From the NCBI GenBank assembly GCA_037974965.1, contig JBBPFI010000008.1, positions 558,001 to 622,000 on the forward strand: DNA of 64,000 nt, read 5' to 3'. Positions 1-64,000 of the stretch are shown piece by piece. The notes below the pieces were generated by a model. It did no database searches. It was not told where the DNA came from and saw only the letters and a list, made by a program, of their open reading frames with translations. Numbering within the stretch: position 1 is the first letter of the stretch; each line of letters opens with the position of its first letter. Both the position numbers and the translations under genes were made by a program. The DNA comes from Dacryopinax spathularia (Eukaryota > Basidiomycota > Dacrymycetes > Dacrymycetales > Dacrymycetaceae).

Positions 1-165
1 CTGGCTGAGACGCTGAAGGAGAGGTTGCAAGAACGCGCATGAATGCTTCCGAATTCGCGAAGCGCCCGTACAGCCTCGAACATCACGTGAATTGTTACCC
101 CTCACCTGCTCGTCAACCAAGCTTCCCCTCCTTGACTAAAGTCCAATTCCTCCGCATACATAAAG

Positions 166-793
166 ATGGTATGTAGTCAAACAGGCAGAATATAGCAATG
201 CGTTGACGTCGATGCAGTCTACGGCAGGCTGGGAGATCCGCTTCTCGAACTCTCGACAAGCACCCTACTTCCACAATACCCAAACCCGCGAGTCCACCTG
301 GGAGGCTCCTCCAGGGTTGAACGAGGCGCAGATCCGAGCGCTGCCTGGAGCACACTATATCTTCGACGGAGCTGGAGCTGGTGGACGTGTGAACGGTGGG
401 AATGAGCAGGTCAGGGCGAGCCACTTGCTGGTGAAGCATAGTGGTAGCAGGAGGCCAGCGAGCTGGAAGAACGTGCGCAGTCCACGGTCTACCCATCCAC
501 ATTTTGCTGACTAAACGGTCAAACAGCCGCATATCACCATCTCTGAGGATGAAGCGCGTCGGATTCTGGAGGGTTATCAGCGCGAGATCGGTCAAGATCC
601 GAACAAGTTCGCCGAGCTCGCATCCAAGTACTCCGACTGCTCCAGCCACGAGAAAGGGGGCGACCTCGGGTTCTTCAGGCGTGGGCAGATGCAGAAGCCG
701 TTTGAGGAGGCGACGTACTCGTTGAAGGTTGGCGAGATCAGTGGGATTGTCAAGACTGATTCGGGGCTGCATTTGATCATGAGGACTGGTTGA
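166..793 (+). CDS. ESS1: Peptidyl-prolyl cis-trans isomerase, PIN1/ESS1 type
   Basis: Nuclear parvulin that isomerises phospho-Ser/Thr-Pro bonds, for example in the RNA polymerase II tail. The model has three exons (166-168, 218-472, 527-793) and gives 174 residues, close to the usual PIN1 length. The start ATG is followed at once by a GTATGT donor and a 49-base intron; a start at the ATG at 212 is the alternative. Residues 2-35 form a WW domain (GWEIRFS... to ...TWEAPPG). The isomerase domain starts at VRASHLLVKHSGSRRPASW, with the basic Lys/Arg/Arg phosphate-binding patch. It also has the SDCSS active-site cysteine and the GLHLI histidine near the end. Splicing of the 54-base second intron joins SWKN to PHITISEDEA and keeps the domain whole. 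It lies tail-to-tail with the carboxylase gene. Confidence 0.93.
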
Positions 794-962
794 GTGTAAT
801 GGGGAGGAGAGATCCTGATGTTGACGGGATTGTACAATGAATACAAGTTGGTATCTCACATGAGTGAATGTATGATGTACAGTCCAGGATACCGATACAT
901 GCGCGTCCAAACCTTCCATATCCTCCTTCACGTCCCTCCGCTGATCCTTCATCACCCGTCAA

Positions 963-1274
963 CTAAAGCTTTGCCTTCTCCCCCTCTCTGTCGCTGGCCG
1001 CTCCGGGCCATTGCGAGTACCAGCAAGGATGCCATACTCTCGGGTCGAATGGTGACCCTGGAGGTATCCCGCTCGGTATGGTGGGTGTCAGTGTCTCTCG
1101 TGCCGCGGCGCTTGTCTGTGAAGCCGGGCGGATGGATATTCGTGAGCCGAGATGGTAGTTGTGGAATGCGAATGCGGGGTGGGTTGTGGACGGGTCAAAG
1201 GCTGTTCGTACCGGACCGGCGGGTGGCTTCACACCTGGCCTCGAGACGGTCGGGCGATGTGGGGTCGATAACAT
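963..1274 (-). CDS. Possible small protein, unrecognised (103 aa)
   Basis: A weak candidate in the 775-base gap between the ends of the PIN1 and MCCA genes. From the ATG at 1274 the frame gives 103 residues rich in Pro, Ser and aromatics, with a C-terminal stretch PFDPRVWHPCWYSQWPGA that looks more protein-like than random. Two-fold codons mostly end in C (TTC, CAC, AAC, TAC, GAC), as in real genes nearby. The frame stays open upstream of the ATG without another ATG, and a CAG acceptor-like site lies just before it, so an upstream exon is possible. No family is recognised and the opposite strand is also open here. The remaining bases of the gap (794-962 and 1275-1568) show nothing further. 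Confidence 0.3.
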   Translation of the reverse strand: MLSTPHRPTVSRPGVKPPAGPVRTAFDPSTTHPAFAFHNYHLGSRISIRPASQTSAAARETLTPTIPSGIPPGSPFDPRVWHPCWYSQWPGAASDREGEKAKL

Positions 1275-1568
1275 AACTGAGTCAGAGATGCGATGTTTCT
1301 GCGCTGAAGACCGTGACTGTCTGGGATCCAGGCTTGATGTACAGCGCTGAATCGTAGAGGTACCTCCAAGTTGCTGGCTTCTAGCTGATTTACCGGAGGT
1401 CGACGTCCCTGACAATGCCAATGAGCGCGCGTCCTTGGCACCAAACTACGCCTGATTGCTACACTGTAGTCCACTCGCAATCGTCACCAAGTAATACTAA
1501 CATCCATTTGTTTTCCAAACTAGTCCTTGTACTGTACAGCGTTTGTATCTTGTGTCCTTGTTCGTCAA

Positions 1569-4350
1569 CTAGTTGGACGGTTCAATCGAAACGATCTCCT
1601 TTCCCTCTTCCACCATATCTCCTTTCTTACAAGCAACCATTTTGACCTTCCCGTCCGTCTCTGCACGCAGGACGATCTCCGTCTTCATACTCTCGAGTAC
1701 GACGACCGCTTGTCCCTTCTTGACCTCTTCGCCTTCCTTCACCCGTACGTCGACTACCAGGCTCGGCATTGGCGCTCGGATACCGCCGGTATTGAGGACT
1801 TCGGTAGCGATTTCCAAAAGGTATTTCGGCGGCGGAATGAGGAGAGTCGTCTTGCTTCCTTCGTGGAAGATGTGCAAGCGATCTGTCACGGCTGCGGTTG
1901 GTGGTACAGCAGGAGGAGGCGACTGCTGCACGACGGTCGTATGTGACTTTCGGCCGCTCAGAGTGCTCGAGATCATGGTGGGAGAGGACAAGCGCGCCTT
2001 CACATCTTTCAACACGACTAGGTCGGCTTTCGGGTTCTTGACTTCGATATCGAAGTAACCTGGCTTGCTCGCACGAACTGTGACTTCAAAGGCGGCCGAC
2101 GGGTTCTCTTGGTTCAGCAGCGGGTCAGGCTGGAACCGGTAATGCCGCTCGTAGACATCCGAGAAGCGGCGGAAAGCAAGCGTCTGCCAGGGAGACGCGG
2201 TACTGGGAAGTTCTAAGGGTTGCTCGCGTAAGAGAAGGAAAAGTGCGGCTTGGGCAAGAACTTCCGGGTCGGGCGACGAGACGGGTGGGAACAGCTCCGC
2301 GCGATGTTTCTGAATACGAGATTAGCTTCGTAGATCGGGGGAATGCGGCAACACTTACAGCGATAAAGCCGGTATCTAGCTCCTGGCCAATGAATGCCTC
2401 ATTGCCAGCGAGCGACTTCAGAAACTCGACGTTTGTCGATACTCCGGCAACATGGTACTCCTCAAGAGCCTTCTTGAGTATCCGCAGGGCTTCTGTCCTA
2501 TCTCGACCATGCGCTACCACCTGGATAACGTGGATCAGCGGGAGAACCGGTAAATATTCTGGCGATAGCGCGCCTTGCTAATCAACGGATCATAGTACAC
2601 CTCGATGTTGGAGCCTTGCGGGAACCCTTCTTCCAGCCTGAGTGACTCAGACGGCTGCGGCGTTGACTTATAGATCAACGGTCCAACATCAGGCAAGAAC
2701 TCACTGCCCGACATCAGCTGCATATACGATGGTACGTCGCAGAAGAGCCTTACTTTCGAGGGTTCTCAGCATATATGCGTGCTTCGAATGCGTGCCCGAT
2801 TCTTGGGATCTCGCCTTGTTTGAGAGGGAGAGGGTTGCCGGATGCGACTTCCAGCTGCCATTGGACGAGATCCTGTCCGGTGATCATCTCCGTTACTGGA
2901 TGCTCCACTTGAAGGCGCGTATTCCTGTGAACCAGGCTCAGAAACGGCCTCTTGAGGAGACAGAGTAGACATACATTTCCATGAAGAAGAACTCGTTCGT
3001 GTCGCAATCGAAGATGAACTCAACCGTTCCTGCGCCCAGGTAGTTGACGGCCTTTGCGGCAGCGATCGCCTTATCGCTCAAGTCCTTCCGTACTTCGTCC
3101 GATAGACCAGGTGCAGGTGCCTGTTCAGACGTGAGTACGTGTCACGTCTGGATGGAGTGCACAAGGCGCGCCTCCTCAATGATCTTTTGGTGACGTCTCT
3201 GCACGCTACAATCTCTCTCCCACAAACTGACCACATTACCCATAGAATCGCCGAACACCTGCACTTCGACGTGTCTGGGTCGCTCGATCCACCGCTCGAT
3301 CAACACTCGCTCATCACCAAAAGCTTTGCGTGCCTCTCGCTGGGCCGACTCGAGGGCAGGTAGGAACTCGTCTGCTGAGCGGACGATACGCATGCCTTTC
3401 CCCCCTCCGCCCAGCACAGCTTTGATCAGGAGTGGGTAACCGAGTTTCGTTGCTTGAGCTTCGAGTTCGCTGACTGGAACGGGTTCGGACGTATGATAAC
3501 CTGGGACACAGGGTACTCCGGCAGCTATACGCATATAAGCAGGTTGTTTCTGAGCAATAGTAGAAAGTAAGCATACCTAGCATAATATCCTTACTCTCAC
3601 TGGAACGAAATTAACACCCCCGTCCACATTGAGAACACAGAGCGACGTACCTCTTCGAACCCATGCTCCGTATGGCTTGCACGCCGGGACCGATGAACAC
3701 AATACCCTCTGCCGTCAGCCTCTCTGCGAACTTGGCATTCTCGCTCAGAAAACCGTAACTGTGCGCGTACGTAAGTACCCATAAGGCAAAAGCACATGTA
3801 TCAAAGTCACCCTGGATGTATGGCCTACCAACAGGTCAGTAACAATCACAGACGCGTCCGACATTCACTCACTTGTGCACCCACTCTATGAGCAACCTCC
3901 ACGATCTTGTCCACATTCAAGTAGCTCTCCGAACTCGGCGCTGGTCCTAGCCGGTACGCCTCATCCGCCATCTGGACATGTAACGCGTTCTCATCTGCGT
4001 CACTGTAAACGGCGACGGTCGAGATGCCGAGCTTGCGGCAGGTTCGGATAACACGACATGCGATTTCGCCTCGGTTGGCGATGAGAACCTTGTTGAACAG
4101 GGGCTGGCGAGGTGCAGGCAAGTCAGGTACTGCGGCGTATGAGCCCCACGTACTTCGTCAATTGACCACCGTACGTACTAGTACTAGTTGCGAATCCCCT
4201 GACGGAGTTATTCTGTCTGCTCGACGGGTTGATTGAGCCCTCCGATCCATGTGTAGTGTGCGGTAGGCGTGCCGCTGCCGTCGTAGCCAGCAGCGTTGGG
4301 CGTGGGAGGCGCCGCTGCGCAGCCAGCCTTGTCGCCCTCTTCCTCAACAT
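1569..4350 (-). CDS. MCCA: Methylcrotonyl-CoA carboxylase, biotin-carrying alpha subunit
   Basis: Mitochondrial enzyme of leucine breakdown; this subunit carboxylates biotin with ATP and bicarbonate. The first exon (4350-4179) encodes an Arg/Ala/Ser-rich, acid-poor mitochondrial presequence. A 49-base intron (4178-4130) joins it to the biotin carboxylase domain, which begins [20 protein letters not shown]. Further motifs in order are [17 protein letters not shown], the ATP-binding [14 protein letters not shown], the catalytic [17 protein letters not shown], and a C-terminal biotinyl domain ending at 1569. The biotin site reads ESMKTEI rather than the usual A/S-M-K-M. About ten short introns interrupt the gene. 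Propionyl-CoA carboxylase is less likely, because the [18 protein letters not shown] segment fits the MCC type. The beta subunit is not in the window. The start lies 238 bases from the start of the divergent F-box gene, so the two probably share a promoter. Confidence 0.92.
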
Positions 4351-4588
4351 CAGGAAAGATGGATATTCAGCGAGAGGAGTGTATGCACGTCGTTGCCCGA
4401 ACCTGGTGAGGGCAATTGGTCGCTCACTCCCCGAGCGTCCGACATCGGGACCGGTTAACTACCCCGGATCTTGGCGCACGGCTTCCCCACCGGAAGCATA
4501 CATAACTCTATCATCAGCAGCGTTGATACATAGGACTACGGGCACCTTCATGCAGTGGACCGGACAGCGTCACTTCTCCTCGTCAATC

Positions 4589-5881
4589 ATGCCACTTTGC
4601 CTAGCCGAATTACCTGTGGAAATCCTGGAGGAGATCCTCGAGTATGCTACCAACGTACCAGGCTCCTTTGTGTACCACTTAGAAGAGGAGGTGGATACAA
4701 TCGCAATCAACGCACTCTACTTCAAAGTCATGGAATCGCTGTCAACGAAGGTTGCTCTCAGCCAAGTGTCGAAGTATTTTCATGAGCTCAGCGATCGCTT
4801 TCTCTTCCGCGCGCTGGCCACGCACACGAATGAACAAACCGAATCGTTGCTTGCTGCTGTACGGCAAGAAGATGACACGGGCAAAAAGCGTGGTCGATGG
4901 TGTCGGCAGCTGATTCTCCTTCAAGGCAACCATGGACAGGCCGCCATCCAGTCCCTTCGAATGCTCATCGCGGCGTGCCCTGGACTCGTGGAGCTTCGAT
5001 GTAGATTGGCAGATCCAAGGCGTTTTGGGCTATGGAATCTGCCCGCTGATCATCTCGATCCCCTCGTAGCACTCCGAGGTTCCGGCCTTCGATATCTACA
5101 TTTTGGACATGCGGTTATGATGCCATTCAACATGGCCACCGCTCTCCTCGCTCATCTTCCTGCGCTGGAAGTATGCCGTATCGATAGGTTGATCGCCACG
5201 TCCCATGACGAAATCGGGGGTACTGCGCCTGGCCTGAGCCACCGGCCTGTCTTATCGGTGACAGGAATCACCGAAGCTGCTAAGGAACATCAGCCCGTTG
5301 TGATCGCCGGTCATCAGAGAGCTTTGGAAGAGATGGAACCGGGCACTAGCCTTACCTCCCCACCGATCGTCCTCTGCCCAGAATTACGTGTTTTGGACTG
5401 CGATTGCTTCGTCCAAGGCATTGGCGAATGGCAACTTCCAGCTTTGAAAGAGGTTGTCGCCGGCATGAGAGGAGTTGGGAGCTACCTTGAGAACCTGCAG
5501 CGTGCGCTTTTTCCACATTCGGCAGGCATCATCAACTTCACCTACACCGGCCCGCACCTCCTCAATATGTGGGCAATTGTTAAAGCCCTTCCAAGTCTTG
5601 TAGTACTCCGAGTCGACGCTGAATTCGCCGATTTCCATGGAGTACTTCGAACACCCCACCTCCACCTCTCCAAAATTGCTATAAACTCTGACTACGAGGA
5701 GCAAAACCAGATTCTGGCGCTAATGGAATCGGTCAAGGAGAATGGTTTGCGGGGCCTGCTTCCTGCTCTTCGGGACATCGTTTTGAGGGGAGTGATTAGC
5801 GATTCATGGCATGGCCACTCGTGGTCTAGCTTCCAGTGGCATGGAGTACACACCACTTGGGAATACACCGGCGGTTTATAG
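4589..5881 (+). CDS. F-box-like / leucine-rich protein
   Basis: Intronless, 430 residues from the ATG at 4589. The N-terminus PLCLAELPVEILEEILEYAT matches an F-box-like motif (L-P-x-E-[IL]-L-x-x-[IL]-L). After a helical stretch (VALSQVSKYFHELSDRFLFRAL) the protein holds irregular Leu-rich segments (LRMLIAACPGLVELRCRL, LRYLHFGH, LPALEVCRI, LPSLVVLRV) of the LRR-like kind found in the large basidiomycete F-box families. Such proteins usually bind Skp1 and pick substrates for SCF ubiquitin ligases; the substrate is unknown. The frame is open upstream to 4229, but that stretch runs through the MCCA promoter and first exon, so I start at the ATG that directly precedes the F-box. An ATG at 4550 (13 residues longer) is also possible. 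Confidence 0.75.
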   Translation: MPLCLAELPVEILEEILEYATNVPGSFVYHLEEEVDTIAINALYFKVMESLSTKVALSQVSKYFHELSDRFLFRALATHTNEQTESLLAAVRQEDDTGKKRGRWCRQLILLQGNHGQAAIQSLRMLIAACPGLVELRCRLADPRRFGLWNLPADHLDPLVALRGSGLRYLHFGHAVMMPFNMATALLAHLPALEVCRIDRLIATSHDEIGGTAPGLSHRPVLSVTGITEAAKEHQPVVIAGHQRALEEMEPGTSLTSPPIVLCPELRVLDCDCFVQGIGEWQLPALKEVVAGMRGVGSYLENLQRALFPHSAGIINFTYTGPHLLNMWAIVKALPSLVVLRVDAEFADFHGVLRTPHLHLSKIAINSDYEEQNQILALMESVKENGLRGLLPALRDIVLRGVISDSWHGHSWSSFQWHGVHTTWEYTGGL

Positions 5882-6472
5882 GACGACGGAGTTGCTGGTG
5901 TTTGTGGCCATTGTACAACGAGTTAGATAGCTCCGCAAAGCGGCCTATACAGTACTCCTTGGGGCGCACATGTTGAGAGACATGCTCTTCTTTCTAGCCG
6001 TCATCATTCACTTCACCTCTGTTCGCTACTACGCACATATCAACCAACATATGGTGGTTCGTCGCCTTGGAATAATCCGAGCGGCGCACAAATAGACACG
6101 TTTCGATCGGCAGCCCGCTTGACAACTATCCTTATACAAGGAGCGCGCCGTTCGCAGCGCGTTTATGAGCCGCTGCACTGCCTGAGGACGTATTGTACCG
6201 ATGGCGGTGGTCTTGCCTCGCCGAGGAGTCTTTTTTTTAGGGGGGCTTCGTTGAAGGGAAGGAACGTGTTCCGGTTCGTAGGCTCAGCGCTTTGATGTGC
6301 GCCCGAAGACCTGCTTGGCAGCTCACGGGAGCGAAAGAGATCGCAAGTCAAGCAATGTGAAGTTCGTCTTCTTACATACAAATCTTCCTGCATAATATTC
6401 CTGGGACGCTCATGATGCTACGATGATATACGGCGTCTGATATGACGGTATCTGTTCATAAAAGGGCCGAAA
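5882..6472 (+). other. Intergenic gap between two convergent genes
   Basis: No coding frame of substance. It holds the 3' ends of the F-box gene and of the P450 gene, and a run of eight T at about 6231-6238. Nothing else is seen. Confidence 0.6.
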
Positions 6473-8390
6473 TCACTCCATCAACTCCCTTAGGTCCGAC
6501 CTACGCGGTGTGAGCCTGCATGAGAATGGACTGGGGTGCCTGGGGAATCGACGTCAGCATCACGCGATTCGCGAGTTTGACGTCTACTCACACCACCAGT
6601 CCGTGGTCGTCGAACGCTTGAGCATCGGGAATGATGGATTTTCCCGCGGCATCTGTATCAGGTGCAAAGTCGAATGCCCAAAGCATGTACGCCATGTCGA
6701 TAAACATCATGTTGTTTGCAAAGTCCCTGCCGGGGCAGATCCTACGGCCCGCGCCATAGGCGACGATATCGTCGTGGTAGTCCGGATACGGTTCTTTCAC
6801 GTTGCCCGATGCGTCCAGGAAGTGCCCTGGATCAAATTTATCCGGAGAGGCGAAGTACGCGGGATCGTGAGCGATTGACCAAATGTTCTGCATAAGCTGC
6901 GTGCCCTTGGGGATGACGTAGCCTCGATACTCGATATCCTATATTCCTAGTCAGACTGGCTTCTATGACGCAAGGATGTTTCCCTTACCGCCTCGGTAAC
7001 GTGCGGTACACCTATTCATCCGCTTAAAAAGTCAACGGAATGGCATTAACGAACAAGGACATACCGAGGGTAGCAACCGGCCTCCACCGCATCGTTTCCT
7101 TCAGGATCGCCATGATGTACGGCAGCTTATCGCGGTCCTCAAACGTAGGTGGCCGATTGCCGACGACAAGATCAAGCTGCTTCTGAGCAGCACGTACAAC
7201 TTCAGGATATAGCACCATTGCTTGGACGAAGTACTCCAGCGTGCCGGAGCTCTGCGAAATTAATTAACCCAGAACCGACTGGGGGAAGTAAGGCACGGTT
7301 ACTGTTTCTACACCTGCAATGCTTTGAAGCCGAGTGAGCCAAGTAAGAAAGGGTTGCTACGGTTCTCACGTACAAGAGCCCACCCGCTGTCCAAGCAGCC
7401 TCCTCCTCACTCACTTCGAACTTCTTCCAGGAGGGAGCGGTGGCAGCAATAAAACCCACATGATGTTCCACGCCTTTCTACAATATCATGAGTGTGCTTG
7501 ACTCCAGACCGACCATGCGCACTAACCTTTTGCTGTTTGCCTTCCTCCAACAGCCCGTTAAAGAAGCTGTTCGTCTCCCGGAACCAGTCCTCCCCGCGCG
7601 CTTTCCATCCGGCTGCCCATGTTGGCAGACTCTTCAGGGCCGGTATGACATCGACAATGAAAGCCATAGGCATGGTCGCTTCCAGTACCTTCGCTCCAAC
7701 CTGATCGATCCTTCTGACCTTCTCTTCGTCCTCGGCTGATAGACTGGGCCCGGAGTACAGGGAACGCCATGTCGCGGCGGCCGTGGCGTGCTTAAGCTTA
7801 TTGGAGACATCGCTCGAATCCGTCATCAGGGACCGCACAAGGTTGGCAGCTTCCTGCTCTTGGAACGGATAGTACGCCTCACATGCTCGGACGTTGAACC
7901 CTTCATGTGTGATGCGACGCAGGCGGCGCCATCTGCACCCAGTCAGGTCCCTTAAGCTGATGAAAGATGGACATACGCACTGGTCGTTGTGGGGCATAAT
8001 GAAATACAAGAGGTAATGTGTCATGATTTCGCCAGCCTAGGAGATAGATTGGCACAAGAGCGGGACGTGGTCTTGCAGACCTACCATTATGAAAGTCGGA
8101 CGGGCGCTGGTTACACCGGATTTCCGGTCAAGCAGATCCCCGGCGCTGGTGGCCGACCCGAGAACGACAATTTTCTTTCCCGCAACATTTACCGTGTACA
8201 GATCGCCATACGTCTTGGTCCACTGATGGAACTTGATGAACAGCTTCTTGGATGGAAGCTCTAACATGTTGCCCAGAATCGGGAGGCCTGGAGGGCCAGG
8301 CGGCAGGTTCCCCTTCCGTCCCTTAGCAACGACATAGAGGAGCGCTGAGATGATGAACGCCGCTGTCGCTATCTGCACTGTGGAGAGCAT
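6473..8390 (-). CDS. Cytochrome P450 monooxygenase (first of two paralogs)
   Basis: Membrane-bound haem monooxygenase of the endoplasmic reticulum; substrate unknown. The N-terminus has a hydrophobic anchor (residues about 4-22) followed by the proline hinge PPGPPGLPILGN. The WRRLRRITHEGFN segment is the C-helix region. The K-helix ExxR lies in ILKETMRWRP, and the haem-binding loop is YGAGRRICPGRDFA with the cysteine ligand. The last exon is reached through a GTGAGT intron (6591-6540) that adds the typical P450 tail HPSPFSCRLTPRRSDLRE and the stop at 6473. Without it the protein would stop at GLVV. At least seven short introns are present. Sequence and intron layout closely match the P450 at 16122-17979. 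Promoter elements probably lie in 8391-9012. Confidence 0.9.
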
Positions 8391-9012
8391 GACGATACCA
8401 GGGCGTGGAGGCCGAGAGACAAGTGTCGCAACCTCGTTGTCGCAGTCATCCCTTTAAGTATCTCCGGATCTATCGCAATCGAGAATGCATAGTAACGCCC
8501 CCAGAAAGAAGTCCGGTCTCGTAAGCCATTTTCAAGAATGATACAGCAGCCGTTTGGATAGGTTGACAGGTTATATATTAAAGAAGAAGCATAGCCGAAT
8601 AGGAGAAAGACTGCAACGCTTCGCAAGCTCGGAGACCACCAGGCTATGCACAGGAAGGAACGAGACCGGCGCGACCCGTTACAAATTGATTGCCAATTCA
8701 GGAACCGGCTCTCTCGGCCACGTGATCGGTAGCCTTCTTCTAGGAATGCAGTTCTTCCCCTAAACGTCCTTCTCTTCAGTTCGATCACCTTGACTTGCGG
8801 CCTTGACTGATTCCACCCCGACCTCCAGATTCATATAACGCATCAGCATTCAGAACTCACTTCCCATCTGGGGTATGCTGTAGACTTCTCCGGAAGCTCG
8901 TTCAGTTATCTCCCATCTAACATCAGCGCGGCGACGGTTATCGATCCGCTAACAGCCACAAGTGTCGGCATAATGTCCATAAATGTCACTAACTACAACA
9001 ATGGCGCGTCAA
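8391..9012 (-). other. Gap upstream of the P450 and downstream of the PhzF-like gene
   Basis: No convincing coding frame. A minus-strand TATATAA-like sequence at about 8572-8578 lies some 185 bases before the P450 start and could act as its TATA box. A CACGTG E-box palindrome is present near 8719. Nothing else is recognised. Confidence 0.4.
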
Positions 9013-10057
9013 TCAGGGTACGCTGAGGAGCTCTCCACGATGAACGACAACCGCATCGCCAATCAACCGAACGGCGCCCTTCTTTTGGTCCCACGCGACG
9101 CCAACTTCTCCGCCCCTCGCGCTCACTTGTCGTCCTGTGAGCAGGTCGCCATCTTTCTTGCCCAATCGTTTCGTCCAATATGGCGCGAGGACACAGTGCG
9201 CTGCTCCGGTCACCGGGTCTTCAGGGATTCCCGCCGCAGGGGCAAAGACTCGGGAGACGAAATCGGGCAATTGGCCCCACGTCGGTCCCGGAGAAGTGAT
9301 CACGAAGATCTTGTGCTGTGGAGCGAGTTGCATCTACGCCCAGTGACGGTTGGAACTATTCTCACAATCCTGAAGGTGCCAAGAAACGTACCAACGGGGC
9401 CGGATTGAAGGCGACGTCCTTCAGGCCCGTTCCGCTGGCGACTTCAGCAAGAACGAACCCATCAAAACCAGTTCCTTGGCCAAGTCCAACGTATCCGACT
9501 TCCAATCCGGGCGCACATTCCTGCAATACCTTATTTACCTTTACGGCGACTTCCCCCGAGGCGAGGTTCAATAAGCCGGCGGGAAACTCTAACTGAATCT
9601 TGCCGTCCTGCAACCGCTGAGCAAGCAGCTCGCCAGATTTGGTGTCGAACTTGATCGTCTCGCATGAATTTGGAAGCTGGGCGAACAGCACTTTTGCAGA
9701 GGCCAATGTGGCATGGCCGCATCTGTCCGAAAGTACGTCACCATCATCTCTCTTGAAAAGGACAGTACTGACAAATTGATCTCGACAGTAGGGGTGAACC
9801 ACCTGAGGTCCAACCTGGCATAACTGCCGTCCTTGGCGATCTCCTTTCGGACCAGGAATGCGGTCTCAGCAAGATTGAACTCCTACATCGCGTTCGTTAC
9901 TCTTCGTGTGCGGTTCGAGTCAGGCAACATGGTTTACCCGAGCGATGAGCTGCATTTGCTCCGCCTGCAAAGGCTTGTCGGTGATTATCACGCTCGCCGG
10001 GTTGCCCGCGAAGGCCTCGGCCGTAAACGCGTCGACTACAGTGTAGGGGATAGGCAT
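9013..10057 (-). CDS. PhzF-family isomerase/epimerase-fold protein
   Basis: Member of the PhzF / diaminopimelate-epimerase fold family, named after the bacterial phenazine enzyme; most eukaryotic members have unknown substrates. The start ATG at 10057 gives PIPYTVVDAFTAEAFAGNPASV, the family's opening strand and loop. Splicing joins IAR to EFNLAETAFLV, carrying the conserved glutamate of the active site. It also rebuilds EINLCGHATLASA, the conserved Cys-Gly-His-Ala-Thr motif. Later FDGFVLAEV and the second-half motif GIPEDPVTGAAHCVLAPYW are typical. Four exons give roughly 300 residues, the usual family length. There is no phenazine or secondary-metabolite cluster around it, so a house-keeping or detoxifying role is as likely as biosynthesis. 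Confidence 0.88.
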
Positions 10058-10115
10058 GCCAGCAATAGTCCGGTACGGTACGAGTTTACAAGCTTCACTT
10101 TTTGCCAAGGGACAC

Positions 10116-10122
10116 TATATAC
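10116..10122 (-). promoter_or_regulatory. Putative TATA box of the PhzF-like gene
   Basis: Read on the minus strand the sequence is TATATAG, about 60 bases before the start ATG. The position is plausible if the leader is short; the match alone is weak evidence. Confidence 0.35.
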
Positions 10123-11028
10123 CCCACCCCAGTGTAGGGTCCAGACATTAATGCCACGATGACTCGAGGGCCACGTCTCCAGGGTAAGTCAACGGGCGCT
10201 TATTAATGTCATAAACATTCCAGGTCCTCCGCCCGCCATCTGTGGCGCATCTCCGCAGTTATAGCGGCCAGGGGCAGCGAGGCACGTTCCAGAAATGTCC
10301 CTTCTCCGTGTCATGGAACACCGTGCCAGCGGCGATGTCGCAAGACGCGACGCGCTCCTGATTCTGGTGCGGCAACGGAGGTGTGACTCGAGCGCTATAC
10401 CTCCGAGCGCTCGGAGCGCCGAACTGTGTGAGCTCCGATTGGTTCGTGCGGGGGTCCGTCGTGGAAATTAATTAATCCCGGTGTGGGCGGAAAGCGCCAG
10501 TAGAGTCCGGGCTTGGGTTCTTGCTTGTTCTGTGCCTTTCTGTGGACGGAGATGGGTATATCGGACCGGAGAGAGGGGATTGGGAGAGAGATGACTGGGG
10601 TGGTCGAGTCTGCCCAAGAAGGGCCCAGTTCGCTATGGAGACCAGGACGACTCGACTTTTAGAAGCCCGTGTATACATCAGAAAGGCTCTTCTCTTACAT
10701 TCTGTACGTAACTACCGCAGCAAATAGCAATGAGAAGAGCAGCGATACCTACGTGAGGGGGCCAACATGGGGCCGGAAGGAGGCATCTCCTCAAGTATGA
10801 CTCGAGACCGTGTAGCCTCAGTCACGAAACTTGGTGAGAACAAAATGATTGCACATTGATATCTTCTTGCTTCAAATCTAGTATTACATTCCTTTATTTC
10901 CCTTCGCTCGGCCCCCATCCATCTTCCGCATACCGCAGGGCCACCTCCCAGCTGCAATAGTCATACTGTACAAGCCGTCTCTGCACCCGCATGGCCACAA
11001 TCCACAATAAGAACAAGAACCGAACGGA
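10123..11028. other. Intergenic gap, 5' of PhzF-like gene and 3' of RNF10-like gene
   Basis: No coding frame that reads like a protein. Around 10399-10412 there is a perfect 14-base palindrome (TCCGAGCGCTCGGA) next to a second AGCGCT copy at about 10388. This could be a binding site for a dimeric regulator of the PhzF-like gene. The rest holds the 3' region of the RING-protein gene. Confidence 0.4.
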
Positions 11029-13849
11029 CTACGTCCTTCCCCTTCCGCTCCCACCGAGCAACACAAGCTTCTGACCCTTCTTCCTCTTCCCCCCCTTCCC
11101 TCCCCCCGCTCCCTCCCCTCCTACTCCGCCTCCTCCTTGCCCGCCGCCGCCGCCGCCCCGAGAGCCAGCAGAAGACCTCAAAGCCCGTTCCTCCAACGCC
11201 CGACTCTCAAGCTCGAGCCAAGCGACGTCCATCTCCCTTTCTCTCTCGTATTCCCGCTCCCAGGCTTGTTCTTCTTCCCCCGGGTCTATGTCGGCGTCGC
11301 CCAGGTAGTAGGCAGTGCGAGAGGGGCGAGAACGGGGAGGAGGGCGGGGGCGAGGGGTGGAGTTGCTGAGGGCGGCGCTGGCGAATGTGCGGTTGCCCCA
11401 TGCTCCGCTTGGAGAAGTGCTGGGTGCAGCTCCTCCACCAGGATGGGAGTTGAGCGATGTCCCGAGGGCAGAGACTGAGGGCGACGTCCCAGCCTGATCA
11501 TGTTCATGGTCGTGCTCGTCACTCGCGCTGGCGCTCCAGTCCCCTTCAACCTCCCATTCCGATCGGGCAACTCTCCCTCCGTTCCTCCCCCACCCCATGC
11601 CCATGCTGGCAGGCCTCCGACCAGCGACAACAGCCGCCTCCCTCGCCTCTTTGATCTCCATCTCCCTTTGGGCTTTCTTCCTCGCCCTCTCTTCCCTCTC
11701 CTCCCGCTCCCTACGCCGCTCACGGCGCTTGTGAAGGAGGTCGGCGAAGGGTGCTAGTTGTTGAGGCGTGCAGAGGACAGAGAGGTCCGCTTCGAGGAAC
11801 GTTATGTCCTGCCCTTCGGGCAGGTGGGAGAGGTATTTATGCGTCTTGCGGAGTTGAGGTGTTACGCGCCCTGCCGACGACTCAGTATGATAAGAGATTG
11901 AGGGAGGGAAGAGAACTGACCTTCTTCGGACGCTTCGACGCCCACCAAAATCTCACCCGGAAACCTCTCATACCCCCCAAACACAGCCCTCAAAATCCTA
12001 ATATCCAACGGATGCAAGAACACAGCCGCCCCATTGGCAGCTTGGTAGTAGTAGTATGTCGGAGGTGGGAGAGGTGCACCATGTCTCCCGCCTGCTGTCG
12101 CTCCGCCTGGTCCTTCTCGCTGTGCCTGACCGGGGACGGAGGGTGGATTGGCGGTGGGAGTTGGGGGGAGGGAAGAGGACTGGGCGAGGAACTCGGCGGG
12201 CGCTTCCGGTAAAGGTGCTCCACTGGCGACGTCTCGCTCCCCCTTCTCACGTTCACGCAAGCGTTCACGTTCCTTACGCCTCTCCCGCCCTACCCAGCCC
12301 TCCAGCTCCCTCTCAGCCTTCTCCCGCTCCCTCCTAGCCCCTTCCTCAAGCTCGAGCTCCTCAACTTGTTCTTCCCATTCCCTCACCCTGTCCATCGCTC
12401 GTCTGACGAAGCTGGCTCCGAGGTCGTCGTTGATGGCGAGGAGAGAGGAGAGTTCGCGTTGCAGGGCTTGGAGGTCTGATTGGGCTGAGGTGTGGAGGTG
12501 GGAGGGGGTGGGGAGCATGAACCTGCGCATATATGTCAGTACGAACATCCCGAAGGCGCGAGCTGGGAGAGCAAGCGGGGAGAGGAGGTAGCCAAACGCA
12601 TCAACCAGCATAGGGAAGGGGCAGGCAGGCGGCGTGGAGGGGAAAGGAGAGACGTACCTCGAGAACCGCATAACATCAGGCATGAACAAAAACGGCACTT
12701 CCAGCGGTTTGACCAGTCCCGGCCAGCTCGCCGAGCGAGGGAGGACGAGCGTCGTATGCGGCGGCTTGAGCATCAAACGAAGACGGACTGTTCCTGGTCC
12801 CAACTCCTCTCCTGCCCCGGAAGCCGGGCTGGTGGGGCTGGCAGGGTTGGGGTTGGTAGCTCCAGTGTTGTCTGTGCTCGTTGAGGTGGGTATCACCGTT
12901 GTACTTGGAGCGGTGGTAGATGCTGATGTTGAGGAGGAAGAGAGAGTGGAAGTGTGGGGGAAAGCAGAGGAAGGAGAAGGGTTTGAGGGCAGGAAGAGGA
13001 CGGGCTTCAGGGCTTTCTCGTATATCGAGTCAAAGCAGATCGGGCATCTGGCCCACTTGCGCGCGTCGGCCGTCTCGAGGTAATGCAGTATACAGGGATA
13101 ACAGTATACCTATCATGGACGGATCAGCACTGATCATTCTCTCCGATTGGTAAAGAAGGCAGAAGGCGCGAAAGGGGTTTGAGGAGCAAGGAGAAGAAAT
13201 GGGAATAGAGGGACGTACATGACCACACTTTGTCATTCGGGGCGCTACGGGCTGCTCGAGACATATCGGACATTGTAAGCCCGCTCCGGGAGCAGCGGAA
13301 GAGGAAGTGCTGGAATGCGAGACTGTCGAGGGAGGGGGGATTATGACTTGAAGTATGTCTGTCCATTGGAAGAAGCTATCGCGGGCGTGGTGAGCAATAC
13401 AGGACAGGCACGTATAGAGAGAGGAGCGTACATATCCGGATCGGCGAAATGCACCGCGTAGTCCCCATTCGGACGAAGCACAAAATGATGCTGAGCATTG
13501 ACGAATCCTATCCCGTACTCGCATCAGCACCACCCTCACTCTTCACCCCCACCTCCGCTGAGCGGGGGATGGGACAGCAGGAGGAGCATGACTCACTCTC
13601 CTTATTCCAAACAGCAGTACTCTCCACCCTCCTCGCTCTCCTCGGTCTATGCTGTACGACCGGCTCTCTCGGCGGTAACGAGAAGTTCAACAGATGGTTC
13701 AGGGACGTCCCTGCTCCGCCTCCGTGCCCTTGCCCGTGCGCATGAGAATGGGAAGTAGAGCGTTTGCCACCGCCGCCCGCTGCTTGAGCTGGATTTGCTT
13801 GAGGGGCGGGGGCGGCGTTGGGCATCATTGAGAGCTGCTTGACTGACAT
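11029..13849 (-). CDS. RING E3 ubiquitin ligase, RNF10/Mag2 type
   Basis: RNF10/Mag2 proteins are RING ligases linked to ubiquitination of ribosomes and to DNA-damage tolerance. Family signatures appear in order. HFADPD spliced to IFFQWTDILQVIIP precedes the RING. The RING reads CPICLEQPVAPRMTKCGH / VYCYPCILHYLE / CPICFDS, rebuilt over one intron, with the C3HC4 pattern. Far downstream come YYYYQAANGAAVFLHPLDIRIL and RKTHKYLSHLPEGQDITFLE, the conserved RNF10 core. After this follow a strongly basic coiled stretch (LHKRRERRRREREERARKKAQ) and a Gly-rich basic tail. I place the start at the ATG at 13849. However, the frame stays open and protein-like upstream (SPSFAQPLFNKTPQER) to a stop near 13980, so a first exon further upstream is likely and the true N-terminus is unsettled. 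Confidence 0.85.
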
Positions 13850-14366
13850 ACGCTCTTGAGGTGTCTTGTTGAAGAGAGGTTGGGCGAAGGAGGGGGATGC
13901 CTGGCTCGACCGGAGAGGTGGTGAGCAGCAGGCGGGGTGCTGTGTGGGTGTGTGACGATGACCGACCGGGTCGTCCTAAGATAGGCTAACTAACGGTGAT
14001 GACAGCTCGCTTGCGTCGAGTCACGTGCACGGAGGCGGATGAGGATGAGATCGGGTCAGCCTGAGAAGGAGAGATAGGGGCTGACACGTTTGAAGATGAA
14101 TGTTATTGTCTTGCTTTGGTCCGTGTGGGGAATATTATTGACGCTACATATTGTAGACTGTCTGGATGGATGGCTAAGTAAACAGCTTGCCCAGCTTGTG
14201 TGGGAGGAAGGATGATGGAAGGCGGGGGAAGGCGCGTCACGGGACGCGTCGGACATGATGTCGACGTGTTGTCATGAACGTGCGCAACTCGGACACGGGC
14301 AGACTGGTTTCGGGACTCACTGGCATCTCTCCGATGCAGAACAACACAATGCTACTGTGTCCCATT
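13850..14366. other. Probable 5' exon/promoter region of the RNF10-like gene
   Basis: Bases 13850-13978 read on the minus strand continue the RNF10-like frame without a stop, so part of this gap is probably coding. The first exon may begin near the minus-strand ATG at 14256, but I could not fix the splice sites. The remaining bases lie 3' of the CaaX-protein gene's promoter-distal end and show nothing else. Confidence 0.35.
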
Positions 14367-15188
14367 CTACATCACCACACACCCACATCCATTCGCCTCT
14401 TCCTTCATTCTCCTGCCCTCGTCCTCTATCTCCTCAAACCACGCTTTCCACCTCCTAGCCCTCTCGACCCCCCTCCTCCTGCCCTCCTCCTTAGCCCGCT
14501 CAACAAGCTCCTTCCACTCCCTCTTCTCCCTCAACCGCTGTTCCTCCCTCTCCGCATCCGTAGGAACCCGGACTCTATACAGCGGGTTGTTGCCGATATA
14601 CCTCGCCTTTCTTCTGGGTTGTGCACCGTGCTTGGGGTCGCTAGTAGTCTGAACATGTTGCCCTTCCTCCGCTGACCCCCCGGCTTTGGCCTTGGATTGA
14701 GCCTGTAGACGAGCCACTGCTTCGCGATAGGACGTCGGAGCACCCGGCGGCATCTGCTTCGGCACGTCCCGAAGATCATCCAGTTCATACTCCCTCAGCC
14801 TGGGCACAGAATGAATATAATGATGATGCACAATATGCTTCACTCCAATCTCGCCCCCACTCGGTCCAACTCCTTCATCTTCATCTGTCTTCTGAGTCCA
14901 CTCTGCAGGGCGTTGGCGCACACATTCGTTGCAGTAGGCTGCGAGTGCGCCGAGGCTCAGGTCGTCCCACTGGCCAGTACTAGTGCTGGGCAGCATGTTG
15001 TTAGCGTTGTGCTGCTTGCGAGTGCTGGGGCGCATATCGTGTATGTAGTGGTGGTGGTGGACTATTTGCTTGTCTTTGGCAGGAGGACGTCCTTCGTTCG
15101 CTCTGCCCTGTGCGAGCGGCCGCAAGACGGCTTCTCGATAGGAAGTTGGTGCACCAGGTGGAATGTCTTTTGGCTTTGGAGTGGACAT
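14367..15188 (-). CDS. Unrecognised 273-aa protein with mirrored motifs and CaaX box
   Basis: Intronless, which is unusual here. No family recognised. Two short motifs occur twice, in mirror order: PPGAPTSYREAV at residues 10-21 and 147-158, and IVHHH(H)YIH at residues 42-50 and 119-126. Between the two His-rich copies lie a Trp/Asp stretch and two cysteines (CNEC). Residues about 215-262 are a highly charged Arg/Glu-rich helix (REKREWKELVERAKEEGRRR and on). The protein ends NGCGCVVM: a canonical CaaX box with X = Met, predicted for farnesylation. A second cysteine two residues before it could be palmitoylated. Membrane attachment is therefore the best inference, and a role cannot be assigned. 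The His clusters might bind metal. The gene is divergent from the P450 at 16122. Confidence 0.7.
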   Translation of the reverse strand: MSTPKPKDIPPGAPTSYREAVLRPLAQGRANEGRPPAKDKQIVHHHHYIHDMRPSTRKQHNANNMLPSTSTGQWDDLSLGALAAYCNECVRQRPAEWTQKTDEDEGVGPSGGEIGVKHIVHHHYIHSVPRLREYELDDLRDVPKQMPPGAPTSYREAVARLQAQSKAKAGGSAEEGQHVQTTSDPKHGAQPRRKARYIGNNPLYRVRVPTDAEREEQRLREKREWKELVERAKEEGRRRGVERARRWKAWFEEIEDEGRRMKEEANGCGCVVM

Positions 15189-16121
15189 GTTCTGCTGAGG
15201 ATATGGTGGTAGGGCGGTTCAAAGTGATCAGGGAATATGTGGCTAGACTCTCAACATTTATATAGTTAGTATTATGCAGGTTGTCGCCACAAACCAGAAA
15301 CGAAAGCTAAGCGCGTCACGGGAGGCGTGCGAGATGCGAGATGACTCGGGTGTTGTCGTGAACCCAAAGCGGAACGCATGGACCAGCGCCGCGGCCGCTC
15401 AGAGCTGCGTAAGCCTCTTTGCACGATATACCTTGCGTCTCTCTTTGCTGTATTACCTCTTTCTCCGCATCGTCTGATTCAGTTACAGAACCTACGTAAG
15501 GCCCAAATCATCCCGATCTTGCTTGATACAAGATCATACTCCTGCGATTCCGGGTCGGACACGCGTCACTTTTTCCTCGTGTCATGCGCTCTCAGACGTG
15601 CAAGCAAAGCAGTCTCTCACCCTTGTCAATCATCGCTGCGACGACTTGGTCCAGATGAAGAACTCGAGCACCGCCCGATATTTGACGTGATCAACTGGAC
15701 GCGGCGCGTCCCGTACTTACATCAAACTGTGCCTGATGTTATCGTGCGGATCAGCTTATCGATCTCCATCACCCTGGCTATGTAGCTGCTGGCTTTCACA
15801 CGCCGTCTTTCGCTGCTGTAATCGGTCGGAAATGAAGACGGTATTCGTCTAAGGTCTTCTCCTTGCTTCTGGTGATAATCAGCGTCATTAATACCGGTAC
15901 CCTGCTCATGGCTATCTTTGGTAGATGAGCGGTCGTCGCCGCATTCTCATGAGATCTTTCATGTTCGGCATGACTCTCGGCCCGCAGGGAAGAGTCTGTA
16001 GTCTGTTCGGATATCTATTGATGGAGATCGCTCCTTATACATAACCTCACCTTGGACTGCTCCTACTCGCCGCAACTCCCCCACAACCGCCGCTCTCCTG
16101 ACTATCCCTACAGCTCGGAAG
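15189..16121. other. Divergent intergenic region between CaaX-protein gene and second P450
   Basis: Roughly 930 bases with only short frames that do not look like protein. It must hold the promoters of both flanking genes. No strong TATA box or repeat is evident apart from short AT-rich patches near 15256-15275. Confidence 0.45.
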
Positions 16122-17979
16122 ATGGCCTCCAACCTGCTCCTCCCCGGCACTCTAGCCCTCCTGGTCGCCCTCATCTTAGCCCGCCTTCTCAAGCCTCGCC
16201 CCCGTCTCCCACCTGGACCTCGAGGCCTCCCAATCCTAGGCAACATCCTCTCCCTCCCCTCCTCCCACCTCCATCTCCACCCCACCTCCCTGGCGGCCCA
16301 ATACGGACCCCTCCTGACCCTCCAGCTCGGCCCGGCCCAAACGGTGGTGGTCATGTCCTCCGCTCGGGTCCAAGCGGACTTGCTGGATCGATTGGGTGGG
16401 AAGACCAGTGGGAGACCGAGGATTGTGTTTGCGGGTGAGGTGATGTGTCGGAATTTGTTGTATGTGTTTATGCAGTATGGGGAGAGGTGCGTTCTTCCTC
16501 TTCCTTGCTTCCATGCCCTCTTTCTTCGCTTTCCCTTCACCTTTCTCGTTTGTGAATGAGCGCAAGGGCTGGGCTGATGGGAGTACGGTAGATGGCGCAA
16601 GCTCAGGAAAGTGACGCATGAGGGGTTCAACATCCGTGCCTGTGAGGCGTACTACCCGTTCCAGGAAGAAGAAGCGCGCAACCTCGTCCTCTCCCTCCTT
16701 CCCTCCCCCACCATCCCCTCCCCGCCCACACCTGACGACCTCCCAAAGAAGCTCAAACACGCCTCCGCCGCGTCGACCTTCCGAGCGCTCTACTCCGGCC
16801 CCTCGCTCACCACTGCCTCCGAAGAGATAGTGCGGAGGATCGACGAAGTCTCGGAAGATGTCTTAAAGCACTCCAAGCCTCTCGCACACCTCGTGGATGT
16901 GTTCCCTTGGATGCTGTATTTGCCGGATTGGATGGCGCCGTGGAGACGTTGGGGAGAGGAGTGGTTTAGGGAGACGGATGGGTTTTATAGGCGGGTGATG
17001 AGGGAGGGGATGAAGGTTGAGGTGTGTCTCCTCCTCATCTCTTTTACTCTTTGACCCGCCGGCTTGAGACGAGAGCTGACTTGCTGTTCCGGGTATGGTA
17101 GAAAGGAGAGCACGCAAGAGGGTTCATCGCTACCACCGCCCCAAGCTTTTCGAAGCTCGAAGTAACGGAACAAGAAGCCGCTTGGACAGCTGGAGGGCTA
17201 TTCGGTGCAGGCGTCGAGACAGTACGTCCTTCCCCTTCCCCCTCCTCCAGCCCTTCATCTCACCGCGCATGACAGACCTCAGCAGTCCTCCATTTCTTTG
17301 TGCAAGCGATGATCCTCCACCCCTCCGTCGCCCGCACAGCCCAATCGCACCTCGACGCAATCTGCGGCCCCCGCCCGCCCACCTTCGCAGACCGTGAGAA
17401 GTTGCCGTACATCCAAGCGCTCGTCAAAGAAGTCCTCCGCTGGCGACCCGTCGCCCCGCTCGGGATGCCACACGTCGCCATGTCGGACGTGGCGTACGAA
17501 GGGTACACCATCCCGAAGGGCACGTTGTTAATGGGGAACATATGGGCCATCTCGCGCGACCCCGCCTTCTTCCCCCAGCCGGACGCATTCGACCCCACGC
17601 GCTTTCTGACCCCGGCTGGCGAGGTGAAGCAGGCGTTTGAGGGGTATCATGATGATATCATCGCCTACGGATCGGGGAGACGCATATGTCCAGGGAGGGA
17701 CTTTGCGAATAATACGCTGTTTATCGATTGTGCGACGCTGCTTTGGGCGTTTGATTTTGCCCCAGGGAGGGATGAGCAGGGGAGGGAGGTGGAGGTTAGG
17801 GCGGAGGGGGTGAGGGATGATGGGCTTGTCATGTACGTCTTTTCTTCTTGTTTTGGCGTGCTGTGTGCGGAGGCAAGGCTGAGCTTGTTTTGGGCAGACA
17901 TCCGGAGCCGTTCGCGTATACGCTTACGCCGAGGAGGCTGGATCTGAAGGAGATTCTTACCAAGGGTCGCGATCATTGA
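16122..17979 (+). CDS. Cytochrome P450 monooxygenase (second of two paralogs)
   Basis: Haem monooxygenase with an N-terminal anchor (LLLPGTLALLVALILARLL) and hinge LPPGPRGLPILGN. The C-helix region reads WRKLRKVTHEGFN across an intron. The ExxR is in LVKEVLRWRPVAPLG, and the haem loop is YGSGRRICPGRDFANN with the Cys ligand. A short final exon, joined by a GTACGT...GGGCAG intron near 17833-17899, gives the tail HPEPFAYTLTPRRLDLKEIL and the TGA at 17977-17979. Several blocks match the minus-strand P450 at 6473-8390 almost word for word (THEGFN.RACEAYYPFQE, ALYSGPSL, GRRICPGRDFANN). The pair therefore arose by local duplication followed by inversion. Its substrate is unknown, and no terpene, polyketide or peptide synthase is nearby. 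Confidence 0.9.
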
Positions 17980-18326
17980 AGGTCGACAGTCGGCGGGCGG
18001 AATGATGGGCACACGCTGCACATGCAAAGAGCGGGAACATGCCCAGCTGATGTTAGGTCTTTCATTTCTTTGGTACTGGGCTTGTTTGTTGCTTTCAAGT
18101 TGGGTTTAGGTGGTGGAAGCAAGGGAAGGATTCACGTGCCTGTGTAACCGAAAAGGGAAGGAGATAATGAATTGTCATCATCGAACGTGTGCAGCGGCTC
18201 TGACCCTGACGGCCGAAAGGCGCATACATACACCTTGCACTCTCACTCTACACCGCTGCATATACTCTGCTGGTTAACCTGCTACCAGTCCTGCTGCATT
18301 GCTGGATCCTGTACTGAGTTACTAGC
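17980..18326 (+). other. Intergenic, P450 end to IMPase start
   Basis: About 350 bases holding the P450 3' region and the inositol monophosphatase promoter. No motif stands out. Confidence 0.4.
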
Positions 18327-19462
18327 ATGGCACGCGACCTAGGCCAGAAAGACCTCGATGAGATCCTCGCCTTTACCATCAAACTCGCCCGGAAGGCCGG
18401 GGCGCTAATCCTTGAAGGTACCCCAAATTGCCCCTTCACCCCCTCCCTGTACGATGCTCATCCATCCACGTTGGTGGGCTTTAGGCAGCAAAGCCATCCT
18501 AGCATCACACGACATCTCCGAGAAGAAAAACGCCGTCGACCTCGTGACGGAATACGACGTGCGAGTCGAAGAGCTCGTCCGAGGCGAGATCGAGCGCGCC
18601 TACCCATCATTCGCATTGTGCGCCCTCCCCTCCTCCACGTCCCTCCCTTCCGCGCAGCTGACGGGGGAAACAGCATCGGCGAAGAATCCTACGCTGCTGG
18701 CAAACGACCTGAATTGACCGAGGCGCCAACATACTGCGTAGACCCGATTGACGGCACGACCAACTTCGTACACGGTTTTCCGCACGCGTGTATCTCCCTG
18801 GGGTTGCTGTACAAGAAAGAGCCTACGATCGGCGTAGTTTACAACCCTTTCCTCGACCAACTCGTACGCCCCTCCCCTCTCATGCTGCCTCCTCTCGAAG
18901 TCTGACTGTGAAAGGGCAGTATTCAGCGATGAAAGGCCACGGCGCCTACCTGAACGAACGTACCCGCCTCCCCGCCCATCCGCCCGCTCCGTTCCCCTCG
19001 CTGCAAGGCGCACTAATAGGGATGGAATGGGGCTCCGACCGTTCAGCGTCCACCATGAGCAAGAAGACCTCTACGTTCACTCGTCTCCTTGGCGACCCAT
19101 CACCCTCTTCTGGCGAGCCTATAAAGGGCGGCAAAATGGCCCATGGATTTCGGAGCTTAGGGAGCGCAGCGCTGAACTACTGCGCTGTCGCTAGTGGGCA
19201 ACTGGATATGTATTGGGAGATCGGCTGCTGGCCGTGGGACGTCGCGGCTGGTATTGTCATCGCCCGCGAGGCCGGGGGGGAGGTGTTTGGGGATAAGAAG
19301 AGTGCGCTGGAGGGGAAGGTGTTTAGCGATGAGATGCTTTGGGGGAGGAAGTATGTTGTCATAAGGGCGGTGGGGGATACGGAGGGTGAGAAGGGGGCGG
19401 AGGCGCAGAAGAGGGTCGTGAGGGAGTTTTATGAGTGTGTGGAGGAGTGGGAGCAGAGTTAG
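18327..19462 (+). CDS. Inositol-1-monophosphatase
   Basis: Mg-dependent, lithium-sensitive phosphatase that releases free inositol from inositol monophosphate. Four exons (18327-18417, 18485-18617, 18674-18863, 18920-19462) sum to 318 residues, the normal fungal length. The first metal-site motif is [16 protein letters not shown], with the metal-binding Glu pair just upstream in FIGEES. The second motif is [22 protein letters not shown]. Splice joins GSKAIL, AFIGEES and [15 protein letters not shown] all keep the family alignment. The protein is cytosolic, with no targeting signal seen. It feeds the phosphatidylinositol pool. Confidence 0.93.
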
Positions 19463-19585
19463 GCGCTTCTTATTGGGCGGAGATGTATCGTACAGTATAG
19501 AGCAAGCAAGAGACTAGAATACAATATAGACGACATGATCTGGGTATCTCAAGCAGAGGTATGCGACGACATCCAGCGTAAGAGC

Positions 19586-22143
19586 TCAAGCCTGTTCGCG
19601 GGCAGGCATCTGGTTACTCAACCTCTGCCTACTCCTCGCCGGCGGTTTCGGCTCCTCCATCGTCCCCCTCTCCTCCTTCCCATCCTTCCCCTCTTCCCCT
19701 CCCCCACTTTCCCCTCCAGCCGACTGTCCATTACCAGCATCGGCCCGAACCACCTGCGGCGGGCCCGGCGTACCATCCACCTCAGCACGCATGAGCATGT
19801 CGTCCAACAAGAAAGAAAAATCGAGTCCGCTGTCCTGCAGCAGCCGCTTTGCTTGCACTCTGGCGGCTGCTAGGGCCTCGGAGATCGTTTCGAGTGAGAG
19901 TGAGGAGGAGGGGGAGGGAGAGTAGACGTGTTGTCGGAATGTGAGGGCGTATTGCTTGACTTCGTTTTCTGCCCATTCTACCATTCCTGTGCGCTGGCGT
20001 CAGCACTCTGCGTTCGGCGCAGCTGACCAGAGAGGGCAGGAAAGGAGAGGGAGGTGGGCATGGGGAAAGGAAGGGGAAGGAGAGGGGAAGGAGAAGGAAG
20101 GAAAGGGAGGGCACGAGAGTGAAAGGTAGGGGGACGAACCAGAAGCAGCCTCATTCTCCCTAAAAGCATTCATATACCAATCACTAGTCAACTTAACCCC
20201 CGTAAACGTAACCACAGCCAGCTCATTCACAAACTGCGGCACGTCCCCCTCGTCCCTTATCGCCCCCGCCCGCTTGCGGATCACCTCTGATCGGGTGCGA
20301 AGGAAGGTGTCCCGCGCCTCGATGGACGCGTTGAGTCGAGTGAGGAGGCCGACGAGGTGCGCTATGGAGGCTTTGCGGTGCACGGGGGAGGAGAGGTCGG
20401 CGAGGATGGAGGATTTGAGCGTGGATTCGAAGGTGCTGAGGAGGTATTTGACGCTGTCGACGCTTGAGGGGGAGACGGTGCTGAGCAGCCCTTTGCCTGC
20501 CGCGAGTCAGTACATCCCCCTAGGGGAAAGATGGAGGGACAGGGACAGACCTTTCTCGAGGATCTCGACTGACAGATCCCAGTCCCGTAACGCAATAGCC
20601 ACCGTAAGCTCGTCACTAAACTCCGTCACAGCCGCAGCGTCCTTCTCGTTCTGCGCGTTCCCCGCTCCTCCCCTAGCGCCCGCCGCCCCAGCAGAAGGAT
20701 CGACATCATTCGCCCTGCGCCGCTCCTGCTCTCCTTCGCGCTCCCGGCGCTTTTTGGACTGCAGGTCTTCGGCCACTTGCCGGAATGCGGCTAGGAGGGC
20801 GCGTTTGTCGGAGGGCTTGTCGGATCGGTACACGACTGTTTCCTTGCCGCGCTTTATCTTGATCGCGTTGGTGATATCTGCACACCCCATCAGTTTTTCT
20901 CTTCCCTTCTGGAGCCCGCTGGAGCAGGGTGGGTAGCCTACGGGCAAGGGAAATGGAACGCACCAGCAGTATCCTTAACATCCAGAACCAGAATCTCGCT
21001 CAACCCCCAACACCGATCCGCGACCAACCGTCCCCCCTCGCCCACCCTCCTCCGGCGCTTACTCGCAACAAGCAAGCTATCATCCAACAACACCAAATGA
21101 ACAGGCTTCTCAACCCTATACGTAGCCGCATTGAGTTCCCACAGATTCGGGCTCTCCAATACCACGTGTCTGCCGGGTATGATGGGGAGGTGCTTAGCAG
21201 AGCCCTCGATAGCCGCGTGGAGAGCTTGAAGCTGGACGGTGTAGAGCGTTTGGAGGTCCGCGAGAGAGGAACGGGCCGCTTTCCGGTTGTGTGCTGAGCT
21301 GGAGGAGAAAGGCGGGTCGTCTGAGGAGGAGGAGGATGTGACGGAGAGTAGGTCGGGCATGGACCGCCATTCTGAAAGAGACTCTTTGAGCTCGAGCATG
21401 TCGTTTTCGAGCGTGGAGATCTCTTTGCTGATCAGGACGAATTCTTCGTAGCTATATCGCAGTGATCAGTGTGTGTTGGGATAGGGTAGGGGGACGGGGG
21501 ACGGGGGTACTTTTTGAACACGTTACGGCGGAGGTCGGTCTGGGTGGCTATATGCGCCGCCTCCAACGTCGACCGCAAAGTCGACAGCTCACCCTCGCTC
21601 GACCGGGCGAGCTTCTGCCTCAGGTCTACATGTCATCGTATCACCGTCAGCACTTCGACTACCAAGTCAAAGCAACGAAGAGGAAGACATACAAGCATCA
21701 GCATCAAACTTATCCCCAGCAAGGACCTCCATATCCAGCGCTCTCGGGTCTTCCCTCAGCCCCTCTTCTCTCCCGGCCCTCAACCCGGCATATGCACTCC
21801 CCAGATCAGGCGGTCTATCAGGCGCAAACTGATCATAGTCCACTCCCACCCCAGCAGGGATACTAGGCACCCTCGCCTCCGCCTGCCCCGGCAAGGGCGG
21901 CACCCCTCCTCCCGGTAAACCCGGTATCCCAGCGCCGGCGTACCTCATCGTTTGACGCTTGCGGAGTTTGTCGCCGACGCGGGATTTCCGTTTGTCGAGC
22001 GGAGGGCCTAGGAGGATGTTTGTTCCTGATGTACTGGAGGCGTTTGTTGGGCCAGTGGGACGGACGACATTTTGGGAGGATGGGGCGGTTGGGCGACGTG
22101 TTCGGAGGGAGGGGAATTGGAGGGCGTTCGCTACGGCTGACAT
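19586..22143 (-). CDS. EXO84: Exocyst complex component EXO84
   Basis: Subunit of the octameric exocyst, which tethers secretory vesicles at the plasma membrane. The N-terminal exon is Pro/Gly-rich and has the basic KRKSRVGDKLRKRQTMRY segment. A splice then gives FDADAYLRQKLARSSEGEL, followed by coiled-coil helices with RRNVFKKYEEFVLISKEISTL, a hallmark of EXO84. A PH-like domain follows (GRHVVLESPNLWELNA, VHLVLLDDSLLVASKRRRRV, RCWGLSEILVLDVKD). The C-terminal helical half includes DVPQFVNELAVVTFTGVKLT and ends with a low-complexity charged tail. There are six to seven exons. A divergent promoter region separates it from the phosphotransferase gene. Confidence 0.88.
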
Positions 22144-22815
22144 TGTCGCCGTTCGAAGTGTCGTTAGAGGTCAGGTTGTTACAGCCCAGTAAGAACGTAA
22201 AGAATAGCTTCTCGAGGATGAGCACGTCGCTGGAGGGCTGTAGAGCAGGTATGGGGTATGATAGCGAGACGATGGAGACGCTCTGGACGATGAGGAGGAG
22301 GTCCCTTGCACAGCACAGTTCGTGGCGTCAGGGAAGGCCGTCATCACCTGCCACATTCACGACGGCCATCACCTTACAACGTCTGTCTGAAACAAGTATA
22401 TTTCGGAGTTCCTCTTTCTTTACACTATAATAATACGATCATTTCACGGTCTTTCTAAAGACAAGGTATCCATATCCTTTTACGCAAGACTCCCGACTGG
22501 CGTTATCAAGTTCCGACCAGATGGGCATTACCGCTTCTCCAGACCTCGTCTTCTCCTGAATCCAGAAACTACTCCATACGGTTGTCATTGTGATTGTAAC
22601 GAGAAGCCTTCCCTTTGGGATTCTGCGATAATCAAATCATCGCCAAGACCTCCACCGCACTTGCGCACCGTTGTTGATCACACTCAGGGTCCTAAAAATG
22701 ACGTCCTCCCAACAACTTTATCGCCCTTTCCTCCTTCTACTGTACCCTCTCCATTAATTCCCCCGCCTACTCCACTCCTTGCGCCCTCTTCCCCACAGCG
22801 GCCATAGAGTGAGGA
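22144..22815. other. Divergent promoter region, EXO84 / EPT1-type gene
   Basis: About 670 bases with no credible coding frame. It contains pyrimidine-rich stretches just before 22800 typical of fungal promoters and leaders. No clear TATA box seen. Confidence 0.4.
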
Positions 22816-24657
22816 TGGGATACTACCTCACATCAGAACAGCTCAAGCAGCTAAGGACGTATAAATATTCAGGGTTGGACAAGTACGTCGCCTGCCTATT
22901 TTTTTGCCGGGGGAAGATGGCTGATGGGTGGGTTGTGAGTGAAGGTCGTTAGTCTCGCGCTATATCCTCAATCCGTTCTGGAATTGGTTCGTCACTCTAT
23001 GGCCGACATCAGTTGCGCCTAATACCGTCAGTCTCCCTCCCTCCTCCTGCTCGCACTATCGGGACTGACGAGAAACTGGTTGGTGTGCCCAGATCACTTT
23101 CCTCGGTCTCTGCATCGTCTTCGTAAACTTCGCAACTCTCCTCTGGTACGACCCCCTCTATCGCGCCGAAGCGGGCGGAGCAACAGGCCCACCAAACTGG
23201 GTATACTTCACGTATGTCTTCCACGCCTTCCTTCTTCTCGTGACAGGGGCTGAATGAATGGACAGATGGGCCGCCGGGTTGTTCTGGTATCAGGCGTTCG
23301 ACGCGATTGATGGCAAGCAGGCGCGGAGGACTGGGATGGCTGGGCCTTTGGGGGAGATGTTCGATCATGGTGCGCCCCCTTCCTCATTTTTCCTCTCCCC
23401 TCTTCCCTTCTTGTAATCGTCCTCTAACCTCAGGGCAGGATGTGATGCGATCAACACCACCGTACGCCATCCTCTCCATGAAAGGGAGAACAAAGATGCT
23501 GATGGGTGGTTCTAGCTGGAGGTCATCCTCTGTGCTCAAGCCCTCAACTTAGGCAGGAACTGGTGGACAGTCGCTTCGGAACTGGCGACGCTCGCGAACT
23601 TTTATCTGACGACATGGGAGGAGTTCCACACCGGTCCGTACATCATTATTCCTCGCTCGCGAGGGTAGCAAGGCTGACTCGAAAGGGTGGTAGGAACGCT
23701 CTTCCTGGGCTACTTCTCGGGACCTGTTGAGGGGATCCTTATGATAGTAGGGATCTACATAATCACCGGTCTCTACGGTAATGCCCTCCCCTTCTCCGCC
23801 CATCTTTCCCCCATCCCTGCCCAGGCGAACCTCGCTAACGCTCCCTCCCCCCCAGGCCCCTCATTCTGGGACACCGGCCTCCTCACCTTCCTCCACCTCG
23901 ACCACCACCCCCAACTCACCCACTACCTGCCCAACACACCCCTCAACGAAGCATTCATGATATTCGGCGCCCTCGCCCTAGCATACAACATCTTCGGCGC
24001 ATACTACGACGTCCTCCTCGCCCGTCTCTCCCGCTCTCAACGCATCCTCCCTCCCTTACTCGGCTTGCTCCCATTCATAATCACTTCCGGACTCCAACTA
24101 GCGTGGCTTTGGTCCTCCGAAGAGCTCATACTGAAAAGTGGACGGTTCTTGCCGTTTTTGTGTGCGTGGGGACTCCAGTTTGCCCACCAGGTTGGACGGA
24201 TGATACTGGCGCATGTGACGAGGAGCGGGTTTCCGTGGTGGGACTGGATGTGGGTTTGGACGGCGGGGGTGGCGGTGGATGCGAATGCGAGGTGGTTGTT
24301 TGGGCGGTGAGTGCCCTCTCTTGTTCCTCTCTCTCCTCCTCCTCCTCTCTTCCTCCTGCTCCTGCTCTCCCGCTGCCCTGCCTCCCTACTCTCCTTCTTT
24401 CCTGCTTCATTTCTCCGTTGCTGATATTGATGTTTTATTCTAGTGACCCCTGGATCCAATCCACCCCCCTCCGCACAGACCTCACAGTCCTCCTAACCCT
24501 CCTCATCTCCCTCATATACTACGTCCGCTTCTGCACGCTCGTCATATGGGACATCACCGACGAACTGGGCATCGCCTGTTTCAGCGTTAGGAAGCGGGAC
24601 GGTGAGGGGGAGTGGAGGAGCGCGCAGGATGTTGATCGGGAGGAGAAGAAACAATGA
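22816..24657 (+). CDS. Choline/ethanolamine phosphotransferase (CPT1/EPT1 type)
   Basis: Integral ER/Golgi membrane enzyme that joins CDP-choline or CDP-ethanolamine to diacylglycerol, the last Kennedy-pathway step. The ATG at 22816 opens [20 protein letters not shown], the usual start of this family. The catalytic CDP-alcohol phosphotransferase motif D-G-x2-A-R-x8-G-x3-D-x3-D is complete. It reads [20 protein letters not shown] spliced to GCDAINTT, with all Asp present. Many hydrophobic segments follow ([64 protein letters not shown]). Eight or more short introns are resolved. The C-terminus is charged and cytosolic. Sequence alone does not decide between choline and ethanolamine preference. 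Confidence 0.93.
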
Positions 24658-25104
24658 TCTGGAGTCGCCGCTGGAAAACGTTTGGCGGGATGGATTGGGA
24701 GTGTCAAGGACTGGAGAGGTGTAGAAGGGGTGTTTGGAAGGGCGGGCGGAGTAGAGCTGGGCGTAGAAAGTGGGAAATGGATCGTATACATGTGGATCCT
24801 CTAATGAATGTCATAACGAACTCTCAACGCTAATAAACATCCATTCTGCGTTTTCCGAGGGCTCGCTGGCTGAGAAAGAGAGAGAGCGAGAGAAAGAGAG
24901 GATCATGATGTCATTAGTACCTACACCCCCACATCCACCCTACCAACACCGAAGTCCACACCAAAATCCGCAAACAGGCAGCGCCAACACCAGCCGAGCC
25001 ACCTGCTTTCCTCCCACCCCGAGCAAGGCGCATACATGAGCGGCACGAGCCGTACGAGGAGGGTGGCCACTCGCGCGTGCACGCAAAGAGCGACCCCAAC
25101 CAGC
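24658..25104. other. Convergent 3' gap with GA-rich tract
   Basis: 3' regions of the phosphotransferase and GOS1 genes. A purine-rich GAGA tract lies at about 24870-24900. No gene is seen. Confidence 0.45.
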
Positions 25105-26619
25105 CTACCGACCCATATAGCTCCACAGGACTATAATAAGGAACCCGATCAAACAGCCCATAATGACCGCGTCCCTCCTCCGTCGGGTCTGGATCATCCC
25201 GAGCAGGTTGTTGATGCCGGGGAAACTGTCTGCACGGGCGGTGTGAGTTGTGACACCTTGTTGAGGGGTTGCAGGGCGATGGGAAATCGGGCAGGAGAGG
25301 AGATAGGGGGGGAATGGAGGAGGAGGCAGGAGAGGAGGAGGAGAGGAACACGAGACAGAAGGAGGAGGAGAGACAAGGAAGGATGAGGAGAGAAGGAGAG
25401 AAGGAGAGAACGGAGAGGAGGGAAGAGAACGTACTGAGCACACCCTGCATCCTCGCCTGAACCGAATTAAGCTGCATATTCTGAGCCCTAAACTCCGCTC
25501 TCGTATCATGCGCATGTCTGTTCCATCCTATCAGCTACATCCCGCATCGAAGAAATTCGAAACGCGCAAGCCACAGCGGCAAGTGGGCCACTCAGTGAGA
25601 GTGAGAGAAGGGGAGGAAAGGAAGGGAGGAGAAAGACGCACGCGAGTAACTCGTCCGCCATCCGGTGCGAGCTGTCGATATGCGTTCGTTCGCTCAGCAA
25701 GGCGTCGGTCGTGCTGCTTCGCTGGGTCTTGTAGTTCCTGCGTGAAGTATCAGTTAGTACGAACGAGTGACAGGATCAACGCGTTTGGATCCGGACTGGG
25801 ACGGTGCTGCTGGCTGTGGAGGGAACGTCTTGATGCCGGCGGACAGGGGGGCAATGCCCAGCATATATGGAGCCGGACAGCGTCCTCTTCTACAGCACCA
25901 CACCATATCGTCCTGCGTGACCCATCCCGCCTTCCGCCTTCCGCCTTCCAGACCCAGGCGACCCACCCATCCACATACCCCCACAGATCCCAGAGACTGC
26001 GGGCGTCCGTCCAGCATCGCCACCCCAACCCAGCCCAGAGAAAAGCAAGAAATAAAAACGCGCAAGAAACTCACTCAATCTCCCCCCTCACCTCGCCCAA
26101 CAGATTCGCCTGCTCCCTCGCAGTCCTCACATTCCGTTTCGTGCGCTCAAAGTCCCTACTCAAGTCCTGCAACAGCTCTCGATGACGTTGGACGGCGTGG
26201 GAGACGGAGGGGCCGGAGGGGGCCGAGGGGGTCGTCAGGAGGGAAGTGAGCTCGGCGTTCGTTTCTCTTAGCTATATTCAGTTAGTACGGACAGGGGAGG
26301 GAGGTGCGAACGGAACGGAACGGGACGAGGACGAGGACGAGGGGAAGGGGATGGAGGAGTGATGTTGTAGGGAATGGGAAGAGAGCAAGCGGAGAGAGAA
26401 GGGGATGCGACGGCTGCGTACCCTATCCAGTAAACCGGCGATCTCCTCCTCCAACTCCTCAGTCCCCCCCACACCGCTCAGCTCATAACCCCCTCCCCCA
26501 CTGCTGGACGACCCAGCGCGCGGGATCGAGCTCGCTAGCTTGCTGTAGGTGGTGAGCTTTGAGTCGAGCGTGGACTCTAGCGTGCGGAGTGTCCGGCGGA
26601 GGGAGTCGTATGTTGCCAT
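25105..26619 (-). CDS. GOS1: Golgi SNARE GOS1 (GOS28)
   Basis: Qb-type SNARE of the Golgi, acting in intra-Golgi and endosome-to-Golgi fusion. The ATG at 26619 gives MATYDSLRRTLRTLESTLDS, typical of the GOS28 N-terminal helix. A later exon carries HAVQRHRELLQDLSRDFERTKR, the family's conserved central helix. The SNARE helix runs through ALLSERTHIDSSHRMADELL and QNMQLNSVQARMQGVL, and splicing continues it as NSFPGINNLLGMIQTRRRRD. It ends in a single tail anchor (AVIMGCLIGFLIIVLWSYMG) two residues before the stop. Poly-Ser/Gly insertions near residue 35 are of low complexity. A long frame on the opposite strand (25508-26185) is a shadow. Confidence 0.9.
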
Positions 26620-27333
26620 CTTTTCTTGTTGTCTTCTTGCCTCTTTGGGTGGTGGGGCGTCGTGTGAGGTGAGGAGGGTTAGGAGGGTTGTCCGCCGTCG
26701 GCGGTCGGGACGTGTACGTGTGGTGATGTGGCTGGAGAGCGGACTGAGGCGCGGCTGGGATCAACTTGCGGAAGGTGAGACGCGTACGGTGTCGATAGCA
26801 GTAGCTGATAGCGATGAGACACCTAACAATCAAGCAGCAGCAGAAGTATATGCACCTAACAATGCAGCACAGCGCTTCAATACAACGACCTCCCACGCCT
26901 AGGACGGTGATACACGTCCGCGCGCGTTGATGACGGCACAGCCACTAACCATCCAACCCACCCAATCCGGTCCCAGCCGGAGAGAAGGCTGGGCACTTTG
27001 CTGATGGGGGCTGGGCTTACGGAGTGAGAGTGGGGTGCGTCATATGCCGTTTCTGTTCTGGCTGGCCGTTTCTCCCCGGAGTCGTATAAAGAGGCGTGCG
27101 GTCGTATTTCCCGCTTGCAGAAACACCACTACTACTACCTCGCTACCAGCAACAGCAACAACGACAAAGCTTTCCAGAGCATCTGCTAAGGATCGTTGAC
27201 TCTTGGATAGGTATTCTCTTTCTTCTTGATTTAGGAGGCTCCGACCGCAGAAGGCAGAAGAAGGCAGAAGATCGCGCGTCACCGTCCAAGCTCGACGCTC
27301 GGCAGCATACTTCCGCTCGACTCGGTCGCTCAC
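26620..27333. other. Divergent promoter region, GOS1 / hydroxyacid dehydrogenase
   Basis: About 710 bases without a gene. It includes a plus-strand TATA box (next entry) and CAACAGCAACAACGACAA-type leader sequence just upstream of the dehydrogenase. No other element is recognised. Confidence 0.4.
27085..27090 (+). promoter_or_regulatory. Putative TATA box of the dehydrogenase gene
   Basis: TATAAA about 245 bases before the start ATG at 27334, in a fitting orientation. The leader between would be long and may contain an intron. Confidence 0.4.
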
Positions 27334-28926
27334 ATGGCCCATAACGCACATAACGCTGGCACGAACCAGCACTCACACTCTCACTCTGCCCAGCACTCTC
27401 AGCAGCATACATCCACCTCTCAGCCAGGACAACAGCAAGAAGACCTGCATATCTCCTTCGCAGGCCTACGCAGACCTTCATTCTCCGCCCAACCCCATCT
27501 CCGTCCTCTCACCCGGAGCACGCCATCCACCCCTCCCGAGTCTACAGACCAGCAGCACGGCAACATGGCAGCCCCGGCAGCACCAGGCACAATCACGCCC
27601 GGTGCGATCCCCTATTCCCGGCCTCACACGCCTTCCCACCACGGCCTCCCTCAATACGGCTTCATCGGCCTAGGGAACATGGGGTTCGAGATGGCTTTAA
27701 ACCTCGCCCGCTCTCTCCCCCCCGGTGCCCACCTGACAGTCTGGAACCGCACACCCGACAAAGCCCAGCGTCTCCTCCAAGCCGCGGGGGAGGACAGGGT
27801 GAGGATCGCGCACAGTGTGCAGGAAGTGGTGCAGCGGTGTTATGTTGTTATTACTAGCCTTGGGACGGACCAGGCGGTGGAGGAGACGTATGAGAGGATG
27901 TATAGGGCGCATGAGGCGAAGGAACATCAGGTGACGGGGCAGAGGGTCAGGAGCACCATCTTTATCGATACGAGCACCGTGAGTCCATCCTTCCCTGGGT
28001 CAGCGAGAGCGCAGCGCTCACTAACGCCCGCCTGCGCGCAGATCTACCCTACCCTCGCCGCGAAACTCGACTCCCGATGCGAACAAAACCCGCACAGACA
28101 CTTCCTCATGTGTCCCGTCTTCGGCCCCCCCGCAGCCGCCAAATCCGCCCAACTCGTGCTCGTCCTCGCCGGTGCCCACGCGGCGAAAAAAGAGGTCGCC
28201 TACGCGCTTGTCCCCGCGATCGGGAGGAAGATCATCGATGTTGGGGAGAATGTTGAACGGGCTGCGAGCTTTAAGTTGATTGGGAATGGCATGATTTTGG
28301 GGACTATTGAGATGCTGTCTGAGAGTATGACGATGGCTGAGAAGGCGGGGTTGGGGGCGGATTTGGTGCGTCGTCTCTCTTCCTCCTCTCTGCCCCCCCC
28401 CCCTCCCCCCATCCACATTCACATCTCCCTCCCTGGCTCTCTCGTTGATGAGACGGACGCTAACGCGTCCTTTCCAGTTCTACCAATTCGTGAAAGACAT
28501 GTTCCCCGCCCCCTCCTTCATCGGCTACGGCAGCAAGATCCTGAACGACGACTTCGACGGCTCCAAAGGGTTCGCCATCGAAGGCGGGCTAAAAGACGCC
28601 GGCCACATCCGGCGGCTCGTCGAAGAAAAATCCTGTCCAATGCCGATGGTCGATATTGCCCATCAGCACATGCTGACCGCGAGGGCGTGGGCGGCGAAGG
28701 CTTCTAAGCCTGGCTCTGGAGGGTCCGGGGCGGGGAGGTGGAAGGAGCTGGATTGGAGCGCGATGGTTATTGGCCAGAGGCTGGCGAGTGGGTTGGAGCC
28801 GCTTGATCCGAAGGCTGTACGTTCCTTTTTCCTGCCTCTTCCCTCCCTCATTTTCCTCTGTCGCTATATCTCTCGAACGATCGCTAACAAAGTATGCAGC
28901 ACACCGGCCCAGTGCTGGAGGACTAA
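27334..28926 (+). CDS. Beta-hydroxyacid dehydrogenase (3-hydroxyisobutyrate / 6PGDH-like)
   Basis: NAD(P)-dependent dehydrogenase of the 3-hydroxyisobutyrate/6-phosphogluconate-like family; the exact substrate is open. Four exons (27334-27978, 28042-28365, 28478-28816, 28900-28926) give 444 residues, and the last exon codes only HTGPVLED. After a His/Gln/Ser-rich, probably disordered N-terminus of about 110 residues comes the Rossmann motif YGFIGLGNMGFEMALNLA, then VWNRTPDKAQ. The substrate region reads CPVFGPPAAAKSAQLVLVLAG, and the catalytic-Lys helix is FKLIGNGMILGTIEMLSES. The C-terminal helical domain follows (FYQFVKDMFPAPSFIGYGSK). The variant substrate motif differs from the DAPVSGG of true HIBADH. 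The low-complexity N-terminus resembles no mitochondrial presequence, so a cytosolic location is likely. Confidence 0.87.
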
Positions 28927-28983
28927 ACCCCTGGCCATTTGGGTCCGGGTCATCGGGCGACGAATGAATGAATGAACGATTGC

Positions 28984-29003
28984 GAGAGAGAGAGAGAGAG
29001 AGA
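28984..29003 (+). repeat. (GA)10 microsatellite
   Basis: Ten uninterrupted GA units in the 3' flank of the dehydrogenase gene. Confidence 0.9.
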
Positions 29004-29199
29004 CAAGAGAGATGATCAAGAAAGAACCTGAAATGTGAGGTTTGGGGGCGTGTAATGTTAGTATCACGTATGTTTTGCTTTTTTCCTCCCTTGTCAGCTG
29101 GAAAGAAAATGAAGAATCTCTGTGTGTTTGCGAAATTTTGTGGGTATGGGGCACGATCATGCCGCACCGGACTGGACCGCTGTTGTTACCTTAGTGCGT

Positions 29200-31380
29200 G
29201 ACGGCCTTTACCCCTCTGCTCTGCACTTCCGCAGGTTGAAAGCTCGTGAACAATCAACTGGCAGGAGCATGGAAGTTTGCATGTGAGGTGTTGGTCTGGA
29301 TGGTGACAGACAGAACTGTGCAAAGTGATCCAGTAGATACATCCATTTTGAGGTTTTGGGAGAAGAGGTTGTTGTGCGGCCGTCCACCAGGCTTCGCCTG
29401 GCTTGGCGCTATTGGCTCCTGCATGAAGAAACAATCCTTAGTCAGTTGGCCAGACCCAGAGAACAAGAATGACGATCCATACCACAACAAGTGGAGGATT
29501 GTGCATGCTCTGTGAAACATAACTTCAGTGCTCTGTTACAAGCTACTTGCCAAGTGGCATAACACACCCCAGCTATCTGATCCAGCGCAGTATCCTGCAT
29601 GTCTATATTGCCCAGATCTTGAGCTATAGCATACACGATCCATTTTGCTGGCAAGTAGGAACCACAACCATCTGGAAATGGTTCTTCGTGAACTAGTGGA
29701 AAGGTAAGTTTCAATCGCCTAGATGTTCAGCATAGCTATTTGGGATGACGCACTTCGCATGTGCTGTTCAGGGAGATCCTCAACTGGGGTACCCTAACCA
29801 TAGCAGGCAAAGTTGGCTGGAGACCACACACTATTGGGAATGTAGGAGAGCGATGATGAAGATTTACTGTCACCATCACCTTGTGCGTGTTGGATGTTTG
29901 AGTAACTGGTTGAGCAGTCTTGTATGGTGGTATTCAATAACTTGACAGCCACATAAACGGCCTGCAGACATATATGCATACATCAGCTTCAAGCCCAACC
30001 ACATAAAATGGCATGCACTGAAAATCTCTGGCTTCCTCATTCCGAACAGACAATTTGATGGTCAGACGAGACCAGGAACGATAAGGATGATAGCGTAGAT
30101 CCAACTATGCACACATCCACAAAATCACCAATGAAGTCAGCGCATACATCCAGCTTAATGCAGCAATCTTACCCGTGGTAGCCCATGACACAGCAGGGAT
30201 TCAAGCTGAAAGCGGTTAGAGCACCATAAAGAATAGTGGTCCATCACCAAACTTGAGTACAGATAGGAGGCATTTCGTTAGTGGCGAACAAGAGGAGCAA
30301 TTAGGAACGATCCCGAGGCGAAGAGTTTGAAGCAAGAAGTCGGAAGCGAGAAGTCGGAAGCAAGAAGGTGGTCGAGAATGCAGGAGGGAAGCACGATCGC
30401 AATGCAGCTTTGCTCAATTGCATCCAAAGCTTCTCCACGTGGCAAGGGCAATCACACAAAATCCATGAGCGAACGATGTAAGGCCATTATTGCCATATGA
30501 TTTTGTGCCCATCCCCTAAGGTGTCTTGCTTCCAGATGGATGACCTAATGGAGCTTGACTAGACTGTTGTATGTATCTAGCACACAAAGTGAGTGGCACA
30601 ATGGTAGTGAAACAAGCCAATGTACCTCATTTTGAACCTACTGCACAGCTCGGCAGCGAAAGCTGAAGTTGGTGTCCCGCCGAAGATAGAATACTGTGAT
30701 TGGCTGTCAATGACATTATATGCGGGAGGATCCGAACACAGACCAGTTTGGATTGTGTATGGATGACTATGCAAGCAACACAATGAGAAGGAGATCTCAT
30801 CCGTGCCTGGATCGCTTGGGTCATGAGTGTGTGAGAGGTGCCGTGAGCGCTTGCACTGGCCCAGACAAACCACAGGGAGCTCGTCGTGTGATTGAGATGC
30901 ATGCTTGACGACTAGAAGCTGAAGCAGTGATATACATGTAATATGTTGTCATACTGAGGAACCCGCACATGCAACAGTCTTTTCTCTTGTTGTGAAGGCA
31001 GGACCCAGTACAGAAATGATCGGAGCCAAAAGTTCTACAACATGGACATACCTCTGAATGTTGAGCCATACGAGGTGAAACATGTCCGGTTATTTGCCCG
31101 GTCTATCTCCAAACAAACGTATTTGAGAGCCCCCAGAGCCGTGTGTATGGGCTTCATGCTTCCTGCTTCAGATATGATCCAAGTGTGTCTTGTAATCGGC
31201 TGGACACCGGTGGAAGATGTACAGGCAACACGATCGACAACAAGGATCCAAGGAGCCGTGCTTGAGGCATGTCGTAACGTTATTAGGAAGATACTGTACA
31301 CTTCCCGTAACTGTTACAAACATTGAAATAGTTGACTACCGCGCGACGGCATATTTTTGCGCCGCGTATACAGCGGGAGT
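29200..31380. other. Gene-free, CpG-poor, AT-richer block
   Basis: About 2.2 kb with no frame that reads as a protein and a base composition unlike the flanks. CpG is scarce (9 in the 480 bases 29461-29940 by my count; a 60-base stretch of the amidase exon at 41761-41820 has 5), while TG and CA are common. This pattern is what deamination of methylated C leaves in old, silenced repeats. I could not find terminal repeats, a reverse-transcriptase or transposase motif, or target-site duplications, so no element is named. Other old intergenic DNA or a non-coding transcript is possible. Confidence 0.5.
30329..30370 (+). repeat. Three tandem 14-base units
   Basis: Three adjoining copies of GAAGCAAGAAGTCG with one to two changes per copy, inside the CpG-poor block. 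Confidence 0.85.
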
Positions 31381-31382
31381 TG

Positions 31383-31415
31383 GGTTGCGGTTGCGGTTGC
31401 GGTTGCGGTTGCGGG
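31383..31415 (+). repeat. Hexanucleotide repeat (GGTTGC)5
   Basis: Five perfect GGTTGC units followed by GGG, at the right-hand edge of the CpG-poor block. Confidence 0.92.
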
Positions 31416-31960
31416 ATGGGCAATATTTGGAAAAGTAAAACATGTAATGCAGCGATGATGTCATTTCATTGGCCGAGATTCGGATTCCTGGTTTGAAGCA
31501 CCCGAGGAAAAGAGCGAATATAAGTTAATACAGCATACAAATAAGTTACAATGATAAAAAAAATCTGTCTCCTTCGTGAACATGCCGAGACCGACAATCA
31601 GGAAAGAAAGTATGCAGTCTCCTCCTCCTCCTCGTCCTTGTGGGTATGTAACACCGTCCTCGGCATCTCCGTCCCAAGAATAGCAGAGAAAACGTGAAAG
31701 TACATGCGGCGCAAATCGCTCGATGGTGCCTTGCTTGATAGAGCTGCGATCGACGGGCCGGGCCGTCGCTGTCATCCACCGGAACAGAGCGGATCGCGCG
31801 GCTTCTGTGTCATTGCGGCAGTTTCCAATTCCAGATTCGAGTCTGCCGTTTAACTGGTTGTTGTCGGGGCGATTCCCACGCAACGCATAGCATTGATCAG
31901 TCGAAAGGCCGGAGATCGGATCAAGAACCCGTCCAACGGGCGCTCGAAAGCGATCGGCAA
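31416..31960 (-). other. 3' flank of the MOCS1 gene
   Basis: No gene recognised. A minus-strand frame covering 31461-32087 overlaps the end of MOCS1 out of frame and is not protein-like. A TCCTCCTCCTCCTCG tract sits near 31620. Confidence 0.4.
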
Positions 31961-32746
31961 TTAGCGCTCGTCTTCTGCCTCGTCTTCGAGCCTGACAAAG
32001 TCTCCGCTCTTTCCACCGCTCTTCACCGTGACGTGAATATCCGTAATCTTCATGTCCTTCCCAGCGACAGCCTTGAGCATGTCCCATACGGTGAGCAGCG
32101 ACACCGACACTGCGGTAAGTGCTTCCATCTCCACACCGGTTTTGCCGTCACATCGGACTTCTGCTTCGCAGATGACCGAGCAGTCGGCATCAGGCGTAAG
32201 CGTGACCCGAACATGAGTCAGCGGCAGTGGATGACACAGTGGGATGAGCGAGGATGTCCGCTTGGCAGCTTGGATGCCCGCGAGCTCCGCCGTGAGCAGT
32301 ACCGGCCCTTTCGAGAGTGCCTTGGCGACGCGTTGGGCTGTGCGTTCGTCCTTGATTGCGGCTACGGTTTGGACGGACGTGGGATCCGTGATAAGATCGA
32401 AAGCCAATTTATTCAGATAGATCCGTCCCTTTGCGATAGCTGATCTGGAACTGACGGCTTTGTTGCTGACGTCGACCATAGCCGGTCGTCCATTTTCGTC
32501 CAGGTGAGTAAGCTTAGGAGCTTCTGCTTCTTCGGACTCGACGGCCGCCTGCATTCCAGAAGAGTGGAAATTTGCGCAGTGATGGGCTGTGGACAGACGT
32601 TGCATAGGCGGCGCGGCATTTGCCCATAACGGGAAATTCCGCATCAAACTTGGCCGATTGTACAGCCTTCTCTGGGACGAGAAGATCGTTCCTGTACAGG
32701 ACATGTTACAATCCCGAAAACTTGGTGACAAGATTGACCAAGCCAT
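31961..32746 (-). CDS. MOCS1: MoaC-like unit of MOCS1 (MOCS1B)
   Basis: Cyclic pyranopterin monophosphate synthase domain, which completes the first step of molybdenum-cofactor synthesis. The core begins LTHLDENGRPAMVDVSNK and continues with FDLITDPTSVQTVAAIKDER. The active-site stretch is SSLIPLCHPLPLTHV, and it ends in VWDMLKAVAGKDMKITDIHV and KSGGKSGDF. It is preceded by about 70 residues that are Ser/Arg/His-rich and nearly free of acids (for example FSSQRRLYNRPSLMRNF), resembling a mitochondrial targeting segment. The ATG at 32746 lies four bases after the TGA of the MoaA-like unit and in the same frame. This unit is therefore either expressed as part of a fusion (see the intron at 32692-32754) or by re-initiation. 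Confidence 0.88.
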   Translation of the reverse strand: MAWSILSPSFRDCNMSCTGTIFSSQRRLYNRPSLMRNFPLWANAAPPMQRLSTAHHCANFHSSGMQAAVESEEAEAPKLTHLDENGRPAMVDVSNKAVSSRSAIAKGRIYLNKLAFDLITDPTSVQTVAAIKDERTAQRVAKALSKGPVLLTAELAGIQAAKRTSSLIPLCHPLPLTHVRVTLTPDADCSVICEAEVRCDGKTGVEMEALTAVSVSLLTVWDMLKAVAGKDMKITDIHVTVKSGGKSGDFVRLEDEAEDER

Positions 32747-32754
32747 ACCTCAAC
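32692..32754 (-). other. Candidate alternative intron that removes the MOCS1A stop
   Basis: On the minus strand the sequence from GTTGAG (32754) to TGTACAG (32692) is 63 bases, a multiple of three. It contains the TGA that ends the MoaA-like unit. Removal would join ATT-GGC-G to GA-ACG-ATC, giving Ile-Gly-Gly-Thr-Ile-Phe. That keeps both the frame and the terminal Gly-Gly while fusing the two units. Retention leaves the stop. A second donor (GTATGG at 32748) to the same acceptor would keep the stop. The donor GTTGAG is not a strong consensus, so splicing is proposed, not shown. Confidence 0.5.
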
Positions 32755-34219
32755 CGCCAATCAGAATCATTGGCCGGTTATTGACAACATCAATGTTCTC
32801 CATACCTGCGTGCTTCTCTTTCTTCCTGCCCACAGCCATCCCGACCAAATCCATCAATTCATCATCGGTACGCCCTGACCGAAGAGCATCGCGCAAGGAC
32901 AGCTCGTTCGGTCCGAACAAGCATACCTGCGGCCAAATGTCAGCATGACTCTGTATGCGCCGAAAACACCGTGGAGCAGCTCGCCTTGATATTTCCATCC
33001 GCAGTGATACGCAGACGGTTGCATGTGCTGCAGAAATGGTCGGACATGCTACTGATGAAAGCAATGCTGCCACGATAGCCAGGAATAGTGTATGACCGGG
33101 CCGTGTCGTTCAGCTCATCCGCCGCTTTACGAACGCCGGGGTACCGCATGGAAATTTGCTCCAAGAGCTCGCCGGACGGAACCATCTTTGCCTTGTCCCA
33201 CTTATTACCTGCGATCCGGAATCCCGGTAACTAAGCACGCGAAAATTCCTGGATGATCAAGGACACTTACCGGTAAACGGCATGAACTCGATGAAACGGA
33301 TGGATATCGGGAGGTCCTTGGTCATTTCCACAAAATCCAACACTTCTGACTCGTTCAGACCCTTGACGATCACCACGTTGAGCTTAATCGACTGCAGCGC
33401 GGATAAGCTCAGCGCAGTGTGCAACGACTTGAGAACCGCATCGTGCCCTCGTCGGCGTGTGATAAGCTCAAACTTGAACTCGTCAAGCGTGTCGAGGCTG
33501 AGCGTGATATCAGAAGCTTCCCCAGTGATGGACGGTTGGCACATACCTGAGGTTCAGATGAGTCAGGCCGTTTTCCACAAGATCCGGCAGTTTGCGATGC
33601 AAGGCCAAGCCATTGCTTGTCATTCCGATGGACTGCAAACCCAGTCGCCGTAGATACGACAATCTTCCTGAAGGAGGTGTTACTCCGCATCATGCGGGGT
33701 GGATACATAGCCGCAAGCTTACCAACTAATTCGACGATATTCTTTCGTACGGTAGGCTCTCCTCCCGTAAGCCGAATCTTAGTGACGCCATTACGAACGA
33801 AAAGCTCTGCTAGTCGGACAATTTCGTCGTCCGTCAAGAGATCTTGCCGAGGCGAAAGCTCGATACCTTCCTCCGGCATGCAATAGAAACCTGTGTAACA
33901 TGCGTGTCAGGCTTTGGAGATGATGTTGCATATGGATCTGCCGACGTACATCGCAGATTGCACTTTTCGGTGAGCGAAATCCGGAGGTAATCATGCTGGC
34001 GGTTGTATGCATCGACCAGCTGCGGTGCTACACGAGATGATCTTGCATCAATCTCAGCTATCCTGGTCTAAACGCCGTCAATCCGGGTTCATTGTGACCG
34101 CGTTGGGTATAGCGTACTTTGGCAAGATCCCGTTTGACGTTCGCTGCTACTGCGGCATATGTTCGGACGCCGACTTGACCGAGGATGGACCTTGCCGAAG
34201 CACGGCGTAGACTTTGCAT
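32750..34219 (-). CDS. MOCS1: MoaA-like radical-SAM unit of MOCS1 (MOCS1A)
   Basis: GTP 3',8-cyclase, a radical-SAM enzyme that starts molybdenum-cofactor synthesis in mitochondria. Exon 1 (34219-34118) is a short Arg/Ala/Ser-rich presequence. A 50-base intron (34117-34068) joins it to [20 protein letters not shown]. Splicing across 33949-33891 rebuilds the 4Fe-4S motif CNLRCFYC (CX3CX2C). [29 protein letters not shown] and [14 protein letters not shown] follow. The second Fe-S motif is [18 protein letters not shown] (CX2CX13C). Its spacing is right only if a 58-base intron with a GC donor (32984-32927) is removed. The unit ends in ILIGG and TGA; the C-terminal double Gly is known to be needed in MoaA/MOCS1A. 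A 43-base intron lies near 33717-33675. Confidence 0.9.
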
Positions 34220-35853
34220 GCCGGCCTGGGGGTACCAGAGAGAGGGAGAGAGAGAGACTGGTGGCGTGTGAACTCTGTTAGCGATGTGCTGGAGGTGTAT
34301 GCATCTCGCGCCCAATTAACAACCGAAGAAGAAGGAACAATGAGCTGCCGGGCGTATGCAATAGAGAGAAGGGCGCCACTTTTACGCAACCTCGGACGCG
34401 CGAGTACAGCTCCGCTCGATGTGGGTTGCCGTACCTCATCCGCGTCGCCGCCATAGTCCGCTCCACCTCAACACAACTTATCCTTTACGGTCGTCTCGAC
34501 GCCCTCTATTATACCAATAGTTCGATTGCCTCAGGCGCTCGTTAGCTTCAGCAACGCTTCCATTTCTCCCGATATGCGTATTGCACCCGCAAGATTCACT
34601 GCGGGCGGAGCAAGGGCACAGCTCCGGCTGCTCGTCCCGACTCACATCAGCTCAACAACTCGAGCGCCCAAAGTCATCATCGCGCTCTCATTGCCACCGT
34701 GCCCGCATTGTCAACAATATTTACAATGTGATCCGCTTTCCCGGCGTATGGAAGAGAGCACACAGTGTATTGTAACAGTGTTCGGAGAAAGTCCGCCATA
34801 TGAAGGCTCTCATCGGTTACAGGGCGTTTCTACGCTACCGCGCGGCCGACATAATCCGTCATGCAGCAATGTCCCTGGAGAAGCTCTCTAGCTCATGACC
34901 TCGAGGCACGACATCTTACTGCGAACGCTGATAATCAGCGAAGTCGTGCAGCGTCGGGCTGTGTTTTCCAAACGGAGCCTATGAACGCACGAATCCGGAT
35001 GTTGTGCAGCCAAGAAAATTCGGAGGCGGTGTGGCCGTCCAACATCGGCTATCTGAATTTGGCTTAAGGATGAGTCCTGTTGTAGCGAAATCCTGCCTGT
35101 CATGCGCAGAAGTCATCATCACCTCAGGGACCGTACAGGACGCACGGACATCCCGACATCAGCGAATCTGCTCCCGATCATATGGAATGACGGGCGCACT
35201 ATACGCTACCTTCCAATCTTCACACGAGGCCGTGCTCTTTTTCTAAGGTTGATTCACAGTCATGGCACGTACTACGGCTTGCTCGGGTCGCTTGTTATGG
35301 GCTGCGTTCAGCGCTCTGTTCGGTGTCTCCGTCGATGATGGCGCCAAATTGGCCATGCGTCGCTGAAACGCCTGCGCTGGGATCCCCCTTGCCGAAAATC
35401 GTTCCCTCTCACGGCACACCAGGCGCGCTGATCAGCTTACAGTAAAGTGCTTCGCCACTGTCGACCGAATCTGGAAAAGAAGCCCATCTCATCTCGATAG
35501 CACCATCCGCCGTACCGGGCTTGAGAATACGGACCGTCGCTTGGGCATTACGGAGCCCGTACGTGGTGCACAGGTATCGATGATTCGCCACAACAACTGC
35601 CTTCTCTACGCCCGAACAAGGTATATAAAGGGCACCTGAACATTACCGTCTCCCCACCAAGCAAACAGAGCTACTCTACCTCCCGACTCGTCTCTAATCT
35701 TACTCTACCTCCCCCACTTAATCCCCACCTTCGCCGAGTCAGGAATCCGCATCGTATCCGTACTTCTGCTTTCGGCAACGCATTCGAATCGAGTCAGCAT
35801 CCAGGCACAACCTCAAAATACCCATAGCAAAGCACCCAACTGAGCCGACCACA
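34220..35853. other. Gap between MOCS1 and the first GNAT gene
   Basis: About 1.6 kb. It holds the MOCS1 promoter (a CCAAT-like sequence near 34511) and a GAGA tract at 34238-34258. Short frames on both strands (for example a minus-strand 60-codon frame at 35409-35591) resemble no family. A TATA box near its right end is listed separately. Nothing else is supported. Confidence 0.4.
35622..35629 (+). promoter_or_regulatory. TATA box of the first GNAT gene
   Basis: TATATAAA about 225 bases before the start ATG at 35854, followed by a pyrimidine-rich (CTCTACCTCCC) stretch typical of fungal transcription start regions. Confidence 0.55.
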
Positions 35854-37132
35854 ATGCCAGCAATCCTCCGAAGCCCGAATTCTCGTCGTGCCACCCTTGG
35901 TGCCGTCCCTGTTCGTGCGCCTGGCATCGTCCTCGTTATCAACCACGACTCTGCAACCGACTTCATGCTGGCTGCTGGTTACGTCATGCAGCGCCATCAG
36001 ATGCGCGCAAACATGGTTTTGCCGTACGCGGTTGCCTACCAGGCAAAGGAAGGCAACGGCAAGGCTGTCCCGACTGCTCAGGACAGCAAACGATGGTGGC
36101 AAGATCGTCTCTCCTCTGTTGTGGCTCAACAAGGACGCGGCGCCTCAGGCAGCGGCGATGCGTATCCTAGCCACCGCGATGCATATTTCATGTCGGTGTG
36201 GACTCTGAATGGCGGCACGGCGATGCTCGACTTTGCTGTCGCCTGCACAGGCAAGAAGCCTTTCTTCCTCTTCTCGCCGAGAGAAAAGTCAGAATTCACA
36301 AACGAGTTCCTTCAACCAAGGATGAGTGCGCTCGCAAGCCGCATGCTCGAAGTCATTCCCTCCAAACGCGTCTTCTCAATGTTCGGCCCCACGCGTCCGA
36401 TTCGCAGCCTCGCGGCCGAGTGGTCAGACATCAGCGGCCATTCGATCTACACAAACCGAGCAACACGAGCCATCGAGCCGTTCTACCATGCTTCGTACAC
36501 CTTCTGCACCCCACAAACGTTCACTGGTGTCCGCGCCTTGCCGCAAAATCACAGGGTACGATTGGCAGATTCGAGTCACGTTCTCAAGGCCGCACCGCTT
36601 TGCGAAGAGTTCGCAAATGATTCCGTAAGTCCCCTACGACCGTGATGGCTTCTTCGCCCTAATCAGTGAATCAGGTCTTCTTCCCGATTTCGGCACAGGG
36701 GGCGATCGAGCAAGCGGCCGAAATGATCGCGAAGCGTCAGCTTTGGGTGTACGAAGTCGTTGATCCCATCAGTCGGTCGACCGAGGTCGTTTCTATCGTA
36801 GCCGTCACCCGGGACACCGATGATATCGCGGCGATCTCCAAGGTATTCACGGCCCCTCAATGGCGTGGAAAAGGCTTCGCACGGAGCATCGTCTCGGTTG
36901 TCTGCCAGGAGTGAGTATTCCGTTCTCCTGCACCACGATCGTGACTGATGATTGGCTCAGAGTGCTAAAGTACAAGAGCCGCGTGGTTCTGTACGTCGCA
37001 CATGACAATCAAGCGGCAGCCACCGTATATGGCCGCGTCGGGTTCGTTGGGGTAGGCGAGAACCGACCCCATCGCGAAGTGGATGATTGGATCGAGCTAG
37101 GCTTCAACAACACAGTGCGGGGATTCTGGTGA
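35854..37132 (+). CDS. GNAT-domain protein with unrecognised N-terminal region (copy 1)
   Basis: Three exons (35854-36624, 36675-36910, 36961-37132) give 392 residues. The C-terminal third is a GNAT N-acetyltransferase fold: VVSIVAVTRDTDDIAAISKVF, then AcCoA-loop-like QWRGKGFARSIVSVVCQEVL, then VVLYVAHDNQAAATVYGRVGFVGVG (a C-terminal N-x-A-A-x-x-[VL]-Y-x-R-x-G-F motif). The first 250 residues are not recognised. They contain a Trp-rich segment (SKRWWQDRL) and a VACTGKKPFFLFSP block that are also present in the paralog at 38820. The substrate could be an amino acid, amine or protein; none can be assigned. The TATA box upstream suggests regulated expression. The mature protein has no signal peptide. 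Confidence 0.8.
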
Positions 37133-38819
37133 ACACATCGACCCAGTCTTGCGACGTTTCCACGTCATCTACCTACATCTTAACTCTTCAACTCAGTAGA
37201 TCAAACGGAGATATGCCCGTCAGATGTATTTTTAGCAGACGAAACTACTTATCAGTAGATATAATATGGCTCTGGTAGCCAGCGCTGTCGCTCTGCACGT
37301 TTTACTATCTAACCTCTAATACAATTTGTTCATTGTCAAAAGAATTCTCACGTTGGAGCCTGTCATGATCCTTGCGAACACAGAAAGTAAATCATGACGT
37401 ATGCGTACGGCGATAGAGACGCCTTATGCAATCGGGTGGTCAGAAGCGAACGTGATTCTTTGATGGGACCGCTTCTTCGTTACGCGCGTGTTGCCCACGT
37501 TTTCCCGTACCCTTGGAGTGAACGGCGGTGTTAGTACTCCGCCTCGACCTCGCGGCCTTCCTGCATCCGCATCCTTGAGCGATTATCGTGACGACGTGTG
37601 AGTTGTACTTCCCAAGCGGTTGTGGTTAGCGCAGGCGCGAGTCGGCATAACAACACTAACTAGACCCGCTCGAAGCGCATGCGGCCGGGGAACCCATGTC
37701 GCCGAGTGAGCATCTTCTTGCACCGCCGATTTACGCGCGCGAGAGAGCGGACCACGTCGGTGGAGCTAAGCTTGCTGATTGTACCCGCCTTCTTGAACTT
37801 GTGTTTCCTGCCTGCAAGACGGCGGAAAGCTGACTAATGCTGGAGTAATTCCAAGCGCAAGACTTGGCAAGAGAAATACTACTGCGAATATTAATGCTTC
37901 GGTCGCCCGGAGGTCTCCGCCTCCCCAATGAAGATTGCAGGTGGCTGTGTGGATAACGGAAGACGATTGGTTGAGATGAGATAGGGCATATTAGCCCGAT
38001 CGCAGTTCATCTGCGGGTGCAAACGGCCCTTCGCTGCTTTGCCCGGTGAACGGGCCATCTTCCATCAAGAGTCAGCCAACGGGTTTCACTTTCTCGAGCT
38101 TTCTCTTGACTGTGTTACTAGTCATATTCTCAAACTATCAGGAGCAACCCGCCCTCGGGAACTGAATAGGGGTCACCACGTTATCCGGCACAGCTTGCGT
38201 GAGGCCTGTGCATGATTGCAAAGTCCCGGTAAAGCCAGGAACGATCTTCATACGGCCACATCGGGCAGGGACGACACTGCGGCCCACGGTTACGAGCTTC
38301 CCAGTTCCTGGAAGGTATTTCCTGAACGAGAGGTGCTATCGATGTATCTGCGGTTTGACGAAACTCGGGACTGCTCATCTTCGAACGCCTGCCATATCGG
38401 GCCACGCTCTTTCCCGGACTGTCTGCGCCGGGTTCACTCTTCTGTTCTCGCAGTCCTTCGTATGCTGCATCATCGACGTCGAAACAACGGCCCCAAGCTT
38501 TTAGACTTCTTCCCTTATCCGAGCATCTTCGTGTGGCGTGTCATTGAATAGCGACAATGAGTCAAGAAGCCGCTCACTATACCCGCACCGCTCCAGTCCG
38601 CCGATCGTATAAGACTTGGCCTCAGTAAGCTCATTCCTCCCCGTCTCAACCTCGCAACTACCTCCCCACCTCGTCTGCTGACCACCTCGTCTCGAATTGG
38701 CTTGAAGAGGCCGGTCCTTCTCACACTTCCGACAGCCCTCTTGTTGCGCCTTCCTTGCTTGTTGCTCGTCGCAATCCGCGCGTCCACCAACATTGACCTC
38801 AAGCCCCGTCACACCCACA
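37133..38819 (+). other. Gap between the two GNAT paralogs
   Basis: About 1.7 kb without a gene. The last 300 bases before 38820 should hold the promoter of copy 2. I saw no decayed third copy and no clear repeats bounding the duplication. Confidence 0.4.
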
Positions 38820-40132
38820 ATGCAACACCTCAGCACAATGGCTGCATCAGCTAAACGAGCGCTGTCCACTACAAGGTCATCTGGCAACTCAGTCCGCCCC
38901 TCACGGAAACGGTCGACTATTGTTTGCACGTGTACTCACTTCTCAGCTCGGGACATGTTGCTTGCAACTGGTCCCGACTTAGAAGCCGATCCCCTCAATT
39001 CGAACCTCATCCTGCCGGAAGCGATAGAACGTCAAGCCTCAGAAGGCTTTGGAGACCAAATCCCGTCGTGTCAGGAGACAGAAGAGTGGTGGGGTGGGTA
39101 CATGCGGAAAATAGGGAAGAGCAGCAGGGCAGATGCGTGGGTGACGCAAACTGGAGATGGACACCTGATCGCCCGGGACGCCACGTATATCTCTGTATGG
39201 ACGCTCGGCTCGGACTACCGGAAACTAGACTTCATAATTGCTTGCACCGGTCGAAAACCCATCTTCGTCTTCACCAATCATCCGTCGACCGCGTTATCTC
39301 CGTCATTTCTGGAAGCCCGCATGCGGCCTCTTGCCGAGCGCATGAGGAGCGTCATCCCAGAGCGGCGGGTGTTCGCCATCGTTGGCATTGAGCCGGTCAC
39401 TCAACATCTGGCGGCCGCATGGCAGGCTCTCACCGGACACGTCATCAAAAGTCCAGCCTATTACGAGGCGACACATACGTTCTGCACCCGCAAAACTCTC
39501 GCTCCGATGGCAGCACCGTCCCGAAGATGTCGGATGGGTCTTGCGACGAAAGCGCACACCGTTCAAGCCGGCCTCCTTTGCAGCGCGTTCACTGAGTCAG
39601 CGGTGAGTGCAGCTCCGTGCTGATCACCGACTCCAACCTGATGTTCTGCGCAGCACGATGATCCCTATCGGCTTTCGGTGGATCAGGGTATCCAAGAAGC
39701 TGCGTACCTAATTTCGCGGAAGGAACTCTATGTGTGCGAAGCCCCAGTTCCGGAGTCCGACGAATACGCCGTGGTCTGTATCATCGCCGTTACGCGGAAA
39801 TCAAGAACTGTTGCTGCCGTGTCGAAAGTCTTCACACACGATAAGTATCGTTGCCAGGGATATGCCAAAGAGCTGCTTACGTATGTTTGCCATGAGTAAG
39901 TCCAGCTGTCATCTTGGACTGGACGCCTCAGCTGACCTCGTTCACCGTGGTCAGCGTCTTGCGAACGAAAGAGAAGGTGGTCTTGTTTGTCGCTCACGAC
40001 CTGAAAACGGCCGCTCGCGTCTACGGGCGTGTAGGTTTCGTCGGTGTCGGCGACCGACCGCTCAGGGAGCGCGCGTTGGTGGAGAGATGGCTGGAACTGG
40101 GTTTCGACGATGTCGACATTGGTCACTGGTGA
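38820..40132 (+). CDS. GNAT-domain protein with unrecognised N-terminal region (copy 2)
   Basis: Three exons (38820-39602, 39654-39895, 39955-40132) give 400 residues. Both introns sit at the same places and phases as in copy 1, so this is a tandem duplicate. The GNAT part reads VVCIIAVTRKSRTVAAVSKVF, then YRCQGYAKELLTYVCHDVL, then VVLFVAHDLKTAARVYGRVG. The N-terminal region keeps TEEWWGGYMRK and DFIIACTGRKPIFVF. The N-terminus differs most: it is basic and Ser/Thr-rich (SAKRALSTTRSSGNSVRPSR), which could be a mitochondrial or nuclear signal absent from copy 1. I start at the first ATG in frame. The two copies look moderately diverged (roughly half of the residues alike in the last exon), so the duplication is not recent. 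Confidence 0.8.
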
Positions 40133-41711
40133 TGCTTGCTGGCAATCTTGCGCGTGGCGTAGACGTGTTCTTCCGGACACCCAATTGGCTCGGGAGGAAT
40201 ACTCGTAGAGGAGTCGACTGAAGGATAGTAGAAGACCAAAATTAGAACAGCTCGACACCGGACTCCGCTCAATACCTTATACAAATTTATCCTTAGTACT
40301 ATGAAATTATACCGTATATCTTGACATACCTAAGCACCTCGTCGTGGTCGTTCAGATAGGTTTTGCGCGCCGGACGGGAAGATGCGCACAGTCTGCGTGG
40401 GTTCGCGCGTGAGTCCTGTTCACAGCAGGCTCTTTAAACGAACAGTGCCCGATGCGAGCGTCTGGCTTCTCACTGACAGCCACTGAAACAGGCGCATCCA
40501 AGTAGCTATAGAGCCCGATGTCCATCAACAAGTGACGTGGAAGGACACTTGGGAGTCGCCCAACGTCATAAGCGCTAACCACACCAGGCATTTCGCCGGG
40601 TTACACCCCGAGCGCATTCTTCCCAGTCGCCCAAGGTACTTACCAAGCAATCTGTCTCGTCTACACCTTGAGAGCATCCGGTTTACGGCCAGGACAGCTT
40701 ACAAACCGCTGTAAACAGGCGAAGTGCATGATCCACCTTCTTGAACGGCAGATTTCCTGCAAAAGACCCGTTCTTTCCATTTCTCTGCGGAAGACCCGGT
40801 ATGTGCCCGCAACAATGCCGGTCGCTTCGGGAAGTGAGGTGCGGCCGTCCAATTTTTTTTTTCCTTTTTTCCTTTGCCGGGCTTTGAGGGATAGTCTGCG
40901 GCGACCAGGGACGCAAGGCAACGGGCAGGAGATGTCCCTGATCAGGAGGCCGACATGGGCTTCTTGGGCGTAAAAGTGGAAGATGTTGGATTGTTAGAGA
41001 ATATCATCAATGCTCGTCCATCTCATTAATGCTGGGGCATAGGAACCGATTGGCTGTGAACAGAACCAAAGGATGAGAGCTGCACAGGGTGGTTCAAGGG
41101 CGAGAGGGTGCAATTTCGATGTCCTGAATCGGTCGTTCGGCCGCACAGGAGGCGTTAAGCGCCCAAAATGAGGGGCGCCACGCCCGCCTGTTGCCGATAT
41201 CGGACCCGTAACTCTGTGAAGCATCAGATAACACGACCCGCCCGTACGCCTCACCGGTTGCTGTGTACCTTTCACCAGCTTCGGTGTAACCATCTTCTTT
41301 TCTCCGAAGTTGGGATGCGCCCTTCAAAGCCCTGTCTTGTTGACGTACGCCCTTTGTCGGGACCTACAGTATCCAAACTGCGGGGAAAATGGGGAGGCAC
41401 ACGCGCCATACCTGAAACAGGCGGAATCGACCTCAGATTGGTGGGTGTATGAATAGGCGCCGGCTTCTCTGTCCGACCCTCTGCTCAAATCGGAATTTTT
41501 ACCTTGAACTTGGCGCATGAGGTGCAGGAGGGCGCATATATAGGACGGTAGAATATGTCCATGCAGGTCGTAGGCACCATCCCAGCGAACGCCCCACTCC
41601 GGCACCGAGTGTTCCCGGACTATACAAACGCGGTCGAATCCCACCCGCGCCGTCCAATAGCCACACAATCCCCCTCCTCCAACCAACTCCAGCCGTGTCT
41701 GTCTCGCAGCG
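40133..41711. other. Gap between GNAT copy 2 and the amidase
   Basis: About 1.6 kb. There is a T-rich tract at 40852-40878 and no credible coding frame; the long minus-strand frame at 41324-42109 is the shadow of the amidase. The amidase promoter lies at the right end. Confidence 0.4.
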
Positions 41712-43572
41712 ATGGGCGGCGGCCGAGTTGAGCCATGGCAAGCCGTTGCGGCGCGTAAACAAGGGACGCGGGAGTCGATTCTCCAAGGTTTCTCCAGGTG
41801 GCGACTCGATAAGCTTCCTGGAGACGACATCCTCGATGTCTCCGACCTGTGCCTCTCCAAGCTCAACGAGAAAGAGAGAGTCATCGTGGACCTAGATGCC
41901 ACTGCTCTTGTCGCGGCGCTGGCTGCGAGGCAGTATACAGCCGTCGAGGTGCTTTGGGCCTTCATCAAAGTCGCCATAGTCGCGCAAGACACGACCAACT
42001 GCCTCACCGAGATCTTCTTCGAAGAAGGACTAGCTCGAGCCCGAGAATGCGATGAGCACTTGCAGACGACCGGAAAGGTGCTAGGACCGCTCCATGGTCT
42101 GCCGGTCACGATTAAGGATCACATCCTTCTGAAAGGAACCGATACATCGAGCGGTTACATCCTTTGGGCGAACAAGACCGTCGCCGAGGTAGATGCGACC
42201 GCAGTCGCCTTGTTGCGCAGGGCGGGCGCGGTCTTGTATACCAAAACGGCGAACCCGCAATCTTTGCTAGTGCGTCCAAGTCGGTGATCTGATCACATCA
42301 ACTGATGCCGCTCGCAACCAGTCGCTTGAGACGCACAATAACGTGTTCGGCCGGACTTTGAACCCATTCAACCGCAAGCTGTCGTCTGGGGGCAGCAGCG
42401 GTGGAGAAGGCGCACTGATTGGTGCACATGGAAGTCCTATGGGGGTAGGCACCGACATAGGGGGAAGCATCAGGTGCGCATATACGGCATATATGCATGC
42501 GGAGAAGACGCTGACCTGTTTCGTAGAACCCCGGCTGCCTTCTGCGGTGTTTATGGATTCAAGCCCTCGGTAGCTCGGATGCCACATGGCGGCCTTATGG
42601 GCTCTCAGGCTGGCATGGACAACATCGTTGGCGTACTCGGACCAATCGCAAGATCAGCCCGAGACTTGGAGTTGTTCGCTCGAGTCATGCTGCAGTACGA
42701 ACCCTGGTTCCTAGAGCCACCGCTGTTACGTATGCCATGGCAAGAGGAAGCAGCGAAGGGTCGGGGTCTACCTAAGAAGCTATCAATAGCCATTCTATGG
42801 GATGATGGAGTTGTGGCTCCGCATCCCCCTATCAGAGCGGCCCTGGAAGAAGCAAAGACTGCATTGCTGGCTGCAGGACACGAAGTGCTGGATTGGCAAC
42901 CCCTAGACCATCATATGGAGGTCTGGACTCTGCTTGTATGTCAGCCCATTCCTATTAAAGCCGCGTGACTGATGCGCCTCCCAGTGTAAACTATATCTTT
43001 TGGACGGAGGGAAGGAATACTATGATACCCTTAATCAAACCGGCGAGCCGGCAGTCCCTCAAATCGCTTGGATCCTATCTCAGAACACGCGGGCTTATAC
43101 GGCCGCCGAATCTTGGCCATTGAATGTTGAGCGAGAAGCCATTCGCATGCAAGCCCTCGAACACTGGAACACCACGATTTCGCGTACGAGCACGGGCCGA
43201 CCCTTCGACGCTATCTTGTCTCCTTGCCACCCTACCCTTGCCTCGGCACATGATACGACGCGCTGGTGGGGCTACACGTCATATTGGAATCTCCTCGATT
43301 ACACCGCCGCAGTCTTCCCTGTAGGTCGGCACACAAAGGACATGAAATACGATTGGAAACCTCCTTCGGCCCGCAATCCAACTGAACAATATATTCACTC
43401 GCTTTGGGATAGCGAGCGTTACGATAACGCGCCGATTGGCCTGCAGCTCATCGGACGACGTCATGATGAGGAGAAAGTTCTTGCTATGTTGAATGTGGTT
43501 GAAGGGGCAATGCGGGACACCAGGGAGGGGAGGCAAGCAAAGGATGGAAGAGGTACTTGTATCTTGTCGTGA
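41712..43572 (+). CDS. Amidase-signature hydrolase
   Basis: Ser-cisSer-Lys hydrolase of the amidase-signature family (acetamidase/fatty-acid-amide-hydrolase kind). Four exons (41712-42269, 42322-42473, 42527-42935, 42985-43572) give 568 residues. The catalytic Lys is in [13 protein letters not shown]. The signature [19 protein letters not shown] and [11 protein letters not shown] carry the cis-Ser and the nucleophile Ser. [14 protein letters not shown] follows after an intron. The far C-terminus has the usual [18 protein letters not shown]. The last four residues are CILS, a canonical CaaX box that could direct prenylation. However, an in-phase GTACTT...CACAG intron candidate at about 43553-43606 would replace these residues with a short end, so this is uncertain. 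Its natural substrate cannot be told. Confidence 0.9.
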
Positions 43573-44102
43573 TTCCACAAGGACAGTCGTTTTACGTATC
43601 TCACAGATTGAACCGAAATGTCGGTAGGGACTGGTCGTTATTGTCGGCGATGGCGCCCGAACCTTAATCGAGTCTCATCGACAACTCAATGTATGTTCGT
43701 GTCCGCGCATGCTGGTAAATATGTTGGCCAAGGTCGGTATCGAGCCGAAAGTGGACGTTACACAGCCCTATACCTCGGAAACCATGGAGTTTGCGGAGTG
43801 TTGACGGCGCCTATTTTGTCTCTATATGTGGCAGCACAGCATGACCGCGTGAGGCATCCAGCGCCTATGCTTGGCCCGGGGACACGACGATTTTCTGGGG
43901 CAGGCTGACCATACACTCCAAAGGAGAGATAGAAACCTGATCGCTGTTACCATTCTAATGTTCTTTCTCGGTCCAATTCGTGTCTTTCAACCACTCCACA
44001 ACGATCTCCGTTACGTCGGCTGGCGGCAACTACTTAACCAGACGGAACAGACAATGTCATTACTGCAAGGCGACCTCAGGACTCGTGCTCGGTCGTGACA
44101 GG
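43573..44102 (+). other. Gap between amidase and YVTN-protein gene
   Basis: About 530 bases with 3' region of the amidase and promoter of the next gene. No gene or strong motif is seen. Confidence 0.4.
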
Positions 44103-45533
44103 ATGATTCTCTCTCCTCTGCTACTGCTCGGGGCGGTCTTCTCGGGTGTTTGCTCGGGCCAAGTGCAAGCGCCTGCCGTACAAGGTGCGGCGGCAGCGAT
44201 TGACCCGAGCGACAGAATCTACACCGGTGACCAGAGTTCGAACACGATAACCGTGATCCGGCCATTCGACAACACTGTCCTTGGGACAATTGCGTTGGGT
44301 GACCCACGCATGACGGATGTTCTCGGACCGCAATACCTGAAAGCCGTCAATGTGCATGGACTTGGCTTCTCCAGGGACGGCAAATACATTGTTTCTATCA
44401 GCGTCACCAGTAACACCGTCGCGGTCATCCGGACTCTGGACAATGCTATCGTTTCGCAAACCTTCGCAGGTCGAGCCGTTCATGAAGCCTTCTTCGCACC
44501 TGACAACCGCACCGTATGGGTGGCTTCGAGAGCCTTGCAAGAGGTCGACCTCATTGATGGCATCAAGGGCGGAGTAATCGGTCGTATCACAACAGCCGAT
44601 GGTCCCAGCAAAGTCTTGTTCTCCCCGAACGGCAAGTGGGCCTATGTCAACCATATTCGAAATGCAACCATCGACATCATCGACGTCCATAGGAAGAAGG
44701 TTGTCAATCAGATCACCGGTCTTGGCGACGTCTTCTCGTCTGATATGATGTTATCAGCCGACGGTCGAATTCTCTGGGCAGTTCACAAGCTCGCCGGCAA
44801 GGTCTCTGTGATGGAGATCAGCGGCGGCACCGGGAAGGTCGTCACCGTGATGGATATCGGGATCGAGCCCAACCATCCGAACTTCATCGTCAGGGACAAC
44901 ACGACATACGCATACGTTACCATCGCCGCCATGAATGAAACTCGCGTATGGAAGCAGGATCATCCATCACAAATTCCGGTCCCAGTGGGCAGCGTGATGA
45001 TGTCCGGCATCGAACCTCACGGCTTGTGGCCATCACCCGACAACAACTGGATGTACGTCGTCAACGAGCACTCCGACACGGTAGACGTCATCGATACCGC
45101 TAAACTCGAAGTCGCCCATACGATGAAAGTGGGTCAAGAAGGGCAAGCACTCATCTACGTCGCGGGTGCAGTCACGAGCGGCAACGGAACTCAGAATCTC
45201 GGTACTCAAGGACTGAACAAACAGTCCCCAAATGTTCTGGTCGACGTCGCGTCACCGAAACCGAACGTAACATCAAGCGCTTTGATCACAATACGCGGTC
45301 TGTCAGGACTGGACATGTTCCAAGTCATCGGCCGTGCCATGAAATTCAATGCAACGTACACCGCTTCAGCTGTTCATTCAGCATCCGGGGCTCGCATTCC
45401 GTTGGTCGATTTCTCCCCGACCATGCCCTTCCCTGGAGGTTGCGATACCGCTCCTCAAGTCTTGGCCTTCTTCAAGTTCTTCAACGTATACGATGTGAAC
45501 AGCATCCAGGTCAACTGCACGATGGGCTGCTAG
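44103..45533 (+). CDS. Secreted YVTN-type beta-propeller protein
   Basis: Intronless, 476 residues. The first 19 or so residues (MILSPLLLLGAVFSGVCSG) form a signal peptide. The body is a seven-blade-like propeller of about 40-residue repeats of the YncE/YVTN kind: SNTITVIRPFDNTVLGTIAL, SNTVAVIRTLDNAIVSQTF, ATIDIIDVHRKKVVNQITG, SDTVDVIDTAKLEVAHTMKV. HGL...SPD(N/G) motifs open the blades. A C-terminal extension of about 110 residues after residue 365 has several Asn-glycosylation sites and Cys residues near the end (GGCDTAP, VNCTMGC) likely to form disulphides. Such proteins are extracellular; the ligand is unknown. I start at the ATG directly before the signal peptide; the frame is open further upstream without sense. 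Confidence 0.85.
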   Translation: MILSPLLLLGAVFSGVCSGQVQAPAVQGAAAAIDPSDRIYTGDQSSNTITVIRPFDNTVLGTIALGDPRMTDVLGPQYLKAVNVHGLGFSRDGKYIVSISVTSNTVAVIRTLDNAIVSQTFAGRAVHEAFFAPDNRTVWVASRALQEVDLIDGIKGGVIGRITTADGPSKVLFSPNGKWAYVNHIRNATIDIIDVHRKKVVNQITGLGDVFSSDMMLSADGRILWAVHKLAGKVSVMEISGGTGKVVTVMDIGIEPNHPNFIVRDNTTYAYVTIAAMNETRVWKQDHPSQIPVPVGSVMMSGIEPHGLWPSPDNNWMYVVNEHSDTVDVIDTAKLEVAHTMKVGQEGQALIYVAGAVTSGNGTQNLGTQGLNKQSPNVLVDVASPKPNVTSSALITIRGLSGLDMFQVIGRAMKFNATYTASAVHSASGARIPLVDFSPTMPFPGGCDTAPQVLAFFKFFNVYDVNSIQVNCTMGC

Positions 45534-45668
45534 ACCGGCCGGTTGCTCTCGTCTCACTGGAAAAAAAAGATCTAGGTACACGGACCTTCATGACATTCGT
45601 TCATGCAGTAGATCACGATTATCATCTATCTCAATGCTCCGCATGCCGTCGTTCCAGAGTAGACGTCC

Positions 45669-47689
45669 TCATAGCCGCTCCTTCAACCAGCTCACAAGCT
45701 CGTCCCGCTTGACGACCTCGCCCTCGTCCTCCTTCCCCTCGTCCTTCCCTCTCTGCGCCTTGACCTTTACTATTCCACTCTTGACCTCATCTGGGCCTAG
45801 CAGTACAGCGAACGGCACACGCTCCTTGTCGATGATGTCGAATTGTGCGCGGAACTTTGGCTTGGCTTTGTGCACGAACTCAGCCTGAAGAGCAAGGTAA
45901 GCAAAAGCTCTCAGTGACCTGCAAGAAACGGAACTCGCCTTGATGCCGGCGTCCCACAGCTCCTTGGCCAGCTTCATCCGCTCCGGTAGCAACCCCTCCG
46001 CAACAGCAACAATAAAGACCTCAGTCTCCTTACTCCTTCCCCATCTGCTCTCTTCCTCCTGCTTCGCCTTCTGCGTAAGGATGGAGAAGACACGCTCCAC
46101 TCCTACACTAATACCGACACATGGTATACCAGCGGCCTTCTTGGAAGACCCGCTGGAACCAGCAGCAGCAGACATGAACATGCCGACAAGCTCGTCATAC
46201 CTCCCACCAGCGGCGATTGACCCTACACCAACGGTAGACTCGTCTACTTCCTCCTCGCCAGAAGCATCCTTCTTGGTCTTCTTTGGAGGCTTTGTTGATG
46301 GTGCTGAAGGGCCAGGGAGAGTGCCGTTTGCCTGAGGTTCCGCGGGAGGAACGGGTGGGATGGTGCTGAATCCTGGTGGGGCGGAGGCTTGAGTGACGGC
46401 TTCGTATATGAGGCCAGTGTAGTAATCCAGGCCACGTGCAAGCGACAAATCAAACGACATCTGCTAACGAGTGAGCCCAAATCCTCCCGAGAAGGCCCGA
46501 ATGAGCGCACCTTGTCGGTGATACCATAAACGTCCAAATAGCTGAACAACAGCTCCATATCGTCCATACCCTGCTTAGCCATCTTATTTTCCGCCAGCTC
46601 AGTCTTCTTCAGCTTCTCCAGCAGTTCCGGGCCGCCCTTAAGCATGACGTATTTTCCGATCCGGTCTGCGACCTCAGGATCCAGACCCTTCTCTTCGGTC
46701 ATCTCCTTGCGCACGTCGGACCATGGGAGCTTATCGAGCTTGTCGACTGCTGAGGAGATGGTGCGGATCTTTTCTGCTGGTACGCCGCAGACGGAGAAGA
46801 TGCCGTCGAGGATTTTTCGGTGGTTGATCTAGCAGAATGGTCAGAGACGTCGATGCAGGATTTACGGGGTTGGTACGCACTTTGATAGTGAATTCTCCAA
46901 TCTCAAGCTCTGTCAACGCCTCACAGGCGATACACAGGACCTCAGCATCGGGCAGCATAGGGTCGTAGGTCCCGGCAATATCGAAGTCGCACTGGTAGAA
47001 CTCCCGCATCCGGCCCTTCGTCATAACAGGCTGATCTCGCCGGTACACCTTGGCAATGTGATACCGCTTGATATTGGAGTACTGCGTAGGATTCATAGCG
47101 AGGAAGCGGGCAAAGGGCACTGTAAGATCGTATCGGAGCGAGCATAGTTCGCCGCCTTGATCTTGCAGGTCGTAGATGAGCTTGGAGTCTTCGCCGTATT
47201 TGCCCGCGAGAATCTCTTTCAGCTCGAACACTGGCGTGTCGATGGTTGATCCTCCGTGGCGCTTGAAGACATTGGCAAGTGTCGTGAAGATGTGTTCTCG
47301 TAGAGCCATATCTGTGGGTGCCCAGTCCCGCGTACCCTGGGGTCAAGGTGAGCTCGGTCTCACCACAATGACGGGCAGCGTACCTTCGGCGTCTTTAGCG
47401 TCATCCTCCCCTTCTTGTTCTTCTCCTCTCCTAGCGGCTCCCCCGTTGCCTCAGCCAGCTCCTTCTTCGCCTCCTGCAGCTTGGCAACCTCGGCATCGAT
47501 CTGCTCCTTCGGCGCACCCTGTGACTTCAGGGTACGGACATGGTCGCCGATCGTCTTCATCTTCGCTCGGAGCGCTTCGACGTCGGCCATGTTTGCGTAG
47601 TCGTTGTATGTACGAGCAAGGGGAATGCGATAGGGAGTAGGAATATAAGGACGGTAATGTCGAGTCAGGCTCGATACGCGTCTGAACAT
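45669..47689 (-). CDS. HTS1: Histidyl-tRNA synthetase, likely dual-targeted
   Basis: Class II aminoacyl-tRNA synthetase that charges tRNA-His. From the ATG at 47689 come 33 residues with Arg, Tyr, Ser and Thr but no acid until the end ([20 protein letters not shown]), a mitochondrial presequence. The next ATG at 47590 starts [20 protein letters not shown], a WHEP-like helical domain of the cytosolic enzyme. A 47-base intron (47383-47337) leads to [17 protein letters not shown]. Class II motifs follow: motif 1 region [15 protein letters not shown], motif 2 [17 protein letters not shown], and the histidine loop [15 protein letters not shown]. The anticodon-binding domain at the end includes [19 protein letters not shown] and [19 protein letters not shown]. 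One gene serving both compartments through two starts is known for yeast HTS1. Confidence 0.93.
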
Positions 47690-47939
47690 GCACCGGTCGA
47701 AGCTGAGAAGTGTGCGGGACCAAAAGGAGATTTCAAGATCTTGGTTTCGTACCTGGGCTAGGGTCTTCCTGTAATGACAATGAACTGCAGTGAGGGTGAG
47801 TGCAGCTGGGGTTCTCACAGAATGCCCGGGTCGAAACAGAATACGAATGAATGCACAAACATTGCTTATAATACAGTGAGCAACTAACGACCCTAAGAAT
47901 GCGAAAAACAGCGGCAGCGCAACAAGTTCAAGAAAAGCC

Positions 47940-50900
47940 TCAACTCCAAGGATTGTCCGACACGTCAAACTTCTTCACCTTGCTCGTATCAGCCGACGCA
48001 GCCCAAGGATCTCTCTCTAATGGCGAGGTGGTCGTCGGGAAGGACAATACCGGCTCGGTGGTATCAATCACCGGAGGTGGTCCGAATGGGCTGGGCGAGG
48101 GCGCAGGTGCGAAGGCGATTGACCCGTCTGCGGCGCCGAATGACAGACCGACCGGCTCGTCCGGCGGCGTGGGACGAGAGCGTGACCAGATGCTACTGCC
48201 GCCAAAGTCGTATCCGGATACCGGAGCAAAGGAAGGAGTCGCTTTCGGCGGATCTGACAGGGAGGTCCCCATGCTTGTACTTGCATAGGCATCCTCGGCG
48301 TTGGGCGATGCATCGGCATCTCTGAGCGAGAGCGATCGCTCGAATTTGGGAAGAATGTCTACCGTGCTCTTCATACCATCCTCTCGACGCAGCTGGGTGC
48401 CATAAGCAGACGTCGGCCGCGCGGGAAGTTCTTCCCGAGCAGGAGGAGGTGCAGACTCAGACCTCTCCAGAGCTTTCGACTGGGCAACGAGGCGAGGTAG
48501 AGGCGAGACGATTCCAGCTGCAGCTGCCTCGGCGTCCTTGCCATCCACTTGACCTTCGGTCTCGATGACTTTCTCTATGGCGTTAAAGTCGAATCCTGCT
48601 TTGGCTGGAAGTGAGACGGTAGAACTGGAAGCTGAGCTGTTGCCAAGCGCCGCAACTGTTGGAGGCTTCAGCGTAGCTTCCGGCTCCGCGGTAGAAGAGC
48701 CAAGTTTCGATGAACTCGAGTGGTCCAATCGTTCCGGCAAGTCATCATCGTCCCCAGTGACCGCTGCGACGCCAACTGCTGCGCCAGCCGCAGCTGGTAA
48801 TGCTGCATCCGAAGCTGTCGCCTTGGCGTCGGACCAAGGGTTGGCAGCCGGCGTCGCGCTTGGAGTGCCTGGGGTACTCGAAGTCGCCTTCTCCTTCCTC
48901 CTCCGCGAGAAGAAGTTGAAGCGCCGCTTCTTTTCCTGCGCTTCTTCCAAACCGTAACTCTGTTCTGCTTCGAAGTCCTGTCACAGAATCAGCATGCCGA
49001 TACTTCAGGAGATGGATGTGCCTTACCTCAGGCTCATCGAAGTAATCAGCCGTAACAGGGAAACCGAGCTGATGCAAGATAACGGGCATGTACACACGAT
49101 AACTCGCATGACCCGCAATCTTATCCGTAACATCGACATTCTCCAGCCCAGGAACATCTTCAATCGGCCTCAGCCCAGCAACGGTGTACAACCCACCCAC
49201 AGAAGCTCGGAACAGGTAATTCAGGACCCAGTCGTTCCTTGCGTACCCGTTGACCAAGCGGCCAGCCACGACACTCCGGACTGCATGCCATGTTTTCGTT
49301 GATGCTGTCACGGTGGCGCCGAGGAGGATGACATCTTGCACGATGCCGAATGCTCGCTGTTTGGCTAGCTCGACCAGAGCGTAGAAGATCACTCGAGCAC
49401 CAAGGGAGAAGCCGATGAGCGTCACTGGTCGCACACCGAGTGCACGCTTGCGGAGCACATCAGCCAGAATCAGACCAGCAGCTACCGAGCGGTCCAGCGC
49501 ATTTGACCACGGGTTATCAATCAAGTAGCCAAGTTTGGTCAGAACTGCCCTGGCGCATTAGCCGGCCTCTACACCAAGTGTGGACGGTGGTGCGCACCAA
49601 GAGGCCAAGTCAAAGCGCTCATCAAACCCGTCATCACCGTCGCCTGCAACACCGTCTGCCCGACTTGGGTCAACACTTCAGTAGTAAGGATCTTGAGCGC
49701 GTTTCCAGTCTCTTGCATCATTTCCGGTTCCCAGTAGATGCTGAATACGTCTCCAACTATGGGATCGAGTACGCTGAACGGTAAGCGGGGATCGTCCTGC
49801 AGACTTGACATGAAGCTGCGAGGTTATCAGCTATGGCTGTCATACGCCACATGCTCGTGAGGAGAACGCACCCAGGTATGGTCAGGATACAATTGACTCG
49901 GCGGTGGTTGTGCAAAGGGAGGAGGTTGAACGTCTTCACATTCGTTGTCCGCCTCGCCATGCCCTTCAGCGCAATACCGGATCCAGTCAAGACTCCACCA
50001 GTCGTGATAGCAGCAGCGCCAGCCGTCCCACCCAAGAACGCAGCCGTGCCCGAAACGCCAATAGTAGCAAAAGCGGCCCCAAGACCAGCTCCAATAACGG
50101 GTGCCAGCAACCCCGCGCTCAAGCCAATCACCAGTCCTCCTCCGAGCGTGGCAAGACCCATCATAACAAGCCGTTTCTTCATCGCCGCCTTCTTCCTCGT
50201 CTGGAGGACGTCGTCGTTCTCTAGTTTCTCGACGTTCTCTTCGATCTCTAGGGCGTCGGTGATGCGCTTCTCGAAACGAACGACGTCGAGCCAGCCTAGG
50301 CCGAGCTTGACGGCGACCGTTTCGAGCAGGACGCGTGAGCGGGCGTCGTACACGCTATCGGCTATGACGGCGAGGAAGAGGTCACAGAGGACGGTCCATC
50401 GGATATCGAGCGTCATGTTCTCGTCTGTTGAAGATACGGTTGTCGTGGTGCCTTCCAAGGTGGACAGACCAGGGTCAGCGGCCGGAAGGATGGGCTTGGT
50501 GTTGCCAAATAGCGTATCGCCAGGTCGAGGTGTCAGGACATCGTGGGCGTCGTCGCCAAACTCCTCGGTGTGAGGGGCAGGCGGTAACGAGCTGGCGGTG
50601 TTGGGAGCATCGACGAAGGCGTTGAAGTCGTCTGAGCCAAAGGGGGACGGTTCTGCATATGGTGGTGCAGGCTCGGTTATGACCTGCTGACCCTCCTCAT
50701 CCTCTGCTTCCTCCTCTTTCTTACGCCGTGCTGCTACTGGATCATAGTCGGGATTCTTGACGGTATACGTTGTCATGAGCGCAGGTGCTAGGTCGGCAGC
50801 GGTGACGCCGTGTTCTGCCAAACTTTCAATCATCTTTTGCTCTGCGTGAAGCGTCAGCACTGGTACATATGCGCCACATGGGCAGCAGCGTACCTGCAGT

Positions 50901-51461
50901 CTCCAGCTCCATGTGGTGATATAGCCGTCCCATAATCTTCAGTGCCCAGTTCTCCGCACTTTGCACGGCCGGTTGCACCTCACGAGCCGGCATCCTCTTG
51001 AGGGCTTGCACGATCTCCCGTGCGGCAAGCGAGCACAGGCCGACATATGCTATCCTCTGCGACTCGGTCAACAGTTCCTTCGTCTGCTGCATCTGGCTCA
51101 TCGGAGTCATCGCTTTATCCTCATTGAACAGATACTGCGTGCGCATATGCAGCTCGTCATTATCGTTATCTTCATCGAGCTGCAGGCGCGTATACGCATC
51201 CTCCTGACCCTTGTCAAGCTTCGAGCGCCACTCCACGCCCTCCTCGTCGAAATCGATCAGGTTCCCAGTCGCGTTCCCGTACTGTGTTGTCGACCCCGAC
51301 GGTTTGGTAGGCGCGACATAGTGGAACTTCTTCATATCCTCTTCGTCGAGGTTCAGGAACGGGTCGTCGGTCTTGACGACGGGCATGTCCTGCCATTCGT
51401 CGTCATCGTCGAACGAGATGAGCACGTCGTTCTCCTTCTCCTTGGGTGGTGGGGGCGGCAT
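47940..51461 (-). CDS. DUF726 (TMCO4/Mil1-like) alpha/beta-hydrolase membrane protein
   Basis: Large protein of the DUF726 family. The N-terminus is acidic (VLISFDDDDEWQDMPV) and disordered, with a linked helical domain (QRIAYVGLCSLAAREIVQAL). The core starts with DIRWTVLCDLFLAVIADSVYDARSRVLLE. A Gly/Ala-rich hydrophobic membrane segment follows (MMGLATLGGGLVIGLSAGLL and on through GAAAITTGG). Then comes an alpha/beta-hydrolase part with the nucleophile elbow VTLIGFSLGARVIFY, and NDWVLNYLFRASVGGLYTVAGL and HASYRVYMPVILHQLGF. Splice joins ETAEQKMIE, PGFMSSLQDD, WPLVLTKLGYLIDNPW and EPEDFEAEQSYG hold the frame. A Ser/Pro/Thr-rich tail of about 330 residues ends DNPWS. Family members are probably lipid hydrolases; the substrate is not known. 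It is divergent from SRP14, 291 bases away. Confidence 0.87.
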
Positions 51462-51472
51462 TATGGTGAGGG

Positions 51473-51480
51473 TATATAAA
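51473..51480 (+). promoter_or_regulatory. TATATAAA in the DUF726/SRP14 divergent promoter
   Basis: Lies 273 bases before the SRP14 start and only 12 bases before the DUF726 start. It would suit SRP14 if functional. Confidence 0.35.
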
Positions 51481-51752
51481 GTGAATTACGCAACAGCAGC
51501 AAGAGAAGCTTGAGCCAGTCTATGGGAGAGATGGACGAGTGTGGGCTCGCACGACTGTCCTTTGATGCACAGTGGGTGGGGACGGCGGGACGATGAGGAA
51601 GCCCACCGCTTTGACGCCGGCCGAATGTCGGCCACGTGCAGCCAAAGGTGGAAGCATTTGTATCCCCTACCCTGATGGTAGGCGCACGACCGGAAAGTGC
51701 AACCACAACCCATAATCCTCGCACACGACCTCGCATTCCCGGCTCTGGTGAT

Positions 51753-52415
51753 ATGGAATTGGTCGACAACGACACGGTGAGCAAGATCAGGTAGTGGATC
51801 TGGGGCCGAGGCTGACCTGCTGTTCCAGTTCCTCACCAAGCTATCCGACCTCTTCGCCCAGTCGAAGCAAAAGGGTTCAATATGGTTAACTCATAAAAGA
51901 TGTGCGTAAACTATCAAGCCTGATTTCCTTGCGCTAATAGTAGCGGGCAGTATTACACGATGGAGAGGACGCGAAGATGGACGGGACTGTACCGGATGAT
52001 GAGACTGAATATCCCATACTGCTGCGAGCGACGAACGGGCATGTCAAGTTCGAAACTCGAGTGGGCATGCTCGCCTCGTGAAAGGTCGTGCATGTCTGAC
52101 GAGGTTTTCCAGATACAGCCAGACGACCTAGAGAAGTATCACGCCGCATATGGATCCCTCCTAAAAGCGTCTATGTCAACACTACGAAAACGCGATCGCA
52201 AGCGAGAAAAGCAACGAGCAGAACTGCAAGCGCTCCGGCGAAAGAAGCTATCAGAGGAGATCAAGGTCGACGGGCCGAAACGGGGGAACGGGCGGAGAAA
52301 ACGACAACGACAGGAGAAGGCGTTGCGGAAACAGCAAGAGGCGAAGGAGAGGATCGAGAAGGCGAAAGAGGCGCGGGAAAAGGCGGCAGCAGCAGCCACC
52401 GCTGCCAAGTCATAG
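51753..52415 (+). CDS. SRP14: Signal recognition particle subunit SRP14
   Basis: Alu-domain protein of the SRP that slows translation during targeting to the ER. Four exons (51753-51776, 51829-51901, 51951-52060, 52113-52415) give 169 residues. The N-terminus ELVDNDT-FLTKLSDLFAQS-KQKGSIWLTHKR fits the family. YPILLRATNGHVKFETR and IQPDDLEKYHAAYGSLLKAS follow. After the conserved part the protein carries about 70 residues of basic/charged coil (KREKQRAELQALRRKKLSEE, RRKRQRQEKALRKQQEAKER) ending in an Ala-rich stretch, longer than the short lysine tail of animal SRP14. The second exon's splice (AGA-T | TA-TTA-CAC) gives Arg-Leu-Leu-His-Asp-Gly. Confidence 0.9.
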
Positions 52416-52487
52416 CACGCCGACGTCGATCGATCGTTGAGTGTACCTTTCGTCGTCGTCGTTGTATTGCTATGATCATACCTACTT

Positions 52488-53861
52488 CTACTGCTCTACA
52501 TCGCTACCCGGCTCGTCGACGGAATAGTCTTTCCGTTTGCGCTGCTTCCGGTTCACGGCCGTCTTTTCGGGCGCTAAACCCTTCCCACCAGCAACGAACG
52601 ACTTCCAGTTCTGCTCGATCCGGCGCACCGCACCTGGTTCTCCCTCGACCTCCTCTTCCCACGTCTCCTCCACTCTCCATCCCTTCACCTCGGCGATGAG
52701 CTTGAGTATGTCCCATAAGCTGCGGGTACAGAGCGTAATATCATGCCAATCCGACTCGATCAAGATCCGGTCAGGCGAAGCAGCTTCAATCAGCCCCCTC
52801 AGTCCTCCATTCTTGCCATTAATAGTCGTCGACAGCGAAAGGAACACATTCGGATACATCCTCTGCTGTCTTTCAGCACCCACACTACACTCTCACTTCC
52901 AAGACCTCTAGACGTACCTCGACATCTTTCCAGCTCTCGGCGGAAAACCCACAGCTATGCAGATCCACATTAATGGCACCGAATCGGTCCTTGTACAGCT
53001 CCTTCGTCCGCTTCAGCAGCTCCACGGTGACTTGCTGACATTTAACACTATGCATGCTCACGTTCCTTCTCAATTCCACAGCCACAGCAAGCTGAGCTTC
53101 GAGGATAGCGAGCTGATGATCCATCGGTACCGTAAAAGGCGACAGTTTCCTCCCTGGTGGAGAAGGGTATGGCTGGAGAGGAATGCGGAATGCGCGGTCA
53201 ACCCCCACTTCTCCGAGCATCGCGTTGGGGTGTGCGGTCAGGTTGGAGCGGAGTTCGGAGATGATGTCCCTCAGCAATCGCGGCTCAGGTAAAAGCGGCA
53301 ACATGTCCTCCAATATCGCCGCCTGTTCCTCTTTCACCCCATCGCCCCGGAGTAATATCGAAATGTAATGCTCCCTCTTCCCCGGCAACTTATCCAAGAT
53401 CGAAATAGTATGCGAAAACCAAGGATGATATCCTACACAGACGCCCATCTCAGTCAGCCCCCCGGCTCACACCCCGCGCCAGAGCAAGAGAGAAGAGACG
53501 TACCAAAACAAGGTGTGACCTTCTCCGGCCAGTCTTGTGCGAGCTGGGAGACTCTAGATTGGTCGTCTGTGCGAGTGGCCATGGCGCATACGCGGATTTG
53601 GAGGGCTTCCATTGCGCTTTGCGGGGTGGGGGAGTCGGTAGGATGACAGTGCACGTCTGTCACTATTTTCCCTCTTGTTATGACTGATACCTTTTTGTGA
53701 GACGGGTACGTACTGTGCGCGAGAAGCTCTGCTGGTGGTAGGCTGCGGTTGCTGCTTGATGCGGCTTCATTCTCCGAGCTGCACATCGTTGTGCGAGGTG
53801 AAGGACGGTGAATGACGCACATCGCCGCGGAAGCTTGTGAGCTGATGGGCAGCGGAGTCAT
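52488..53861 (-). CDS. TatD-family metal hydrolase, Scn1-like
   Basis: TatD-type metal-dependent hydrolase, nearest in look to the fungal Cut9-interacting protein Scn1. The metal-binding start is MTDVHCHPTDSPTP (HxH), reached through an intron. Then come CFGYHPWFSHTIS after a second intron, GEVGVDRAFRIPL with the metal Glu, NVSMHSVKCQQ with a His, and LHSCGFSAESWKDVE. Splicing to QRMYPNVFLSLSTTIN leads to ASPDRILIESDWHDI with the final Asp. The tail is Lys/Arg-rich (NRKQRKRKDYS). I start at the first ATG (53861); ATGs 14 and 26 codons in are possible. Family members have DNase or related hydrolase activity; the role here is inferred only from family. Confidence 0.85.
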
Positions 53862-54082
53862 GTGATAGGCGCGAGTCACGTTGACCGACTTTTCCTCTTA
53901 AAGGCAGATTCCTCTCTTAATTAGGTTGTATACCTACTAAAATTTCGTTATGTGGTGTATAACTTCACATGTCTGTCTATGGCTACATTGTATACATTAT
54001 GTGAAGGTACAAGACATGTGAATGCGCTCCCCTAACCTTGCTGCGAATAATCCTGTTTCTGTCCGACCACCAACCTTCCGAA

Positions 54083-56177
54083 TTACAGCTCCATCCCAAA
54101 CCTCATCCCTCCCTCCCCCTCAGCGGCAAGATAACTCCTCACAACGACGCATACGCCAAGGAAAAGCTGCACAAGCGCGAGCAACCTCAGAATGCCGTCT
54201 ACCGGATCCCTTTCTGCTTCCTTCCCCTTTCCCCCCATACCCGCCAGCTCCTTGATAGCCTCCAGTAGTTGGATGATCCAACTCCACCGGATGAGGGGAG
54301 GAGGAGGATATGTGGGTCGCAAACGGATTGGCCTGTCCGGGAGCTGTACAGCGATCTGCTCGCGAGTGACAAAACTCCCATGCAATCCATAGGGCACCCT
54401 CTGCGCCAGCCCAACCCGCGCAACAACACTCCTCATATCCCTCGCATCCAGTACCCACAGCTCACTCCTCGCCCCCTGAGGTGCACGTCCATCCGGCAGG
54501 AGTTGAGACTCGTCGAAGACGTAGAAGAGGAGGTGGCCGTCTGCGTGTGTGGATGGGTTGTGGGGGTCGAAAGACGGGAGGGGGACGAATGTCGGTTCTT
54601 GCGTAGTGGAGGGGTGGGAGGGTGAATATGCGGATTGGATCTGGATCGGAGTCGGCTGGGTCTGGGGTGGTGGTGGTGGTGGTGAGGAGTTCGGGCATGG
54701 GGCGTTTGTCGATGGCGGAGTGGTCGGATGCTGGGCGGGAGAGACCGAGGCTGATGAGCTGGAGGACGTCGACTCGGACTAGACAGTCGATCTTGCTCGC
54801 TCCGCCTAAAGCGGCCGTAAAAGAGCTTTCGCGCATCGAGCATCCGAAGACGTAGCGTGCTTGGCGGGTACTGACCAGTGGAGGGATACAAGGAAATTCG
54901 AAAGGTATTGACAAGAGAGGGAAAGAGTGTGATGGTCGGGCTCCCACTTTCGGAGGAGGAGACGAGAGAGGGAACCGGAAGTAGTGTAGCAGCGGTGGGT
55001 CTTCCACTTCTGAGAGGAGGGGGAGGTTGCCGGCTGCGAAGACTAGACCATCGGTCTTGAACCTGCAGCAGAGGAGGTTGACCGCTTCCACTTCCCCTGT
55101 CTGTGGGCATACGTTGTCCCAGGCATTGGCGGTATGGAAGACGACACACGGGTCGTCTTCGAACCAGGTTGTCGGGCCCTGAAGGTAGCGAGGGACGATG
55201 CCGAACTTGGATGGAAGAGTACGGTCGTAGTGCAGAATAGGTCGTCCTTGGAGAAGGTTCGCAGGGCCAAATACGAGCGGTAAGTCAAGGACGATAGTAT
55301 GCGTCGCGGAGGCCGCAAAGTCGTGCATCATCTTTGGCTGCTTGAGCGGTATAGGTGCCGAAAGCAGGACGGGTCTGCCGCGGGCGTCGATGACCGAATA
55401 CCGGAGGTAGGGAGGGATGAATGATGAATGGAGGAGGAGCATCTCCCCCGTCACTGGGTCGACGTGGGGATGCGCCGATGTCCAGGAGTTGAAGAACCCC
55501 AGGATATTATCTCCGCCCCGGCTTAACCCGCCGACGGCTTTCCCTTGCTGACCGGAAGGCCCAACGAGGCGTTGCTTGAATGTATGCCAATCCACCGTAT
55601 CAAGTGTTGGTAGCCTCACTTCGAGTGGAGGGCCGGCTTCGCACCATGCCAGTGCGCGGCAAGAGTGGAAGAGGATAGAGGTGTTGGCCACACTGAGGCA
55701 ACCAAGCGGTGTGGTGGTAAGATGTGTCGACATGCACAGGACGAAGCTGCGCAGGATATGGAAGAGAACGGTCGAGGTCGGTGCATTCGGGTCGACGAGC
55801 GAGGCGATGGACGGTAGCACAGGTCGCTCTAACCTGCCTAGCGTCAGCCAGCTTCCGGAGGACATTAAGTGCGGGAGAGCGCACCTTTCGCTAGCCAGCA
55901 ACACATCCGTCACCAGCATCTTATTGACGAACCACGCCTCCCCCGCCTCGCCAAACAAGACCCCGCTAAGCATCCCATCCCCGTCAAACCAATGATACTC
56001 TCTCAGCTCTCTCTGATCGCCCTTCACCGCATGTAGGGGGTTGGAACCATTCCGGATGTACTGCCCTCCCCTGAGCGTGGGGGGAAGCGTGCCGGTAATG
56101 GAGCATGGTGTGAGTGGGAGTTCGGTTGTGATTGGTGCGAAGTTGCCCGCTAGGTATGGGTGTGGTTGGTTGTTCAT
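54083..56177 (-). CDS. Carotenoid cleavage oxygenase (RPE65/CCO family), frame broken near 54600
   Basis: Iron dioxygenase that splits conjugated double bonds of carotenoids or stilbenes. Start at 56177 (FAPITTELPLTPCSITGTLP...LRGGQYIRNGSNP). Three Fe-binding His are in AHPHVDPVTGE, MMHDFAASATHTI and VVFHTANAWD. A frame-keeping 51-base intron (55884-55834, GTGCGC...GGCAG) probably joins LLASER to LERPVLPS. After IRIFTLPPLHYA, at about 54598-54603, the family continuation QEPTFVPLPSFDP is in another frame. It runs on through HLLFYVFDESQLLPDG, SELWVLDARDM and the fourth His in RVPYGLHGSF. Skipping one base or restoring two would keep the frame. Taken alone, the first frame ends at 54462 without the fourth His. 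This is a sequencing error, a recent pseudogene or recoding. A hydrophobic segment near the C-terminus (LALVQLFLGVCVVVRSYLA) is unusual. Confidence 0.85.
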
Positions 56178-56452
56178 TTACAGTGAGTTGATGCAGGTGT
56201 ATGCGTGAGGTTAGTGTGGGTGTTGATGGTGGTTATGGATGTCCATGAACGCAACAGCTTGTAGGATGGGGTGGGCGCTCCTGCATGGCCAGCAGCAAAG
56301 CCATGCGGTCGAGGTGTTGTCTCATCATGAGGTGAGGCTTCCAAAAGCGCGCCGTGGTCGATTCCACCGATCGGGCTGGTTCGACGAGGAGAGGATCGGC
56401 GGGGAGGCGCGTCATAGCCCAAAATAGCAGGACCCTGCCGTGCGAGGGTCCC

Positions 56453-56464
56453 AAAAAGACAAAA
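56453..56464 (-). terminator. RNA polymerase III terminator of tRNA-Tyr
   Basis: Minus-strand T-runs, TTTT at 56464-56461 and TTTTT at 56457-56453, begin about ten bases past the tRNA 3' end. Confidence 0.75.
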
Positions 56465-56473
56465 GCTTTGTGA

Positions 56474-56567
56474 TCTCCGGTGCGTGGGTCGAACACGCGA
56501 CATTCAGATGACAACTTGCTGTTGTGCCCGTTACAGTCTGACGCTCTACCAACTGAGCTAACCAGAG
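56474..56567 (-). tRNA. tRNA-Tyr (anticodon GTA) with 21-base intron
   Basis: The cloverleaf folds fully. The acceptor stem CTCTGGT/ACCGGAG has one T-G pair. The D-arm is GCTC-AGTTGGTA-GAGC, the anticodon stem TCAGA/TCTGA, and the T-arm GCGTG-TTCGACC-CACGC, with discriminator A. The anticodon loop CTGTAA + A has the GTA anticodon, interrupted after position 37 by an intron of 21 bases at 56530-56510 (CGGGCACAACAGCAAGTTGTC). Mature length is 73. A 5' C and an intron at this site are both typical for eukaryotic tRNA-Tyr. The A- and B-boxes (internal promoters) are intact. It lies in the gap between the oxygenase and POM152 starts. Confidence 0.93.
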
Positions 56568-56857
56568 CTCGATGAAAGCCGAGCACTTACTACCAAATAT
56601 ATACTGCGCTATGAGGTATGTGCACGTCACATTACTGCATGCTCAGGGAAGAGGCGCGTCGTGAACGTCACGTCCCTCTGCTCGCCACTTCCTGGCAACT
56701 GTGAAAGCACCTCGACAAAACCCACTCACGGAGCTCCTGATTCCTTCCTTTACTAAAAGCCCTTCTTCATTGTAAGGCAGGCCATTAGCAGGTTTCCACT
56801 GGTGGACTGGGCGAGGGGTGCTTTGGGAGTTGGTGTTGCTGGGAAAACATTACCACC

Positions 56858-59800
56858 ATGTCCGCTACACGGCCAGCCTCTGCAGCCCTTCCCCCTCCTC
56901 CCCCAAAACCTCTCGTACCGGAAACATGGTTCGACGCAGCCTCCCAACGTTCCTACGTAATAGGGATGGGCGTCGTGCTCCAGGTGCGCCCTCCCACCCA
57001 TCTCATCACCCTCTAATTCAGGCTAACGCCGTGGAGCAGAGCATAAAACTCTACGAGCTCCTACGACACTATATCCCCCAACTAGCCGGCCCCTCCCTCT
57101 CCTGGCTCCTATGGAAATGGAGTCTAGTCGATATCGGCTACATCCTCCTCATACCGCTCCTGCGAATCCCATGGCTCACCCCTCCCCCATCCGCACGCAT
57201 AAGGCTGGTATTCATAGCGCTGGTGTTCAACTGGCTCCTGATGGGGAACTATAAGGTCAGTCGGTCAGCTCATGCCTCTGCCTTAGAGGAGTTGACGTTC
57301 TGGCTAGGTGCCTACTAATCTGTTAGTGCCGACGTCCGTGAGGAGCATGTTCGACTACCAACTATCCATCTCCGAGCACCGCGTACGGGTGCAGGACGTA
57401 GTGCAGCCAAAACAGCATATAGTCGGACAACACACCGTCCGTCTTTCCCCCGTCAGGTGCGCTCCTCCCTCCATCCCCTCCTGGCTACTCCAAACCGAGT
57501 GACTGACTGACTGACCGCGCTTATAGCACGGCCGAGCTCAACCCCCAAGGCCTGCGCTTCTGTTTTGCCCCAGGGCACAAATCCATCTCCCTCCCCGTCC
57601 TAGTGAACAACACAAACCCACACAATATAAAATTCAGCATCACCTCGCTCGAAGATCCCTCCGATGTCCGGTATACAACCGTCGACCGACACGGGCTCGG
57701 TAACCTCGCCTTGGTGCACCGATACCCATCCGGTATGCCCGAGGAAGAATTCGGCCCCGAACCTCCTCAGAGGAAAGCGCTTGAGTCGCCCGGAAACGGC
57801 GGGCAGGAACCGCTCCAGCTTGAAGATACGAAAGGGCTGGTGTACATCAAAGTTGACCGACCTGGCATAGTGAGGCTCGAAAGCATCCTCGACGCCGAAG
57901 ACGAAGAGATCCGCATTGCCGGCGGAGCATCAGTGACGATCCCCGACTGCCCCAGTGTGCACTTTCAAGTGGATTCAAGGGAGCCGCACGCGATCCCGAA
58001 GTGTCAGGGGGACTCGTTTGAGGGCACTTTGGTCGTTAGGGGCGTCCCGCCGCTCGCAGTGCAATACTGGAGGGAAGTGGACGGGAGGCGGGAAGAGCTG
58101 TACGCGAATGGGATAGACGATGATTCCAAAGTGCGCACTCATTGCTCCCTCTCTCTCTATTGCAGACCCTCTGACGGGTAGCTAGGATCCTCGAGGCGTG
58201 CAGACGATCCGAGTACCCGTACCGCTCGAGCTCCCCAGAGCTGGCATCTACTCTTACGGCTTGACGTCCGTGACGGACAGCTTCGGCAACACAGTCACCG
58301 AGGGCCATCTTCCCTCCGGAAGCCTGAGTCGTTTCACAGTCAACGTCCTCTCCCAGCCGAGCGTACAATGGACATCTTGCTCGGTCGAACGACCGAGGAG
58401 CATGGCCAAGGGCGCATCTATGAGCCTTCCGCTCCGGGTGAGTAATGGGAACGTCTCTGACGCGCCGTGGGACGTGAGGGTGCAGTATACGTCCCCCGAG
58501 GGCGTAGTGGGCAAGCAGCAGAGACACATCACCTTCCAGAGCCCGCGTACTCAGAGCTTGGAAGTTACCGAGCCTGGTGACTATACACTCACCGGCATAA
58601 GCGGCACCCTGTGTGATGGCATCGTCAGAGACCCCGAAGTCTGCCGCGTGCTCGTCTGGCCCGAACCAAGCATAAACGTAGAGTTCGAGCCTGTCGTTGA
58701 CAAAAACTGGTGCGTTCCATATCAACGGCGCATTATGAGGTCGTTGATGTCAAGTGTGAACGCAGTAACGTCGAAACGGGGTACATGGCCCACATCGTCT
58801 TCCAGGGCACGCCGCCCTTCTACGTCTCGTACAGCGTCAAAAAGGACGGCCGGGTAGTCGACTCCAGGAACATCCCGAATATCCAGAGCACGCAATACGA
58901 TCTCGAGCTCGAGTCTAACCAAGGCCCGGGCACATATCAGTACACCCTGACAGAGTTCGGAGACCAGCACTATAAGAAACGCAAGCCCCCCCATCCCCTC
59001 AGCGCCACCCAGGTCGTACATACGCTCGCTGATGCGGACCTTGTCAAGCCTCCTCAGCCGATCAAGCTCTGGTCCTGCTCGGGCGAGAGCGTGGATGTGG
59101 ACGTGAGGCTGCTGGGCGTCCCGCCTTGGACGCTGGAGTTCCAGGTCTCGAGTCCGAGGGAGACGAGGTCGATGCGCGTTGATGGGATTACGGTGAGGGA
59201 GTATAGGGTCAATGTTCCGCTACCGCCGGATGTGAATGAGTTTGGAGGGCATTTTGATATCGCTTTGGGTAAGCCTTGGCCGACGACAGCCTTAGTGTGA
59301 TGGTGCTGACTTTGTGCAGTGAGCGTGGAAGATCAGAAGCAATGTCGGCGTGCTCTAAATCGGCCTCGCATTGGTGTTGATGTTTCGCGCAACAAGGTTA
59401 GTCGCCGTAATAACAGAGCCTAGCACGTTCCTGACGAGAGCCTCTCTAGGCAACGGCACGATTCACGGGTGCTGCCGCTGGTTCCCGAGACATCCATATC
59501 ATCCAGGGCGAGTCGACCAAACTGCCTCTGCGTGTCACCGGCGACGGAGTAAGCCCCTTCCCTTCCCGCACAATCCGCTTCGCTAACGAAAATACAGCCA
59601 ATCAAAGTCCGCTGGGAAAACGTCGACGAGGGCAAATCTCACTGGACGACGGTCAAAGGCCAGAACGAGGATCTGGTCGTTCACCAAGCCGGGCGATATC
59701 GGCTTCTCGAAGTCGTTGATGCTCATGGCTGTCCTGGGTATTGCGATGAGCAGGTCTCCGTTCCTATCGCCTTCATCGATCGGCCATCGGCTCACTGGCC

Positions 59801-61102
59801 GGCCTCGGCTGGGGAGAAAGGGAAACATGGCAATATCGTGCGCAAGGCGGTCTGTGAGGGCGCGGTCGACCACGTTGATCTGGAATTGAGCGGTGCGTTC
59901 TTGAGTGATCTCCTGAGCAACCCATGCTGACTCTCGGGGAAGGTGCACCGCTCTTCACCGTTTCATACAAGCACGAGCTGCAGGGCCATTCTTCAGATGG
60001 CCCTGTTGAAGTTTCCAGCCCGCTCAAATCAGCAAGAATCGAGCTCATCACTTCGCCACCCGGCAAGCATGTATACACCATCGAAGGACTCAAGGATACC
60101 AACTACGCAATTCACACTACAGACATCCCACGCCTCGAACAAGAAGTCCTGGCCAAACCGTCAGCCTCCTTCAAGTCTGATACCAGACTACCCTTCTGCT
60201 TGCACGATTCCTTCGTCCGCCGCAAGGGATACCCGAATGCAGAGGTTATCTTGAAGGGCCAAGCACCGTTTGAGCTCGAGCTGTCACTCAAGAACTCCGA
60301 CTCTACATCGAGGAGGCGCGAAACGGTCCACGTGACATCCAACCAATGGGATGTCGAATTCCCCGACTACGTATTCGATAAGATCGGGCCTCATGTCATT
60401 CGCATCGAGTCTGTTAGGGACGCCAACGGTTGCCCTCAAGCACCGTCCGAATCCGACCTTCACACGCTGTTCATCGACGTCGCCGAGACAGCCGCTATCT
60501 TACCAATGGAAACGCGCTCAGACTACTGCGTTGGTGACACATTGCAGTACCAGCTGGAAGGCACATCTCCATGGATCGTGACGTACGACTTCAACGGCCG
60601 CGAAAGTCGCCCGACCTCAAAGACGGCCAAGTTCAGCCGAGTGGCCGAGAAGCCGGGCACATTCACCGTCAAGTCTATCTCGCATCAGAACAACCTCTGC
60701 GTCACGAATGTGGAGAACGTCAAGGCTACCATCCATGACTTGCCGTCTGCTATCGTTTCGTCTGGCCGGTCGGTGGCGGAAAGTATTCGAGAAGGCGATC
60801 AGGCGGAGATCGTGTTCACTTTCAGTGGGGAGCCGCCGTTCACGTTCACATACCAACGCACGGAAATTAGCAAGAAGGGGAGGGCGGCCAAGGTGCTGGA
60901 GACGCATACAATAACGGGTCACAAGGAGAGAGAATACCGATTCTCCTCCGCCTTGGAGGGTAAGCACATCGAGATTTTCCGCAATGCTTCGGCTAACTCC
61001 GCTATTGTAGGGACATGGACCGTGACCTTCATTGCTGACAAGTACTGTCGATATCCACCCGTCCCGCCAGCTACGGCCGAAGTCACAGCCGAAACCATCT
61101 GA
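56858..61102 (+). CDS. POM152: Nucleoporin POM152
   Basis: Pore-membrane protein that forms the lumenal ring of the nuclear pore. The start ATG at 56858 has ACCACC before it. The cytosolic/pore-side N-terminus (about residues 1-110) includes WFDAASQRSYVIGMGVVLQ spliced to ANAVEQSIKLYELLRH. Two hydrophobic stretches follow (WSLVDIGYILLIPLLRIPWL, RIRLVFIALVFNWLLMGNY). The rest is a long lumenal chain of Ig-like domains, each opened by a G-x-x-P-[FLW] signature: RGVPPLAVQYW, QGTPPFYVSYS, LGVPPWTLEFQ, GAPLFTVSYKH, KGQAPFELELS, EGTSPWIVTYD, SGEPPFTFTYQ. That is at least seven copies. Ten or so short introns lie in the first two thirds; the last 1.1 kb is one exon. Length is about 1,250 residues, close to yeast POM152. 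Confidence 0.9.
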
Positions 61103-61285
61103 GAAGGTTCTCTTTTTCCCCGCGGTTTACACACATGCCATGGCCGTACACACATGTCTTCTTCATTTTTTTTCCTTCTACAGCATTGAAACATACTGTA
61201 TCTGTATCAACCGTAATGCAACGCAATTATGATTTGACTTCATTGGTTTCTCCCTTGCTCCTTCCCGACAGACCACGACGGTGCC

Positions 61286-62515
61286 TCAGATCTGAGCAGA
61301 GGAGATGTAGAACCACTTCGAGACTGAGGTAAACGGTCAGCGAAAGGGAAACTTGTCGACCGCAGAAGCCACTCACTGGAGGGGTCAATGGGTGCAGGAG
61401 GCTTCCTGGAATCCGGCGGAAGGCTGGTGTAGATGGGGTCGGTCTTACGAACGAACCCAGGAGAGTTCTCGATGGTAGTGTTGGTGCTGTGCATATGTTA
61501 GTGCTTCTGTCAGCATACATACATGGGGTAGACGCACATCGAGATCTCGTAGGACGGGGTCTTAGCCGGGGTGTCGCCAGTGATGAGGCGGCGCCAAGCC
61601 TCGTGGCACTCATGGATGATCTCCGTGGCGTACTTCTTGTTCTTCGCCTCGCCCGAGAAAGCGAACATGTTCTCCGGCTTTCCATCGGCTACGCAAAGCT
61701 GTCAGAGAAATCGCGAGGAGAACGAGCAAGGTGTATGCTCACGGATCTTGTAGATCCGGAACCACTCGCTCGTCGCCCGGATCAAGCCGGGGAAGTGCCT
61801 CTCGACATCCTCGATATCGTTCAGCTTCGACGCGTGCGGGTCGTTCACGTCGACAACGATGACCTTCCAGTCGGTCTCGCCCTCGTCGAGGAGAGCCATG
61901 ATACCGAGGACCTTGACCTGCTTGACCTGGCCGGTGTAGCCGACCTGCTCGCCGATCTCGCACACGTCGAGCGGGTCGTTGTCGCCCTTCGCCTTGGTCT
62001 CGGCGTGCGTCACGTTGGGGTCTTCCCAGGTCTACAGAAAGTGGCCGTCAACATCACTCAAGCAGACTGCACAGAGCTGAAAAACGCACCTGAGGGAAGG
62101 CACCGTAGTTCCAGATATACCCATGGTGAGGGAAACAGTTGCGCACGAAGCGCAAGCGGCCCTTCTTGATATCCTGCTTGATAGGGTTGAACGGCTCTTC
62201 CTTCGAGATCTCCATCTTCGCGTTCGTCCAGCGCGGGACCTCGACGACCATGTTCAGGATCCCGTTGCTGGCATCCGCGAAGAGGGGGATGTCGTGGAAG
62301 GGGGAGACGACGGTGCCATCCTTGGTTTCCGTGTAGACACGGTGCTCTGCACTCTTCGGTCAGCCTCTGCCGCATACAAAGCGCATACATGAGGCAATGG
62401 AGCTCACCAAGGGTGTTGGCAGCTCCAATCTGGCGGGTGTTGTACTGCGCTGTTTACCGACCAGTCAGCTCTCACTGACCTTGCCTGATGCCAGGAAGTA
62501 CTCACGGAAAGACAT
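61286..62515 (-). CDS. IPP1: Inorganic pyrophosphatase
   Basis: Soluble Mg-dependent enzyme that hydrolyses pyrophosphate and drives biosynthesis. The first exon encodes only MSF plus one base, then a 5' intron joins to [18 protein letters not shown]. The core includes [39 protein letters not shown], and NYGAFPQ spliced to TWEDPNV. The signature [12 protein letters not shown] carries the catalytic Asp residues, and [19 protein letters not shown] follows. The final intron (GTGAGT...CTCAG) joins DPS to [12 protein letters not shown] and the TGA at 61286; without it the protein would run into nonsense. Six introns overall. It is convergent with POM152, 183 bases between stops. Confidence 0.93.
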
Positions 62516-63393
62516 GCTTCGTTGGACAGACTGTGTGAGGTGTGAAGCGGTGTGCTGGAGACGGCGGATGGCTGCTGCTCGCATTCAAAGAGCAACTTGG
62601 AATGGTGCCCTTGCAAACGGGAACAAATGAGCACGCACGAGAGGTGAGGAGCTCGGGTTCAATCGCACGATGATGGCGCATATACGGAACAGTGCGGAAC
62701 GGGCGCTTGCCGACGTCAAATAGTACTTATGGTGGGCGAGGCCAAATGTGCGAGCGGAGATTTGTCCCCCAAGGAAACCGACTACTTCGGGGATATGGGT
62801 AGTATCAGAAACCCATGGTATTCGACCGACTAGGTAGGGAAGGTAGTACGGTGCAACGTGTCAAGTGTACTTGATTTGACTACTAGCTACACGCCTTCGG
62901 CCAAAATCATTGTACAACCGTGGATATAGAGGAGTATAATGACAACACGGCTGGCATCATAGTCAACATAATGAGAGGAATAAAACGGGAGTTAGGGTAG
63001 GTATGTGTCGTGTGTCCTACGCAAAGGAAGGGTACTACAGGGCAGGTGTTGGGTACAGTACTGTACATCTGCGTGATTCGGGTCTGCGTGCGTGCGTGCT
63101 GAGCGAGTACTTGTACAGAGAGCGCCCGACGCGAGGCAGACAAGAGATGAGAGAAAGAGAGGACAGGAAAAAGAGAGAAAGGAAAGAGGGAATGGAAGGG
63201 GACGCGGCCTTGCACACGGCTGCGGGAGGTAACCAAGGTGTATCAGAGGAGGATATCGAGCGGCAGTGGAAGTGTCCAGGTGGTCGGTCGCATCGCCATA
63301 GCAAAAGAAAAGAGAGGTGATGGAAATATGTACACATGAGTCGTAAAGGTCGTGACGAGAGAAAGTCCAGATAAAAGAGAGGTGTTGCGCATA
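62516..63393 (-). other. Gap between pyrophosphatase and zinc-finger gene
   Basis: About 880 bases. It contains the pyrophosphatase promoter and the zinc-finger 3' region. A purine-rich AGAGA/GGAAA tract lies at 63130-63200. No gene is recognised. Confidence 0.4.
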
Positions 63394-63988
63394 TCATGAG
63401 TTACTCTTCCGGTGAACCCGCATGTGTTGGTGAAGGTTGTCGTGTCTGCTGAATACCTTGCCGCAGCCGGGATGAGGGCACTCGTGCGCTGGAAGACGTC
63501 TAATGTAAGCAAGACTGAATAAAGATGATGCAAGCGAACTTACGTTTATCATGCGTGTGAATGCTGCGCACATGCCGCTTAAGGTGCTCTCCACGTTGGA
63601 AACATTTCCCGCAGATCTTGCATAGGTATGTCCTGCCCTTCACGCCGGAAGCTCGCCATTCCCCGCTCGCCAGCTGCTCGGCTGCTATCTTCGACGCTGC
63701 CATCGCCTCTTCCACTGAGCTAGCGCCGTGTGTGATGCCCAATTGACTCGACTGCGACGAAGGAAGTGTAGGTACATGGCGACCACGGGATTTCTTCGTC
63801 AAGTTCGGTACAGGGATAGGCAGCGGGATACGGGAGTGCTTGCGCATTGATCGTTCAGCGTCGTCGGTGTCGAGTTCCGGGGACGAGTCCAGCGATTCGT
63901 CATCATCAGCATGATTGGCATCCAGCTCTGGCGGCTCAATCTTCGGTGACGGTGAGAGTGTAGGCACCGTCCGCAGTTGCGTTGCCAT
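63394..63988 (-). CDS. C2H2 zinc-finger transcription factor, Msn2/4-like (5' end may be cut by window)
   Basis: Two adjoining C2H2 fingers close the protein: [24 protein letters not shown] and, after a 55-base intron (63543-63489), [25 protein letters not shown]. The acceptor at 63489 gives the linker THDKPHEC, the TGEKP-like form. The [18 protein letters not shown] pattern matches stress-response factors of the Msn2/Msn4 kind, which bind CCCCT elements. Upstream is an acidic, Ser/Pro-rich region ([20 protein letters not shown]) and a basic [20 protein letters not shown] stretch. The ATG at 63988 could be the start. The frame is still open at 64000, however, so the true N-terminus may lie outside the window; many such factors are much longer. 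Confidence 0.8.
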
Positions 63989-64000
63989 AGGATTCAGCGA

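Follow-up and report, generated by a model that had tools for sequence, protein, structure and literature searches.

A fungal-type MOCS1 locus in Dacryopinax spathularia and the possible separate translation of MOCS1A and MOCS1B

The window, a stretch of 64,000 nucleotides from Dacryopinax spathularia, contains a fungal-type MOCS1 gene on its minus strand. MOCS1A (MoaA, GTP 3',8-cyclase; 32750..34219) is followed there back to back and in one frame by MOCS1B (MoaC, cPMP synthase; 31961..32746), an organisation that humans and Neurospora are known to have. Judging from the sequence, there is about an even chance that this is an ordinary bicistronic locus whose two proteins are translated separately. 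MOCS1A would then be translated to its genuine Gly-Gly-TGA end, and MOCS1B would be synthesised independently, starting at its own AUG and bearing a mitochondrial-type leader. Either re-initiation after termination on one common mRNA or a shorter transcript that begins inside MOCS1A could be the route. The main rival is a candidate splice fusion of the Neurospora type (32805-32692). A 63-base intron across the stop (32692..32754), proposed in an earlier note on this DNA, is very likely a chance pattern.

Results

MOCS1A extends from an ATG at 34219-34217 to a TGA at 32752-32750 and encodes 378 aa in seven exons on the minus strand (34219-34118, 34067-33950, 33890-33723, 33667-33547, 33497-33271, 33208-32985, and 32926-32750). 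The spliced product matched TIGR02666 over positions 1-336 of 336 (350.8 bits), and its best solved-structure matches were 1tv7 and 2fb2, both MoaA. The N-terminus read from 34219 is a basic leader; the C-terminus reads Met-Ile-Leu-Ile-Gly-Gly-TGA. Since the MoaA model was matched through its final position, this TGA probably does terminate MOCS1A. The Gly-Gly end described in the earlier note is genuine, the profile match reaching the last residue before the stop.

The six inferred introns of MOCS1A scored 3.5 to 7.9 in our splice model. The top score of the gene, 7.9, belongs to 33891..33949 (59 nt, GTACGT...CTGAC...CACAG), whose removal restores the CxxxCxxC cluster motif. The intron at 33668..33722 (55 nt, score 6.6) is without a CTRAY branch and has a GTAAC near its acceptor, the same as at the MOCS1A/MOCS1B junction. 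The last intron, at 32927..32984 (58 nt, AAG/GCGAGC...CTGAC...CGCAG; its score includes no penalty for GC), is probably GC-AG. A GT alternative starts at 32969 and measures 43 nt; the GC-AG version is the best reading because it gave 350.8 bits with TIGR02666 vs 340.9 for the GT version.

MOCS1B has its own ATG and encodes 261 aa, with the MoaC domain at 32479-32012 (PF01967, 157.7 bits). The TIGR02666 and PF01967 matches agree with the previous identification of a MOCS1A-MOCS1B locus. At the junction, the order in the single frame is Ile-Gly-Gly-TGA-Gly-Met. The TGA stands right behind Gly-Gly in the context UGA GGU, and the MOCS1B ATG (32746-32744) lies one codon past it, the AUG beginning four bases after the stop; read past the TGA, the frame of MOCS1A meets its next stop only at 31961. 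These coordinates confirmed the shared frame and the separation by TGA, one codon and ATG noted previously. As in a MOCS1-type bicistronic locus, the MoaA and MoaC units were found in one locus on a shared strand with A first, and MOCS1A ends in Gly-Gly with a stop immediately after it.

Three observations concern the locus and its surroundings. The match of MOCS1B to 1ekr splits in two at 32389-32321 (minus strand), where ~20 extra residues (around TDPTSVQTVAAIKDERTAQRVAK) appear to be present relative to this E. coli-type MoaC. Downstream of MOCS1B, at 31379-31414, there are about six tandem copies of GTTGCG. Elsewhere in the window, a tRNA gene of 94 bases, possibly with an intron, was found by Rfam on the minus strand (56474-56567).

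A profile search of the genome (29.2 Mb, 24 contigs), which its introns mark as eukaryotic, revealed a single MoaC match, at this locus, and two matches of Mob_synth_C, both to exons of this MOCS1A gene; the search thus found one MoaA gene and one MoaC gene. For Oxidored_molyb, a domain family of molybdenum enzymes, there were 7 matches, spread over three regions of the genome, and the molybdenum cofactor is therefore probably used. With a sole MoaA gene, a sole MoaC gene and these enzyme domains, both proteins should be made. A six-frame genome search for MoaE (PF02391) gave no match at E 0.001, and introns may hide this gene. No relatives of MOCS1B were found in the viral contigs searched.

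The leader of MOCS1B was analysed from each of its first three Met residues. Residues 1-45 counted from the first Met contain 5 Arg and 1 acidic residue. Among windows of that length, none of 300 in MoaA beyond its leader was as basic and acid-poor; in the MoaC domain, 7 of 128 were. Counted from the second Met, the leader has 5 Arg and no acidic residue; from the third Met, its net charge is -1. Its hydrophobic moment reaches a modest 0.37 when counted from the first Met and 0.44 from the second, vs 0.50 for the MOCS1A leader. The ATG context is good, with G at -3 and G at +4. This composition suggests a leader of mitochondrial type, with which MOCS1B, in contrast to NIT-7B of Neurospora crassa, would be able to enter mitochondria on its own. 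An internal mitochondrial signal before MOCS1B had been proposed. A basic leader is indeed located there, but it would suit a separate MOCS1B too; because it could also serve as an internal signal in a fusion, the leader does not decide between the readings.

To score candidate introns, a splice model was built from 49 sequences that total 311 kb of this genome; they comprise fetched loci and the window, masked over the MOCS1 gene (31901-34400), after exclusion of 12 overlapping loci. Training and tabulation of donor bins used the same 311 kb. The commonest donors in 231 kb were GTGCGT, GTACGT and GTGAGT, and the branch site was mostly CTRAY. Donors scoring below -3 showed no excess at intron spacing. 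In the 231-kb counts, which included 31901-34400 unmasked, observed vs expected numbers at intron spacing were 40 vs 6.7 for GTGCGT, 7 vs 3.7 for GTATGG, and 8 vs 6.3 for GTTGAG. In the whole genome, the pattern GTTGAG...CTGAC...CAG occurred 106 times at intron spacing vs 109 times at a spacing 200 bases longer; judged only by its reversed controls (65 and 66), the pattern would seem mildly in excess at either spacing. The corresponding counts for GTATGG were 108 and 98, with reversed controls of 51 and 76. The positive control GTACGT gave 671 vs 71 for the reversed control, which is its sole comparison. GTAAC was not enriched as a branch behind GTGCGT donors (43 vs 66 in the reversed control) or in the 311 kb (6 vs 6.3, with 31901-34400 unmasked). 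CTRAY is absent from three of the six MOCS1A introns, one of which has GTAAC; the lack of a branch therefore cannot decide the matter, and the case depends on the donor.

Seven GT-AG pairs at the junction, 40-159 nt long and including the 63-base one, keep the frame and skip the stop. The best-scoring of them is 32692..32805 (minus strand; 114 nt, CAG/GTATGG...TGTACAG), at -2.2, and no frame-keeping pair examined across the TGA scored higher. Its removal would take out both Gly-Gly and the stop, so that ...KHAG runs on into TIFSSQRR...; this is the layout of Neurospora nit-7, with Gly-Gly and the stop inside the intron and a length that is a multiple of 3. A fusion that keeps Gly-Gly, as claimed earlier, is thus not what the best candidate would produce. 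Through this pair the locus might operate a switch of the Neurospora type: a weak intron, mostly retained, would give MOCS1A, and its occasional removal would give a MOCS1AB protein without Gly-Gly that delivers MOCS1B. We consider such a switch possible but doubtful. The mechanism has been described for N. crassa nit-7 and a related one for human MOCS1 (PMC7232280 and PMC9607355), the pair is frame-keeping with a fair acceptor (TGTACAG), and in the MOCS1A intron 33722-33668, too, CTRAY is missing and a GTAAC stands close to the acceptor. However, the score of -2.2 is below those of all six introns of the gene, and also below the range of 0.5 to 10.5 spanned by the best candidates of 13 mitochondrial-carrier gaps (14 gaps were examined, one was without candidates, and these best-per-gap scores, being maxima, lean high). 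The GTATGG donor is hardly enriched at intron spacing by the counts given above, nor is GTAAC as a branch. Codon shuffles of the two flanks reached -2.2 in 1666 of 2000 cases. For a wider span, comprising the whole last MOCS1A exon and the MOCS1B leader with GC donors allowed and introns of up to 519 nt, 999 of 1000 shuffles matched or beat the best of 59 real pairs. If anything, the junction is poor in splice-like pairs. No CTRAY branch is present downstream of 32764 as far as 32400.

Other pairs at the junction were also considered. A 57-nt in-frame pair at 32692..32748 (minus strand, score -2.2) would excise the ATG at 32746 and leave the TGA in place. The octamer AGGTATGG occurs at both donors, 32805 and 32748. 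We rejected a 57-nt tandem duplication as the source of this repeat; ungapped identity was 17 of 57, and 379 of 2000 shuffles aligned as well. Splicing of 32805-32749 is disfavoured; its acceptor is GAG, although a CTGAT branch is present, and it scored -5.6.

Read-through of the UGA on the same mRNA would yield a MOCS1A-MOCS1B fusion, and the shared frame without a stop until 31961 would permit it; the earlier note listed it, like re-initiation, as an alternative. UGA is described in PMC4207609 as leakier than UAA and UAG, and UGA CU as the efficient fungal context. The stop at 32752 is followed by GG instead of the CU of fungal read-through genes, which makes read-through unlikely. Folding around the stop was unremarkable in three stretches (z -1.55, -0.60, and -1.63), and an ATG one codon later would be superfluous. 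We regard read-through as highly improbable; a separate start of MOCS1B appears to fit the sequence better. The Gly-Gly coding sequence (32780-32751, minus strand) can form a hairpin that closes on the initial UG of the UGA; this RNA hairpin is weak, its energy not being significant, as 14 of 200 shuffles folded at least as well.

The 63-base stretch at 32692..32754 (minus strand) has the donor GTTGAG and the fair acceptor TGTACAG, spans the TGA and, as described in the earlier note, leaves the frame intact on removal, giving Ile-Gly-Gly-Thr-Ile-Phe with Gly-Gly retained before MOCS1B. The pair scored -12.3, vs 3.5 to 7.9 for the six MOCS1A introns, and ranked 477 of the 637 GT-AG pairs in the gene. 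Its donor alone scored -11.3, in the class without an excess of real introns, and the genome-wide counts of GTTGAG (106 vs 109) do not indicate a functional donor. A donor 6 bases downstream is 10 bits better yet retains the stop, and the pair is without a CTRAY branch. When the codons of both flanks were shuffled, 1993 of 2000 sequences held an equal or better frame-keeping, stop-skipping pair. The donor and chance tests led us to reject this intron, and the presence of the stretch on which the proposed switch depends is at chance level; exact removal of 32754-32692 can be put aside as the least probable of the readings considered here.

Discussion

Eukaryotes in general re-initiate inefficiently once a long ORF has been translated, which counts against separate translation of MOCS1A and MOCS1B. 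So do the frame shared by A and B (1 in 3 by chance) and the several ATGs just upstream of the MOCS1B ATG, and the weak splice sites might also mark a regulated, mostly retained intron. Precedents point in the same direction. According to PMC7232280, N. crassa NIT-7B initiated at its own start failed to be imported, and growth was not restored by NIT-7A together with NIT-7B, NIT-7AB being required; for the human bicistronic transcript, PMC9607355 describes that the first ORF alone is translated. On the other side, MoaA is complete at the TGA, no pair with credible signals lies across it, the MOCS1B AUG has a good context, and its leader is basic and acid-poor. Separate translation remains our preferred reading, with the separate start of MOCS1B deduced from these features. 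A more specific version, in which translation stops and restarts at the UGA-GGU-AUG of a nuclear fungal mRNA with MOCS1B using its own mitochondrial leader, and in which this lineage replaced the human and Neurospora splice fusion by a two-protein bicistronic mRNA, is rather unlikely on the present sequence. In several mushroom-forming fungi, polycistronic transcripts are reportedly widespread (PMC4503453), and stop-and-restart translation has been discussed for victoriviruses of fungi.

The earlier comparison with human MOCS1 was apt, and nit-7 is the closer precedent. According to PMC7232280, the unspliced nit-7 transcript gives NIT-7A and the spliced one NIT-7AB; the intron contains Gly-Gly and the stop, the fused A part is described as inactive, and NIT-7B is released from the fusion in mitochondria. 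A switch by intron retention has thus already been published for a fungus as well, and in Neurospora the fusion loses Gly-Gly. The D. spathularia locus resembles nit-7 in being one fungal locus with A before B and with Gly-Gly and a stop ahead of B, and in that A and B can be fused in frame. It differs in its introns: nit-7 has a single one, 1460-1696 (variant 1469-1696), shown to be spliced (PMC7232280), whereas MOCS1A of D. spathularia has six others and no intron with credible signals over the stop. The MOCS1B ATG one codon past the stop is a further difference.

Human MOCS1, according to PMC9607355, has two ORFs in the same order, a stop-retaining transcript that gives MOCS1A, and a targeting motif before MOCS1B. 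Alternative splicing at exon 9 yields a fusion that is then cleaved in mitochondria; no splice choice comparable to that at exon 9 is supported here. Aspergillus nidulans cnxABC is also a fungal MoaA-MoaC locus, a comparison made by description only; for it, according to PMC7232280, a bicistronic transcript with separately translated products has been discussed. Plant cnx2 and cnx3 are separate proteins from two gene loci (same source), unlike the one locus here. Literature searches for MOCS1 together with basidiomycetes, and for fungal MoaC fusion proteins, molybdenum cofactor and mitochondria, returned nothing.

The first step in making the molybdenum cofactor requires a MOCS1A whose Gly-Gly end is free, together with MOCS1B located in mitochondria. 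The human and Neurospora answer is a splice fusion that is cut later. If the touching units of D. spathularia indeed have no usable intron between them, they would represent a third solution beside that splice fusion; if the weak intron is used after all, another fungus would join the Neurospora switch.
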